A stretch of DNA of 45,236 nucleotides from an uncultured Christiangramia sp. (lineage in GTDB: Bacteria; Bacteroidota; Bacteroidia; Flavobacteriales; Flavobacteriaceae). Below, piece by piece: positions 1-45,236 of the stretch. The notes below the pieces were generated by a model. The model did not search any database, was not told where the DNA came from, and saw only the letters and a list, made by a program, of their open reading frames with translations. The stretch is from assembly GCF_913046405.1 (NCBI RefSeq), contig NZ_CAJWRQ010000011.1, forward strand, positions 1 to 45,236. Reading direction: 5' to 3'. The stretch's first letter is position 1; each line of letters starts with the position of its first letter. Both the position numbers and the translations under genes were made by a program.

Positions 1-10
1 TAGCTTCATG

Positions 11-598
11 TTATTTAAGTTTATAAGTTCCTTCAAGAGTTTTCTTGCCTAACAATGCATATTCCACGGCAGTCTTACCATCGATTTGAAAACCCTTCCA
101 GTCAAGTTTATATTCGTTTGCACTTACTTTGCTAAATGTAGCAACCGCTGTGCCAGTATCGAGATCATTCCACGGAATTTCATTCTGCTTACTTTTTACT
201 GAAGCGCCTTTGTAGAAAACATGAATTTCATTACCTACTTTTTTAAATTCGGCTTCCATATATAATTCACCAGGCTTCAGGCAAAGTTCTGAACTCTTTC
301 CAGCTTCAATTTCCAGGCAGTAGCATTCGCAGTTAGTATCTTCAGCAAACGCGAGATTGGTATAAGTTCCAGAGTAATCTGTGTTCTTTTCTTTTGGTGT
401 AGTTGTTGTGTCTTTGGTCTTAAGTTCTTCAGATTGATCTGAACTTTGTTCGTTCAAATCTTTAAAACCATTTTCCTGAGTAGTAATGGTATCTTCCACC
501 TTATTCTCATTTTCAGACTTAGCAGAATCCTTACAACCTGTCATAGTTAATATAGCCAGACAGATGGTACAGGTTTTAATTGCAGTGAGTAATTTCAT
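11..598 (-). CDS. Small lipoprotein of unknown function
   Basis: A 195-residue protein that I do not recognise as a named family. The first 21 residues form a lipoprotein signal peptide ending in the lipobox LTMTGC, so Cys22 should be lipidated and the protein anchored in a membrane. Residues 23-75 are a low-complexity linker rich in Ser, Thr, Glu, Asp and Lys. The rest looks like a compact beta domain, with three Cys close together near residues 89-93 and 106. It stands alone: the next gene upstream on the same strand starts about 960 bp away, beyond a terminator. A weak -7-like TAACTTTA lies shortly before the start. The C-terminal half slightly resembles periplasmic beta-sandwich or NlpE-like lipoproteins, but this is only an impression. 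Confidence 0.75.
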   Translation of the reverse strand: MKLLTAIKTCTICLAILTMTGCKDSAKSENENKVEDTITTQENGFKDLNEQSSDQSEELKTKDTTTTPKEKNTDYSGTYTNLAFAEDTNCECYCLEIEAGKSSELCLKPGELYMEAEFKKVGNEIHVFYKGASVKSKQNEIPWNDLDTGTAVATFSKVSANEYKLDWKGFQIDGKTAVEYALLGKKTLEGTYKLK

Positions 599-693
599 AA
601 CGGGTTAAAGTTAGACTATAATTCACTGAAAATTGTAAAATGAATGTTAATCCAGAGCCCGTGTGAATAGGAGAGTGGCTTAAAATTAGGCAT

Positions 694-759
694 AAAAAAA
701 CTGCCTGAAAAACTTTTGCTTCAGATCCTAAGATCTTACTGTTATTCTCCAGGCAGTTT
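694..759 (-). terminator. Intrinsic terminator with unusually long, branched loop
   Basis: Downstream of the zinc-ribbon-family gene, the minus strand holds a perfect 10-bp stem (AAACTGCCTG with CAGGCAGTTT, 698-707 and 750-759) followed by a run of seven T. The 42-nt loop holds its own small hairpin, AGATC-TTAG-GATCT (723-736). It is most simply the terminator of the nif3-zinc-ribbon operon, but the large internal domain is atypical. Confidence 0.6.
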
Positions 760-779
760 AAAGTGTTGCTTAAGAAGTA

Positions 780-1559
780 TTAGAACTTCTTGAACATAGA
801 CTCCATTTTTTCCTGCTCTTCTTTAGCTAGTTCTTCGTCTACCAGAATTCTACCACTGTGCTCATCTGTGATGATCTTTTTACGACCAGCAATTTCCATG
901 ATCACCTGTGGAGGAATAGTGAAGAAAGATCCTCCAGATGCTCCTCTTTCTACAGGAACCACTGCTAAACCATTCTTTACGTTTGTACGAATTCTTTTGT
1001 AAGCAGTAACAAGCCTGTCTTCAATGTTCTTTTCGTATTCCTTAGACTTGTCTATTAGTGCTTGCTCTTCTTTCTCAGTTTCCTTCAAAATTTCGTCAAG
1101 TTCACTTTTCTTATGCTTAAGGTGAGCTTCTCTTTCAGCTAATTTCTCTTTTGTTTGAGCAATAACTTCTTTCTTCTGCTCGATCTTCGCCTTGTACTCA
1201 TTAATATGCTTCTCTGAAAGCTCTATTTCCAGTTCCTGGAATTCAACTTCTTTACTTAAAGCATTAAATTCACGATTATTTCGAACATTCTTTTGTTGCT
1301 CAGAATATTTTTTGATCGTCGTCTTAGACTCCTCTATCTGGTTCTTCTTGTTCTTGATATCATTATCAATCACTTCGATATCCGCATCCAGTTTTTCCAG
1401 GCGTCTGTTCAAACCTGCTACTTCATCTTCAAGATCTTCAACTTCAAGAGGAAGTTCTCCACGTACATTTCTAATCTCATCAATTCGTGAATCCACCAAC
1501 TGAAGATCGTACAGGGATCTTAACTTCTCTTCTACAGTAACATCGTTTTTTTTCGCCAT
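780..1559 (-). CDS. Coiled-coil protein of the zinc-ribbon (CT398/zf-RING_7) family, zinc ligands lost
   Basis: A 259-residue protein. Residues 10-185 are a long charged coiled coil and residues 200-240 have the layout of the C4 zinc ribbon found at the C terminus of this family. Canonical members carry two CxxC pairs around an LPPQ-like motif and end in CGRIL. Here the equivalents are Ser208-Gly-Gly-Ser211, IPPQ at 215-218, and Asp232-Glu-His-Ser235 followed by GRIL, so no zinc-binding Cys remains. It follows nif3 with a 1-nt gap, so the two are almost surely co-transcribed; pairing of this family with Nif3-like proteins is common. Its biochemical role is unknown in the family. The ATG start is well placed and no other start is needed. 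Confidence 0.85.
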   Translation of the reverse strand: MAKKNDVTVEEKLRSLYDLQLVDSRIDEIRNVRGELPLEVEDLEDEVAGLNRRLEKLDADIEVIDNDIKNKKNQIEESKTTIKKYSEQQKNVRNNREFNALSKEVEFQELEIELSEKHINEYKAKIEQKKEVIAQTKEKLAEREAHLKHKKSELDEILKETEKEEQALIDKSKEYEKNIEDRLVTAYKRIRTNVKNGLAVVPVERGASGGSFFTIPPQVIMEIAGRKKIITDEHSGRILVDEELAKEEQEKMESMFKKF

Positions 1560-1560
1560 A

Positions 1561-2655
1561 TTATAAGTAATGTATTGGATTGGTATTTGTATCTGCTAAA
1601 ATAAGTGCAAAACTACTAATTTTTTTGCTAAGAAAAGAATATAGTAAATTTTTTGTAAACTGTTCACTTTCATAGTGTCCAATATCTGCAACGACCAGCT
1701 TTTGCTCGGCTTTGTAGTAATCATGATATTTTAGATCTGCCGTGATGAATATATCTGCACCAGCACTTTTTGCATTTTCGATGGCAAAGGCTCCGCTACC
1801 TCCCAGAACAGCAACTTTTTTAATAGGTGATTTAAGTATTTCAGAATGCCGAATTCCATTGCTATTAAATGTTTCCTGAACTTGACTTAAGAAGCTTTTC
1901 CCATCTACAGGAGTTTCGAGTTCCCCAATCATGCCCATTCCTAGCTGCTGATTCCTGTTTTCAAGACTATGAATCTCATAGGCAACTTCCTCATAAGGAT
2001 GACTTTGAAACAAAGCTTTCAATATTTTGGATTCGAGGTGTTTCTTATAGGTAATACCAATTTGCATCTCATCCTCAAAATGAATTGTGCCTTTTTCACC
2101 AACTACTGGATTTGAATCTTCGTTTCCTTTGAAGCTTCCGAAGCCTTGAACATTAAAACTGCAATTATCGTAATTTCCAATATTACCTGCACCCGCCTGG
2201 AATAAAGCTTCTCTCACTTTAGCAGCATTTGAAACCGGAACATAGGTTTGCAGTTTTTTGATGCTATCGCTTCGAGGGATCAGGATCTGCCTGTTCACCA
2301 GTCCCAGCTTTTCAGCGATCATATCGTTGACACCTTTGTGCTGATTGTCTAGAGCAGTGTGAGTCGCATAGATCGCAATATCATTCTTAATTGCTTTAAG
2401 AACGGTACGCTCCACATAATTTTTCCCGGTTAGCTTTTTTAAACCTGAAAATATGATTGGATGAAAGCTTATGATCAGGTTGCAGTTTTTCGCAATGGCT
2501 TCATCTACGGTAGCCTCCAAAGTATCCAAAGTTATAAGTGCTCCTTTCACTTCTTCGGAATCGTTTCCTACCAGCAAACCTACGTTGTCGAAATCTTCAG
2601 CATAATCAAGCGGTGCAAATTCTTCTATTATAGTAATTACTTCTTTAATAAGCAT
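1561..2655 (-). CDS. Nif3-like dinuclear metal centre hexameric protein
   Basis: A 364-residue member of the NIF3/YbgI/YqfO family (GTP cyclohydrolase I type 2 homologues), proteins that form toroidal hexamers with a two-metal site; the substrate is unsettled. Seen here: an N-terminal domain with DNVGLLVG near residue 23, IISFHPIIFSG with the metal-ligand His near residue 65, a THTALDN motif near residue 98, and a C-terminal half with an ADIFITADLKYHD metal motif and an ADIGHYESE motif carrying His and Glu ligands. The central insertion (about residues 130-230) matches the long YqfO-type form. It heads a two-gene operon with the coiled-coil gene 1 nt downstream and is divergent from lpxK, with about 88 bp between them. 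Confidence 0.92.
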   Translation of the reverse strand: MLIKEVITIIEEFAPLDYAEDFDNVGLLVGNDSEEVKGALITLDTLEATVDEAIAKNCNLIISFHPIIFSGLKKLTGKNYVERTVLKAIKNDIAIYATHTALDNQHKGVNDMIAEKLGLVNRQILIPRSDSIKKLQTYVPVSNAAKVREALFQAGAGNIGNYDNCSFNVQGFGSFKGNEDSNPVVGEKGTIHFEDEMQIGITYKKHLESKILKALFQSHPYEEVAYEIHSLENRNQQLGMGMIGELETPVDGKSFLSQVQETFNSNGIRHSEILKSPIKKVAVLGGSGAFAIENAKSAGADIFITADLKYHDYYKAEQKLVVADIGHYESEQFTKNLLYSFLSKKISSFALILADTNTNPIHYL

Positions 2656-2743
2656 ATTTTGATAATTTTGCCAGAAGCCTGGAAATTAAATTGTCTGCGT
2701 AATTCTCAGACTTCAGACTCAAAGATACTTATATTAAGCGTTT

Positions 2744-3748
2744 ATGCCGAATCCCAGAAAATTGCTTTTACCTTTTTCCGTAGTCTACAAAACTGTGACT
2801 GGAGTTCGAAATCAATTATATGATCAGGGATTCTTTAATTCCTTGAAATTTGATATTCCTGTAATCGCCGTTGGAAATTTAAATATGGGAGGCACAGGGA
2901 AATCTCCCATGATCGAATATCTTATTCATCTGCTTTCGAAGGATGCTAAGCTTGCGACATTAAGTAGAGGTTATAAACGTGAGAGTTCAGGGTTCCAGAT
3001 CGTGGAAATCAATGACACTGCGAGTAAGATTGGGGATGAGCCTCTTCAGTTTAAGAATAAATTCCCAGAGATCACGGTAGCTGTAGATGTCAATAGGGTA
3101 GAAGGAATCAACAGGTTAAAGAAGTCTGGTTCCAATCTTATTTTGCTGGATGATGCGTTTCAACATCGAAAAGTTAAGGCTGGGTTGTATATTCTACTTA
3201 CCTCTTATACCGACCTTTTTACAGAAGACTTTGTACTCCCTGCTGGAAATCTCCGAGAGTCACGTAAGGGCGCCAGTAGAGCCAATATAGTGGTGGTAAC
3301 CAAATGTCCGCAGAATCTTGATGAAACTAAACAGGCAGAAATTCGGTTAAAGATCAAAGCATATTTTAAAGGACCGGTTTTCTTCAGTAGTATCATATAT
3401 TCTGAAATGATCTTCGCAGAGAAAGAACGTAAGCTACTGAAGGATATCGAACAGAAAGATTTTGTACTTGTTACGGGAATTGCCAATCCCGATCCAATGA
3501 TTTCATACCTGGCTGAAATGAATATTGAACTAAAGCATTTTAAGTTTTCAGATCATCATAATTTTTCCACAGACGAAATCGAAAACCTGAACACCTTCGA
3601 GAGTATACTTACGACGGAAAAAGATTACATGCGTTTGAAAAGTACTAAACTTGCTAGGAAGCTTTATTACCTACCTATTCAAACCAAAATAATTTCTGAT
3701 GCTGAAAAGTTTGATGAATTAATTTTGAGTTACGCACAAAAAAAATGA
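2744..3748 (+). CDS. lpxK: Tetraacyldisaccharide 4'-kinase
   Basis: 334 residues. LpxK phosphorylates the 4' position of the lipid A disaccharide (disaccharide-1-phosphate to lipid IVA) at the inner face of the cytoplasmic membrane. The P-loop GNLNMGGTGKSP is visible around residues 45-56, followed by the family's TLSRGYKR and the Walker-B-like ILLDDAFQHRKV. The N-terminal hydrophobic stretch (LLLPFSVVYK) fits the usual membrane-surface helix. Length is typical of the family. It is monocistronic here and divergent from nif3. Its stop codon lies inside the hairpin at 3743-3767, which ends transcription of the opposing histidine kinase gene. Confidence 0.95.
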   Translation: MPNPRKLLLPFSVVYKTVTGVRNQLYDQGFFNSLKFDIPVIAVGNLNMGGTGKSPMIEYLIHLLSKDAKLATLSRGYKRESSGFQIVEINDTASKIGDEPLQFKNKFPEITVAVDVNRVEGINRLKKSGSNLILLDDAFQHRKVKAGLYILLTSYTDLFTEDFVLPAGNLRESRKGASRANIVVVTKCPQNLDETKQAEIRLKIKAYFKGPVFFSSIIYSEMIFAEKERKLLKDIEQKDFVLVTGIANPDPMISYLAEMNIELKHFKFSDHHNFSTDEIENLNTFESILTTEKDYMRLKSTKLARKLYYLPIQTKIISDAEKFDELILSYAQKK

Positions 3749-3767
3749 GGTGCGAAGCACCTCATTT
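3738..3767 (-). terminator. Terminator overlapping the lpxK stop codon
   Basis: An 11-bp perfect stem (AAATGAGGTGC / GCACCTCATTT, loop GAA) spans 3743-3767 and includes the TGA stop of lpxK. Read on the minus strand it is followed by eight T, so it best serves the histidine kinase gene ending at 3853. On the plus strand only a short T run follows, so termination after lpxK would be weaker. Confidence 0.75.
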
Positions 3768-3852
3768 AATCTCGGCTAATTCAAATTATATGTGTTTTTT
3801 GTCTTCAATATAATTCTACTAGCATTTACTTTACAAAGGCTGTGCCATTTTC

Positions 3853-6081
3853 CTAAACTGTTGTTTCTCTGGCAGCTAGATACTTGTTGATCTTGTGGAA
3901 GAACTCTTCTGTTTTATAAGGTTTGGGTATAATATCATTGAAACCGTTCATGTAAAATTCGTCTAGATTATCATCTAGAGTTACTGCGGTTAACGCAATG
4001 ATCGGTATGTCGGGATTGAACTTTCTAATTTCTATAGTAGCTTCTATTCCCGAGATTCCAGGCATATGAATATCCATAAGGATAAGATCAAATTCATTAT
4101 TTTGAACTTTCTCGATCGCAATAGTTCCATTGTCTGCGACATCACAGATCACTTTGTTTTTCTCAAGGATCTTGCGTGTGATCATTTGATTGATCTTATT
4201 ATCCTCAACGATAAGGATATTTTTATCTTTCATAATATCGTTAGTAAGAACGATATCTTTAGATGGTGCTACTGGTTCAGCTGGTTTAGTTTCCAGAGTT
4301 TCAGCTTCAAATTGCAATTCAAAAGTGAATGTGGACCCCTTCCCAAGATCGCTTTCCAGTTCAATTTCAGAATTAAGAAGACTTAGAAGGTTTTTGACAA
4401 TGGATAAACCAAGTCCCGTTCCCCCAAATTTTCTGTTAATCTGGGTAGAACCTTGTGTAAAGTTTTCGAAAATTGCCTTTTGCTTCTCTTTACCAATTCC
4501 TTCACCATTATCCTTTATCTCAAACAGAAGTGAAACAAACTTCCCATCCTGTCGGGCTTTATTTACCGCGATCCAGATATCTCCATCTTCCGTAAACTTA
4601 ATAGAGTTACCAATAAGATTGATGAGAATTTGAGAGACTTTTAGAGGGTCTCCAATTAGTTTAGCTGGAATGTCCTTATCATAGGAGAAATGTAATTTCG
4701 TATTCCTGTCGTCTGCGGAATTCTTTAACGCAATCAATACATCTGAAATACGCTTTTCGAGATCGAAGTTAGTCTTAACGATCTCCACTTTGTTTGCTTC
4801 AAGCTTATTGAGGTCGAGAATATTATTGATGAGGGAAAGGAGATATTCACCTGAAAATTTCAAGGAATTTAGATGCTCTTTCTGACTTTCTGTAGGGCTT
4901 TCTTCTAACAGTAAATGGGTTAGTCCTGTCACCGCATATAAAGGTGTTCTCAGCTCATGTGTTATGGTAGTTAAGAATTGAGCTTTTGCCAGAGAAGCTT
5001 TCTCAGCATTTTCCTTAGCCAGTATCAATTCTGAATTCTTCTTTTGAAGTAACTCATTCGCTCTAGCACGAAGATTGTTGTTTTTATATAAACTCAATGT
5101 TAGCAGCGAGAGAATTGTAATAAGAGCTACACTAAGTATTGTAGTTAGCTTGTTAACTTTTAGCGTCCTTTCATTTTCCGCCTGCTGTGCCGTTAGTTGA
5201 TCTACCGTAGATTTCAAAGCAGAATTACCAAGTCTGGCATTTGCTTCAGTTGCAAGAGCTTCCTTATTCACATCGAAAATAGTTTCTCTTATCTTATTAC
5301 CTTGTCGAAGTAATTCGAGTGCGCTGGCATAGTTACCTCTTTCCTGAGCAATTTCACTTAGCAAATTATAACTATACATGATCATACCCGTATAACCTGC
5401 TGCTTTTGATATTTCAAGCGATTTTTTAGCTGACTGCTCTGCTCGTTCGTAGTTTCCATCGTATTGAAATGCGCGAGCCAGGAAATAATTTAACCGGGTT
5501 TTTTCATATTGATTGTCCGAATCACTGAGATAGACTTCTGCGTTTCTTAATTCGGTCAGTGCTCTGGGCTTGGTGTTATTATCAGCAAAATAAATTACGG
5601 CTCTATTCAGGGCAATAATTCCTAGTTGTTCCCGGTTGTCTTGCTGGGTATAGTATTTTTCTGCAAGCACCAGGTAGTTTAATGCTCGATCAAATTCTCT
5701 TTTGGATGTAAGTATTTTGGAATAAAGAACATAAGAATAATTAAGGCCTGCGTCATCATTGATCTCTCTTTGAATGGACATAGCTCTATCCAACTGCGTT
5801 ATACCTTTATCATATTCGTGCCTTACATGATACATACGACTTAGAATCGTACTGGTTAGCGCGATGTAACTCTTAGCGTTTATACGTTTAGATAATTTAA
5901 GTGACAGATCTAGTTGTTCCTGGGCTTTATCAAAATTCATGGTATTGATAGAACCCTCGGCTTCATTCAACAGTTTTTTGATCTGTTCAGGTTTTGGGTT
6001 TTCTTCATCGATCGTGGACTCTTGGAATCCAAAGATGGCGAAGCAACATACTAAAAGGATGAAACGCTTGAAGTTTTTCAT
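3853..6081 (-). CDS. TPR-containing hybrid sensor histidine kinase with receiver domain
   Basis: 742 residues. Order seen: signal peptide or signal anchor (1-19), a periplasmic tetratricopeptide-type helical array (about 30-290), a coiled linker, one transmembrane helix (311-332), a second coiled segment, the HisKA dimerisation domain with phospho-acceptor His375 in THELRTP, an HATPase_c domain with an N box (LINLIGNSIKF), DNGEGIG and GTGLGLSIV, and a C-terminal receiver (from about 615) with ED acidic pair, phospho-acceptor Asp in LILMDIHMPG, and the conserved Lys in IPKPYK. There is no output DNA-binding domain, so the signal must pass to another protein. It is 43 nt downstream of gap and is probably the last gene of that transcript. 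The ligand is unknown. Confidence 0.92.
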   Translation of the reverse strand: MKNFKRFILLVCCFAIFGFQESTIDEENPKPEQIKKLLNEAEGSINTMNFDKAQEQLDLSLKLSKRINAKSYIALTSTILSRMYHVRHEYDKGITQLDRAMSIQREINDDAGLNYSYVLYSKILTSKREFDRALNYLVLAEKYYTQQDNREQLGIIALNRAVIYFADNNTKPRALTELRNAEVYLSDSDNQYEKTRLNYFLARAFQYDGNYERAEQSAKKSLEISKAAGYTGMIMYSYNLLSEIAQERGNYASALELLRQGNKIRETIFDVNKEALATEANARLGNSALKSTVDQLTAQQAENERTLKVNKLTTILSVALITILSLLTLSLYKNNNLRARANELLQKKNSELILAKENAEKASLAKAQFLTTITHELRTPLYAVTGLTHLLLEESPTESQKEHLNSLKFSGEYLLSLINNILDLNKLEANKVEIVKTNFDLEKRISDVLIALKNSADDRNTKLHFSYDKDIPAKLIGDPLKVSQILINLIGNSIKFTEDGDIWIAVNKARQDGKFVSLLFEIKDNGEGIGKEKQKAIFENFTQGSTQINRKFGGTGLGLSIVKNLLSLLNSEIELESDLGKGSTFTFELQFEAETLETKPAEPVAPSKDIVLTNDIMKDKNILIVEDNKINQMITRKILEKNKVICDVADNGTIAIEKVQNNEFDLILMDIHMPGISGIEATIEIRKFNPDIPIIALTAVTLDDNLDEFYMNGFNDIIPKPYKTEEFFHKINKYLAARETTV

Positions 6082-6124
6082 TATGGAAAAATAGCTAGCA
6101 GCTTTAATAAGTTGTTAAATATAG

Positions 6125-7132
6125 CTATTTATCGTTAACAAGTGAAATTAAATCGATAAGACGATTAGAGTAACCAATTTCGTTGTCATACCATCCTATT
6201 AACTTGATGAGCGTACCATCGATGACTGAAGTCATTCCGGCGTCAAAAATGCAGCTATATTTATTATCAAGGATATCTACAGAAACTATGGGGTCTTCAG
6301 TATACTCCAGAATTCCAAACATCTCATTTTTTGCAGCATTCTTGAAAAGTTGGTTTACTTCTTCAATGCTCGTTGATTTTTCAACATTAAGTGTCATGTC
6401 TGTAAGAGATCCATTAGGAACAGGAACCCTGATTCCGCATCCACCAATGACCTCACTAAGGTCAGGGAAAATTCCTGTTAAGGCCTTCGCCGCTCCGGTG
6501 GTAGTTGGTATGATAGATTGTGCTGCTGCCCGACTTCTCCTTAGATCCTTATGAGGTTTATCATGTAAGCTCTGGTCTGATGTATAGGAGTGAACGGTTG
6601 TTATATAAGCCTGAGTAACTTTTAAGTGATTATGGACCACCTTGAGCATAGGGGCTGCATTATTAGTCGTACAGGAAGCGTTCGAGATGATTTTCTCGTC
6701 GCCCGTAAGTATATGTTCGTTTACCCCAAGTACGATCATCTTAATTTCATCGTCTACTGGTGGAACCGAAAGTATCACCTTCTTTACCCCATCCTTCAGA
6801 TGAGGTGACAGCGTTTCAGTAGTTTTGAATTTTCCGCTGCATTCTACCACCATTTCCACTCCAAAACTATTCCAGGGAATATCTGCAGGTTTTTCGAAAT
6901 TCAGCAAAGGAATAGATCGACCATCAACAATTATCTCATTGTCGCAAGCAGAAATATCATTGAATATTCTTCCGTGGATGCTATCATACCTGAGCAAATG
7001 TGCGAGACTGCCGGCATCATGAATATCATTGATAGCAACAACCTCTATCTCGGGATGACTTAGTAAAAGTCTGAAAAGGTTTCTACCAATCCGGCCAAAG
7101 CCGTTAATGGCAATTTTTACAGGACCCGCCAT
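6125..7132 (-). CDS. gap: Glyceraldehyde-3-phosphate dehydrogenase, type I
   Basis: 335 residues. Converts glyceraldehyde 3-phosphate, NAD(P)+ and phosphate to 1,3-bisphosphoglycerate in glycolysis/gluconeogenesis. The Rossmann motif INGFGRIGR is at residues 9-17, the acidic coenzyme-binding region at 35-39 (NDIHD) suggests NAD+ preference, the catalytic Cys154 sits in SNASCTTN and the catalytic base His181 in TVHSYT. WYDNEIGYSNR near the C terminus is the family signature. It lies 9 nt downstream of lipA, an arrangement pointing to co-transcription. Flavobacteria often carry more than one GAPDH, so whether this is the main glycolytic copy cannot be decided from this window. Confidence 0.96.
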   Translation of the reverse strand: MAGPVKIAINGFGRIGRNLFRLLLSHPEIEVVAINDIHDAGSLAHLLRYDSIHGRIFNDISACDNEIIVDGRSIPLLNFEKPADIPWNSFGVEMVVECSGKFKTTETLSPHLKDGVKKVILSVPPVDDEIKMIVLGVNEHILTGDEKIISNASCTTNNAAPMLKVVHNHLKVTQAYITTVHSYTSDQSLHDKPHKDLRRSRAAAQSIIPTTTGAAKALTGIFPDLSEVIGGCGIRVPVPNGSLTDMTLNVEKSTSIEEVNQLFKNAAKNEMFGILEYTEDPIVSVDILDNKYSCIFDAGMTSVIDGTLIKLIGWYDNEIGYSNRLIDLISLVNDK

Positions 7133-7141
7133 GTAAACTCC

Positions 7142-8023
7142 TTAATTTATATGCTTTTGAGCCTTATAAGAGGATCTTACCAGGGCACTACTTTCAACGT
7201 GTCTAAAACCTAGTTCAAGACCGTATTCTTCGTAACGCTTGAATTGATCTGGGGTGATAAATTGCTTGACAGGCAAATGTTTTTTACTTGGTTGAAGATA
7301 CTGTCCAATAGTCACGACATCAACACCTGCACCGCGTAGATCTCTAAGCGTCTGAAATACTTCTTCTTCCTTTTCGCCAAGTCCTAGCATAATTCCCGAC
7401 TTGGTTCTTCGAATTCCATTATCCTTAAGATACTTTAGAACTGCAAGGCTTCGGTCGTATTTCGCTTGTATACGAACTTCTCTGGTAAGACGCTTAACGG
7501 TTTCCATATTGTGGGAAACTACTTCAGGGCTTACTTCGATAATACGATCTATGTTACGTTCATTTCCCTGAAAATCGGGAATTAAAGTTTCCAGTGTAGT
7601 TTCAGGATTCATTCTTCGAATCGCTTTGACAGTCTCTGCCCAGATAATTGAACCCATATCCTTAAGATCATCACGGTCCACGCTGGTCACTACCGCATGC
7701 TTGATTCCCATGATCTTGATGGATCTGGCAACCTTTTCAGGTTCATCCCAGTCTACAGTTTCTGGTCGGCCGGTTTTAACACCGCAGAATCCACAGGACC
7801 TTGTACATACATTCCCAAGAATCATAAAAGTAGCGGTCCCTTCACTCCAGCATTCACCCATATTCGGGCAACTACCAGAAGTGCAAATGGTGTGTAGATC
7901 GTATTTATCAACCAGGCTTCTCAACTCGGTATATTTCTTACCGGTAGGAAGTTTCACTCGCAACCACTTTGGTTTTGGAGTTCTTTGTGTTTTGGTTTTT
8001 ACTGGAGCAACGTCTGTATTCAT
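7142..8023 (-). CDS. lipA: Lipoyl synthase (radical SAM)
   Basis: 293 residues from the preferred start. LipA inserts two sulfurs at C6 and C8 of the octanoyl group on lipoyl-domain proteins. Both iron-sulfur sites are visible: the auxiliary cluster CX4CX5C at Cys47, Cys52 and Cys58, and the radical-SAM CX3CX2C at Cys73, Cys77 and Cys80. The C-terminal RSSY motif (VRSSYKA), whose Ser ligates the auxiliary cluster, is present. An in-frame ATG 21 nt further upstream exists, but a -7 box (8042-8049) covers that region and the family starts closer to the chosen ATG. It lies between the sigma factor gene and gap on the same strand. Confidence 0.95.
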   Translation of the reverse strand: MNTDVAPVKTKTQRTPKPKWLRVKLPTGKKYTELRSLVDKYDLHTICTSGSCPNMGECWSEGTATFMILGNVCTRSCGFCGVKTGRPETVDWDEPEKVARSIKIMGIKHAVVTSVDRDDLKDMGSIIWAETVKAIRRMNPETTLETLIPDFQGNERNIDRIIEVSPEVVSHNMETVKRLTREVRIQAKYDRSLAVLKYLKDNGIRRTKSGIMLGLGEKEEEVFQTLRDLRGAGVDVVTIGQYLQPSKKHLPVKQFITPDQFKRYEEYGLELGFRHVESSALVRSSYKAQKHIN

Positions 8024-8041
8024 AGCAATAAATCTCTGTTT

Positions 8042-8049
8042 CAAAGATA
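8042..8049 (-). promoter_or_regulatory. Bacteroidota-type -7 box before lipA
   Basis: TATCTTTG on the minus strand is a perfect match to TAnnTTTG and lies 18 nt before the chosen lipA ATG (8023). It overlaps the alternative upstream ATG at 8044, so a transcript from here can only use the downstream ATG. A clear TTG at the -33 position is not visible (only TTTA at about 20 nt), so activity is inferred. Confidence 0.45.
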
Positions 8050-8101
8050 CAATAATAAGCTGAACTGCATAAATTAGACTCCCGCCGATTCTAATCCTTA
8101 C

Positions 8102-8671
8102 TTAGCTCTTTCGGCTTTCAATAATAGCGGCGAGTAACTTCTTGGCACGCAACAGTTTTACCTTAATATTATTCATGGGTTCGTCCAGGAATTCTGCGAT
8201 TTCTTTATATGATTTCTCCTGAAAGAATCTAAGATTGATGACTTCCTGGTAATGAGGTTTCAATTGCTTAATGTCAAAGAGTAATTGCTCTAGATTTTGC
8301 TCCTTGATAAGCTTATCCTCAATTCCCGGAGTATCATCTGCGATCTGGTAGACCTGGTCTTCATCCTGCATGGAAGTTTTAGATCTAATAGAAGCTTTTT
8401 TCTTTCTTATTTGATCTATATGGATATTCTTGGAGATCGCAATAAGCCAGGTGGCGAAGGAATAATTAACATCAAAAGTTTCTATACGATTAAAAGCTTT
8501 AGAAAATGTTTGAATCGTAATATCTTCAGCTTCATACTCATTCTGGGTCTTTTTAAGCTGAAAACCATAAACATCTCCCCAAAACCTGTCTACCAGGTAA
8601 TTGAATGCCGACTGACTTCCTTTCTTGGCTTCACTGATTTTCTCAGAGAGCTGATTGGGGTTTACTTCCAC
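8102..8671 (-). CDS. ECF-type RNA polymerase sigma factor
   Basis: 189 residues. Region 2 (about 15-85) shows the usual core-binding and -10-recognition helices, including AEDITIQTFSKAF and FATWLIAISKN. Region 4 (about 130-185) has the helix-turn-helix, with YQEVINLRFFQEKSYKEIAEFL. There is no sigma region 3, as expected for the extracytoplasmic-function group. Its start overlaps the end of the glycosyltransferase gene by 10 bp, so the two are translationally coupled. No anti-sigma factor is encoded next to it, so the way its activity is held in check is not visible here. The promoters it recognises are unknown. Confidence 0.92.
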   Translation of the reverse strand: MEVNPNQLSEKISEAKKGSQSAFNYLVDRFWGDVYGFQLKKTQNEYEAEDITIQTFSKAFNRIETFDVNYSFATWLIAISKNIHIDQIRKKKASIRSKTSMQDEDQVYQIADDTPGIEDKLIKEQNLEQLLFDIKQLKPHYQEVINLRFFQEKSYKEIAEFLDEPMNNIKVKLLRAKKLLAAIIESRKS

Positions 8672-9762
8672 TGTCCTGGTTTTGAAATGAGATTGGAGCT
8701 AAATATAGCTAATTGGAAAAATATTAAAAATATATCTAAAAATGGATAGAACCAGATGACGTCCTTTTCATCTAGCTTTTCCGCAGCATTATAATAGACA
8801 ATTCCGTCAAAGATCAACTTTATAAAAAGAATTGATAGTACGGCGATAGGGAAGATCTGAAGAATTGAAAGTAGAATAAAAAGTAGCCAAAAAAGTAATC
8901 TTGCCGAGTAATATACGCCAAGCAGAACCCGGTGTTTCTGTTGGTATTGTTTAACAGTAGAAACGTGTCTGCGTTTCTGTTTTGTCCATTCTGAAAAACT
9001 TTTTTTGGGAACACTTCGTGTGATTGAATTTTCAGAAAAACAGATGGCGGTATTTTCATGATTCGCAGCTTCATTAACGAATAGATCATCGTCGCCAGAT
9101 TTTATGTGTAAATGACTCGCAAAACCTTTCAACTCATAAAACCTCTCAGAGGTATAAGCGAGATTACGGCCAACGCCCATATATGGTATCCCTAATTTTG
9201 CATAACTGAAATACTGAATGGCTGTTAATAGTGTTTCGAACCGAATTAACTTATTCAGCAGTGATTTCTTTTGTTTGAAGTAGCCACCATATCCAAGAAC
9301 GATCTCCTTGGTTGTAAAATGATTTGTCATTTCTGTGATCCATTCCTTAGATTGAGGAACACAATCGGCATCTGTAAATAATAAGTATTTGTTCGAAGCT
9401 TTTTTAATACCCAGTGTAAGGGCATATTTTTTATTTGCCCAGAATGCTTCAATATTCTGCACATTTACAATTTTTACTCTTGGATCTATATTCTGAAAAT
9501 GCTCCATTACTTCCAGACTATTATCTGCGGAAGCATCATTAATAAGGATAAGTTCAAAATCTGGATGATTCTGTTCAAGAATTTTTGGTATGAAGTTCTG
9601 AAGGTTCTCTTCTTCATTCTTTGCACACACAATTACTGAAACGGGAAGATTTAATGCTTGTGACTTTTCCGAAGAAGCAGATGTAAATGAAAAAAAACTT
9701 AAGTTATAGAGGATATTGATTATACCGGTGAGTATAAACAGGCCAAATAAAATTATCTCCAT
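8662..9762 (-). CDS. Membrane-bound family 2 glycosyltransferase
   Basis: 366 residues. An N-terminal membrane helix (about 1-25) is followed by a GT-A domain: VIVCAKNEEENL (nucleotide-sugar fold start), INDASADNS, the metal-binding DxD-like FTDADCVP, and GDDDLFVNE in the acceptor/base region. The C-terminal third has two or more membrane helices (about 280-350). The processive QxxRW motif appears only in altered form (QKRRH), so it is more likely a single-addition enzyme. The acceptor is unknown; a glycolipid or cell-surface glycan is plausible. It lies 5 nt downstream of the small four-cysteine peptide gene and overlaps the sigma factor gene. Confidence 0.9.
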   Translation of the reverse strand: MEIILFGLFILTGIINILYNLSFFSFTSASSEKSQALNLPVSVIVCAKNEEENLQNFIPKILEQNHPDFELILINDASADNSLEVMEHFQNIDPRVKIVNVQNIEAFWANKKYALTLGIKKASNKYLLFTDADCVPQSKEWITEMTNHFTTKEIVLGYGGYFKQKKSLLNKLIRFETLLTAIQYFSYAKLGIPYMGVGRNLAYTSERFYELKGFASHLHIKSGDDDLFVNEAANHENTAICFSENSITRSVPKKSFSEWTKQKRRHVSTVKQYQQKHRVLLGVYYSARLLFWLLFILLSILQIFPIAVLSILFIKLIFDGIVYYNAAEKLDEKDVIWFYPFLDIFLIFFQLAIFSSNLISKPGQWK

Positions 9763-9767
9763 TTAAT

Positions 9768-9974
9768 CTAGGTAGTCTTGGCGGTATCTGAACAATTTTC
9801 CATTTCATCCGGCAACTTACCACAGAAACTACATGGTTCACCAGATTTATTAAGGTATGGATTCTGGCTCGCACAGGTACCAGCGAACTTTCCATCTTTT
9901 TTACCCCAGATTTTAATTGCAATTCCTGCAAATGCAAGACCTAGCAGGACTAAACTGATTATAAATAGTTTCAT
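9768..9974 (-). CDS. Small single-pass membrane protein with four cysteines
   Basis: A 68-residue protein from the preferred ATG. Residues 1-21 are one hydrophobic helix with a Lys at each end; the remainder is polar and carries Cys34, Cys48, Cys51 and Cys61, with Cys48-x-x-Cys51 in a CSFCG context. The four Cys could form a metal site or disulfides. I recall similar short 'membrane or secreted' proteins in flavobacteria, but no function. A longer reading (from 10037) would add 21 hydrophobic residues, but a perfect -7 box (9993-10000) falls inside that extension, so the short form is favoured. It heads the glycosyltransferase-sigma-lipA-gap-kinase gene run. Confidence 0.75.
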   Translation of the reverse strand: MKLFIISLVLLGLAFAGIAIKIWGKKDGKFAGTCASQNPYLNKSGEPCSFCGKLPDEMENCSDTAKTT

Positions 9975-9992
9975 AGACTTTGGATTCTGTTG

Positions 9993-10000
9993 CAAAAATA
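9993..10000 (-). promoter_or_regulatory. -7 box for the small-peptide/GT2/sigma operon
   Basis: TATTTTTG on the minus strand, a perfect TAnnTTTG match, with TTTT 20 nt upstream as a poor -33 element. It is 18 nt from the ATG at 9974 and supports that start over the longer reading from 10037. Confidence 0.45.
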
Positions 10001-10139
10001 ATAATAAAAACAGGCAACTGAAAATTGGTCGTATCATTAGTGTATCGTTTACAATATTTAACTAAACTTTAATCGAATAAGTAGCGCTATCAGTTAATTC
10101 AGAGATATCTTGCAGCGTTAACCACGAAAAAACTACAAT

Positions 10140-10760
10140 ATGAAATTTAAAATGTTATTTACAACTCTTGCACTTTCAGCAGTCGTTTTCACTTCTTGTG
10201 AAGATGGTAATAAAAAAGAGCAGGAAGAAAAAGAGAAAATGGAGCAAATGGAAGCCGAAGAAAGAGAGGCTGAAATGCAAGCTGAGAAGGAAATGCAGGA
10301 AATGCAATCCAACAGCATCGCAGCAAAAGCTATGGCTACCGATACTTTAAGTACACTAGTATCTGCTCTACAAGCTGCTGATCTAGCAGAAATGATGAAG
10401 ACAGAAGAAGGTCCTTTTACTGTATTCGCACCTAACAACGCTGCATTCTCTAAAGTAGATCAGGCAACACTAGAAAGCCTGATGATGGAAGAGAATAAAG
10501 ATAAACTAGCTGGTGTTTTGAAATACCATGTAGTTGAAGGAGAAGTTATGGCTGCAGATCTTGTAAAAATGATCCAGGATAATGACGGAACTTATGCAGT
10601 TTCTACCGTTGGTGGAGGAGAGCTTACAGCATCTTTAGAAGGTGAAAATGTAATTCTTACTGACGAGAATGGAAACAAAGCGACTGTAGTTCAAGCTGAT
10701 GTTGATGCTTCTAACGGAGTTGTTCACATCATTGATGCAGTAGTGATGAAGAAAGCTTAA
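10140..10760 (+). CDS. Fasciclin (FAS1) domain lipoprotein
   Basis: 206 residues. A lipoprotein signal peptide ends in VVFTSC with Cys20 as the lipidation site. Residues 23-58 form a very charged Glu/Lys/Met/Gln-rich helix, likely a stalk. Residues 67-205 form one FAS1 domain: TLVSALQAADLAEMM, the FTVFAPNNAAF H1 box, a YHVVEGEV motif and a VHIIDAVVM H2 box. FAS1 domains mediate adhesion or protein contacts at the cell surface; the partner here is unknown. It is monocistronic, divergent from the small-peptide operon and closed by a strong terminator shared with murB. Confidence 0.92.
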   Translation: MKFKMLFTTLALSAVVFTSCEDGNKKEQEEKEKMEQMEAEEREAEMQAEKEMQEMQSNSIAAKAMATDTLSTLVSALQAADLAEMMKTEEGPFTVFAPNNAAFSKVDQATLESLMMEENKDKLAGVLKYHVVEGEVMAADLVKMIQDNDGTYAVSTVGGGELTASLEGENVILTDENGNKATVVQADVDASNGVVHIIDAVVMKKA

Positions 10761-10775
10761 TTCGACAACGAATTA
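10758..10775 (+). other. Hairpin at the fasciclin gene stop codon
   Basis: The inverted repeat TAATTCG-ACAA-CGAATTA begins in the TAA stop codon, just ahead of the main terminator. It has no T run, so it is not a terminator on its own; it may protect the mRNA 3' end or simply be chance. Confidence 0.35.
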
Positions 10776-10780
10776 TAAAG

Positions 10781-10810
10781 AAAAAAGGAGCGCATTTGCG
10801 CTCCTTTTTT
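10781..10810. terminator. Bidirectional terminator between fasciclin gene and murB
   Basis: A stem built on GGAGCGCA / TGCGCTCC flanked by A6 on one side and T6 on the other, so it works in both directions. It ends the fasciclin transcript (+) and the aminotransferase-murB transcript (-), whose last gene stops at 10810. Confidence 0.9.
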
Positions 10811-11826
10811 TATTCAATTATATTGACTTCAGCTTCAAGGGAAATTCCAAACTTCTGAGACACCTTATCCTGAATCATTTTAGCGAGCATTAAAATCTCT
10901 TCTCCAGTAGCTTCACCATAATTAACCAGAACCAATGCCTGGTTTTTATGAACACCGGCATCTCCATTACGGTAACCTTTCAGGCCCGATTGATCAATGA
11001 GCCAGCCAGCAGGAACCTTTATTTCATCTTCAGATACATGGTAAGAAGGTATTTCAGGATGATCCCGCTGTAATTCTTCAAATTGATTCCTGGTGATCAC
11101 AGGATTCTTAAAGAAACTACCACTATTTCCGATTTCCTTGGGATCGGGTAATTTTGATCGTCTAATAGTGATAACTGCATTCGAAATATCCTTGATTCCA
11201 GGGTTTTTTATTCCCGATTTCTCCAGTTCATTACGAATTGCTCCATAATCCAGATTTAACTGATGATCTTTTTTAGTTAGCCTGAAACGAACAGAGGTAA
11301 TAATATAAAGACCTTTCAACTCATTCTTGAAAACTGAATTTCGATATCCAAAATTGCACTCTTTATGAGTAAACTCTTTCTCTTCAAGTGTTTGAATATT
11401 TATCGCATGACAACTTACAAAGCTGTCTTTAAGTTCAACTCCATATGCGCCAATATTCTGGATCGGAGAGGTGCCTACATTGCCAGGAATAAGAGATAGA
11501 TTCTCTAATCCTCCGAACCCTTTTTCTATAGTATGAAGTACTAATTCATGCCAGTTTTCTCCGGCAGCAACTTCCAGAATTACTTCATTTTCATTTTCTG
11601 ATACGACCTCTATACCCTTTAGCGCAATATGAACTACCGTTTTATGAACATCCTCAGTAAGGAGCATGTTGCTTCCTCCCCCAAGAATAAATAATTCGGA
11701 AGAATAACTTTTTTTTAGAAGACGTCTCAGATCGTCAATGCTTGAAACCGATACAAATTTATCTGCCCGAACATCGATGCCGAAACTATTGTAATTCTTC
11801 AGTGAAAAGTTACGAATAACCCGCAT
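10810..11826 (-). CDS. murB: UDP-N-acetylenolpyruvoylglucosamine reductase
   Basis: 338 residues. MurB uses NADPH and FAD to reduce UDP-GlcNAc-enolpyruvate to UDP-MurNAc in peptidoglycan synthesis. Seen: NSFGIDVRAD at the N terminus, the FAD-binding LGGGSNMLL near residue 48, SLIPGNVGTSPIQNIGAYG, the proton-donor Ser in GNSGSFFKNP, and the C-terminal catalytic Glu region (EAEVNII). Its length and C-terminal region fit the type I (E. coli-like) form. Its ATG overlaps the stop codon of the upstream aminotransferase gene as TAATG, so translation is likely coupled. Confidence 0.96.
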   Translation of the reverse strand: MRVIRNFSLKNYNSFGIDVRADKFVSVSSIDDLRRLLKKSYSSELFILGGGSNMLLTEDVHKTVVHIALKGIEVVSENENEVILEVAAGENWHELVLHTIEKGFGGLENLSLIPGNVGTSPIQNIGAYGVELKDSFVSCHAINIQTLEEKEFTHKECNFGYRNSVFKNELKGLYIITSVRFRLTKKDHQLNLDYGAIRNELEKSGIKNPGIKDISNAVITIRRSKLPDPKEIGNSGSFFKNPVITRNQFEELQRDHPEIPSYHVSEDEIKVPAGWLIDQSGLKGYRNGDAGVHKNQALVLVNYGEATGEEILMLAKMIQDKVSQKFGISLEAEVNIIE

Positions 11827-13022
11827 TAAGCCTTGTTGTTATACTGCTTTAACGCTTTCTCAAGAATTACCAGCGCACGCTCAAGATTTTCTTTTTTCAA
11901 TACATACGCGATTCTAACCTGGTTAAGTCCGGTATTAGGAGTAGAGTAGAATCCTGCAGCTGGTGCAACCATGATGGTTTCATTCTCATCTTCAAAATCT
12001 TCCAGTAACCATTTTGCAAAATCATCTGCATTATCGATAGGAAGCTCGGCGATACAATAGAAAGCGCCTTTTGGGTTTGCAACCTTAACACCGTCAATTT
12101 TTTCCAATCCTTTTACAAGAAGATCTCTTCTAAAAGTATATTGCTTGATCACCTCGTCAAAATAGCTCTGTGGTGTATCCAGTGCAGCTTCACTTGCAAT
12201 TTGGGCGAAAGTAGGTGGGCTTAGTCTTGCCTGAGCAAATTTCATGGCGGTAGTGATCACTTCAGTGTTCTTAGACACCATGCAACCAATTCTTGCTCCA
12301 CACATGCTATATCTCTTTGAAACTGAATCTACCATGATCGCATGGTTCGCCAGCTCAGGAATGCTCATAATTGAATGATGTTTTACACCATCATAGGCGA
12401 ATTCACGATAAACCTCGTCTGAAACAATAAAAAGGTCGTGTTTTAGGGCAAGATCGGCAAGTTGTTGAATTTCTTCTTTTGTATACAGGTATCCTGTTGG
12501 ATTGCCAGGATTACATATAAGTATAGCCTTAGTTTTCTCAGTGATCAGTTTCTCAAATTCTGAAATAGGAGGTAATGCGAAACCATCTTCAATTTTGGAC
12601 TGAATTGGTTTTATAGTTACTCCAGAAGCCGTTGCGAAACCATTATAGTTCGCGTAAAATGGTTCTGGAATGATCACTTCATCACCCTGATCTGTGATGC
12701 TTCCCATTGTGAATAGAAGCGCTTCAGACCCTCCGGTGGTGATTATGATATCCTGTTTTTCAACGGGAAGAGAGGTGTTTTTATAATAGGAAGCGAGCTT
12801 TTCACGATAACTCTCAAAACCAGCAGAATGACTGTAAGACAGTACTTCAATGTCATGATTTTTTACGGCATCAAGCGCTACCTCAGGAGTCTTAATATCA
12901 GGCTGGCCAATATTTAACTGGTATATAACTTTACCCTTTGCAGCAGCTGCTTCAGCATAAGGGACTAATTTTCTTATAGGTGATTCGGGCATTTGCTGCC
13001 CTTTATTTGAAATCTTCGGCAT
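11826..13022 (-). CDS. PLP-dependent class I aminotransferase (aspartate aminotransferase family)
   Basis: 398 residues from the preferred start. Fold-type I enzyme; the PLP Lys is in DSVSKRYSMCGARIG, with YQLNIGQPDIKTP at the substrate entrance, NPGNPTGY as the cofactor-binding Asn loop, DEVYREF for the pyridine-nitrogen Asp, and a C-terminal carboxylate-binding Arg in LNQVRIAYV. It fits the subgroup I-gamma aspartate or related amino-acid aminotransferases; the exact substrate cannot be fixed by sequence alone. A longer reading from 13082 is possible but the promoter at 13052-13083 lies inside it. It is coupled to murB by a TAATG overlap. Confidence 0.9.
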   Translation of the reverse strand: MPKISNKGQQMPESPIRKLVPYAEAAAAKGKVIYQLNIGQPDIKTPEVALDAVKNHDIEVLSYSHSAGFESYREKLASYYKNTSLPVEKQDIIITTGGSEALLFTMGSITDQGDEVIIPEPFYANYNGFATASGVTIKPIQSKIEDGFALPPISEFEKLITEKTKAILICNPGNPTGYLYTKEEIQQLADLALKHDLFIVSDEVYREFAYDGVKHHSIMSIPELANHAIMVDSVSKRYSMCGARIGCMVSKNTEVITTAMKFAQARLSPPTFAQIASEAALDTPQSYFDEVIKQYTFRRDLLVKGLEKIDGVKVANPKGAFYCIAELPIDNADDFAKWLLEDFEDENETIMVAPAAGFYSTPNTGLNQVRIAYVLKKENLERALVILEKALKQYNNKA

Positions 13023-13051
13023 GATAGTTCTTTTATAGGTTTGCAAAATTG

Positions 13052-13083
13052 CAAAAATAAAGCCTGAATCAAGAATAAACAAT
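13052..13083 (-). promoter_or_regulatory. Promoter of the aminotransferase-murB operon
   Basis: On the minus strand: ATTG, a 20-nt spacer, then TATTTTTG (-7 box, 13052-13059), a good match to the Bacteroidota consensus TTTG-N19/20-TAnnTTTG. It predicts a transcript starting about 20-25 nt before the ATG at 13022, which rules against the longer ORF reading. Confidence 0.6.
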
Positions 13084-13120
13084 CCTGAATTATTCTGCTT
13101 AAGCCGTTAAATTTCAGCAT

Positions 13121-13146
13121 AAAAAAGCCTCCTGTAGAGGAGGCTT
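13121..13146 (-). terminator. Terminator after the DUF1573 gene
   Basis: The 9-bp stem AAGCCTCCT-GTAG-AGGAGGCTT has a run of T on the minus strand. It separates the DUF1573 gene from the aminotransferase promoter just downstream. Confidence 0.85.
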
Positions 13147-13171
13147 AGGTATTTACTTTTAGAAGTTATCC

Positions 13172-13558
13172 TTAACTTTCTGTGTCATCTGTTATCTGAC
13201 CCTTTATTTTCAATGCTTTGATAGGTTCTTCAGCATTCGAATAAACCGTAACAGTTTTTCTGATATGTCCAACTCTTTTAGTGTCATACTTTACTTCTAT
13301 TTCACCCATTTCGCCAGGCATGATCGCCTTTTCGGGTTTCTTGGGGATCGTACAACCACAGCTGGATTTCACATCTTCCACGATCAAAGGTTCGTCTCCT
13401 ACGTTCTTAAATTTGAAGACACGTACTCCATCGCTACCTTTTTTTATAATACCATAGTCGATCGTCTCAGACTCGAACTCGAATTTGGCCGAGTTTTGCG
13501 CCTGGGTAGTAGCAAATCCTGCCAGTACGAAAACTACGATTGCAATCAATTTTCTCAT
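13172..13558 (-). CDS. DUF1573 domain secreted protein
   Basis: 128 residues. A signal peptide (1-20, ending TTQAQ) precedes a single Ig-like DUF1573 domain with the typical pattern FKFKNVGDEPL, a short Cys-rich SSCGCTIP motif and a GEIEVKYDT strand. DUF1573 proteins are exported and abundant in Bacteroidota; the role is unknown. The two Cys in CGC may bind a metal or pair. It is a single-gene unit closed by its own terminator. Confidence 0.88.
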   Translation of the reverse strand: MRKLIAIVVFVLAGFATTQAQNSAKFEFESETIDYGIIKKGSDGVRVFKFKNVGDEPLIVEDVKSSCGCTIPKKPEKAIMPGEMGEIEVKYDTKRVGHIRKTVTVYSNAEEPIKALKIKGQITDDTES

Positions 13559-13657
13559 AATTCAGTTATTTAATCGGATTAGTAAATATAAGCTGAAATG
13601 CCTTAACTCTCAAAATTTTAATCATTTCAGCAGCTTTCATAATCCTTCATTAATAAT

Positions 13658-13665
13658 TACTTTTG
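13658..13665 (+). promoter_or_regulatory. -7 box for valS
   Basis: TACTTTTG matches TAnnTTTG exactly and lies 27 nt before the valS ATG at 13693; a TTTC sits 20 nt upstream in place of TTTG. The box overlaps the alternative TTG start at 13663, so the ATG is preferred. Confidence 0.45.
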
Positions 13666-13692
13666 CCATTATTTCAAAAACCAGACCAAGAA

Positions 13693-16323
13693 ATGGCAAT
13701 TGCTTCACAATACAATGCGAAAAAAGTAGAGGATAAGTGGTATGACTACTGGATGAAGAATAACTACTTTCACTCTGAAGTAGACGAGCGCGAACCTTAT
13801 ACGATAGTGATCCCGCCACCTAATGTTACGGGAGTTCTTCATATGGGACACATGCTGAACAATACCATTCAGGACGTGCTGGTTCGTAGAGCGAGATTGA
13901 AGGGCTATAATGCTTGCTGGGTGCCGGGTACAGATCATGCTTCCATCGCTACAGAGGCTAAAGTTGTAGCCAAATTGAAGGAGGAAGGTATTGATAAGAA
14001 TGACCTAAGCCGTGATGAATTTCTACAACATGCCTGGGACTGGACTCATAAGCATGGTGGAATTATTCTACAGCAATTGAAACATCTTGGAGCCTCCTGT
14101 GACTGGGAGCGGACTAAGTTTACAATGGACGATAACATGTCTGCTTCAGTGATCAAAGTTTTTGTAGATCTTTACGAGAAAGGTCTTATTTACCGTGGTT
14201 ACCGTATGGTGAACTGGGATCCTCAGGCAAAAACCACACTTTCAGACGAAGAAGTGAATTATGAAGAGCGTAATGGAAAGCTTTTCTATCTAAAATATAA
14301 AGTAGAAGGTAGCGATGATTATCTTACCATTGCTACGACAAGGCCGGAAACCATCCTTGGAGATACCGCAATTTGTATTAATCCTAACGACGAGCGTTTT
14401 GCACATCTTCGAGGCAAAAAAGCGATTGTGCCAATTTGTAATCGAACTATTCCTATTATCGAGGATGAATATGTGGACATGGAGTTTGGAACAGGATGTT
14501 TGAAAGTTACTCCTGCGCATGATGAGAACGATAAGAACCTGGGAGAAAAGCATAATCTGGATGTTATCGATATCCTGAACGATGATGCCACCCTGAACAA
14601 TTATGGTTTACATTATGAGGGAAAGGATCGTTTCGTTGTTCGTGCAGAGATTGTAGAGGAACTGGAGCTTTCTGGAAACCTTTCAAAAGTGGAAGATCAC
14701 GTTAATAAAGTGGGAACCAGTGAAAGGACAGGTGCCGTGATCGAACCGAAACTTAGCGATCAATGGTTTCTGAAAATGAAAGAGATGGCGGAACCTGCTA
14801 TCAAGGCTGTAGTAGGAGATGATATAAACCTGGTGCCAGAAAAGTTTTTGAACACTTATAAGCACTGGATGGAAAACGTTCGAGACTGGAATATCTCCCG
14901 ACAGTTGTGGTGGGGACAGCAAATTCCTGCTTTTTTCTACGGAAATGGAAAAGAGGATTTTGTGGTAGCTGAAACTGCTGAACTGGCACTGGAGAAAGCC
15001 AGGAAAGTTACTCAAAATGAATCACTACAAGCTGAAGATCTTACTCAGGACAAAGATGCCTTGGACACATGGTTCTCATCATGGTTGTGGCCAATGAGCG
15101 TCTTTAACGGAATCCTGGAGCCGGAAAACAAAGAGATACAATATTACTATCCTACCAATGACCTGGTAACAGCGCCTGAGATTTTATTCTTCTGGGTAGC
15201 GCGTATGATCATGGCAGGTTATGAATACCGTGGAGAGAAACCTTTTAAAAATGTATATCTTACCGGAATAGTTAGGGATAAGCAGCGTCGTAAGATGTCA
15301 AAATCTCTGGGGAATTCACCAGATCCTCTTGGTTTGATCGAGCAATACGGGGCAGATGGTGTTCGTGTGGGAATGCTATTGAGTTCTCCCGCCGGGAATG
15401 ACCTCATGTTCGATGAAGATCTGTGTAAGCAGGGTAGTGCTTTTACAAATAAAATATGGAATGCTTTCAGACTCGTAAAAGGCTGGGAGATTTCAGAAGA
15501 AATAGAGCAACCGGAAACTGCGAAGAAAGCGATCGAGTGGTATAAAGCAAAATTTCAGCTTAGTCTTAGAGAGATTGAAGACCATTATTCTAAATACAGG
15601 ATAAGTGATGCGCTTATGTCTACCTACAAGTTAATATGGGATGATTACTGTAGCTGGTTCCTTGAAATGGTGAAACCTGGTTACGGGGATCCAATAGATG
15701 CGGTTACTTACAACCAGATCATCGAAGTACTTGAGGACAACTTAAAAATACTACATCCATTTATGCCATTCGTTTCTGAAGAGATCTGGCAAACTATTAC
15801 TGAAAGATCTTCAGAAGAAGCATTGATCATTGCAAAGTGGCCGGAACAAACTTCATTTGATGAAACTATCATCAAGGAGTTCGCACATGCCTCGGAAGTA
15901 ATTGCAGGAGTAAGAAAGATTAGAAAGGACAAGAATATTGCCTTTAAAAATCAGATAGAATTAATGGCAATGAATAATGAGAATACCAGCAATAGCTTTG
16001 ATTCTGTTATTGCAAAAATGGGTAATATCTCCAGTTATAATTACGTAACTGAAGCTGCTGTAGGTGCTTTGTCTTTTAGAGTACGAAGCAACGAATACTA
16101 TATACCTATTGTTGGAGCGATTGATGTAGATGCTGAAAAGGCCAAGATCCAGGAGGAATTATCTTATACTGAAGGTTTTCTGAAATCTGTAGATAAGAAA
16201 TTATCCAACAAAAGATTTGTAGACAATGCGCCAGAAAAAGTGGTAGCTATAGAAAAGGCTAAAAAAGCAGATGCAGAAGCTAAAATCGAAGCTTTGAAAG
16301 CCAGTCTCAAAAACCTGAGCTAG
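13693..16323 (+). CDS. valS: Valyl-tRNA synthetase
   Basis: 876 residues, a class I synthetase. It charges tRNA-Val in the cytoplasm. HIGH-type motif is HMGH at residues 50-53, preceded by PPPNVTG; the KMSKS motif is intact at 534-538; the CP1 editing domain lies between (about 190-340) with [12 protein letters not shown]. The anticodon-binding domain follows from about 600, and a coiled-coil tail (about 800-876, ending [10 protein letters not shown]) is the ValS-specific tRNA-binding arm. The start chosen is the ATG at 13693 ([10 protein letters not shown]), the usual family start. It is monocistronic and closed by a bidirectional terminator. Confidence 0.97.
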
Positions 16324-16343
16324 ATATAAACAAATTAAGCAAC

Positions 16344-16374
16344 AAAAAAGAGGATCATGTGATCCTCTTTTTTT
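16344..16374. terminator. Bidirectional terminator between valS and the ACBP gene
   Basis: A strong stem, GAGGATC / GATCCTC extended by A and T runs on either side, with loop ATGT. T runs occur on both strands, so it ends valS (+) and the cdsA-psd-ACBP operon (-). Confidence 0.9.
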
Positions 16375-16382
16375 GTTTTATA

Positions 16383-16652
16383 CTAGTTGATCTTACCTAT
16401 ATATTCTTCAACCAGTTCTATATATCTATCTTCTGCTTCCTTCTTACTAAGTTTTCTTACCTGCACCAAAGCATTGATCTTAAAAGCGCTTCTTAGATCG
16501 CCCTGATTGCCTGGTGGAATATAGAAACCATTTCTTTCCGTAGCACGCTTGTAAAGTGCGTAGAAATGTAGCATAACATCTGGAGGAAACTGTTCCTCAG
16601 TCTTACTGGCCATTTCATAGGCTTTAAGAAATTTCATATTTTCTTCTGCCAT
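16383..16652 (-). CDS. Acyl-CoA-binding protein
   Basis: 89 residues from the ATG at 16652. Matches the four-helix ACBP family: YALYKRAT corresponds to the YGLYKQAT core with acyl-CoA-contacting Tyr and Lys, and KLSKKEAEDRYIELVEEY is the last helix. It should bind long-chain acyl-CoA in the cytoplasm as a carrier or buffer. ACBP is rarer in bacteria than in eukaryotes but is often seen in Bacteroidota. Longer in-frame readings exist (up to 16679) but would overlap psd; the chosen start leaves a 10-nt gap. Position at the end of a phospholipid operon agrees with an acyl-supply role. Confidence 0.88.
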   Translation of the reverse strand: MAEENMKFLKAYEMASKTEEQFPPDVMLHFYALYKRATERNGFYIPPGNQGDLRSAFKINALVQVRKLSKKEAEDRYIELVEEYIGKIN

Positions 16653-16662
16653 GGTGTGGTTA

Positions 16663-17316
16663 TTATACAACATCAGCAATTACGCTTACGCCGCCTTTTA
16701 CTTTGTCATTAATTCCAACCCTGACCTTGGTCCCAATAGGTAAGAATACATCTACGCGGCTACCAAATTTGATAAAGCCACTATCACTTCCCTGAACTAC
16801 CTCAGTTCCCTCTTCAGCATAATTCACAATACGTTTAGCAAGTGCTCCCGCAATTTGTCTATATAGAACTTCTCCAGCAACCTCATTTTCTACAACGACA
16901 GTAGTCCTTTCATTTTCTTCGCTGGATTTAGGATGCCACGCGACAAGAAATTTACCAGGATGATATTTGCTGAATTTCACTTTTCCTCCAACCGGGTGGC
17001 GGGTAACATGCACGTTCAATGGCGACATGAAAATTGAAACCTGTAATCTTTTATCTTTAAAGTATTCTTTTTCAAAAACTTCTTCGATTACTACAACTTT
17101 ACCATCAACAGGAGAAACTACATGTTCGTTGTTATGAATTGTAGGTCTCTTGGGATTTCTGAAGAACTGAACGATCAATAAAAAGAAAAGTACTGAGGCT
17201 ACCAGGATGGCAAATTTCAACCAGTAAAGGTCAATTAAGCTATAAGTTACTACGTTGATCGCAATTAGGATCAGCGCAGTCAATATCATTAATTTGTATC
17301 CTTCTTTATGAAACAT
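16663..17316 (-). CDS. psd: Phosphatidylserine decarboxylase, short form
   Basis: 217 residues. Makes phosphatidylethanolamine from phosphatidylserine at the membrane. Residues 8-50 hold two hydrophobic helices. VVSPVDGKVVVIEEV and PLNVHVTRHPVGGKV are family motifs. The self-cleavage site is the Gly-Ser in FGSRVDVFLP (about residues 185-190), where the Ser becomes the pyruvoyl group. The short length matches the archaetidylserine/rhizobial-type (class II short) family. It overlaps the end of cdsA by 11 bp, so the two are coupled. Confidence 0.94.
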   Translation of the reverse strand: MFHKEGYKLMILTALILIAINVVTYSLIDLYWLKFAILVASVLFFLLIVQFFRNPKRPTIHNNEHVVSPVDGKVVVIEEVFEKEYFKDKRLQVSIFMSPLNVHVTRHPVGGKVKFSKYHPGKFLVAWHPKSSEENERTTVVVENEVAGEVLYRQIAGALAKRIVNYAEEGTEVVQGSDSGFIKFGSRVDVFLPIGTKVRVGINDKVKGGVSVIADVV

Positions 17317-18142
17317 AATTCAATATATATAAATATGCATAGACGAATGGGCTTGCAAATATAATACTATCCAGCCTGTCAAACAATCCACCGTGACCAG
17401 GCATCAATTTTCCGCTATCTTTTACGCCAGCCTGTCTCTTAAATTTTGACTGGATCAAATCTCCCAATGTACCGAAAATGCTCAGTATGATAGCCATTCC
17501 TAACCATATGAGCGGTGTGTTAAACTTGCTGAAATCAGAAAGAGTTGTGGGAAACAACGGGCTATAATACCATATCGCGTAACTCATAAGGCAGCTAAAT
17601 ACGAGTCCACCTAGGAAACCTTCAACCGTTTTATTCGGACTGATTTTTTCATAAAGTTTATGTTTTCCGAAGTTTTTACCTACGAGATAAGCAAATGTAT
17701 CGTTGGTCCATATCAAAAAGAATATTCCTATCACCAGCTTCGGAATAAATACACCTTCTATCGTAGGAATGAGGGTGAGGAAGATCGTAGAGGAAATAAG
17801 ATAAAAGATAATGATGATGTATTTCTTCTTTTCGAAAACAGGAATTTTTTTAACGATGATAAGATCCTTGACCAGAAACAAGTTCACAAAAATCGTAATG
17901 AAGAGTAACATTACAGTGGCATCCTGGTTAAACTTAAGAAAACTAAATAGATAGAACAGTACCGCCTGTAAAATGAACAAAGCGTAGCTTTTGAGTCGGA
18001 GTAGTTTTTGCATCTCAACCAGGCAAACCAGGCTCAATAGGTAAAAAAGAATTATAAATATTAATTCTGAAGAGAGTATCGAAGCAACCAAAATGGCTGT
18101 ATACAATAGTCCTGATACAGTACGTATAATGGTTTCCTTCAT
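17306..18142 (-). CDS. cdsA: Phosphatidate cytidylyltransferase (CDP-diacylglycerol synthase)
   Basis: 278 residues with about eight transmembrane helices. Converts phosphatidate and CTP to CDP-diacylglycerol, the precursor of all phospholipids. The CdsA signature is intact near the C terminus: SKFKRQAGVKDSGKLMPGHG followed by GLFDRLDS, with the metal-binding Asp residues. WTNDTFAYLVGK in the middle is also typical. It lies 3 nt downstream of the LUD-domain gene and overlaps psd, making a phospholipid-synthesis operon. Confidence 0.96.
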   Translation of the reverse strand: MKETIIRTVSGLLYTAILVASILSSELIFIILFYLLSLVCLVEMQKLLRLKSYALFILQAVLFYLFSFLKFNQDATVMLLFITIFVNLFLVKDLIIVKKIPVFEKKKYIIIIFYLISSTIFLTLIPTIEGVFIPKLVIGIFFLIWTNDTFAYLVGKNFGKHKLYEKISPNKTVEGFLGGLVFSCLMSYAIWYYSPLFPTTLSDFSKFNTPLIWLGMAIILSIFGTLGDLIQSKFKRQAGVKDSGKLMPGHGGLFDRLDSIIFASPFVYAYLYILNYVS

Positions 18143-18145
18143 AAA

Positions 18146-18757
18146 TTACAGATCTTCCAGCAGTAGCAGGTATAAGTTCTTCGTACTACTTCCGTAACTC
18201 ATGAAATCACCTTCTTTTTGAGTTTCAAAATTCTTTATAGTAGTAATGTTTGAAGGGATTTGCTGCTTGTTTTTAAATTTGATACCTCTTAGTCCTTCTC
18301 CTATAGTGTCAATTAGCTGACTTGTACTCGAAAGGATGATGAAATTAGCAGGAAGGTCGTGAAGTTTTCTTTCCTTGATCTGGTTGGATGATATTAGAAT
18401 CGAACCATCGTTGGCAACAAGAAATTCACAAGTTGAAAGATAGAATTCTGCTTTTGCCGAATGATTGAATTCGAGGTTGAAACCTTTGAACTTTTCCTTA
18501 AGGTTATCATCAAAGCAACAGCATTCTGTTTCGTACCAATCGTTTTCAAGGAGAATATTATCGAAAGCTTCCTGTACTTCAGTTTCATCAATGCAGTATA
18601 AGAATTTCCCCCCGTTATTTTTAAAATTAAGCATAAAACGCTCATCAGTAGGTAATTTTACCTCTGGCATATATTTCCCGCGGTCTGCTTTCTCAGGCGT
18701 GTCCTGATCCTGCTCTGCTCTCGCCTTGGGATTAAGAAACCTTTTGAATAGATTCAT
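18146..18757 (-). CDS. LUD-domain protein (LutC/YkgG-like)
   Basis: 203 residues with an LUD-type fold: NILLENDWYETECCCFDD, CEFLVANDGSILISSNQ (a glycine-rich turn of the substrate pocket) and PANFIILSSTSQLIDTIGEGL. LUD proteins such as LutC take part in lactate utilisation with LutA and LutB, but those partners are absent here. Its place at the head of the cdsA-psd-ACBP operon is therefore puzzling; I recall the same neighbourhood in other flavobacteria. A perfect -7 box TAACTTTG (18789-18796) precedes it, partly overlapping the ftsH terminator. Confidence 0.8.
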   Translation of the reverse strand: MNLFKRFLNPKARAEQDQDTPEKADRGKYMPEVKLPTDERFMLNFKNNGGKFLYCIDETEVQEAFDNILLENDWYETECCCFDDNLKEKFKGFNLEFNHSAKAEFYLSTCEFLVANDGSILISSNQIKERKLHDLPANFIILSSTSQLIDTIGEGLRGIKFKNKQQIPSNITTIKNFETQKEGDFMSYGSSTKNLYLLLLEDL

Positions 18758-18788
18758 GGGGTTGGGTTCTGATTCTTAGACATTTTAT

Positions 18789-18796
18789 CAAAGTTA
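18789..18796 (-). promoter_or_regulatory. -7 box for the LUD-cdsA-psd-ACBP operon
   Basis: TAACTTTG on the minus strand is a perfect TAnnTTTG match, 31 nt before the LUD gene ATG. It abuts the ftsH terminator, so its -33 region would lie inside the hairpin; no clear TTG is visible there. Confidence 0.4.
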
Positions 18797-18836
18797 AAAA
18801 ATCTGAAATTAACCCTTGTTTAATTTCAGATTTTTT
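18796..18836. terminator. Strong terminator after ftsH
   Basis: A 17-bp perfect stem (5' arm 18796-18812, 3' arm 18820-18836, loop CCCTTGT), with A6 and T6 at its two ends. It ends rsfS-ftsH transcription on the minus strand and insulates the next operon. Confidence 0.9.
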
Positions 18837-18851
18837 AGCTATAGTTCTACA

Positions 18852-20909
18852 CTACTTATTAACCGAATCGGGATCGAGTTGATCATTCGGTTTTGAAGCT
18901 GAATCATTGGAGCTAATAGTTTCGTTTGAAACATCGTTCCCCTCTGGAAGTGTGTTGGTTTCTTTAACCGGTTTTCCAATTGGCTCTTCTCTTTCGTAAG
19001 GTCTTTTTCCGAAGATCTTTTCAAGGTCATCCTTAAAGATCACTTCCTTGTCAAGAAGAATATCGGCCAGTTGAGAAAGCTTATCCTTGTGCAGTTCCAA
19101 AAGATCAATTGCACGTTTATATTGTTCTTCAATAAGATTTGAAATTTCCTTATCAATTAATTCGGAAGTTTTCTCACTATAGGGCTTTGTAAAGTTGTAT
19201 TCACCCTGTCCTGAACTATCGTAATAGGTAAGATTTCCAACAGCATCATTTAAACCGTAAATGGTTACCATTGCTCTCGCTTGTTTTGTAACTTTTTCAA
19301 GATCACTGAGTGCTCCAGTAGATATCTTGTTAAAAATAACTTTCTCTGCGGCACGACCACCAAGAGCAGCACACATTTCATCAAGCATTTGCTCTGGACG
19401 AACTATTAGGCGTTCTTCCGGTAAGTACCATGCAGCTCCAAGAGATTGTCCACGGGGGACGATAGTAACTTTAACCAGCGGGGCAGCATGTTCTAACATC
19501 CAGCTTACTGTTGCATGACCAGCTTCGTGGAATGCAATAGCTTTCTTCTCACTAGGAGTGATGATTTTATTCTTTTTCTCTAAACCACCTACGATTCTAT
19601 CAACAGCATCCAGAAAATCCTGTTTACCTACTGCTTTGTTTCCTTTACGAGCAGCGATCAAGGCCGCTTCGTTACAAACATTCGCAATATCTGCACCAGA
19701 GAATCCCGGGGTTTGCTTAGCTAAGAATTCAGTATCAAGTTCATCAGCAACTCTTTTTAAAGGAGCTAAATGAACTTCGAATATTTCTTTTCTTTCATTA
19801 AGATCTGGAAGATCCACATAGATCTGTCTGTCAAATCTACCTGCACGCATCAAAGCTTTATCAAGAACATCTGCACGGTTGGTTGCAGCGATGACGATAA
19901 CATTTGTATTCGTTCCAAAACCATCCATTTCAGTTAACAGCTGGTTCAAGGTGTTCTCTCTTTCGTCATTAGAACCGGAGAAATTACTTTTTCCTCTTGC
20001 TCTACCTATAGCATCGATCTCATCTATAAATATGATAGATGGAGACTTTTCTTTCGCCTGTTTGAATAGGTCACGTACTCTGGAAGCACCAACACCAACG
20101 AACATTTCTACGAAATCTGAACCAGATAAAGAGAAGAAAGGAACTTTCGCTTCACCAGCAACGGCTTTTGCTAATAAAGTCTTTCCTGTTCCAGGAGGTC
20201 CTACTAGTAAAGCTCCCTTTGGAATTTTACCTCCTAATGCTGTATATTTCTCTGGTTGCTTAAGAAAATCTACAATTTCCTGTACTTCTTCCTTGGCACC
20301 TTCAAGACCTGCAACATCTTTAAAAGAAGTTTTAACGTCTGTGTTCTGATCGAATAATTTTGCTTTGGACTTTCCTATGTTGAAGATCTGTCCGCCAGCT
20401 CCGCCACCACCTCCGGCGCTCATCTTTCTCATGATAAATATCCATACACCAATAATCAAGATGAATGGAAGCAGGGTAAGGAAAAGATCGCCCAGAATGT
20501 CGCTGCTCGTATCGTAAGTAACTACCGTCGTTAAATTGTTCTCGTTTTTGATCTCGTCGATGTCGTCTTCAAAATTCTGAAGATCACCAAATTGAAATGA
20601 GTAAACCGGAGAATCTCCGCTCGAAAACAGGTCTGGATCGATGTTTTTCTTATGTATTTCTTTCTCTTTTGCTTCCTGAGTAAGAAACACATGCGCTTGA
20701 TTACGGTTGATGATCTCAACTCTCTCTACATCACCGTTTTTAAGATATTCTTTAAATTCTGCTGGGTTTGTTTTTGCAGGTTCAGAGAAGCCGCCGTTCC
20801 CGAACAAATTGAGACCAAGAAATATTATAATGATCGCAGCATAAATCCAGTAAGCACTGAATTTAGGTTTTCTGGGATCGAGTTTTTTCTTCGCTTTTTG
20901 ATTCGCCAT
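18852..20909 (-). CDS. ftsH: ATP-dependent zinc metalloprotease FtsH
   Basis: 685 residues. A membrane-anchored AAA+ protease that degrades misfolded and regulatory membrane proteins. Two transmembrane helices (about 20-36 and 143-160) flank a periplasmic domain. The AAA module has Walker A GPPGTGKT at 237-244, Walker B FIDEID near 294-299, and the arginine-finger region RAGRFDRQ at about 355-362. The zinc site HEAGH is at 461-465, with the third ligand Asp further on (LSDLEKVT). The C-terminal 40 residues are polar and disordered. It follows rsfS by 22 nt and ends at a strong terminator. Confidence 0.97.
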   Translation of the reverse strand: MANQKAKKKLDPRKPKFSAYWIYAAIIIIFLGLNLFGNGGFSEPAKTNPAEFKEYLKNGDVERVEIINRNQAHVFLTQEAKEKEIHKKNIDPDLFSSGDSPVYSFQFGDLQNFEDDIDEIKNENNLTTVVTYDTSSDILGDLFLTLLPFILIIGVWIFIMRKMSAGGGGGAGGQIFNIGKSKAKLFDQNTDVKTSFKDVAGLEGAKEEVQEIVDFLKQPEKYTALGGKIPKGALLVGPPGTGKTLLAKAVAGEAKVPFFSLSGSDFVEMFVGVGASRVRDLFKQAKEKSPSIIFIDEIDAIGRARGKSNFSGSNDERENTLNQLLTEMDGFGTNTNVIVIAATNRADVLDKALMRAGRFDRQIYVDLPDLNERKEIFEVHLAPLKRVADELDTEFLAKQTPGFSGADIANVCNEAALIAARKGNKAVGKQDFLDAVDRIVGGLEKKNKIITPSEKKAIAFHEAGHATVSWMLEHAAPLVKVTIVPRGQSLGAAWYLPEERLIVRPEQMLDEMCAALGGRAAEKVIFNKISTGALSDLEKVTKQARAMVTIYGLNDAVGNLTYYDSSGQGEYNFTKPYSEKTSELIDKEISNLIEEQYKRAIDLLELHKDKLSQLADILLDKEVIFKDDLEKIFGKRPYEREEPIGKPVKETNTLPEGNDVSNETISSNDSASKPNDQLDPDSVNK

Positions 20910-20931
20910 TATGTCTTGCTAAAAATTAAAT

Positions 20932-21303
20932 TTAATAACTTGTTTGGATAGAAGTGATCTTCGCGTCTCCCCAAAGGCTTTCAATATCGTAAAATTCCCG
21001 GATATGCTTCTGAAAAACATGTACAACAACGTTGACGTAGTCCATTAGCACCCATTCGGCATTCTCGCTACCTTCGATGTGCCAGGGTTTATCCTTTAAT
21101 TCTTTACTAACCGTTTTTTGTATGGAATTGACTATGGCGTTAACCTGTGTGTTTGAAGTACCGTTACAGATTATAAAGTAGTCACAAACTGTGTTTTCAA
21201 TTTCTCTAAGATCAAGGATATCAATGTCATTACCCTTTACTTCCTCAATCCCTTTAATAATATGTGCAATAAGTTGATCGCTGTTTTTTTCCTTTTCTGA
21301 CAT
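20932..21303 (-). CDS. rsfS: Ribosome silencing factor
   Basis: 123 residues of the RsfS/Iojap (DUF143) family, which binds ribosomal protein uL14 and blocks subunit joining in starvation. ICNGTSNTQVNAIVNSI and WHIEGSENAEWVLMDYVNVVVHVF are characteristic, the second being the uL14-binding strand region. It is the first gene of the rsfS-ftsH pair and is divergent from birA with 92 bp between. A perfect -7 box TAAATTTG (21322-21329) lies upstream. Confidence 0.95.
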   Translation of the reverse strand: MSEKEKNSDQLIAHIIKGIEEVKGNDIDILDLREIENTVCDYFIICNGTSNTQVNAIVNSIQKTVSKELKDKPWHIEGSENAEWVLMDYVNVVVHVFQKHIREFYDIESLWGDAKITSIQTSY

Positions 21304-21321
21304 TAATTTGATTTATTTATG

Positions 21322-21329
21322 CAAATTTA
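21322..21329 (-). promoter_or_regulatory. -7 box for rsfS-ftsH
   Basis: TAAATTTG on the minus strand matches TAnnTTTG exactly and lies 18 nt before the rsfS ATG. No convincing TTG is seen at the -33 position. Confidence 0.4.
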
Positions 21330-21395
21330 TCATTTTTTGCTCTTTTCGAAGAGATTCTTACAGAAGATTTAACGCCTATATCTCTTATAACTATC

Positions 21396-22124
21396 ATGCG
21401 TATAATCAAAGTTGATGCCATTGACTCTACCAACACTTTCGTGCGTAAGTTCTATGACAATAAAGGTCATTTTGAACCTGTGTGTGTGAGTGCAGCTCAT
21501 CAAACAAACGGCAGGGGGCAGAGAGGTGCTAACTGGGATGTGCAACCCGGTCATAATCTCACTTTTAGTATACTTTACCCACAACGGGAACTCAATATAT
21601 CGCGATATTTCAATCTCAATATCTGTATATCCCTGGCTATTTTAGAGGTTCTTGGAGCTAAAAATATACCTCATCTCAAGGTTAAATGGCCTAACGACAT
21701 TATGTCACAAAGAAAAAAGCTCGGAGGAATCCTTATCGAAAATATTGTCAAGACCGAAGGCATTGTCGCAAGTATCATTGGGATTGGTATTAATGTGAAT
21801 CAAACCAACTTTAATAATCTGCCCCAGGCCACTTCTCTAAAGAATGTCACCGGTATGCACTGGAATGTTGATGAACTGCTTCACGAGCTTTGCGAAACTC
21901 TTGATCTTCAATTGAAGGCATTAAGTAAAATGAGTACAGAAGAGCTAATGTATGAGTATCAGCAGAACTTATTCCGAAAGGATATCATTTCCACGTTTGA
22001 AACTAATGGATCCAGATTTAACGGCATTATAAGAGGGATTACTTCCGAAGGAAAATTGAAAGTAGAGCAGGAAGAAGATTTATTGCAAACTTATGATCTT
22101 AAGGAGATCAAATTGCTGTATTAA
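21396..22124 (+). CDS. birA: Biotin--[acetyl-CoA-carboxylase] ligase
   Basis: 242 residues. Forms biotinyl-AMP and attaches biotin to the carrier domain of biotin-dependent carboxylases. IDSTNTFVRKF, the biotin/ATP loop QTNGRGQRGANW and KWPNDIM with the KKLGGILIE stretch are all present. There is no N-terminal helix-turn-helix, so this is a class I (non-repressor) ligase. A small C-terminal SH3-like domain (about 195-242) is retained. It is a single-gene unit, divergent from rsfS and ending at a terminator shared with the SRPBCC-pyrE operon. Confidence 0.95.
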   Translation: MRIIKVDAIDSTNTFVRKFYDNKGHFEPVCVSAAHQTNGRGQRGANWDVQPGHNLTFSILYPQRELNISRYFNLNICISLAILEVLGAKNIPHLKVKWPNDIMSQRKKLGGILIENIVKTEGIVASIIGIGINVNQTNFNNLPQATSLKNVTGMHWNVDELLHELCETLDLQLKALSKMSTEELMYEYQQNLFRKDIISTFETNGSRFNGIIRGITSEGKLKVEQEEDLLQTYDLKEIKLLY

Positions 22125-22150
22125 AAAAGCCGGATTTGAATCCGGCTTTT
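22123..22150. terminator. Bidirectional terminator between birA and the SRPBCC gene
   Basis: Stem AAAAGCCGGA / TCCGGCTTTT with a 6-nt loop; A and T runs on both sides let it act on both strands. The stem begins 1-2 nt after the birA stop. Confidence 0.88.
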
Positions 22151-22157
22151 GTAAAGT

Positions 22158-22550
22158 TTAGAGCTTACCAATATTCTCCGTAAGAGAATTGATGAACTTC
22201 TGCAGCGGGCCTTTGATCATCATTCCCATCATCGCATTAAATTTTCCTACAAAATCCATATGCACTTCACTGCCGTTTTCACCAGCAGAAGCAATATGGG
22301 TATTTAAGCTAAATGGAAACTTATCTGAAGTAGATCCAAGAACCACTAATTCCGGTTCCTTTGTTTCTGTGATCCTCAGTTTAATTTCTGGCATACCTTT
22401 CAGTTGAAAAATAAAGGTATCTTCAGCAGTAACTACGAACTTTTCCTTGCTCTTAGGCATGATCTCCTCGTAGTTTTCAACATTGGTCAGGAAATTAAAC
22501 ATTTCCTGCTGACTTTTATTCGCTTGTACTTTTTGACTTTCTAATTTCAT
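22158..22550 (-). CDS. SRPBCC (START-like) family protein
   Basis: 130 residues with the alternating strands and C-terminal long helix (MMGMMIKGPLQKFINSLTENIGKL) of the SRPBCC/polyketide-cyclase-like fold, which makes a hydrophobic ligand cavity. The N-terminal MFNFLTNVENYEEIMP matches the first helix and strand. No catalytic residues are evident, so a ligand-binding role is only inferred. It begins 1 nt after the pyrE stop, so it is co-transcribed with pyrE; why is not clear. Confidence 0.85.
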   Translation of the reverse strand: MKLESQKVQANKSQQEMFNFLTNVENYEEIMPKSKEKFVVTAEDTFIFQLKGMPEIKLRITETKEPELVVLGSTSDKFPFSLNTHIASAGENGSEVHMDFVGKFNAMMGMMIKGPLQKFINSLTENIGKL

Positions 22551-22551
22551 A

Positions 22552-23193
22552 TTATGGTTTCCAGTTTGCCGGATCTTTTCTCCAGGTTCTAAGAATATCG
22601 GCTTCTTCAGTGTTTATATAATTAGTGTTCTGAGCAGTGTCTATCAAATGATCGTAATCGCTCAAAGTGTGTAGATCTATTTTTGCTGCTTTAAAATTTT
22701 CTTCGGAAGCATCAAAACCATAGGTGAAAATAGCGAACATCCCTTTAACATTGGCACCAGCTTCTTTTAGTGCGTTCACCGCATTCAGACTGCTTTTACC
22801 GGTACTTATAAGGTCTTCGATAACGACAACGCTTTGTCCCTGCTCCAGGTTTCCTTCGATCTGGTTTTTTCTACCATGGCTTTTTGGTTCAGGCCGCACA
22901 TAGACAAATGGAAGACTCAAATATTCTGCTACCAGCATTCCAATTCCTATAGCACCGGTCGCAACTCCAGCAATAACATCTGCTTTGCCGTATTTCAATT
23001 CAATTTGCTTGGCGAAATGCTCTCTAACATAGTTTCTTATGCTAGGGTAGGAAAGAATAATTCTGTTATCGCAGTAGATTGGCGACTTCCAGCCGCTAGC
23101 CCATGTAAAAGGCTCTTGCGGTTCTAATTTTATTGCTTTAATTTGCATTAAAAGCTCAGCGGTCTTTTTTGCTGTTTCCTTATTCAAAATCAT
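22552..23193 (-). CDS. pyrE: Orotate phosphoribosyltransferase
   Basis: 213 residues. Joins orotate to PRPP to give OMP in pyrimidine synthesis. Motifs: FTWASGWKSPIYCDNR near the N terminus (catalytic loop Lys and substrate-binding residues), VAGVATGAIGIGMLVAEYL, and the PRPP-binding motif VVVIEDLISTGKSS. The start is fixed by homology of MILNKETAKKTAELL to other flavobacterial PyrE as I recall it. Its ATG is only 8 nt from that of the divergent NUDIX gene, and a -7 box lies 5 nt upstream of the ATG, suggesting a leaderless or nearly leaderless mRNA. Confidence 0.95.
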   Translation of the reverse strand: MILNKETAKKTAELLMQIKAIKLEPQEPFTWASGWKSPIYCDNRIILSYPSIRNYVREHFAKQIELKYGKADVIAGVATGAIGIGMLVAEYLSLPFVYVRPEPKSHGRKNQIEGNLEQGQSVVVIEDLISTGKSSLNAVNALKEAGANVKGMFAIFTYGFDASEENFKAAKIDLHTLSDYDHLIDTAQNTNYINTEEADILRTWRKDPANWKP

Positions 23194-23198
23194 AGATA

Positions 23199-23206
23199 CA
23201 AATGTA
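23199..23206 (-). promoter_or_regulatory. -7 box for pyrE overlapping the NUDIX start codon
   Basis: TACATTTG on the minus strand fits TAnnTTTG exactly, is 5 nt from the pyrE ATG, and covers the NUDIX ATG (23202-23204). No clear TTG is visible 19-21 nt upstream, so this rests on the -7 box alone. Confidence 0.4.
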
Positions 23207-23825
23207 TAAAGTTTTTGTGAATGATATCCCCATAATAATTTCTACGAGAAAGGATTTTGGAGGAAACTATAAGAACTATCGATTAAAAACAGTTCGTCTT
23301 AAAAAAATAGTCCGGAAGATCCTGGATGGTAGACTCACCCACGTAAATCTTTATAATAAGGATGAAACCAAATTGCTGGATCTTCTTCTGAAGAAAATGA
23401 AGGTAGTTACTGCTGCCGGTGGTATGGTGATCAACTCAAAGGAAGAAATCCTATTTATCTATCGCAATCATCGTTGGGACCTTCCGAAGGGGAAAACAGA
23501 AAAGGATGAAAGTATTGAGGATTCCGCTATTCGTGAGGTAGAGGAGGAGACCGGTGTTCAGGGACTCGAGATCAAACGTTTTATCACCAGAACTTTTCAT
23601 ATTTTCAAAAGGAATGGCAAACTTCGCCTGAAGGAAACTTACTGGTACGAAATGTATACTGAATATGAAGGTGAATTAGTTCCGGAAGCTAAAGAAGGGA
23701 TTAAAAAAGCTAAATGGAAGAATTATGAGAAGACCCAGAAGGCACTCACCAAATCCTACGCAAATATCTTGATGCTTTTTCCTGAACGTTATTTAGCGGG
23801 GCAATCTAAAGATAGGATAGCGTAA
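23202..23825 (+). CDS. NUDIX hydrolase
   Basis: 207 residues. Residues 97-119 fit the Nudix box GX5EX7REUXEEXGU exactly (Gly97, Glu103, Arg111-Glu112, Glu115-Glu116, Gly118). These enzymes hydrolyse nucleoside diphosphates linked to another group; the substrate is unknown. The first 65 residues are a separate basic N-terminal segment not needed for the Nudix fold. A WDLPKGK stretch before the box is common in DNA-repair or ADP-ribose type members. Its 3' end overlaps the convergent M14 gene by 33 bp, and its start faces pyrE at 8 nt. Confidence 0.92.
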   Translation: MYKVFVNDIPIIISTRKDFGGNYKNYRLKTVRLKKIVRKILDGRLTHVNLYNKDETKLLDLLLKKMKVVTAAGGMVINSKEEILFIYRNHRWDLPKGKTEKDESIEDSAIREVEEETGVQGLEIKRFITRTFHIFKRNGKLRLKETYWYEMYTEYEGELVPEAKEGIKKAKWKNYEKTQKALTKSYANILMLFPERYLAGQSKDRIA

Positions 23826-25544
23826 ATGTGCTTCTTCGTAGTTTGAAGATTGCTTATGCAACCAATCCAGTTGCGCATACCAGTTATTTCTGAAATCTGC
23901 GTCTTCCCTTTTCTTTTGATCGAATTCCCTCTGAAGATCAGCATCGTTTTCAAGCAATTCTTTCGCTTTATCTTCGAAAACATAAGGAGAAAAGCCTTCT
24001 TTCTGCTGAAGTACGGTATCAAAGAAATTCCAGTTGAAGAAAGAATCTGTCGCAGTAGGTTCCAGAGTTTCCAGAAGATACCGCGCTCCATCCTGAAAAG
24101 TAGTTACCAGGAAGTCACCTTTTCTAAAATGAACTTCCTCCGTGGATTTACTCACTTTTGTATTCTGATGTGGGTAATGACCTTCATATGGGTTTTTTGA
24201 AGTATCGTAATCCTCAATCTTATAGACTTCAACCTGAATTAGTGTATCACGATCGAACGATTCCATCTTAATATTATTCATTCTCAATCGATCCACAACT
24301 TGCCACCAACCCTGGGGAATTACATAAGCTCGTGGGATCTCTACCTCTTCAGTGACCTTGAAATTATCGTAATACTCTATTTCTTTAGTAAATTTTTTAT
24401 TATCGTCGTACTTCAGGCGTTCGCCACCTGTCACTTCGCTGGCTATATTTTCAGCTTCATAGCCTTTAAAATCTTTCTTGCTCGGGTTTTCCTCGTCAAC
24501 TTCAAATTTCAGGTTATAATGCCTGTCTGTTAAATACTTTCTTTTAGCCTGGTTGCGTAAATCCTTGATTCTGGATGATTCTTTGTCTGTGATCCTGATC
24601 ATGGACTGCATCAATTCGTAGGTTCCATATACCCGCCTGTCATATCTTTTAAGCATATGTGTTTCAACCATCATTCCAAGGGTATTCCACAAAGTGGTGT
24701 AACCTGTGCTGTATCTTGGTGAATCCATAAACTGGGAAAAACCTGCTTCAGGAACATCATTGAAGACATTTACATAAGGCGTGATATCCCAATTCTTGTT
24801 CTTTAAGGAATCTTCCAGAGCGGGCATCATGGTTTCATTTAAATATTTACCAAGATTCCCTCCAAGTTTGTCATGCTGAGTGAAAAGGTGTGTAAGTGTA
24901 TACTGGTAATCTGCGCCATTACTTACGTGATTATCGATAAATACTTCCGGGTCTATGTAATGAAAAATCTCGTAGAAGGTTTGAGCATTTTTGGTATCGG
25001 CTTTTATAAAATCCCGGTTAAGATCATAATTACGCGCATTTCCGCGGAAACCGTATTCCTTTGGGCCATTTTGATTGGTTCTTGTGCCGGAGTTACGATT
25101 TAGTGCTCCGCCAACATTGTAAATAGGAATGGTGGCAACGATCGTATTCTTTGGTGAGTTAATGGAATCTCCAGCCATATCTCGAAAAAGCATCATGGTC
25201 GCATCGATTCCGTCACTTTCTCCAGGATGAATCCCATTGTTGATGAGGATGAAACTGTGCGACTTACGTATTTTGTCCAGGTCAAATTCTCCATCAGCAT
25301 TGTAAATTGCCAGGTGCAGAGGATAGCCGCTATCTGTGCTTCCAAATTCAATAAGGTCTACGGAAGGATATGCTTCGGCAAGTTTCTCATAATAGCTAAT
25401 AACGTCCTCGTAGGTGCCAGTTTCCTTACCACCAGATTTTTCGAAACGCGTTTCGAAATCGTAATCCTTAACCAGTTTGTATTTCGAAAAGTCGCAAGAA
25501 CTAAAGCTGATTGCCAGCCCCAATATCAACCACAATTTTTTCAT
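23793..25544 (-). CDS. M14-family zinc carboxypeptidase lipoprotein
   Basis: 583 residues from the preferred start. A lipoprotein signal peptide (LAISFSSC, Cys17) anchors it, probably in the outer membrane or periplasm. Zinc ligands are His106 and Glu109 in GIHPGE and His206 in FIDNHV; the substrate-binding Asn-Arg motif is DLNRDF near residue 175, and the catalytic Glu is likely the one in VETH. This is the metallocarboxypeptidase layout of peptidase family M14. The C-terminal ~200 residues are an extra domain of unknown function. A longer reading from 25580 lacks a lipoprotein signal at its N terminus and is disfavoured. Overlaps the convergent NUDIX gene. Confidence 0.88.
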   Translation of the reverse strand: MKKLWLILGLAISFSSCDFSKYKLVKDYDFETRFEKSGGKETGTYEDVISYYEKLAEAYPSVDLIEFGSTDSGYPLHLAIYNADGEFDLDKIRKSHSFILINNGIHPGESDGIDATMMLFRDMAGDSINSPKNTIVATIPIYNVGGALNRNSGTRTNQNGPKEYGFRGNARNYDLNRDFIKADTKNAQTFYEIFHYIDPEVFIDNHVSNGADYQYTLTHLFTQHDKLGGNLGKYLNETMMPALEDSLKNKNWDITPYVNVFNDVPEAGFSQFMDSPRYSTGYTTLWNTLGMMVETHMLKRYDRRVYGTYELMQSMIRITDKESSRIKDLRNQAKRKYLTDRHYNLKFEVDEENPSKKDFKGYEAENIASEVTGGERLKYDDNKKFTKEIEYYDNFKVTEEVEIPRAYVIPQGWWQVVDRLRMNNIKMESFDRDTLIQVEVYKIEDYDTSKNPYEGHYPHQNTKVSKSTEEVHFRKGDFLVTTFQDGARYLLETLEPTATDSFFNWNFFDTVLQQKEGFSPYVFEDKAKELLENDADLQREFDQKKREDADFRNNWYAQLDWLHKQSSNYEEAHLRYPIFRLPR

Positions 25545-25686
25545 AAATATTTCTAAAAATGGAAGCGTAAACTTACTCAAAAACTGACACTCTTGCTAAA
25601 AATGAGAGCATTTCTAGAAGCTTGCTGGTCAATGTTAAATTAAAACTAATCCCTTCGCCAGTTTCCTGCAGCCATTTAAAACAGGT

Positions 25687-25694
25687 TATTTTTG
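25687..25694 (+). promoter_or_regulatory. -7 box for the sugar dehydrogenase-receptor operon
   Basis: TATTTTTG, an exact TAnnTTTG match, lies 14 nt before the ATG at 25709. TTTC is found 21 nt upstream in place of TTTG. Confidence 0.45.
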
Positions 25695-25708
25695 TTGAAA
25701 ACTGAAAG

Positions 25709-27001
25709 ATGAGAAAGAATATAAGAAATCTGTGTTTGGCTGGAACCGTCCTGTTTTCGGTAAATATGACCGGTCAGGCTATCGAGAATCTAAGTGAGCA
25801 GAAGAAGAATGAATTAGCTCAATCTGGACCAGATATCGTTAAAACGACCGTTGGGGAACTAAAACTACCAGCACCGTTTTCAACTGAATCTGTAAGTAAG
25901 GAAAGCAAGCTAGTTGAATGGCCGGAAGGAGAAATGCCTAAGGCACCGGCTGGTTTTAAGGTAACAAAATTTGCCGAAGGCCTTGAACATCCAAGACGAA
26001 CTTATGTCGCGCCAAATCATGATATTTTCGTGGTAGAGTCTGATGATGCCAAGAAAAGCGCGAATAAGATTACGATGTTTCGTGATAAAGATCAGGATGG
26101 AGTTCCTGATGAAAAATATAGTTTTCTTAAAAATCTGAATCAACCATATGGAATGCTGGTGATGGGAGATTGGTTTTACGTAGCCAATGTAGACGGCGTG
26201 GTTCGTTTTCCATATAAGGAAGGACAGAATGCTATTGACCAAAAAGGGGAAGATGTTTACGCGCTTCCTGCAGGAGGTTATAATCACCACTGGACTAGAA
26301 ATATGATCGCCGGTCCTGATAATAAGAAGATATACATCACTGTAGGTAGTTCCAGTAATGTTGGTGAACACGGGATGGAGAAAGAAGAACGTAGAGCCAA
26401 TATAATCGAGATCAATCCTGATGGAAGTGGTGAAAGAATTTATGCTTCTGGTTTAAGAAATCCAGTTGGTGTGGATTGGAATCCAATTACTGGTGAACTT
26501 TGGGCAGCGGTAAATGAAAGAGATAAAATTGGTGATAACCTGGTGCCAGATTATGTGACCAGTGTGAAAGATGGTGGTTGGTATGGATGGCCATATTCTT
26601 ACTATGGTGATATCAATGATCCAAGATGGGCCAATGATCCACATGATGAATTGGTAGAAAAGGCTATTATTCCAGATGTGCCAGTGGGTGCTCATACTGC
26701 ATCACTTGGATTGACTTTTTATACTCAAGAAGCATTTCCAGAGAAGTATCATAATGGAGCGTTTGTAGGGCAGCATGGATCATGGAACAGATCGAATTTT
26801 GCAGGATATAAAGTGGTATTCATTCCTTTCGATGAGAATGGAATTCCATTGGAACCAGAAGATTTCCTTACAGGTTTTATTGCCAGCGACGATTCAAGCC
26901 AGGTTTATGGTAGACCCGTTGGTGTAACAACGCTTCCTGATGGATCGCTGCTTGTGAATGATGACGATGGAAATACAATTTGGAGAGTCTCCGCAGAATA
27001 A
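25709..27001 (+). CDS. PQQ-dependent (glucose/sorbosone-type) sugar dehydrogenase
   Basis: 430 residues, exported (signal peptide 1-23 ending GQA). It has the six-bladed beta-propeller pattern of the GSDH/L-sorbosone dehydrogenase family: repeated strand-turn motifs, a YNHHWTRN segment with the likely catalytic His, SGLRNPVGVDWNP, GGWYGWP, VPVGAHTASLG, FVGQHGSWNRS and a closing GRPVGVTTLPDG. Well-studied members use PQQ and Ca2+ to oxidise sugars in the periplasm; the substrate here is unknown. No PQQ synthesis genes are in the window. The TonB-dependent receptor gene begins 9 nt downstream in the same reading frame, so the two are an operon. Confidence 0.88.
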   Translation: MRKNIRNLCLAGTVLFSVNMTGQAIENLSEQKKNELAQSGPDIVKTTVGELKLPAPFSTESVSKESKLVEWPEGEMPKAPAGFKVTKFAEGLEHPRRTYVAPNHDIFVVESDDAKKSANKITMFRDKDQDGVPDEKYSFLKNLNQPYGMLVMGDWFYVANVDGVVRFPYKEGQNAIDQKGEDVYALPAGGYNHHWTRNMIAGPDNKKIYITVGSSSNVGEHGMEKEERRANIIEINPDGSGERIYASGLRNPVGVDWNPITGELWAAVNERDKIGDNLVPDYVTSVKDGGWYGWPYSYYGDINDPRWANDPHDELVEKAIIPDVPVGAHTASLGLTFYTQEAFPEKYHNGAFVGQHGSWNRSNFAGYKVVFIPFDENGIPLEPEDFLTGFIASDDSSQVYGRPVGVTTLPDGSLLVNDDDGNTIWRVSAE

Positions 27002-27010
27002 TTAGAAAAT

Positions 27011-29302
27011 TTGAAGAAACTATATTTAGTCCTTACTTTCTTGCTATTCACTTCTGCTATAGTAAGTTCTCAGAATTTTAGCGCAAAAGTAAAGGACTCC
27101 GAATCTGGAGAATTTCTGAATGATGTAACGGTTACTGCCGTAAGATCAGGTAAAATCCAGGTAACAGATTCTAATGGATATTTCAGTTTTGACGGAATCA
27201 GTTTTCCGTTGAAGCTGAAATTTTCATTTATAGGCTATAAGACCTCTACTGAAATTTTTGATGCTTCAGAAGAAGGAAAAATTATTAAACTACAGCGAGA
27301 TATTGATGTGCTGTCTGAAGTTGTTTTACGTAGTTCCAATATTCCGCAGAAATTATTGAAGGAATCAGCTGCGGTGAGTGTACTTTCAGCAGAAGATCTT
27401 AAAAGAGTAGATGATTTTAATCTGGTGCAAAATCTCAATTATGTGCCCGGTGTTTTTGTTAGTCAGGGAGCGCTGAATACCAATAAGATCGATATTAGAG
27501 GAATTGGTGCTCGTGCTCAATATAGTACCAACCGGATCAAGGCTTATATCAATGGAATCCCGCTCACAACTGCGGAAGGCGAGCTAACGCTGGATGATTT
27601 TGACAATTCATACCTTGACCGGATCGAGATCTATAAAGGTCCGGTTTCATCAATTTTTGGAGCTGGATTAGGAGGTGCCATCCATCTTTATACTCAGCGA
27701 AGCAGGCAGGATCAACGCTCTGTAGAGACGAGTTTTAGCTACGGAAGTTTTAATACCATGAAAACGGGTGTGAATGTGAGCTATGTAGAAGATAGTCTTG
27801 ATATTGCGATTAATTATAATAAACTGGATAGTGATGGATATCGTGATAACGGTGCTTACGATCGAAATTCATTCGTGGTAACAGCTGGTTTGCTAAATAA
27901 AAACGGAAATCGCTGGGATCTTTTCTATAATTATACCAATCTAAAAGCCTATATTCCCAGTTCTCTGAATCTGGATGATTTCCTGAACTCACCCACAAAG
28001 GCTGCTTTTACATGGGCAAGTGCTGAAGGTTACGAATCTTATGATAAAAATATCCTCGGGCTGGCCTATACCCATAATTTTTCTGAAAGCTGGAGGAATC
28101 AAACCACGGTTTTTCTAAATTCCCGTGATGGATATGAACCACGACCTTTTGATATTCTTGATGAAAACAGGAATTCTATTGGTCTGCGAACCAATTTTAA
28201 TCACGAAACTTCTATCGCCAGTATGCCTGCGAAAATCAGTTTTGGAGCTGAGGGGATGCTGGAGTTCTACGAAGTTCAAACCTATCAGAATTTATATCAG
28301 GATTTTGAGGATCAGGGGAGTGTTCAGGGAAACACTCTAAGCAATAATGAACAGGATCGAAATTATATCAATTTCTTCGGACAGGTTCAGATGGAATTAA
28401 CCTCGAAATTAACTGCCGATCTTGGAGTGAACTTCAATACTACTTCCTACGATTTGCAGGAAAATTTTAATCAGGATTCAGGAGATCAGTCCGGGGATTA
28501 TAGTTTTGATGCAGTACTTTCTCCGAGACTGGGATTAAGTTACGAAGCTTTTGCCGGTAAGCATTTTTATGCATCGGCAAGTCATGGATTTTCTACTCCT
28601 ACGGTCGCGCAAACCTTAACTCCGGAAGGAAATATTAACACAGATCTTCAAACAGAAACTGGCTGGAACTACGAAATAGGCTTTAAAGGAAACTGGCTTG
28701 AAAACAGATTATATACTGAAGTCAACGCTTATTCCATACAGATTTGGGACCTTCTGGTAGCCAGAAGAATTAATCAGGATCGCTATGTTGGAGTCAATGC
28801 AGGAAAGTCTGATCATTTTGGTCTAGAATTTACTTCAATTTACCGGCAACCAATTTCGAATGATCTCTCGTTGAACTTAATGCTGAATGCGAATCTAACC
28901 GATTATACGTTTGATAAATTCGTGGATCTGGGAGAAAATTATTCTGGAAATGAATTGCCGGGTGTTCCGGAATATATGTTGACACCAACTATTGGGTTCG
29001 ATTATATGGACTTTTCAGCAAATATTAATTACCAGATGTTTGGAGAGATGGCTTTGGATGATTCTAATTCCGGTTATACTGAAGCATACGAATTGCTGAA
29101 TTTCAGAATGAATTACAATACGAAACTAACCAGTTATTTGCAGGCAGGTGCGAGCTTTGGAATCAATAATATCACAGATGAGCTTTATGCTTTAAGTATC
29201 GTTACTAACGCAGTAGGTTTTGGAGGTTCTGCCCCGCGTTATTATTACCCGGGAATGCCAAGAAATTATTACGCGGGTCTAAATTTGAAAATAAACCTCT
29301 AA
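27011..29302 (+). CDS. TonB-dependent outer-membrane receptor
   Basis: 763 residues. Order: signal peptide (1-20, LLFTSAIVSSQ), a carboxypeptidase-regulatory-like domain (about 22-95), a plug (about 105-225, with IDIRGIGARAQ and IEIYKGPVSSIFGAG), then a 22-strand type barrel ending in a C-terminal aromatic strand (YYAGLNLKINL). The only usable start is TTG: the preceding in-frame stop is the TAA of the dehydrogenase, and no ATG or GTG fits the signal peptide. Barrel sequence resembles siderophore/catecholate or YncD-like receptors. Tight linkage to a PQQ-type dehydrogenase suggests it could import PQQ; this is inference. Confidence 0.9.
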   Translation: MKKLYLVLTFLLFTSAIVSSQNFSAKVKDSESGEFLNDVTVTAVRSGKIQVTDSNGYFSFDGISFPLKLKFSFIGYKTSTEIFDASEEGKIIKLQRDIDVLSEVVLRSSNIPQKLLKESAAVSVLSAEDLKRVDDFNLVQNLNYVPGVFVSQGALNTNKIDIRGIGARAQYSTNRIKAYINGIPLTTAEGELTLDDFDNSYLDRIEIYKGPVSSIFGAGLGGAIHLYTQRSRQDQRSVETSFSYGSFNTMKTGVNVSYVEDSLDIAINYNKLDSDGYRDNGAYDRNSFVVTAGLLNKNGNRWDLFYNYTNLKAYIPSSLNLDDFLNSPTKAAFTWASAEGYESYDKNILGLAYTHNFSESWRNQTTVFLNSRDGYEPRPFDILDENRNSIGLRTNFNHETSIASMPAKISFGAEGMLEFYEVQTYQNLYQDFEDQGSVQGNTLSNNEQDRNYINFFGQVQMELTSKLTADLGVNFNTTSYDLQENFNQDSGDQSGDYSFDAVLSPRLGLSYEAFAGKHFYASASHGFSTPTVAQTLTPEGNINTDLQTETGWNYEIGFKGNWLENRLYTEVNAYSIQIWDLLVARRINQDRYVGVNAGKSDHFGLEFTSIYRQPISNDLSLNLMLNANLTDYTFDKFVDLGENYSGNELPGVPEYMLTPTIGFDYMDFSANINYQMFGEMALDDSNSGYTEAYELLNFRMNYNTKLTSYLQAGASFGINNITDELYALSIVTNAVGFGGSAPRYYYPGMPRNYYAGLNLKINL

Positions 29303-29760
29303 TTAGACTGGGTTTTTACGACTTCGGGAACCATAAATTCATAACTTCCACTGTGACGCATCACATCTCTTACCACGGTGGAAGAAATATGAGCAAGACC
29401 GGAACTGGATATTAGAAAAATGGTTTCGATACCAGACATTTTGTAATTAGTTTGTCCAATAGCCTTCTCAAATTCAAGATCCTGGCCATTTCGTAAACCT
29501 CTCAAAATAAATTCTGAATCTTTGGATTTGCAATAGTCTACGGTAAGTCCGCTGTAAGTTTCTACCAGAATTTTTGCTTCGTCTTTATAAGTTTCTTTAA
29601 GAAAATGCAATCTTTCTTCCAGGCTGAACATATATTTTTTACTGGAATTGGTGCCTATAGCCAGAATGATCTTGTCAAATAGAGGCAATGCTCTATCGAT
29701 AATATCTGTGTGACCTAAGGTTAGCGGGTCAAAACTACCTGGAAAAACTGCTATTCTCAT
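29299..29760 (-). CDS. coaD: Pantetheine-phosphate adenylyltransferase
   Basis: 153 residues. Makes dephospho-CoA from 4'-phosphopantetheine and ATP. The nucleotidyltransferase motif is TLGHTD (TxGH) near residues 15-20, with FPGSFDPL before it and the ISSTVVRDV (ISSTxVR) motif near 125-133. Length is typical. It is 17 nt downstream of ddl, so the two are probably co-transcribed. Its last 4 bp overlap the end of the convergent receptor gene, and I see no terminator between them. Confidence 0.96.
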   Translation of the reverse strand: MRIAVFPGSFDPLTLGHTDIIDRALPLFDKIILAIGTNSSKKYMFSLEERLHFLKETYKDEAKILVETYSGLTVDYCKSKDSEFILRGLRNGQDLEFEKAIGQTNYKMSGIETIFLISSSGLAHISSTVVRDVMRHSGSYEFMVPEVVKTQSN

Positions 29761-29777
29761 AATACGCGATTTTATTC

Positions 29778-30755
29778 CTATTGATTTAATGCTGCTTCCA
29801 CGGCACTACCAAATAGATCTTTTAATGTGATTCCTGCTTTTTCGGCTTGTTGAGGTAGGATACTTGCCTGGCTAATTCCCGGATTGGTATTCATTTCTAT
29901 AAAATGTGGTTCACCATCATGAAAGATAAATTCTGATCGTGAAAAACCTTTCATTTTTAATTTATGGTAGATCATTTTAGCGATCTCCTGTACTTTCAAA
30001 GTATCTTCTTCAGAAATTCTAGCCGGTGTGATTTCCTGGGATTTTCCGAGGTATTTGGCTTCATAATCGAAAAACTCCCCATCAGGAACAATTTCAGTAA
30101 CCGGCAAAGCGACAATTTCGCCTTTATACATGATCACTCCAACAGAAACTTCAGTTCCATCCAGAAATGATTCAATGATCGCTTCAACATCTTCAGTAAA
30201 AGCAGTTTTTGCCGCAGAGACTATTTCTTCTTCGGTCTTAACTTTAGTTACCCCAAAACTACTACCCGCACGATTCGCCTTTACGAAACATGGAAGGCCA
30301 ACACGATCTACGATAGCCTTCGTGTCGATATCCTCCCCTTTATTCAGAAAATAGTTTGTGGCCGTTTTGACTCCGTAAGGTCTTAAAACCGAAATAAGAT
30401 CGCGTTTATTGAAGGTGAGTGCCGACTGGTAGTAGTCACAACTGGTTTGCGGTACTCCAATTAGCTCTAAATATGCCTGAAGTAGTCCGTTTTCTCCCGG
30501 TGTACCATGAATGGTATTAAAAACGCAGTCAAAGCTAATAACCTTGTCATCGATGGTAACCGTAAAGTTGCTTTTATTGATAGGATAAGGGGTGTCATCT
30601 TCTGTAACCACGAACCATTCGCTTTGCAGGATATGAACGCGGTATGGCTCATAAAGGTCACGATCAAGATTTTTATAAACGATATTACCACTGTTTATCG
30701 AAATGCGGTATTCACTGGAATAACCGCCCATAGCGATGGCGATATTTTTCTTCAT
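29778..30755 (-). CDS. ddl: D-alanine--D-alanine ligase
   Basis: 325 residues from the chosen ATG (30755). Forms the D-Ala-D-Ala dipeptide of peptidoglycan. ATP-grasp features: AMGGYSSEYRISINSG at the N terminus, the HGTPGENG loop (near 80), FVKANRAGSSFGV (ATP-binding Lys), EVSVGVIMY, and metal-binding FIEMNTNPGIS at the C terminus. An upstream in-frame ATG (30797) is disfavoured because the promoter at 30786-30817 overlaps it. It is followed by coaD. Confidence 0.96.
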   Translation of the reverse strand: MKKNIAIAMGGYSSEYRISINSGNIVYKNLDRDLYEPYRVHILQSEWFVVTEDDTPYPINKSNFTVTIDDKVISFDCVFNTIHGTPGENGLLQAYLELIGVPQTSCDYYQSALTFNKRDLISVLRPYGVKTATNYFLNKGEDIDTKAIVDRVGLPCFVKANRAGSSFGVTKVKTEEEIVSAAKTAFTEDVEAIIESFLDGTEVSVGVIMYKGEIVALPVTEIVPDGEFFDYEAKYLGKSQEITPARISEEDTLKVQEIAKMIYHKLKMKGFSRSEFIFHDGEPHFIEMNTNPGISQASILPQQAEKAGITLKDLFGSAVEAALNQ

Positions 30756-30785
30756 ATTCAATATTTCCGGTTTGAAGTCGTTAAA

Positions 30786-30817
30786 CAAAAATATCACTTA
30801 ATAGGGCAGTCACCAAA
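30786..30817 (-). promoter_or_regulatory. Promoter of ddl-coaD
   Basis: Minus strand: TTTG (30814-30817), a 20-nt spacer, and TATTTTTG (30786-30793), an exact Bacteroidota consensus. It predicts a 5' UTR of about 25 nt to the ATG at 30755 and lies across the alternative upstream ATG. Confidence 0.65.
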
Positions 30818-30831
30818 ACCAAAGGGTTTTA

Positions 30832-30839
30832 TATCTTTG
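30832..30839 (+). promoter_or_regulatory. -7 box for the PASTA protein gene
   Basis: TATCTTTG, exact TAnnTTTG, 17 nt before the ATG at 30857. The -33 region lacks a clear TTG. It lies back to back with the ddl promoter. Confidence 0.4.
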
Positions 30840-30856
30840 TCCATTATCATGAAACT

Positions 30857-31480
30857 ATGGGATTTTTTCGATTTATTTTCAGCAAGACCTTTTTAATTCA
30901 ATTGGTGCTTGCCGGTATTGTATTGGTTGTACTTGCTTTTCTGGCTATGCAATGGCTGGATTACTCCACTAATCAGGATCAGCGAATCGAAGTTCCCGAC
31001 CTGGCCAAGATGAATCTTGATATTGTTGAGGATCGCCTGGATGAACTTAATCTTGATTTCGAAATCCTTGATTCTGCGAATTTCAATCCAGATTTCCCGA
31101 GGTATTCAGTTATAGAACAGGCACCTGCACCGGGTAAATTTGTAAAGGAAGACCGTAAGATCTACTTGACACTGAATCCTTCCGGATATCGTAAAGTTGA
31201 AATTCCGGAGAATTTGATTAGAAAAACTCGCAGACAGGTAGAACCAACCTTGAGATCTTTAGGCTTTGAGATTGGCGATGTTAGTTACAAGCCAGATATT
31301 GCTGAAGATGCTGTGCTGGAGATAAGACATAAAGGTAAGCTGGTGGAAGCTGGTGAGAAATTAATGAAAACTTCTGTATTAGACCTTGTACTGGGCGATG
31401 GTAGTGGAAGATATAGAGAACTTGAAGACGATAGTCTGGATGTTCAACAGGAAACTGAAAGCGAAGTAGATGAATTCTAA
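30857..31480 (+). CDS. Membrane-anchored PASTA domain protein
   Basis: 207 residues. A single N-terminal transmembrane helix (about 12-37) is followed by two PASTA domains (about 43-110 and 113-180; IEVPDLAKMNLDIVEDRL and VEIPENLIRKTRRQVEPTL) and an acidic tail. PASTA domains usually bind peptidoglycan or its precursors in Ser/Thr kinases and PBPs; here they occur with no kinase or PBP domain. Position between ddl and an RluA-family gene, whose start it overlaps by 11 bp, is a common flavobacterial order as I recall it. The target is unknown; a periplasmic cell-wall contact is likely. Confidence 0.9.
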   Translation: MGFFRFIFSKTFLIQLVLAGIVLVVLAFLAMQWLDYSTNQDQRIEVPDLAKMNLDIVEDRLDELNLDFEILDSANFNPDFPRYSVIEQAPAPGKFVKEDRKIYLTLNPSGYRKVEIPENLIRKTRRQVEPTLRSLGFEIGDVSYKPDIAEDAVLEIRHKGKLVEAGEKLMKTSVLDLVLGDGSGRYRELEDDSLDVQQETESEVDEF

Positions 31481-32528
31481 TATAGACCAGAACGACGAAA
31501 TTGAAGATTATGACCAGAATGAAAGTCTTTATGAACATCATAAGTTCGTAGCAGATTCCGGTCAAAAACCACTAAGAGTAGATAAATTCCTGATGAATTT
31601 CATCGAGAATGCTACCCGTAATAAAATTCAGAAGTCGGCTAAGAGCGGAAACATCTATGTAAATGGTGAAACTGTAAAGCAAAATTTTAAGGTAAAAGCT
31701 GGAGACACCGTGCAGGTGATGTTCGAGCATCCTCCCTATGAATTCTTGCTGGTGCCTGAAGATATACCCCTTGATATTGAATATGAGGATGATACCCTGC
31801 TGGTAGTTAATAAGCCTCCAGGAATGGTCGTACATCCCGGTCATGGAAACTATAGCGGGACTCTTATCAACGCACTAGTACATCACTTTGATAATTTACC
31901 GAATAATAGTAGTGATCGACCAGGATTGGTTCACAGGATCGATAAGGACACAAGCGGATTACTGGTGATCGCGAAGACCGAAGAAGCAATGGCGCATCTA
32001 TCAAAGCAATTTTTTGATAAGACCAGCGAAAGAGAATATGTAGCGATCGTCTGGGGAAACGTAGAGGAAGATGAGGGAACTATAGAGGGAAATATTGGAA
32101 GAAACCCAAAGAATAGATTACAGAACTTAGTTTACGAAGGAGACCTTGCAGATGAAGGGAAACCAGCGGTGACGCATTTTAAAGTGATTGAAAGACTTGG
32201 GTATGTAACCTTGGTGTCATGTAAACTGGAAACTGGTAGAACTCACCAGATACGAGTTCATATGAAATATATCGGGCATACGCTTTTTAACGATGAGCGC
32301 TATGGAGGAGACAGGATCCTTAAGGGAACTACATTTACCAAGTACAAACAATTTGTAGATAATTGTTTCAAAATACTTCCTAGGCAGGCCCTGCATGCAA
32401 AAACTTTAGGCTTTACACATCCAAAAACAGGAAAATGGATGAGCTTTAATACTGAAATACCTGAGGATATTCAAAATTGTGTGGATAAGTGGAGATCTTA
32501 TGCAAAAAGTCAGCTTGAGAATCTTTAG
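31470..32528 (+). CDS. rluD: RluA-family pseudouridine synthase (RluD-like)
   Basis: 352 residues. Isomerises uridine to pseudouridine, for RluD at 23S rRNA positions in helix 69. An N-terminal S4 RNA-binding domain (about 34-85) is followed by the catalytic domain with HRIDKDTSGLLV, Asp158 being the catalytic residue, and ETGRTHQIRVHM. The first 30 residues are an acidic extension (Asp/Glu/Asn-rich). Assignment to rluD and not rluC is by overall length and motif form and is moderately sure. Coupled to the PASTA gene by an 11-bp overlap. Confidence 0.9.
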   Translation: MNSNIDQNDEIEDYDQNESLYEHHKFVADSGQKPLRVDKFLMNFIENATRNKIQKSAKSGNIYVNGETVKQNFKVKAGDTVQVMFEHPPYEFLLVPEDIPLDIEYEDDTLLVVNKPPGMVVHPGHGNYSGTLINALVHHFDNLPNNSSDRPGLVHRIDKDTSGLLVIAKTEEAMAHLSKQFFDKTSEREYVAIVWGNVEEDEGTIEGNIGRNPKNRLQNLVYEGDLADEGKPAVTHFKVIERLGYVTLVSCKLETGRTHQIRVHMKYIGHTLFNDERYGGDRILKGTTFTKYKQFVDNCFKILPRQALHAKTLGFTHPKTGKWMSFNTEIPEDIQNCVDKWRSYAKSQLENL

Positions 32529-32619
32529 GATAAAAGCTGTCTATTGATCTATCGATAACTAATTTTATTAGGGTTCAGGAATTTTAGTGATTCGGCTTAT
32601 ATTTGGGAAAAACAGGAAA

Positions 32620-33381
32620 ATGAAAATTGTTGTTTCCCCAGCTAAAAGTCTGGATTACGATTCAAAACTACCCAGCGATCGAGGTACACAGCCACAATTT
32701 CTGGAAACCACCGCCAAACTCAATAGAAAGTTGTCTCGCCAGACCAAGTCATATCTTTCAGAATTAATGAGTATCAGCGATAAACTGGCTGACCTGAATT
32801 ATACGAGGTACCAGGAATTCGAAGAAGATCACACCAAGAAGAATTCAAGACCGGCGATGTATGCGTTCGATGGGGATGTATATACAGGTTTGGATGCTTA
32901 TACAATTCCTACAGATAATCTTGATAAACTACAGGACACCTTAAGAATACTTTCCGGAATGTATGGGATTCTAAGACCATTGGATCTAATGCAGCCGTAC
33001 AGGCTGGAAATGGGTACTTCTATTGGAATCGAAAGAAATGATAATCTTTATGAAGTCTGGAAAGAAAAGATCACCAAGTCTCTCAATGATGAGTTGAAAG
33101 AAGATGAGTTGTTTCTGAATCTTGCCAGTAATGAATATTTCAAGGCTGTCGATACGAAACAATTAAAAGTTCCGGTTATTTCACCAGTTTTCAAAGATTA
33201 CAAAAACGGGAAGCTTAAAATCATTAGTTTTTATGCGAAGAAGGCCAGGGGTTCTATGGTAAGATATATCATTGACAAGAATTGTGAGACTCTGGAAGAT
33301 ATTAAAGGATTTGATTACGATGATTATCGATTTAGTGAAGAACATACGGACAAAGAAGATCAGCCAACCTTTATAAGATAA
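32620..33381 (+). CDS. yaaA: Peroxide stress protein YaaA (DUF328)
   Basis: 253 residues from the ATG at 32620 ([16 protein letters not shown], the usual family start). YaaA limits intracellular iron and damage in oxidative stress in E. coli. Motifs: SPAKSL at the N terminus, [43 protein letters not shown], and [11 protein letters not shown], all matching the family. A GTG further upstream (32587) would add 11 residues without homology. Its stop TAA is immediately followed by the glycosylase-like gene in another frame, so the two may be co-transcribed. Confidence 0.94.
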
Positions 33382-33382
33382 T

Positions 33383-34051
33383 ATTCTGGAGCTTTTTCAT
33401 CATACCCATCCATTTCCGCCATTCATTCCTGAAAACGCCACAAGACTCATTGTTGGTACGCTGCCGCCTCCGCGATTTACTCGTAGAGAATTGAAGCCAG
33501 ATGATGTTGATTTTTGCTACGGAAGCAGGGATGGTTTATTGTGGCCAGTTTTAGATCGTATATTTAAGCTGAACCTGAGATATGAGAATACTTCAGAAGC
33601 GATACAACAACGACAGGATTTTTTGAAAAGTAGAAACATTGGGATCTGTGATATTGTGGAAAGTAGCCAGCGTGAAAAGATCAATGCAAGTGATCTGGGA
33701 ATGCAAAAAGTGGAACTCCGCGATATGCTTGAAATTCTTCGGAAGTATCCAAAAATTGATACGCTACTTTTCACTGGAGGTAATTCTAAAAACGGACCAG
33801 AATATTTCTTTAGAAAATATCTCAAAAAACAGTCGGCAGAGGTTAAGCTAAAGATCGTGTCAAATAAATCACCCACTGTTCATCAGTTTATTCTGGATGG
33901 GCGATCAATCAAGACTGTTTCGCTTACAGCACCTTCTGGCGCTGCGAATATTTCAATTGGCAGTTCTGAACTTTATAAAGAAATGAAAAAGAAAAACCCT
34001 GAATTCAATACTCTTGATTTCAGGGTTCTTCAGTATAAAGAATTTTTCTAG
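33383..34051 (+). CDS. Uracil-DNA-glycosylase-family protein with no canonical start codon
   Basis: Similar to a UDG-superfamily group: VGTLPPPRF near the N terminus resembles glycosylase motif A, and APSGAANISIG near residue 190 resembles the C-terminal HPS/PSG motif. DNA-base excision is inferred. The earliest ATG/GTG/TTG start in frame is TTG at 33491, but that would cut off the clearly family-like segment HPFPPFIPENATRLIVGTLP encoded at 33407-33466. Upstream of this the frame stays open only to a TAA at 33374; the sole non-standard candidates are ATT (33383, 1 nt after the yaaA stop) and CTG (33386). I chose ATT; the true start is uncertain. An assembly error or a changed start codon is possible. 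Confidence 0.6.
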   Translation: MLELFHHTHPFPPFIPENATRLIVGTLPPPRFTRRELKPDDVDFCYGSRDGLLWPVLDRIFKLNLRYENTSEAIQQRQDFLKSRNIGICDIVESSQREKINASDLGMQKVELRDMLEILRKYPKIDTLLFTGGNSKNGPEYFFRKYLKKQSAEVKLKIVSNKSPTVHQFILDGRSIKTVSLTAPSGAANISIGSSELYKEMKKKNPEFNTLDFRVLQYKEFF

Positions 34052-34052
34052 A

Positions 34053-34187
34053 TCATTGCAATTCTTTTTTGTCCTGATTAGCCAGTGTAGTAGGTTTGAT
34101 CTTAAATTTACGACGTTTTGGTCTTAGCTTCCCGCTGGTTCCAATCGCGATCTTACCTCTTTTAGTTTTCTTATCACCTCTACCCAT
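34053..34187 (-). CDS. Ribosomal protein bTHX-like 44-residue peptide
   Basis: A 44-residue, highly basic peptide too short to be listed by standard ORF cut-offs. It begins MGRGDKKTKRGKI and continues with RPKRRKF, the pattern of Bacteroidota 30S ribosomal protein bTHX (small basic peptide bound to 16S rRNA in the head of the 30S subunit). Its ATG follows directly on the stop of the 47-residue gene (TAA then ATG with no gap), so the two are translated from one mRNA. It converges with the glycosylase-like gene, with 1 nt between stop codons. Confidence 0.8.
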   Translation of the reverse strand: MGRGDKKTKRGKIAIGTSGKLRPKRRKFKIKPTTLANQDKKELQ

Positions 34188-34331
34188 TTATTTTTTGTTT
34201 TGCTGATCTTTAATGGTCTTTTCATCTATATCCACCTTGTTCGTCTTTTCATTGCGATTTCCGGTTGGATTCGTTGGATTTTTCTGCTCTTTCGTTCTTT
34301 CCCGTTTGTTATCTTCAATTGGTCCTCCCAT
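34188..34331 (-). CDS. 47-residue hydrophilic peptide of unknown function
   Basis: 47 residues, lacking Cys, Trp and Tyr: MGGPIEDNKRERTKEQKNP and an Asn/Lys/Asp-rich remainder. It is very polar, probably disordered, and I do not recognise it. The coding case rests on an open frame from ATG to TAA, direct TAA-ATG abutment to the bTHX-like gene, and placement in an otherwise unexplained gap. Similar short basic or acidic peptides near ribosomal or stress genes exist in flavobacteria, but I cannot name one. Confidence 0.55.
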   Translation of the reverse strand: MGGPIEDNKRERTKEQKNPTNPTGNRNEKTNKVDIDEKTIKDQQNKK

Positions 34332-34408
34332 AACTAGTAATTTTTATGATTTACTCTAAGATAAGGACAAGTAGTTTAAAAAGCTGCCAAGAGGCTGTTA
34401 CAATTAGG

Positions 34409-35173
34409 TTAAAGCTTGATAGGTTCGATAAAATTTGAAATTTCTGAGGTTCCTTCGCTATCAAGATGTTTTATAAAAGCACTACCAATGATCGCACCTT
34501 TAGCAAATTGTGTAGCTGCTTTGAAAGTTTCCTGATCCTTAATACCGAAACCTACGATCTGGGGATTTCTTAAATCCATTTTATGAATTCTTCGGAAGTA
34601 ATCAGTAGTTTCATTTCCGAAACCTGAAGTAGATCCGGTAACACTGGCACTACTCACCATGTAGATAAATCCATTGGAAATGGAATCTATAAACCTGATT
34701 CTTTCTTCTGAAGTTTGAGGAGTGATTAGGAAAATATTGATCAATCCGTATTTTTCAAAAAGCTCCTGGTATTCTTCATGGTAAACATCTACTGGTAGAT
34801 CTGGGATTATGAGTCCGTCGATACCAGTTTCAGCACACTCTTTACAAAAGTCCTCCACTCCGTATTGTAGCATGGGATTAAAATAACCCATGATGATCAG
34901 CGGAATCTCCACTTTAGGCCTGATATCTGTGAGTTGATCGAAAAGCTTTTGAGTGGTCATCCCATTTCGGAGAGCTTTGGTCGAACTTTCCTGAATAGTA
35001 GGCCCATCTGCCAGTGGATCGCTAAAGGGAAGTCCGATCTCAATAAAGTCAACACCGCTTTTTTCAAGATCCACAATGATCTGTTCAGTATCATCAAGGT
35101 TTGGAAAGCCTGCACTAAAATATATGGAAAGAAGTTTTCTGTCTTCTTTTAATTTCTCCTGAATTCTATTCAT
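34409..35173 (-). CDS. trpA: Tryptophan synthase alpha chain
   Basis: 254 residues, a TIM barrel. Cleaves indole-3-glycerol phosphate to indole, passed through a tunnel to TrpB. Catalytic Glu region IEIGLPFSDPLADGP (Glu near residue 46, Asp near 57) is intact, as are IMGYFNPML, GLIIPDLPVD and the phosphate-binding FGIKD. Last gene of the trp operon, 3 nt downstream of trpB. The following 78 bp before the 47-residue gene hold only a weak, imperfect hairpin, so no clear terminator is seen. Confidence 0.97.
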   Translation of the reverse strand: MNRIQEKLKEDRKLLSIYFSAGFPNLDDTEQIIVDLEKSGVDFIEIGLPFSDPLADGPTIQESSTKALRNGMTTQKLFDQLTDIRPKVEIPLIIMGYFNPMLQYGVEDFCKECAETGIDGLIIPDLPVDVYHEEYQELFEKYGLINIFLITPQTSEERIRFIDSISNGFIYMVSSASVTGSTSGFGNETTDYFRRIHKMDLRNPQIVGFGIKDQETFKAATQFAKGAIIGSAFIKHLDSEGTSEISNFIEPIKL

Positions 35174-35176
35174 TTT

Positions 35177-36358
35177 CTATAAATTGAAATATTCAATATA
35201 TGTGTTCAAATCCTTGTCGCCTCTACCTGATAGATTGACTACAACGATATCATCCTTCTTAAATTTCCGGTTTTCAAAAACTGCCAGGGCATGGGAAGTT
35301 TCTATAGCGGGAATAATCCCTTCCAGTTTAGCTAGTTCTAAACCAGCCTTCATAGCTGCTTCATCTGTAATGCTAATAAATTCTCCTCTTTTACTGGTAA
35401 AAAGATTAGCATGCATTGGTCCAACTCCCGGGTAATCCAGGCCAGCTGAAATACTATAAGGTTCAGTGATCTGTCCGTCGCCGGTTTGCATTAAAAGTGT
35501 TTTACTACCATGAATAATTCCGGGTTTTCCCAATGCTGAGGTTGCAGCACTTTCACCGGTATCAATACCTTTTCCAGCTGCTTCCACGGCGATGATCCCA
35601 ACTTTTGGATTATCGAGATAATGGTAATAAGCTCCGGCAGCGTTGCTACCACCGCCAACACAAGCGATCACATAGTCAGGATCTTCTGTATTCTCCTTTT
35701 CCATTAGCTGGTACTTGATCTCTTCAGAAATAACACTCTGAAATCTTGCCACCATGTCTGGATAAGGATGTGGTCCAACTACAGAACCAATGATATAGTG
35801 AGTATCTACTGGATTATTAATCCAGTCACGAATTGCTTCGTTAGTAGCATCCTTCAAGGTACGGCTTCCGGATTTTGCAGGAACTACTTTAGCTCCCAGC
35901 ATTTTCATTCTGGCAACGTTTGGAGACTGCCTTTCAATATCCACCTCGCCCATATAAACAATGCATTCCATTCCCATCAAAGCGCAGACTGTTGCCGTCG
36001 CAACACCATGTTGTCCAGCTCCGGTTTCAGCAATGATCCTCCTTTTTCCAAGTTTTTGCGCCATCAGGATCTGCCCGACTGTGTTGTTCACCTTATGTGC
36101 ACCAGTATGGCAAAGATCCTCACGCTTTAAATATACCTTGGTTCCATAATGCTCACTAAAGCGTTTTGCATAATATAAAGGGGTAGGTCTTCCTACATAT
36201 TCTCTCAATAGCTCATGAAACTCTTCCTGGAATGAATCTTCCTGCATGATCTCGATATACCTTGAACGCAGTTCTTCTACGTTAGGATATAGCATTTCAG
36301 GAATATAAGCTCCTCCAAAATCCCCGTAATATCCTTTTGCATCTACCTGATAGCTCAT
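35177..36358 (-). CDS. trpB: Tryptophan synthase beta chain
   Basis: 393 residues. PLP enzyme joining indole and Ser to make Trp. The PLP Lys is in HTGAHKVNN (near residue 87), preceded by LKREDL, and the phosphate loop GGGSNAAG is in the expected place, with the catalytic Glu in AETGAGQHG. It starts 1 nt after the trpF stop, consistent with one polycistronic mRNA. Length is normal for TrpB1-type chains, which partner TrpA. Confidence 0.97.
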
Positions 36359-36359
36359 C

Positions 36360-37058
36360 TTATGAATTTATCTTTTGTTTGAACTCTTTTAATTCTTTCA
36401 ATTTTTTTAATCCGGGTTTCAATTCGAATTTACTATTTACATCTACAGCATAAAGGAGATCTGGCTTGCCTTCTCTATAGAAATGATTCTTCAACTCGGC
36501 GATGGCTTCCCCATGTTCGGGCCCAATGCCACCACTAAGGAAAAATGGTGTATTAGAAGGATATTCTTTTAAAATCTGCCAGTCGAATTCCTTACCATTA
36601 CCTCCTCGTAGAACTCCTTTAGTATCAAATAGGAAATAGTCTGCGATACCCTCGAATGCCTGTATCTTTTGAAAATCGAAGTGGTCGCCAACACTGAAAA
36701 CTTTTATCAACTCTGGAGTGTTGCCATGTTGCTGAAAATTATTCTTTAGCTTTTGACAGAATTCTGCCGACTCCTCCCCATGCAGTTGAATTGCATCAAG
36801 CTTATGCTGGTTTGCAACCTCCAGAATCCTGGAAACAGATTCATTAACGAAAACTCCTGTTTTTTTGATATCAGCAGGGAGTTCAGGAAGTTTTCCTTCA
36901 AAATAGCGGGGAGATTTTTCGTAAAATATAAAACCCATATAAGTAGGTTTTAGATCTGCTACCTGCAACATGTTTCCAGGTTGTTGCATCCCGCAAACTT
37001 TTAGACTCAATCCAGAACTTTGTCCTGAGGCCGGTGTTGTTAAGTTTTGTTCCTGCAT
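36360..37058 (-). CDS. trpF: Phosphoribosylanthranilate isomerase
   Basis: 232 residues, a TIM barrel. Isomerises PRA to CdRP. The catalytic Cys is in [11 protein letters not shown] (near residue 23), [10 protein letters not shown] is in the middle, the second catalytic residue region is FLFDTKG, and the phosphate-binding [10 protein letters not shown] is present. An N-terminal tail of about 18 residues ([10 protein letters not shown]) precedes the usual start; the only Met before the core is residue 1, so the tail must be translated. It lies 8 nt downstream of trpC. Confidence 0.94.
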
Positions 37059-37066
37059 AATGTGAC

Positions 37067-37858
37067 TTATGACTTCCTGTTAATTTCGTTTATAAAATCC
37101 TTCGCTGCCCTCCCGGGATCTTCTGTCCTCATAAAATTTTCTCCAACCAGAAAACCCTGATATCCATAATCTTTAAGTTCTGCAATTACTTTTGGGTCGC
37201 TAATTCCACTTTCTGATACTTTCACGAATTCGTCTGGTATATGCCTGGATAGATCTTTGGAGTTTTGGATACTAACTTCAAATGTTTTGAGATTCCTATT
37301 ATTTACCCCGATCATGTCCACATTCGCTTCAATTGAATTCTCAAGTTCCTCAAGATCGTGTACTTCCAGTAAAACATCCATCCCAAGATTTCTCGCAAAA
37401 GTCGCCAGACGCTTCAATTCTTCAGTCGGTAATACCGCCGCAATCAGCAAAACTACATCTGCTCCAAAAGCTTTGGCTTCAAGAATCTGGTAGTCATCTA
37501 CCATAAAATCCTTACGCAAGACCGGCATTTCTACTACAGCCCTGGAGTATAAAAGATCTTCCAGAGAACCTCCAAAATATTTACCATCGGTAAGGACAGA
37601 CATACCGCAGACTCCGGCATCCCGATAACCACTCGCCACATCCTGTACATTAAGATCGTGGTTAATGACCTGCTTAGACGGTGATCTTCTTTTATGTTCC
37701 GCGATGATACCGCTGCTTGAATTTCTTAGTTTGTCTGCCAGTGAAACCGGATTTCTTTGAAATAAGATCGAATTTTCGAGCTGTTCTACCGGGAAAATCG
37801 ATTTTTTCAGGTTTACTTCCCGACGTTTATCAGCAACAATTTTATCTAGAATATTCAT
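37067..37858 (-). CDS. trpC: Indole-3-glycerol phosphate synthase
   Basis: 263 residues. Converts CdRP to indole-3-glycerol phosphate. IIAEHKRRSPSK (catalytic Lys region), VLRKDFMVDDYQI with the second catalytic Lys, DVLLEVHDLEE and IGVNNRNLKTFE are standard TrpC motifs, and SESGISDP binds phosphate. It is 12 nt downstream of trpD and 8 nt upstream of trpF; TrpC and TrpF are separate proteins here, not fused as in enteric bacteria. Confidence 0.97.
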   Translation of the reverse strand: MNILDKIVADKRREVNLKKSIFPVEQLENSILFQRNPVSLADKLRNSSSGIIAEHKRRSPSKQVINHDLNVQDVASGYRDAGVCGMSVLTDGKYFGGSLEDLLYSRAVVEMPVLRKDFMVDDYQILEAKAFGADVVLLIAAVLPTEELKRLATFARNLGMDVLLEVHDLEELENSIEANVDMIGVNNRNLKTFEVSIQNSKDLSRHIPDEFVKVSESGISDPKVIAELKDYGYQGFLVGENFMRTEDPGRAAKDFINEINRKS

Positions 37859-37870
37859 AATCTCAGCTAA

Positions 37871-38863
37871 TTATTTACTTAGGTCCTGTAATTTCTTGAA
37901 ACATTTAAATGCATTACCAGATGCGATAGATTCCTTAGCGCGGGCGAAACCATCCTGGGCACTTAGATTTTCGACAGTTGCGATGGCCATACCGGCATTT
38001 GCGCATACGACATTTTCCTGTGCCTGTGTTCCATTGCCTTTCAGAATACCGGTTAAGATTTCTGCGGAAGATTCAATCGATCCACCTCCGGCAATTTGTG
38101 ATTGTTGCAATTCTGAAACTCCAAAATCCTCTGGTTTCAACATACTTTCAGAATCGTTCCGAATGCTTTTGGTCTCACAGGTTAACGAAATTTCATCGTA
38201 ACCATCGAGAGCATGAAGTATCGTATAATTCTTATCGGTATTTTGATAAAGATACGCATACATACGTGCCAGCTCCAAACTGAAAACGCCTACGAGTTGA
38301 TTCTTGGGAAATGCAGGATTTACCATAGGACCAAGCATATTAAAGAATGTTTTTACAGCTAGACTTTTTCTAACCGGTGCAACGTTTTTCATCGCGGGGT
38401 GAAAAAGTGGTGCATGGAGAATGCAGATATTGGCTTCTTCCAGAGTTTTCTGAAGAAAACCCTGGTCACTGCTAAACTTTATCCCAAGATATTCCAGGAC
38501 ATTGGAACTTCCACTTATTGAAGATACACCATAATTACCATGCTTGGACACCTTAATTCCGGCGCCTGCGGTTACAAATGAGGCGGTTGTCGAGATATTG
38601 AAAGTATCTTTTCCATCACCGCCGGTTCCACAGAGATCCACGGTGTTATAATCCTTGAGATCTACCTTTACACATAGTTCGAGCAATGCATCTCTAAAAC
38701 CTTCCAGTTCCTGGATGGTAATACTTCTCATCATATAAACCGTAAGAAATGCTGCGATCTGTGTTTCTGAATATCTCCCTTCAGAAATATTAAAAATAGC
38801 CTGTTTTGCCTCGCTGGTTGTTATAGTTTCGTGACTAATAAGCCTGTTTAAGAGATCTTTCAT
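37871..38863 (-). CDS. trpD: Anthranilate phosphoribosyltransferase
   Basis: 330 residues. Transfers the phosphoribosyl group from PRPP to anthranilate. CGTGGDGKDTFNIS (PRPP-binding glycine-rich loop), KHGNYGVSSISGSSNVLE and the Arg/anthranilate-binding HHP-like region (APLFHPAMKNVAPVR) are present. It overlaps trpG by 4 bp as ATGA, a sign of coupled translation. Unlike in enteric bacteria there is no fusion to the glutaminase. Confidence 0.97.
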   Translation of the reverse strand: MKDLLNRLISHETITTSEAKQAIFNISEGRYSETQIAAFLTVYMMRSITIQELEGFRDALLELCVKVDLKDYNTVDLCGTGGDGKDTFNISTTASFVTAGAGIKVSKHGNYGVSSISGSSNVLEYLGIKFSSDQGFLQKTLEEANICILHAPLFHPAMKNVAPVRKSLAVKTFFNMLGPMVNPAFPKNQLVGVFSLELARMYAYLYQNTDKNYTILHALDGYDEISLTCETKSIRNDSESMLKPEDFGVSELQQSQIAGGGSIESSAEILTGILKGNGTQAQENVVCANAGMAIATVENLSAQDGFARAKESIASGNAFKCFKKLQDLSK

Positions 38864-39486
38864 GAAGTTGTTTTCTCGTTTTCCTTATTCTGAAGTGTTT
38901 CTGTTGAAGATTCATGTTCTACCCAGTTTTTTATCATCTTTTTACCATCTGGTGTCAACACAGATTCCGGGTGAAACTGAACTCCCCGAACATCATATTC
39001 TTTATGTCTCAACGACATGACCTCACCTTTTATATCATAACTGGTAGCCTGTAGCTGTGGAGGAAGTTCTTTGGCAACTACCCAACTGTGGTATCGTCCA
39101 ACTTCCAGTTCTTTTTCCAGTCCTGAGTATAAATATTCATCTTCGACGAAAACCTCAATATTGGTAGCGACGCCATGATAAACCTCTTTTAGGTTCAATA
39201 ATTTGCCTCCATAAACTTCACCTATCGCCTGCATGCCGAGACAAACCCCCAAAATACTTTTGGTAGCGCCATATTCTAAGATGATTTGCTTTAAAAGTCC
39301 TGCCTCATTTGGAATACCCGGACCCGGGGAAAGCAATATTTTATCATAATCAGCCACATCTTCCAGATCAAGCTGGTCATTTCTCTTTACGGTCACCTCA
39401 CAATTCAGTTCTTCAAGATAATGAACAAGATTATATACGAAAGAATCGTAATTGTCTATTACAAGGATCTTTTTCATCTTTTCCAT
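38860..39486 (-). CDS. trpG: Anthranilate synthase glutaminase subunit
   Basis: 208 residues. Supplies ammonia from glutamine to TrpE. Class I glutaminase triad: Cys82 in LGVCLGMQAIG, with His and Glu in GVQFHPESVLTP (about 172-174). LSPGPGIPNEAG is the other family motif. The start could also be the Met at residue 4 (39477); the first is retained because it lies 1 nt after the trpE stop. It could serve also as the pabA glutaminase for folate if no second copy exists, which cannot be judged here. Confidence 0.95.
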   Translation of the reverse strand: MEKMKKILVIDNYDSFVYNLVHYLEELNCEVTVKRNDQLDLEDVADYDKILLSPGPGIPNEAGLLKQIILEYGATKSILGVCLGMQAIGEVYGGKLLNLKEVYHGVATNIEVFVEDEYLYSGLEKELEVGRYHSWVVAKELPPQLQATSYDIKGEVMSLRHKEYDVRGVQFHPESVLTPDGKKMIKNWVEHESSTETLQNKENEKTTS

Positions 39487-39487
39487 T

Positions 39488-40882
39488 CTAAATTTCTTCA
39501 GCTATTTCCAGAGCTTTGGTAAGTGCTCCCAGTTTATTATATACTTCCTGTAACTCATTCTCAGGCTTGGATTCTGATACGACTCCAGCACCTGCCTGGT
39601 AATGCAATTCGTGATTTTTACTTACAAAAGATCTAATGATGATCGCATGATTAAAATTGCCTTCAAAATCCATAAAACCAATCGCGCCTCCATAAGCTGA
39701 ACGATTCACATTTTCGAATTTTTCAATAAGTCGTAATGCCATTGGTTTTGGAGCACCGCTTAATGTTCCAGCAGGAAAAGTGTCTGCAACGATCTGTGGT
39801 GTTGGCACATTGGCGGCAATCTTTCCGGTGACTTTGCTAACTAGATGAATAACATGAGAAAAGAATTGAATTTCGCGGTAATTTTCAACCACAACATCAC
39901 TTCCATTTCGGCTTAGATCATTACGGGCCAGATCAACAAGCATCACATGTTCCGAATTTTCCTTGCGATCTGCAGCGAGTTCCTTGGCGAGCTCTGCATC
40001 TTTTTCATCATTTCCGGTACGCTTGAAAGTTCCGGCAATTGGATGAATTTCAGCTCGACCCTCGTTTACTATTAACTGTGCTTCAGGTGAACTTCCGAAG
40101 ATTTTAAAATTTCCGTAGTCAAAATAAAAGAGATAGGGGGAAGGGTTTACATTCCTTAGCGCCCGATAAACATTAAATTCATCTCCCTTAAATTTCTGAG
40201 AGAAACGTCTTGAAAGCACCAGTTGGAAAACATCACCACGCTGGCAGTGTTCCTTGGCCGCCTCTACAACATCACGATATTGATCATCATTCAGGTTCGA
40301 GTATGGCTGCTTGATTCTGGAAAAATTATAGGAAGCAAAATTCTTAACCTTCAATAGTTGTTCAATTTCCTCTAGTTTGGATTCAGATTCATAACTATGG
40401 TCGAAGATATAAGCCTCGTTCTTGAAGTGGTTGATCGCGATAATGTTTTGATATACTGCATAATAAACATCCGGGATTTTTAAATCCTTTTCTTTACGTT
40501 TGATCTCTACATTTTCAAAATACCGAACGGCATCGTAGCCTATATAACCAAATATGCCATTATTGATAAACTTAAAATCTGAAGCATCAGCTTTAAAGCG
40601 CTTTGAGAACTTCTGTATCGCAGCAGGGACTGAAGCAGTTCTATCGATCTTAGTTGTTTGAACCGTACCGTCTGGTAGACTTTCAGTAATAACATCATTT
40701 TCTACTTTAAATGAGGCTATAGGATTGCAGCAGATATATGAAAAGCTATTATCACTTGCATGATAATCACTACTTTCCAGCAAAAGACTATTTGGATAAC
40801 GGTCGCGAAGCTTCAAATAGATACTTACCGGAGTAATTGTATCTGCAAGGATCTTTTTTGAAGTTGTCTTTAATTCGAACAT
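39488..40882 (-). CDS. trpE: Anthranilate synthase component I
   Basis: 464 residues. Makes anthranilate from chorismate with TrpG. The Trp feedback-binding LLES motif is at about residues 34-37 and NPSPYLFYFDYG lies near 240, so the enzyme probably keeps allosteric inhibition by Trp. The chorismate-utilising domain includes HPIAGTFKRTGNDEKD, EHVMLVDLARNDL and AGAGVVSESKPENE. First structural gene of the operon. It sits behind the leader attenuator at 40904-41055, so it should be controlled both at RNA and enzyme levels. Confidence 0.97.
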   Translation of the reverse strand: MFELKTTSKKILADTITPVSIYLKLRDRYPNSLLLESSDYHASDNSFSYICCNPIASFKVENDVITESLPDGTVQTTKIDRTASVPAAIQKFSKRFKADASDFKFINNGIFGYIGYDAVRYFENVEIKRKEKDLKIPDVYYAVYQNIIAINHFKNEAYIFDHSYESESKLEEIEQLLKVKNFASYNFSRIKQPYSNLNDDQYRDVVEAAKEHCQRGDVFQLVLSRRFSQKFKGDEFNVYRALRNVNPSPYLFYFDYGNFKIFGSSPEAQLIVNEGRAEIHPIAGTFKRTGNDEKDAELAKELAADRKENSEHVMLVDLARNDLSRNGSDVVVENYREIQFFSHVIHLVSKVTGKIAANVPTPQIVADTFPAGTLSGAPKPMALRLIEKFENVNRSAYGGAIGFMDFEGNFNHAIIIRSFVSKNHELHYQAGAGVVSESKPENELQEVYNKLGALTKALEIAEEI

Positions 40883-40903
40883 TGAATCTTAATTTTTTTG
40901 AAT

Positions 40904-40932
40904 AAAAAAAGGCTTGTCGTGAGACAAGCCTT
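40904..40932 (-). terminator. trp operon leader terminator (attenuator)
   Basis: Minus strand: a perfect 10-bp stem, AAGGCTTGTC and GACAAGCCTT with loop TCAC (40909-40932), followed by seven T (40910-40904). It ends about 20 nt before the trpE ATG, so it would stop transcription before the trp genes. It could also stop read-through from yceI. Confidence 0.85.
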
Positions 40933-40968
40933 ATATATCTATATATGAAATGGCGTATCAGCTCACGA
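40917..40968 (-). promoter_or_regulatory. Candidate antiterminator pairing in the trp leader
   Basis: On the minus strand TCGTGAG (40968-40962), which includes the leader-peptide stop codon, is exactly complementary to CTCACGA (40923-40917) in the terminator loop and stem base. A 3-bp GCC/GGC pair (40954-40952 with 40930-40928) can extend it, around a small AU hairpin. TTACG (40980-40976) may instead pair with CGTGA (40967-40963, one G-U pair) as the 1:2 stem. Stability was not computed. Confidence 0.5.
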
Positions 40969-41019
40969 TTTATTGCGTAAGTTGCTCCACCACCAGTTAT
41001 GTGTATTCGTTATAAACAT
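40963..41019 (-). CDS. trpL: trp leader peptide with three consecutive Trp codons
   Basis: An 18-residue ORF, MFITNTHNWWWSNLRNKS, too short for ordinary ORF lists. Three TGG codons stand in a row at residues 9-11; Trp is otherwise rare, so this is hard to explain by chance in a trp leader. It lies between a Bacteroidota promoter and the attenuator hairpin, and its stop codon is inside the antiterminator strand. Ribosome stalling at TGG when charged tRNA-Trp is low would let the antiterminator form; finishing at the stop would cover it and allow termination. It acts through its translation, not its product. The ATG is 5 nt from the -7 box. An in-frame TTG at 41040 is a possible alternative start. 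Confidence 0.8.
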   Translation of the reverse strand: MFITNTHNWWWSNLRNKS

Positions 41020-41024
41020 AGCTT

Positions 41025-41055
41025 CAAAGATAGAAATCAATTATTTCTTATCAAA
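41025..41055 (-). promoter_or_regulatory. trp operon promoter
   Basis: Minus strand: TTTG (41055-41052), a 19-nt spacer, then TATCTTTG (41032-41025), a perfect match to the Bacteroidota TTTG/TAnnTTTG promoter. Only AAGCT separates it from the leader-peptide ATG. Confidence 0.7.
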
Positions 41056-41098
41056 CTAAATTTTAAAAAGAATCCCAAGATTTACCTAGGGAGTCAAT

Positions 41099-41668
41099 TT
41101 AGAATTTCAAAGTGATGTCAAGATCAAAATTGTCGTAGATCGTCTTGTCTCCCAGATTGTCAAAGAAACTACCCGACCCGTAACGAACATCATATTTAGT
41201 TCTATCAATAGTTACCTGTGTAGTGGCCGTATCACCGTTCATGGTAAGATCAAACGTTAAGGGGTGTGTTTGTTCCTTTATAGTAAGGTCTCCAACGATT
41301 CCGTATTTCCCATTGCCTTTAGAAGCTGCACTGGTAATTACAAGCTTTGCTTTAGGGTGATCACTCGTTCCAAAGAAGTCATCAGACTTTAAATGACCTT
41401 CAAGTTTTTCTTTACTGTCACCAGAAAGGTCGGTCACTGTAATAGTACTCATATCCATTACAAACTCTCCGCCAGTGATCTTATCATCTTCCATCAATAG
41501 GTATCCGCTTTCCAGCTGGATAGTTCCTTCATGAGATCCGGTCACTTTTTCTCCGGTCCATTTAATAGTACTTTCAGAGGTATTTACTTCTTTTTTCGAA
41601 TTGGTAAATGCTACGGTAGTCAAAACTACCAGCATAATTACTGCGGAATTAATTAATTTACTTTTCAT
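41099..41668 (-). CDS. YceI family periplasmic protein
   Basis: 189 residues with an N-terminal signal peptide (1-22). The YceI fold is an extended lipocalin-like barrel that binds isoprenoid or other lipids: SESTIKWTGEKVTGSHEG, GGEFVMDMSTITVTDLSG, LKSDDFFGTSDHPKAKLV and IVGDLTIKEQTHPLTF are characteristic. It follows the nitroreductase gene by 16 nt and is the last gene of a marR-nitroreductase-yceI operon. Its own terminator is not distinct; the trp attenuator hairpin lies about 170 nt downstream. Confidence 0.93.
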   Translation of the reverse strand: MKSKLINSAVIMLVVLTTVAFTNSKKEVNTSESTIKWTGEKVTGSHEGTIQLESGYLLMEDDKITGGEFVMDMSTITVTDLSGDSKEKLEGHLKSDDFFGTSDHPKAKLVITSAASKGNGKYGIVGDLTIKEQTHPLTFDLTMNGDTATTQVTIDRTKYDVRYGSGSFFDNLGDKTIYDNFDLDITLKF

Positions 41669-41684
41669 GATGTGAGTTATTATA

Positions 41685-42338
41685 TTATATAAAATGAATT
41701 AAATCTGAAGTTGATTTTCTAACCTTTGCAAGGTGCTGATACTGATCTTCAGCGCTACGATATCCAATAGGAGCGATTACTGCGGTAGTTAGATCTTTAT
41801 TTTCAAGCTGAAGAATTTCATCAAACTTGCCAGCATTGAAACCTTCCATTGGACAGGCGTCTATCTTCATATGAGCAGCTGCAGCTAATAAGTTACCTAA
41901 TGCTATGTAAGCTTGTTTCGCAGCCCATAAGTTCTGTTTTTCCTGAGGCAATTGAAGTGTTGTATTCTTGATCATGTCCTCCATTCCTTTCAGATCTTCC
42001 CGAGACATGTCGCGTGTTGCCGCAATATTGTTTAAATAAGTATTAACATAATTTTCAGTCACCTTAGTAAGATTCGCAAAAATTACAAGATGAGATGCTT
42101 CAGTGATCTGGGTTTGATTCCAGGCTTCAGCTTTAAGTTTCTCCCTTATTTCAGGATTTTCAACCACGATCACCTCATAAGGCTGTAACCCATAAGAGGA
42201 AGCGGTAAGCTGAACGCTTTCCAGTAATTGATCAAGGTCTTCGCGATTGATCTTTTTCTCGCTATCAAATTTCTTTGTAGCATATCTCCAATTCAGGTCT
42301 TCGTTAAATCTAGTTTTAGTTTGTGTTTCTAAGCTCAT
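41685..42338 (-). CDS. NAD(P)H-dependent nitroreductase family oxidoreductase
   Basis: 217 residues of the FMN-dependent NfsB-like family. NWRYATKKFD near the N terminus holds FMN-phosphate-binding Arg and Lys; SSYGLQPYEVIVV and ALGNLLAAAAHMKIDACPMEG are family motifs. Substrates are typically quinones or nitroaromatics. The start lies inside the end of marR (23-bp overlap), so it is translationally coupled to the regulator. Likely induced with it when MarR is released. Confidence 0.93.
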   Translation of the reverse strand: MSLETQTKTRFNEDLNWRYATKKFDSEKKINREDLDQLLESVQLTASSYGLQPYEVIVVENPEIREKLKAEAWNQTQITEASHLVIFANLTKVTENYVNTYLNNIAATRDMSREDLKGMEDMIKNTTLQLPQEKQNLWAAKQAYIALGNLLAAAAHMKIDACPMEGFNAGKFDEILQLENKDLTTAVIAPIGYRSAEDQYQHLAKVRKSTSDLIHFI

Positions 42339-42774
42339 TTAATTTATTATTTAAATCTGTTAATTCTTTTGTTGTTAATTTTTCTGAAAATCTATTCTCC
42401 ATTGATTCTACCAATGGATCAATCTCTTTTAAAAGTTCCTGTCCAGCTTCGGTAATAGTAATTTCAACTTTTCTTCTATTGGAAGGACAGGTGATTCTCT
42501 GGCAGAATCCTTTTTCGATCAGTTTGTCAACCAGTCTTGTGGTGTTACTCATCTTACTCACCATTCTTTCCTGAATGGTGCCTAAGTTCGCAGGTTTACC
42601 TTTTTGACCTCTTAAAATTCTTAGGACGTTGAACTGCTGAGAACTGATGCCGTATGGTTTTAAAACTTCCTGCATTTCTTCGCTTAAAAAATTTGCAGTT
42701 ACAATAAGATTAAGAACCAATCTTTTGGTTTCAGAAATCTTACCGGAAGTTTTTAAAAGATCCTCTATTTTCAT
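42316..42774 (-). CDS. MarR family transcriptional regulator
   Basis: 152 residues with the winged helix-turn-helix of MarR: QQFNVLRILRGQKG, LGTIQERMVSKMSNTTRLVDKLIEKGF as recognition helix region, and the wing RITCPSNRRKVEITITEAG. Helices at both ends form the dimer interface. Two Cys-free palindromes at its own start suggest autorepression. It heads an operon with a nitroreductase and a YceI protein, a set that fits response to quinones, phenolics or similar electrophiles; the ligand is unknown. Confidence 0.93.
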   Translation of the reverse strand: MKIEDLLKTSGKISETKRLVLNLIVTANFLSEEMQEVLKPYGISSQQFNVLRILRGQKGKPANLGTIQERMVSKMSNTTRLVDKLIEKGFCQRITCPSNRRKVEITITEAGQELLKEIDPLVESMENRFSEKLTTKELTDLNNKLNELRNTN

Positions 42775-42775
42775 T

Positions 42776-42803
42776 TGTTGTTACAACATTTGTACATACA
42801 AAT
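42776..42803. promoter_or_regulatory. Two abutting palindromes, candidate MarR operator
   Basis: TGTTGT-T-ACAACA (42776-42788) and ATTTGTA-CA-TACAAAT (42788-42803) are both perfect inverted repeats sharing one base and lie just upstream of the marR ATG. The second overlaps the -7 box TAAATTTG (42799-42806, minus strand). A bound dimer would block the promoter. Inferred from position and symmetry. Confidence 0.55.
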
Positions 42804-42806
42804 TTA
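42799..42806 (-). promoter_or_regulatory. -7 box for marR operon
   Basis: TAAATTTG, exact TAnnTTTG on the minus strand, 24 nt before the marR ATG. No clear TTG at -33, which would suit a weak, regulated promoter. Overlaps the palindromes. Confidence 0.45.
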
Positions 42807-42912
42807 ATGAGTTTAGTCTTGACTGATAATAAAATATTGTTAAAAGTAGAATTGAAGACTTTACGGTTTTTTCAGCAATCCTATCTTTACGGCAACCAAA
42901 AACTTGATTAAC

Positions 42913-43227
42913 ATGAAAGAATTATCACAGTATGAGTGGCAAAAGAAGGCCAAAAGCGACGATAAGGCAGTACTCCTGGATGTGAGAACAGAGGAAGAAG
43001 TTGATGAGGGATATATTCCGAATTCTAAAAATATAGATATCTATAAGGGTCAGGAATTTGTTGATGAAGTAGACAAACTTGATCGTGACAAACATTACTA
43101 TATATATTGTCGTTCCGGAAAAAGAAGTTCTCAGGCCTGTACCTTACTAGATCAAATGGGCTTCGCAGAAACTTATAATCTTGCTGGCGGTTTCTCTGAA
43201 TGGGAAGGCGAGAAAGAGACAAATTAA
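42913..43227 (+). CDS. Single-domain rhodanese-like protein
   Basis: 104 residues. LLDVRTEEEVDEGYIPNSKNID is the rhodanese N-terminal motif, and the active-site loop is YCRSGKRSS with catalytic Cys near residue 69; GGFSEWEGE closes the fold. It can carry persulfide sulfur; the acceptor is unknown. The start at 42913 gives the usual length; the TTG at 42904 would add three residues. It is divergent from marR with about 140 bp between, and closed by its own terminator. Confidence 0.93.
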   Translation: MKELSQYEWQKKAKSDDKAVLLDVRTEEEVDEGYIPNSKNIDIYKGQEFVDEVDKLDRDKHYYIYCRSGKRSSQACTLLDQMGFAETYNLAGGFSEWEGEKETN

Positions 43228-43246
43228 TATATTCAAAATTAGATTG

Positions 43247-43271
43247 AAAGCACCACTTGTTGGTGCTTTTT
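43247..43271 (+). terminator. Terminator after the rhodanese gene
   Basis: 9-bp stem AAAGCACCA / TGGTGCTTT with loop CTTGT and a T run on the plus strand, 20 nt after the stop codon. Confidence 0.88.
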
Positions 43272-43326
43272 CATTTTCAGTAATACTGAAACACTTGTTT
43301 ATGCGTTAAAAACTTAAAGCGGATTA

Positions 43327-43356
43327 TTTGATTAGTCTATTTAATTGATATATTTA
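43327..43356 (+). promoter_or_regulatory. Promoter of the outer-membrane barrel gene
   Basis: TTTG (43327-43330), an 18-nt spacer, then TATATTTA (7 of 8 matches to TAnnTTTG) at 43349-43356. Predicted 5' UTR is about 20 nt to the ATG at 43385. Confidence 0.55.
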
Positions 43357-43384
43357 ACCCCGATTGACCTCGAATTAAAGCATC

Positions 43385-44068
43385 ATGAATAAATCTTTAT
43401 TTTTTATAATTACAGCGCTATTGTTCGCTACGAGTCTAACTGCCCAGGATTTTAGCTTCGGAATAAAGGGAGGACCTAGTTACTCCTCAGGTGGTACTAT
43501 TACCGGAATAAGTTCCAATGGATTATATTTTGACGGTGTAGTGGAAGCGGAATCTGAGATAACTTTTCATGCCGGTGCCTTTTTCGAAGTAAGATTCGGA
43601 AAATTCCTACTTAGACCAGAATTTATTTACAGCACAATGGAAACGGAATTTCCTTTTCCAACAGCACCTTCAATCTACGCAGTTGATAAAATTAATGTAC
43701 CATTATTAATAGGATATAATGTTTGGGGACCAATTGATATTTATGCAGGCCCAGCTTATCAGAATATTTTAGATGCTTCACTCGAAGGAACTGAACCACC
43801 AGACCTGGAAATAGTTGCGCAAAATACTCCGCTTAGTGGACAGATAGGAATCAAGGGGTCTTTTGGAAGGTTTGAACTGGACCTGCGCTACGATCGTTCT
43901 TTATCTTCAGAAGAGAACCAGGGAATTGATATAGTAAATGCCGATTATGGAATTAATCGAGCCACTTTTAATGATACGAGATTAAACCAGATCATGCTAA
44001 GTATTGGTTTTAAAATCTTCGATAGTTCAGCTAATCCTGGAAGAAGAAAAGGTGGATGTTACTTTTAA
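43385..44068 (+). CDS. Outer-membrane beta-barrel protein (porin/PorT-like)
   Basis: 227 residues. Signal peptide 1-20 (ATSLTAQ), then alternating amphipathic strands with the usual flavobacterial start DFSFGIKGGPSYS and mid-barrel FFEVRFGKFLLRPEFIYS, INVPLLIGYNVWGPIDIYAGPAY and IGIKGSFGRFELDLRYDRS. This is the small 'outer membrane protein beta-barrel' group (PorT-like). The C-terminal tail RRKGGCYF is unusual in ending with a Cys after a basic run. Function cannot be told from sequence. Single gene with own promoter and terminator. Confidence 0.85.
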   Translation: MNKSLFFIITALLFATSLTAQDFSFGIKGGPSYSSGGTITGISSNGLYFDGVVEAESEITFHAGAFFEVRFGKFLLRPEFIYSTMETEFPFPTAPSIYAVDKINVPLLIGYNVWGPIDIYAGPAYQNILDASLEGTEPPDLEIVAQNTPLSGQIGIKGSFGRFELDLRYDRSLSSEENQGIDIVNADYGINRATFNDTRLNQIMLSIGFKIFDSSANPGRRKGGCYF

Positions 44069-44090
44069 TTTGATAAAACATAAAAATTAT

Positions 44091-44115
44091 AAAGGGCTCC
44101 ATTGGAGCCTTTTTT
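44091..44115. terminator. Bidirectional terminator between barrel and symporter genes
   Basis: Stem centred on GGCTCC-ATT-GGAGCC, extended by A/T pairs; T6 follows on the plus strand and AAA on the other side. Ends the barrel gene (+) and probably also the symporter gene (-). Confidence 0.8.
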
Positions 44116-45236
44116 ATAGTACCTGAGTCCGGATCTTGAACCAAAGCCTTCTTAAAACAAATGCCAGAATTAGAACAATACCCGTAGTAATACTTGCTTT
44201 GAAATATTCACCGTAGATCCAGTACCCGGTGCTGAAAAGTGCGCTGTATACTGCAAAGCAACCAAGTATAGTAGCTAATATTCCGGAAGGAACATTCCAG
44301 GAATTATTCTTGCTATCTACAAAACCATCCATACCGATTGCTTTCCATCCCGGTCCGCCGGGTTGTGTGCGTTTGTAAAAGTTGATGAGTACTTCTTTTT
44401 TCTCAGGTCTTGTAAGGAAGGTAACCAATAACCAGGATAAGGTAGTGATGCCAACCACAATAGGATATGTTGCCCAGCCAGGAAGTAAACCTGCTATTTT
44501 AGTGTTTGTGGCATTATCTAAACCTCCAAACATATAAATCCCAACACCGGTAAAATTAAAAACTACCGAAATAACTCCTGAAACCAACATGGCTGTAATT
44601 TCACTCCAGGCATTAATTCGCCACCAGAACCAGCGGAGTAAGAAAATAAGACCGGTTCCTGCGCCAAACATCAGTATGATATTGAATAGTTGAAGTGCAT
44701 TCTGCAATACCAGAGCCAGAACTGCACTAATAAGCATGAGTACTACGGTACTTATTCTTCCAACGTTTACAAGTTCGTTTTCTGAAGCAGTTTTTTTGAT
44801 ATATCTTGAGTAAAAGTCATTCACAATATAGGAAGATCCCCAATTTAGATGTGTTGAGATAGTAGACATGTATGCAGCAACTAAAGAAGCAATAACCACT
44901 CCCAATAGCCCGGCTGGTAATTTAGTTAGCATTGCAGAATATGCCAGATCCTGTCCAAGCTTATCTTCACTTACATTAGGAAAGGCTAACTGAATGCTAT
45001 CTAGATCAGGATAAACGATCAGAGAAGCGAGAGCCACGAGAATCCATGGCCATGGTCTTAAAGCGTAATGAAGCACGTTGAAAAAGAAGGTAGCACCAAT
45101 TGCATGATTTTCATTCTTCGCAGCCAGCATTCTCTGGGCTACGTAACCACCACCTCCAGGTTCTGCACCAGGATACCAGGCGCTCCACCATTGAACTGCC
45201 AGTGGAATAATTAATAAAGTGATCAGTGCTTCAGTG
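44114..45236 (-). CDS. Sodium:solute symporter (SSS family), 5' end outside the window
   Basis: The C-terminal 373 residues are visible; the frame stays open to the window edge (upstream codons read ALITLLIIPLAVQWWSAWYPG and then GGGGYVAQR), so the gene continues beyond 45236 and the ATG at 45130 is not the start. About nine to ten membrane helices are visible. The family motif around the SSS signature (ADLAYSAMLTKLPAGLLGVVIASLVAAYMST) is present, with a Ser/Thr pair likely in the Na+ site. The substrate is not clear: sugar, amino acid or other solute. Confidence 0.88.
   Translation of the reverse strand, partial: TEALITLLIIPLAVQWWSAWYPGAEPGGGGYVAQRMLAAKNENHAIGATFFFNVLHYALRPWPWILVALASLIVYPDLDSIQLAFPNVSEDKLGQDLAYSAMLTKLPAGLLGVVIASLVAAYMSTISTHLNWGSSYIVNDFYSRYIKKTASENELVNVGRISTVVLMLISAVLALVLQNALQLFNIILMFGAGTGLIFLLRWFWWRINAWSEITAMLVSGVISVVFNFTGVGIYMFGGLDNATNTKIAGLLPGWATYPIVVGITTLSWLLVTFLTRPEKKEVLINFYKRTQPGGPGWKAIGMDGFVDSKNNSWNVPSGILATILGCFAVYSALFSTGYWIYGEYFKASITTGIVLILAFVLRRLWFKIRTQVL

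Follow-up and report, generated by a model that had tools for sequence, protein, structure and literature searches.

Introduction

Leader-peptide attenuation, as established for trp operons, requires a pioneer ribosome that follows closely behind RNA polymerase. The trp leader ORF of E. coli is not leaderless. To our knowledge, Bacteroidota do not use Shine-Dalgarno initiation and leaderless mRNAs are rare among them.

The closest described relative of the element analysed here is the Bacteroid-trp RNA (Rfam RF01692), which was listed in 2010 as a cis-regulatory candidate of Bacteroidetes (Weinberg et al. 2010, PMC2864571). In Flavobacterium psychrophilum its presence in front of trp has been pointed out, together with a comparison with E. 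coli (PMC6414381). A second paper on F. psychrophilum mentions leader-peptide clues at amino-acid operons and names elements at pheA and hisG; the word tryptophan is absent from its main text, and no pairing or spacing analysis was found in its text on structured 5′ regions (PMC9723704). Leaderless trp leaders have been described in other phyla. The trpL of S. meliloti is leaderless, the attenuated RNA starting at the trpL ATG (PMC7298713), and TrpL1 of S. lividans, MFAHSTRNWWWTAHPAAH, is leaderless as well (PMC8079986). No report of a leaderless trp leader in Bacteroidota was found among the literature matches listed; subscription journals and supplements lay outside the scope, which makes this a weak negative.

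We analysed a stretch of 45,236 nucleotides from an uncultured Christiangramia sp. (contig NZ_CAJWRQ010000011.1), hereafter the window, which carries a Trp-rich leader in front of trpE. With a probability of roughly 0.92, this leader is a ribosome-mediated transcription attenuator of trpEGDCFBA, homologous to the Rfam Bacteroid-trp RNA. The element is of a known kind, to which the present analysis adds a covarying antiterminator, a ruler of 27–28 nt that is blind to reading frame, and a probable leaderless start. The initial annotation of this DNA had described trp regulation in Bacteroidota as much less studied than in Proteobacteria. The locus is nevertheless a homologue of an element that was already known.

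Anatomy of the leader and the operon downstream

The features of the locus are listed in Table 1. The trp genes lie directly downstream of the leader in the order trpEGDCFBA, separated by gaps of at most 12 nt. Five of them score over the cut-off of an NCBIfam model, and trpE and trpF fall below that of their best model. The closest named trpE loci are those of Gramella/Christiangramia. A separate hairpin followed by a T-run was seen by eye between the YceI-like gene and the trp promoter in many congeners.

Table 1. Features of the trp leader region and neighbouring genes, in window coordinates
Feature	Position	Strand	Basis
−33 promoter element TTTG	41052..41055	−	read from sequence
−7 promoter element TATCTTTG (TAnnTTTG, Bacteroidota sigma-A)	41025..41032	−	sequence and consensus
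Predicted transcription start, 0–1 nt before leader ATG	41019..41020	−	promoter-to-ATG spacing
Leader peptide ORF MFITNTHNWWWSNLRNKS plus TGA, 18 codons	40963..41019	−	sequence; TGA 40965–40963
Three Trp control codons TGGTGGTGG, codons 9–11	40987..40995	−	sequence
Segment 1, CTTACG, putative partner of segment 2	40976..40981	−	MFE 1:2 hairpin
Segment 2, TCGTGAG, putative antiterminator 5′ strand, over last sense and stop codon	40962..40968	−	complementary to segment 3
Segment 3, CTCACGA, terminator hairpin top	40917..40923	−	sequence; co-varies with segment 2
Intrinsic terminator, 10-bp stem 40932–40909 (AAGGCTTGTC/GACAAGCCTT), loop TCAC 40922–40919, T7 40910–40904	40904..40932	−	sequence, folding
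RF01692 Bacteroid-trp match, 46.8 bits (cut-off 49)	40923..41039	−	covariance-model search
trpE	39488..40882	−	ORF; TIGR00564 422.8 bits, below 517.7 cut-off
trpG	38860..39486	−	TIGR00566 over cut-off
trpD	37871..38863	−	TIGR01245 over cut-off
trpC	37067..37858	−	NF001377 over cut-off
trpF	36360..37058	−	NF002298 best, 136.8 bits, below 215 cut-off
trpB	35177..36358	−	TIGR00263 over cut-off
trpA	34409..35173	−	TIGR00262 over cut-off
YceI-like gene, just upstream of leader promoter, same strand	41099..41668	−	NF002994 38.4 bits, below cut-off

The promoter, the 18-codon ORF with three TGG codons, and the 10-bp stem with T7 near trpE had all been reported in the initial annotation, and each proved exact to the base. 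The two promoter elements of the window are separated by 19 nt, and in the window as in most rows of the family set described below TTG lies 17–23 nt 5′ of the −7 box. Between the −7 box and the leader ATG stands AAGCT, so that the ATG begins at the sixth base after the box, and the T-tract ends 21 nt before the trpE ATG. The exact complementarity of TCGTGAG and CTCACGA, also claimed at the outset, stands; the accompanying statement that CTCACGA lies in the terminator loop was slightly loose, as only four of its seven bases (TCAC) form the loop, flanked by one base from the end of the 5′ arm and two from the 3′ arm.

The leader RNA folded with a z-score of −4.56, none of 200 shuffles being equally good, and the score of the 7-bp match between segments 2 and 3 was reached in 40 of 5000 shuffled versions of the upstream sequence. 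In 2600 dinucleotide-shuffled versions of the 130 family regions upstream of trpE, a WW leader arose 30 times and a WWW leader never. These tests of fold, 7-bp match and Trp leader rule out a chance origin of the ORF and terminator.

Comparison with Bacteroid-trp and the E. coli trp leader

The RF01692 model aligned to the window over its full length (model positions 1–131, hairpin included), with non-standard pairs at several places. The match had an E-value of 3.3e-4 in a search of 1 kb, and was the only match at E 0.001 when the whole genome was searched (E 2.3e-4). Like RF01692, the element of the window lies before trpE, upstream of Bacteroidota trp genes, and has a short ORF with Trp codons in a row, a UCGUAAG-like strand at the stop codon and the GGCUUGUC terminator arm; a further common trait is the hairpin that the consensus places over the Trp-codon region. 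The displayed RF01692 structure contains neither the terminator nor a pairing of segments 2 and 3 (2:3), and the model stops at GGCUUGUC. Its consensus also has no TAnnTTTG just before the ATG, unlike the window.

Within the genus, RF01692 detected 21 of the 24 Christiangramia loci, with scores of 46.8–70.6 bits, and 16 of these exceeded the gathering cut-off. Below it were the window, L005 and L006 (46.8 bits each), L007 (48.8 bits) and the contig-cut L014 (48.3 bits); L025–L027 were undetected at E 0.05. Among 149 genomes of the family, 109 were matched, 94 of them over the cut-off. The order-level relatives L028–L032, which have leaders and terminators, were undetected at E 0.05. As the window stays below 49 bits, a score reached by 16 of the 24 congeners and by 94 of the 149 family genomes, we regard it as a sub-threshold orthologue and not as a formal member of RF01692.

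The low score, and the failure to detect L025–L027, could be read as signs of a relic that has decayed in the window lineage. This is scarcely credible. The window retains promoter, WWW, CTTACG, both 2:3 strands, terminator and T-tract in intact form, and L005 and L006 are identical in these; most congeners are detected, as given above; and the undetected L025–L027 still have WWW, the terminator and the 2:3 strands. An attenuator homologous to Bacteroid-trp remains the preferred reading of the locus.

The window resembles the E. coli trp leader (RF00513; L276) in having Trp control codons, in the proposed logic of alternative 1:2, 2:3 and 3:4 pairings and in folding behaviour. The letters differ, and there are two Trp codons in E. 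coli against three in the window. Membership of the E. coli-type family was ruled out, the window scoring 20.9 bits with RF00513 against a cut-off of 41.

The leader is conserved throughout the family

The congener set consisted of the window and 23 further genomes of the same genus. The family set consisted of one genome per genus (n = 149), of which 134 were matched in the TrpE search; four of these were not used, namely G104, truncated at trpE, and the three genomes with the weakest matches (G041, G160 and G166). The 130 upstream regions analysed comprised 30 loci, the window included, and 100 regions. An in-frame WW with a stop codon within 75 nt was scored as a leader.

A WWW leader was found upstream of trpE in 24 of 24 Christiangramia loci. 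In the family, 128 of 130 genomes had a Trp-rich leader, 114 with WWW and 14 with WW. No leader was scored in the remaining two rows: in L077 the contig ends inside the leader, with TGGTGGTGG visible, and L161 has none. The absence of a Trp-rich ORF from close relatives had been named in the initial annotation as grounds for abandoning attenuation, and these counts give no such grounds. Codon 9 was the first Trp codon in all 23 congeners counted and in 106 of 123 family leaders. Of the 128 leaders of the family, 124 had a perfect TAnnTTTG, and segment 1 (CTTACG) was kept in all 24 congeners.

At the level of the class, 63 of 198 genomes had a TrpE match at E 1e-110, and 58 of 60 upstream regions were usable, two being too short. 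A WW leader was present in 37 of the 58 and absent from 21. By eye, several of these 21 regions showed W-x-W ORFs, or trpE lying behind trpB. Among 80 named loci a leader was found in 77, and was absent from L173, L176 and L178 (Salegentibacter salarius, holothuriorum and maritimus). As L172, L175 and L179, also Salegentibacter, keep the leader, loss or operon rearrangement is indicated in the three.

Predicted pairing of segment 2 with the terminator top, at a nearly fixed distance from the Trp codons

Pairing of segment 2 with segment 3 was possible in 24 of 24 congeners, in three of them through a G-U pair at one changed base of segment 3. Of the 130 upstream regions of the family, 111 contained TCGTGA, compared with 148 of 25400 shuffled linkers; of the other regions, 17 have leaders lacking the motif and two have no leader row. 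In 102 of the 111 the motif began 27–28 nt beyond the first Trp codon. It stood in any of the three frames and preceded, coincided with or followed the stop codon, whose end in family leaders was 15 to 42 nt from the first Trp codon. Since the distance to TCGTGA is nearly fixed in any frame while the stop codon varies, it is the geometry of the RNA rather than the peptide that is conserved.

In some relatives both strands have changed together. Compensated loops include TTTGTCGCAAT:ATTGCGACAAG (L131), GGATTCAG:CTGAATCC (L155), GAGAAGC:GCTTCTC (L029, L032) and GAACAGC:GCTGTTC (L249, L293, L297 and others). For a permutation test we used 29 representatives without a shared loop-core 6-mer, taken from 169 loci with a leader and a terminator (T-run of at least four T); these 169 came from 195 loci examined, of which 23 lacked a leader, one (L083) lacked a terminator and two were too short. 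The representatives scored 459, whereas 20000 shuffles averaged 364.5 and never exceeded 428.5 (p = 5e-5), and a control permutation with the N-terminal coding stretch gave p = 0.23.

The covariation is not seen at every locus. In 8 of the 29 representatives the locus's own terminator ranked 13 or worse. TCACGA is missing from the terminator top of 24 loci, and in only five of these (L131, L147, L155, L029, L030) did the locus's own partner come within the first 7 of 126 in each of the two swap directions. Several more retain the common TCGTG strand but pair over a shorter stretch or through G-U, and no good 2:3 match was seen in L119, L148, L152, L153 and L154. The putative 2:3 antiterminator, mutually exclusive with the terminator, is supported by class-wide covariation, with these counter-examples. 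The interpretation as ribosome-mediated attenuation, put forward in the initial annotation, gains support from the same data, in that the stop region and the terminator top co-vary across families, though not at every locus.

The competing pairing of segments 1 and 2 (CTTACG:CGTGAG in the window) is part of the MFE fold, and its permutation p was 0.017 over 26 loci, weaker than that of 2:3. RNAalifold, run on a 122-row leader alignment, recovered the terminator only and not the 1:2 pairing; tests of pairing per locus and by permutation were used for this reason.

Any factor that covers segment 2 could switch between terminator and complementary strand, and a Trp-binding protein of the TRAP type, or a ligand-binding RNA, might therefore control the terminator, the short ORF being incidental. 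We consider this very unlikely. TRAP (PF02081) gave no match at E 0.001 in the assembly, which is 90% complete, while a B. subtilis positive control was matched; neither a T-box nor a riboswitch turned up when positions 40500–41500 were compared with Rfam at E-values up to 10; and such control would leave unexplained the Trp codons at positions 9–11 and their near-fixed distance to segment 2. It is highly improbable, too, that the leader mainly yields a small RNA or peptide acting in trans, with attenuation secondary, as might be proposed by analogy with rnTrpL/peTrpL, the reported trans-acting products of S. meliloti (PMC7298713). In favour of this reading, the attenuated transcript of the window would be about 115 nt long; against it, the C-terminal part of the peptide is variable, in stop position and in the frame of its tail, while the RNA motif is kept. 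Attenuation by a translating ribosome accordingly remains our reading of these pairings.

Folding of the nascent leader and predicted mechanism

The leader RNA was folded at exposed lengths of 99–119 nt, on the assumption that the ribosome extends 15 nt beyond the first base of the P site. A ribosome with any one of the three Trp codons in its A site allowed 6 bp of the 2:3 pairing to form at exposed lengths of 103 to 107 or 108 nt, and with the ribosome stalled at Trp codon 2 or 3 four or five pairs were already present from 101 nt. In the free and terminating states 2:3 never formed over 99–119 nt, and the terminator was obtained instead. Folding of the leader with both structures in view had been proposed in the initial annotation, and the outcome agrees with its scheme in that the antiterminator forms in the stalled state and the terminator in the others. 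At equilibrium, from 108–109 nt on, the terminator was more stable than the antiterminator even with a stalled ribosome, so that the switch would have to operate kinetically. When the trp leader of E. coli K-12 was put through the same test at sampled lengths, its antiterminator was present at 95–105 nt and lost at 108; the objection is therefore not peculiar to the window.

As in attenuators of the trp type, the locus has a leader with Trp control codons, predicted to be translated, and an intrinsic terminator before the first structural gene. From these features we infer the following course. Transcription is predicted to start at the leader ATG or 1 nt before it, so that a ribosome would load at the very 5′ terminus of the emerging transcript. 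When Trp is plentiful, the ribosome would clear the three Trp codons, reach the stop codon inside segment 2 and cover TCGTGAG; CTCACGA would then be free, the terminator would fold and transcription would stop before trpE. When charged Trp-tRNA is scarce, the ribosome would stall at codons 9–11, its modelled front edge 8–14 nt short of segment 2. Segment 2, released from segment 1, could pair with CTCACGA once this has emerged, before the 3′ arm of the terminator is complete, and polymerase would read through into trpE. If the leader is not translated, 1:2 would form and the terminator would prevail.

The leader ORF probably begins at the transcription start

In 23 of 23 congeners (the contig-cut L014 excluded) the first in-frame ATG was at the sixth base after TAnnTTTG, in one case at the fifth. 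The corresponding consensus box of F. psychrophilum lies at −12 to −5 (PMC9723704), and in F. johnsoniae the distance from box to start is 4–5 nt (PMC6847099). Taken together with these published positions, an ATG at the fifth or sixth base gives a predicted 5′ UTR of 0–1 nt. A second in-frame ATG was present at 15 in 14 of the 23 congeners, but missing from the window and eight others; the first ATG is therefore the conserved one. On this spacing the leader ORF of the window is probably leaderless, a point that was overlooked in the initial annotation, although the ATG stands at the sixth base after the −7 box. Such starts are uncommon in relatives: leaderless mRNAs amount to 5.5% in F. psychrophilum (PMC9723704), and 87% of predicted leaders in F. 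johnsoniae exceed 10 nt (PMC6847099).

The short spacing is not general in the family. Seven of the 130 rows (L059, L077, L086, L111, L118, L125, L161) were excluded from the count as having no perfect box, no ATG start or an incomplete leader. In 32 of the remaining 123 the first ATG was at the fifth or sixth base; in the others it was at 7–23, with a second mode at 17–21, apart from three at 39–47. A TrpE tree was built with FastTree from 99 of 110 loci, the others having no leader, an imperfect box or fewer than 400 aa, and the cut-short L166 having been excluded beforehand. The state with a predicted 0–2 nt before the ATG (46 loci) filled whole clades: Christiangramia with Salegentibacter, Gillisia and Zunongwangia; Allomuricauda/Flagellimonas; and parts of the Maribacter/Cellulophaga group. 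It required at least eight changes, a soft count because 29 of 92 inner forks are open.

The S. lividans TrpL1 leader is like that of the window in its 18 codons, in WWW at positions 9–11 and in its leaderless start, which for the window is a prediction. S. lividans and S. meliloti belong to other phyla, the promoter of the window is of the Bacteroidota type, and the likeness between the S. lividans and window leaders is presumably convergent.

We lean towards the view that several clades of Flavobacteriaceae possess a leaderless trp attenuator combined with a ruler of 27–28 nt that ignores frame and stop codon. If so, coupling between the ribosome and RNA polymerase would be needed from codon 1 onwards in these Bacteroidota.

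Other amino-acid leaders and implications

Candidate leaders for other amino acids were also observed. In the genome of the window a His leader, MTNFNVHHHHFLPHAQAR (L272), lies about 300 nt upstream of the start of the HisG domain, with a terminator and a CTCAAGC:GTTTGAG pairing. A short ORF with at least three consecutive His was present at 29 of 30 hisG loci, the window genome's own included (24 of 24 in the genus), and none was found in L336. A Phe/Tyr-rich ORF, MTSLINWNAFYYFYFYTRNRIGNAI, followed by a terminator, lies about 150 nt before the start of the PDT domain of a prephenate dehydratase gene (L273); no perfect −7 box was found there, and its 2:3 match is a weak one of 5 bp. The thr locus of the set (L275) begins within a fused gene. 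An Ile/Val/Leu-rich ORF, MISIVEKFVVAVLEILF, with a terminator lies about 400 nt upstream of an ilvD domain (L274), and a similar ORF was seen at 9 of 25 ilvD loci examined (L274 and L338–L361, own included, three partial loci left out).

The locus itself is ordinary. The presence of the trp leader in nearly every family genome analysed (128 of 130), together with His leaders at all hisG loci of the genus, argues for transcription-translation coupling in Bacteroidota, and the conserved module of promoter, leader and terminator could be used to measure leaderless initiation and coupling in this phylum.
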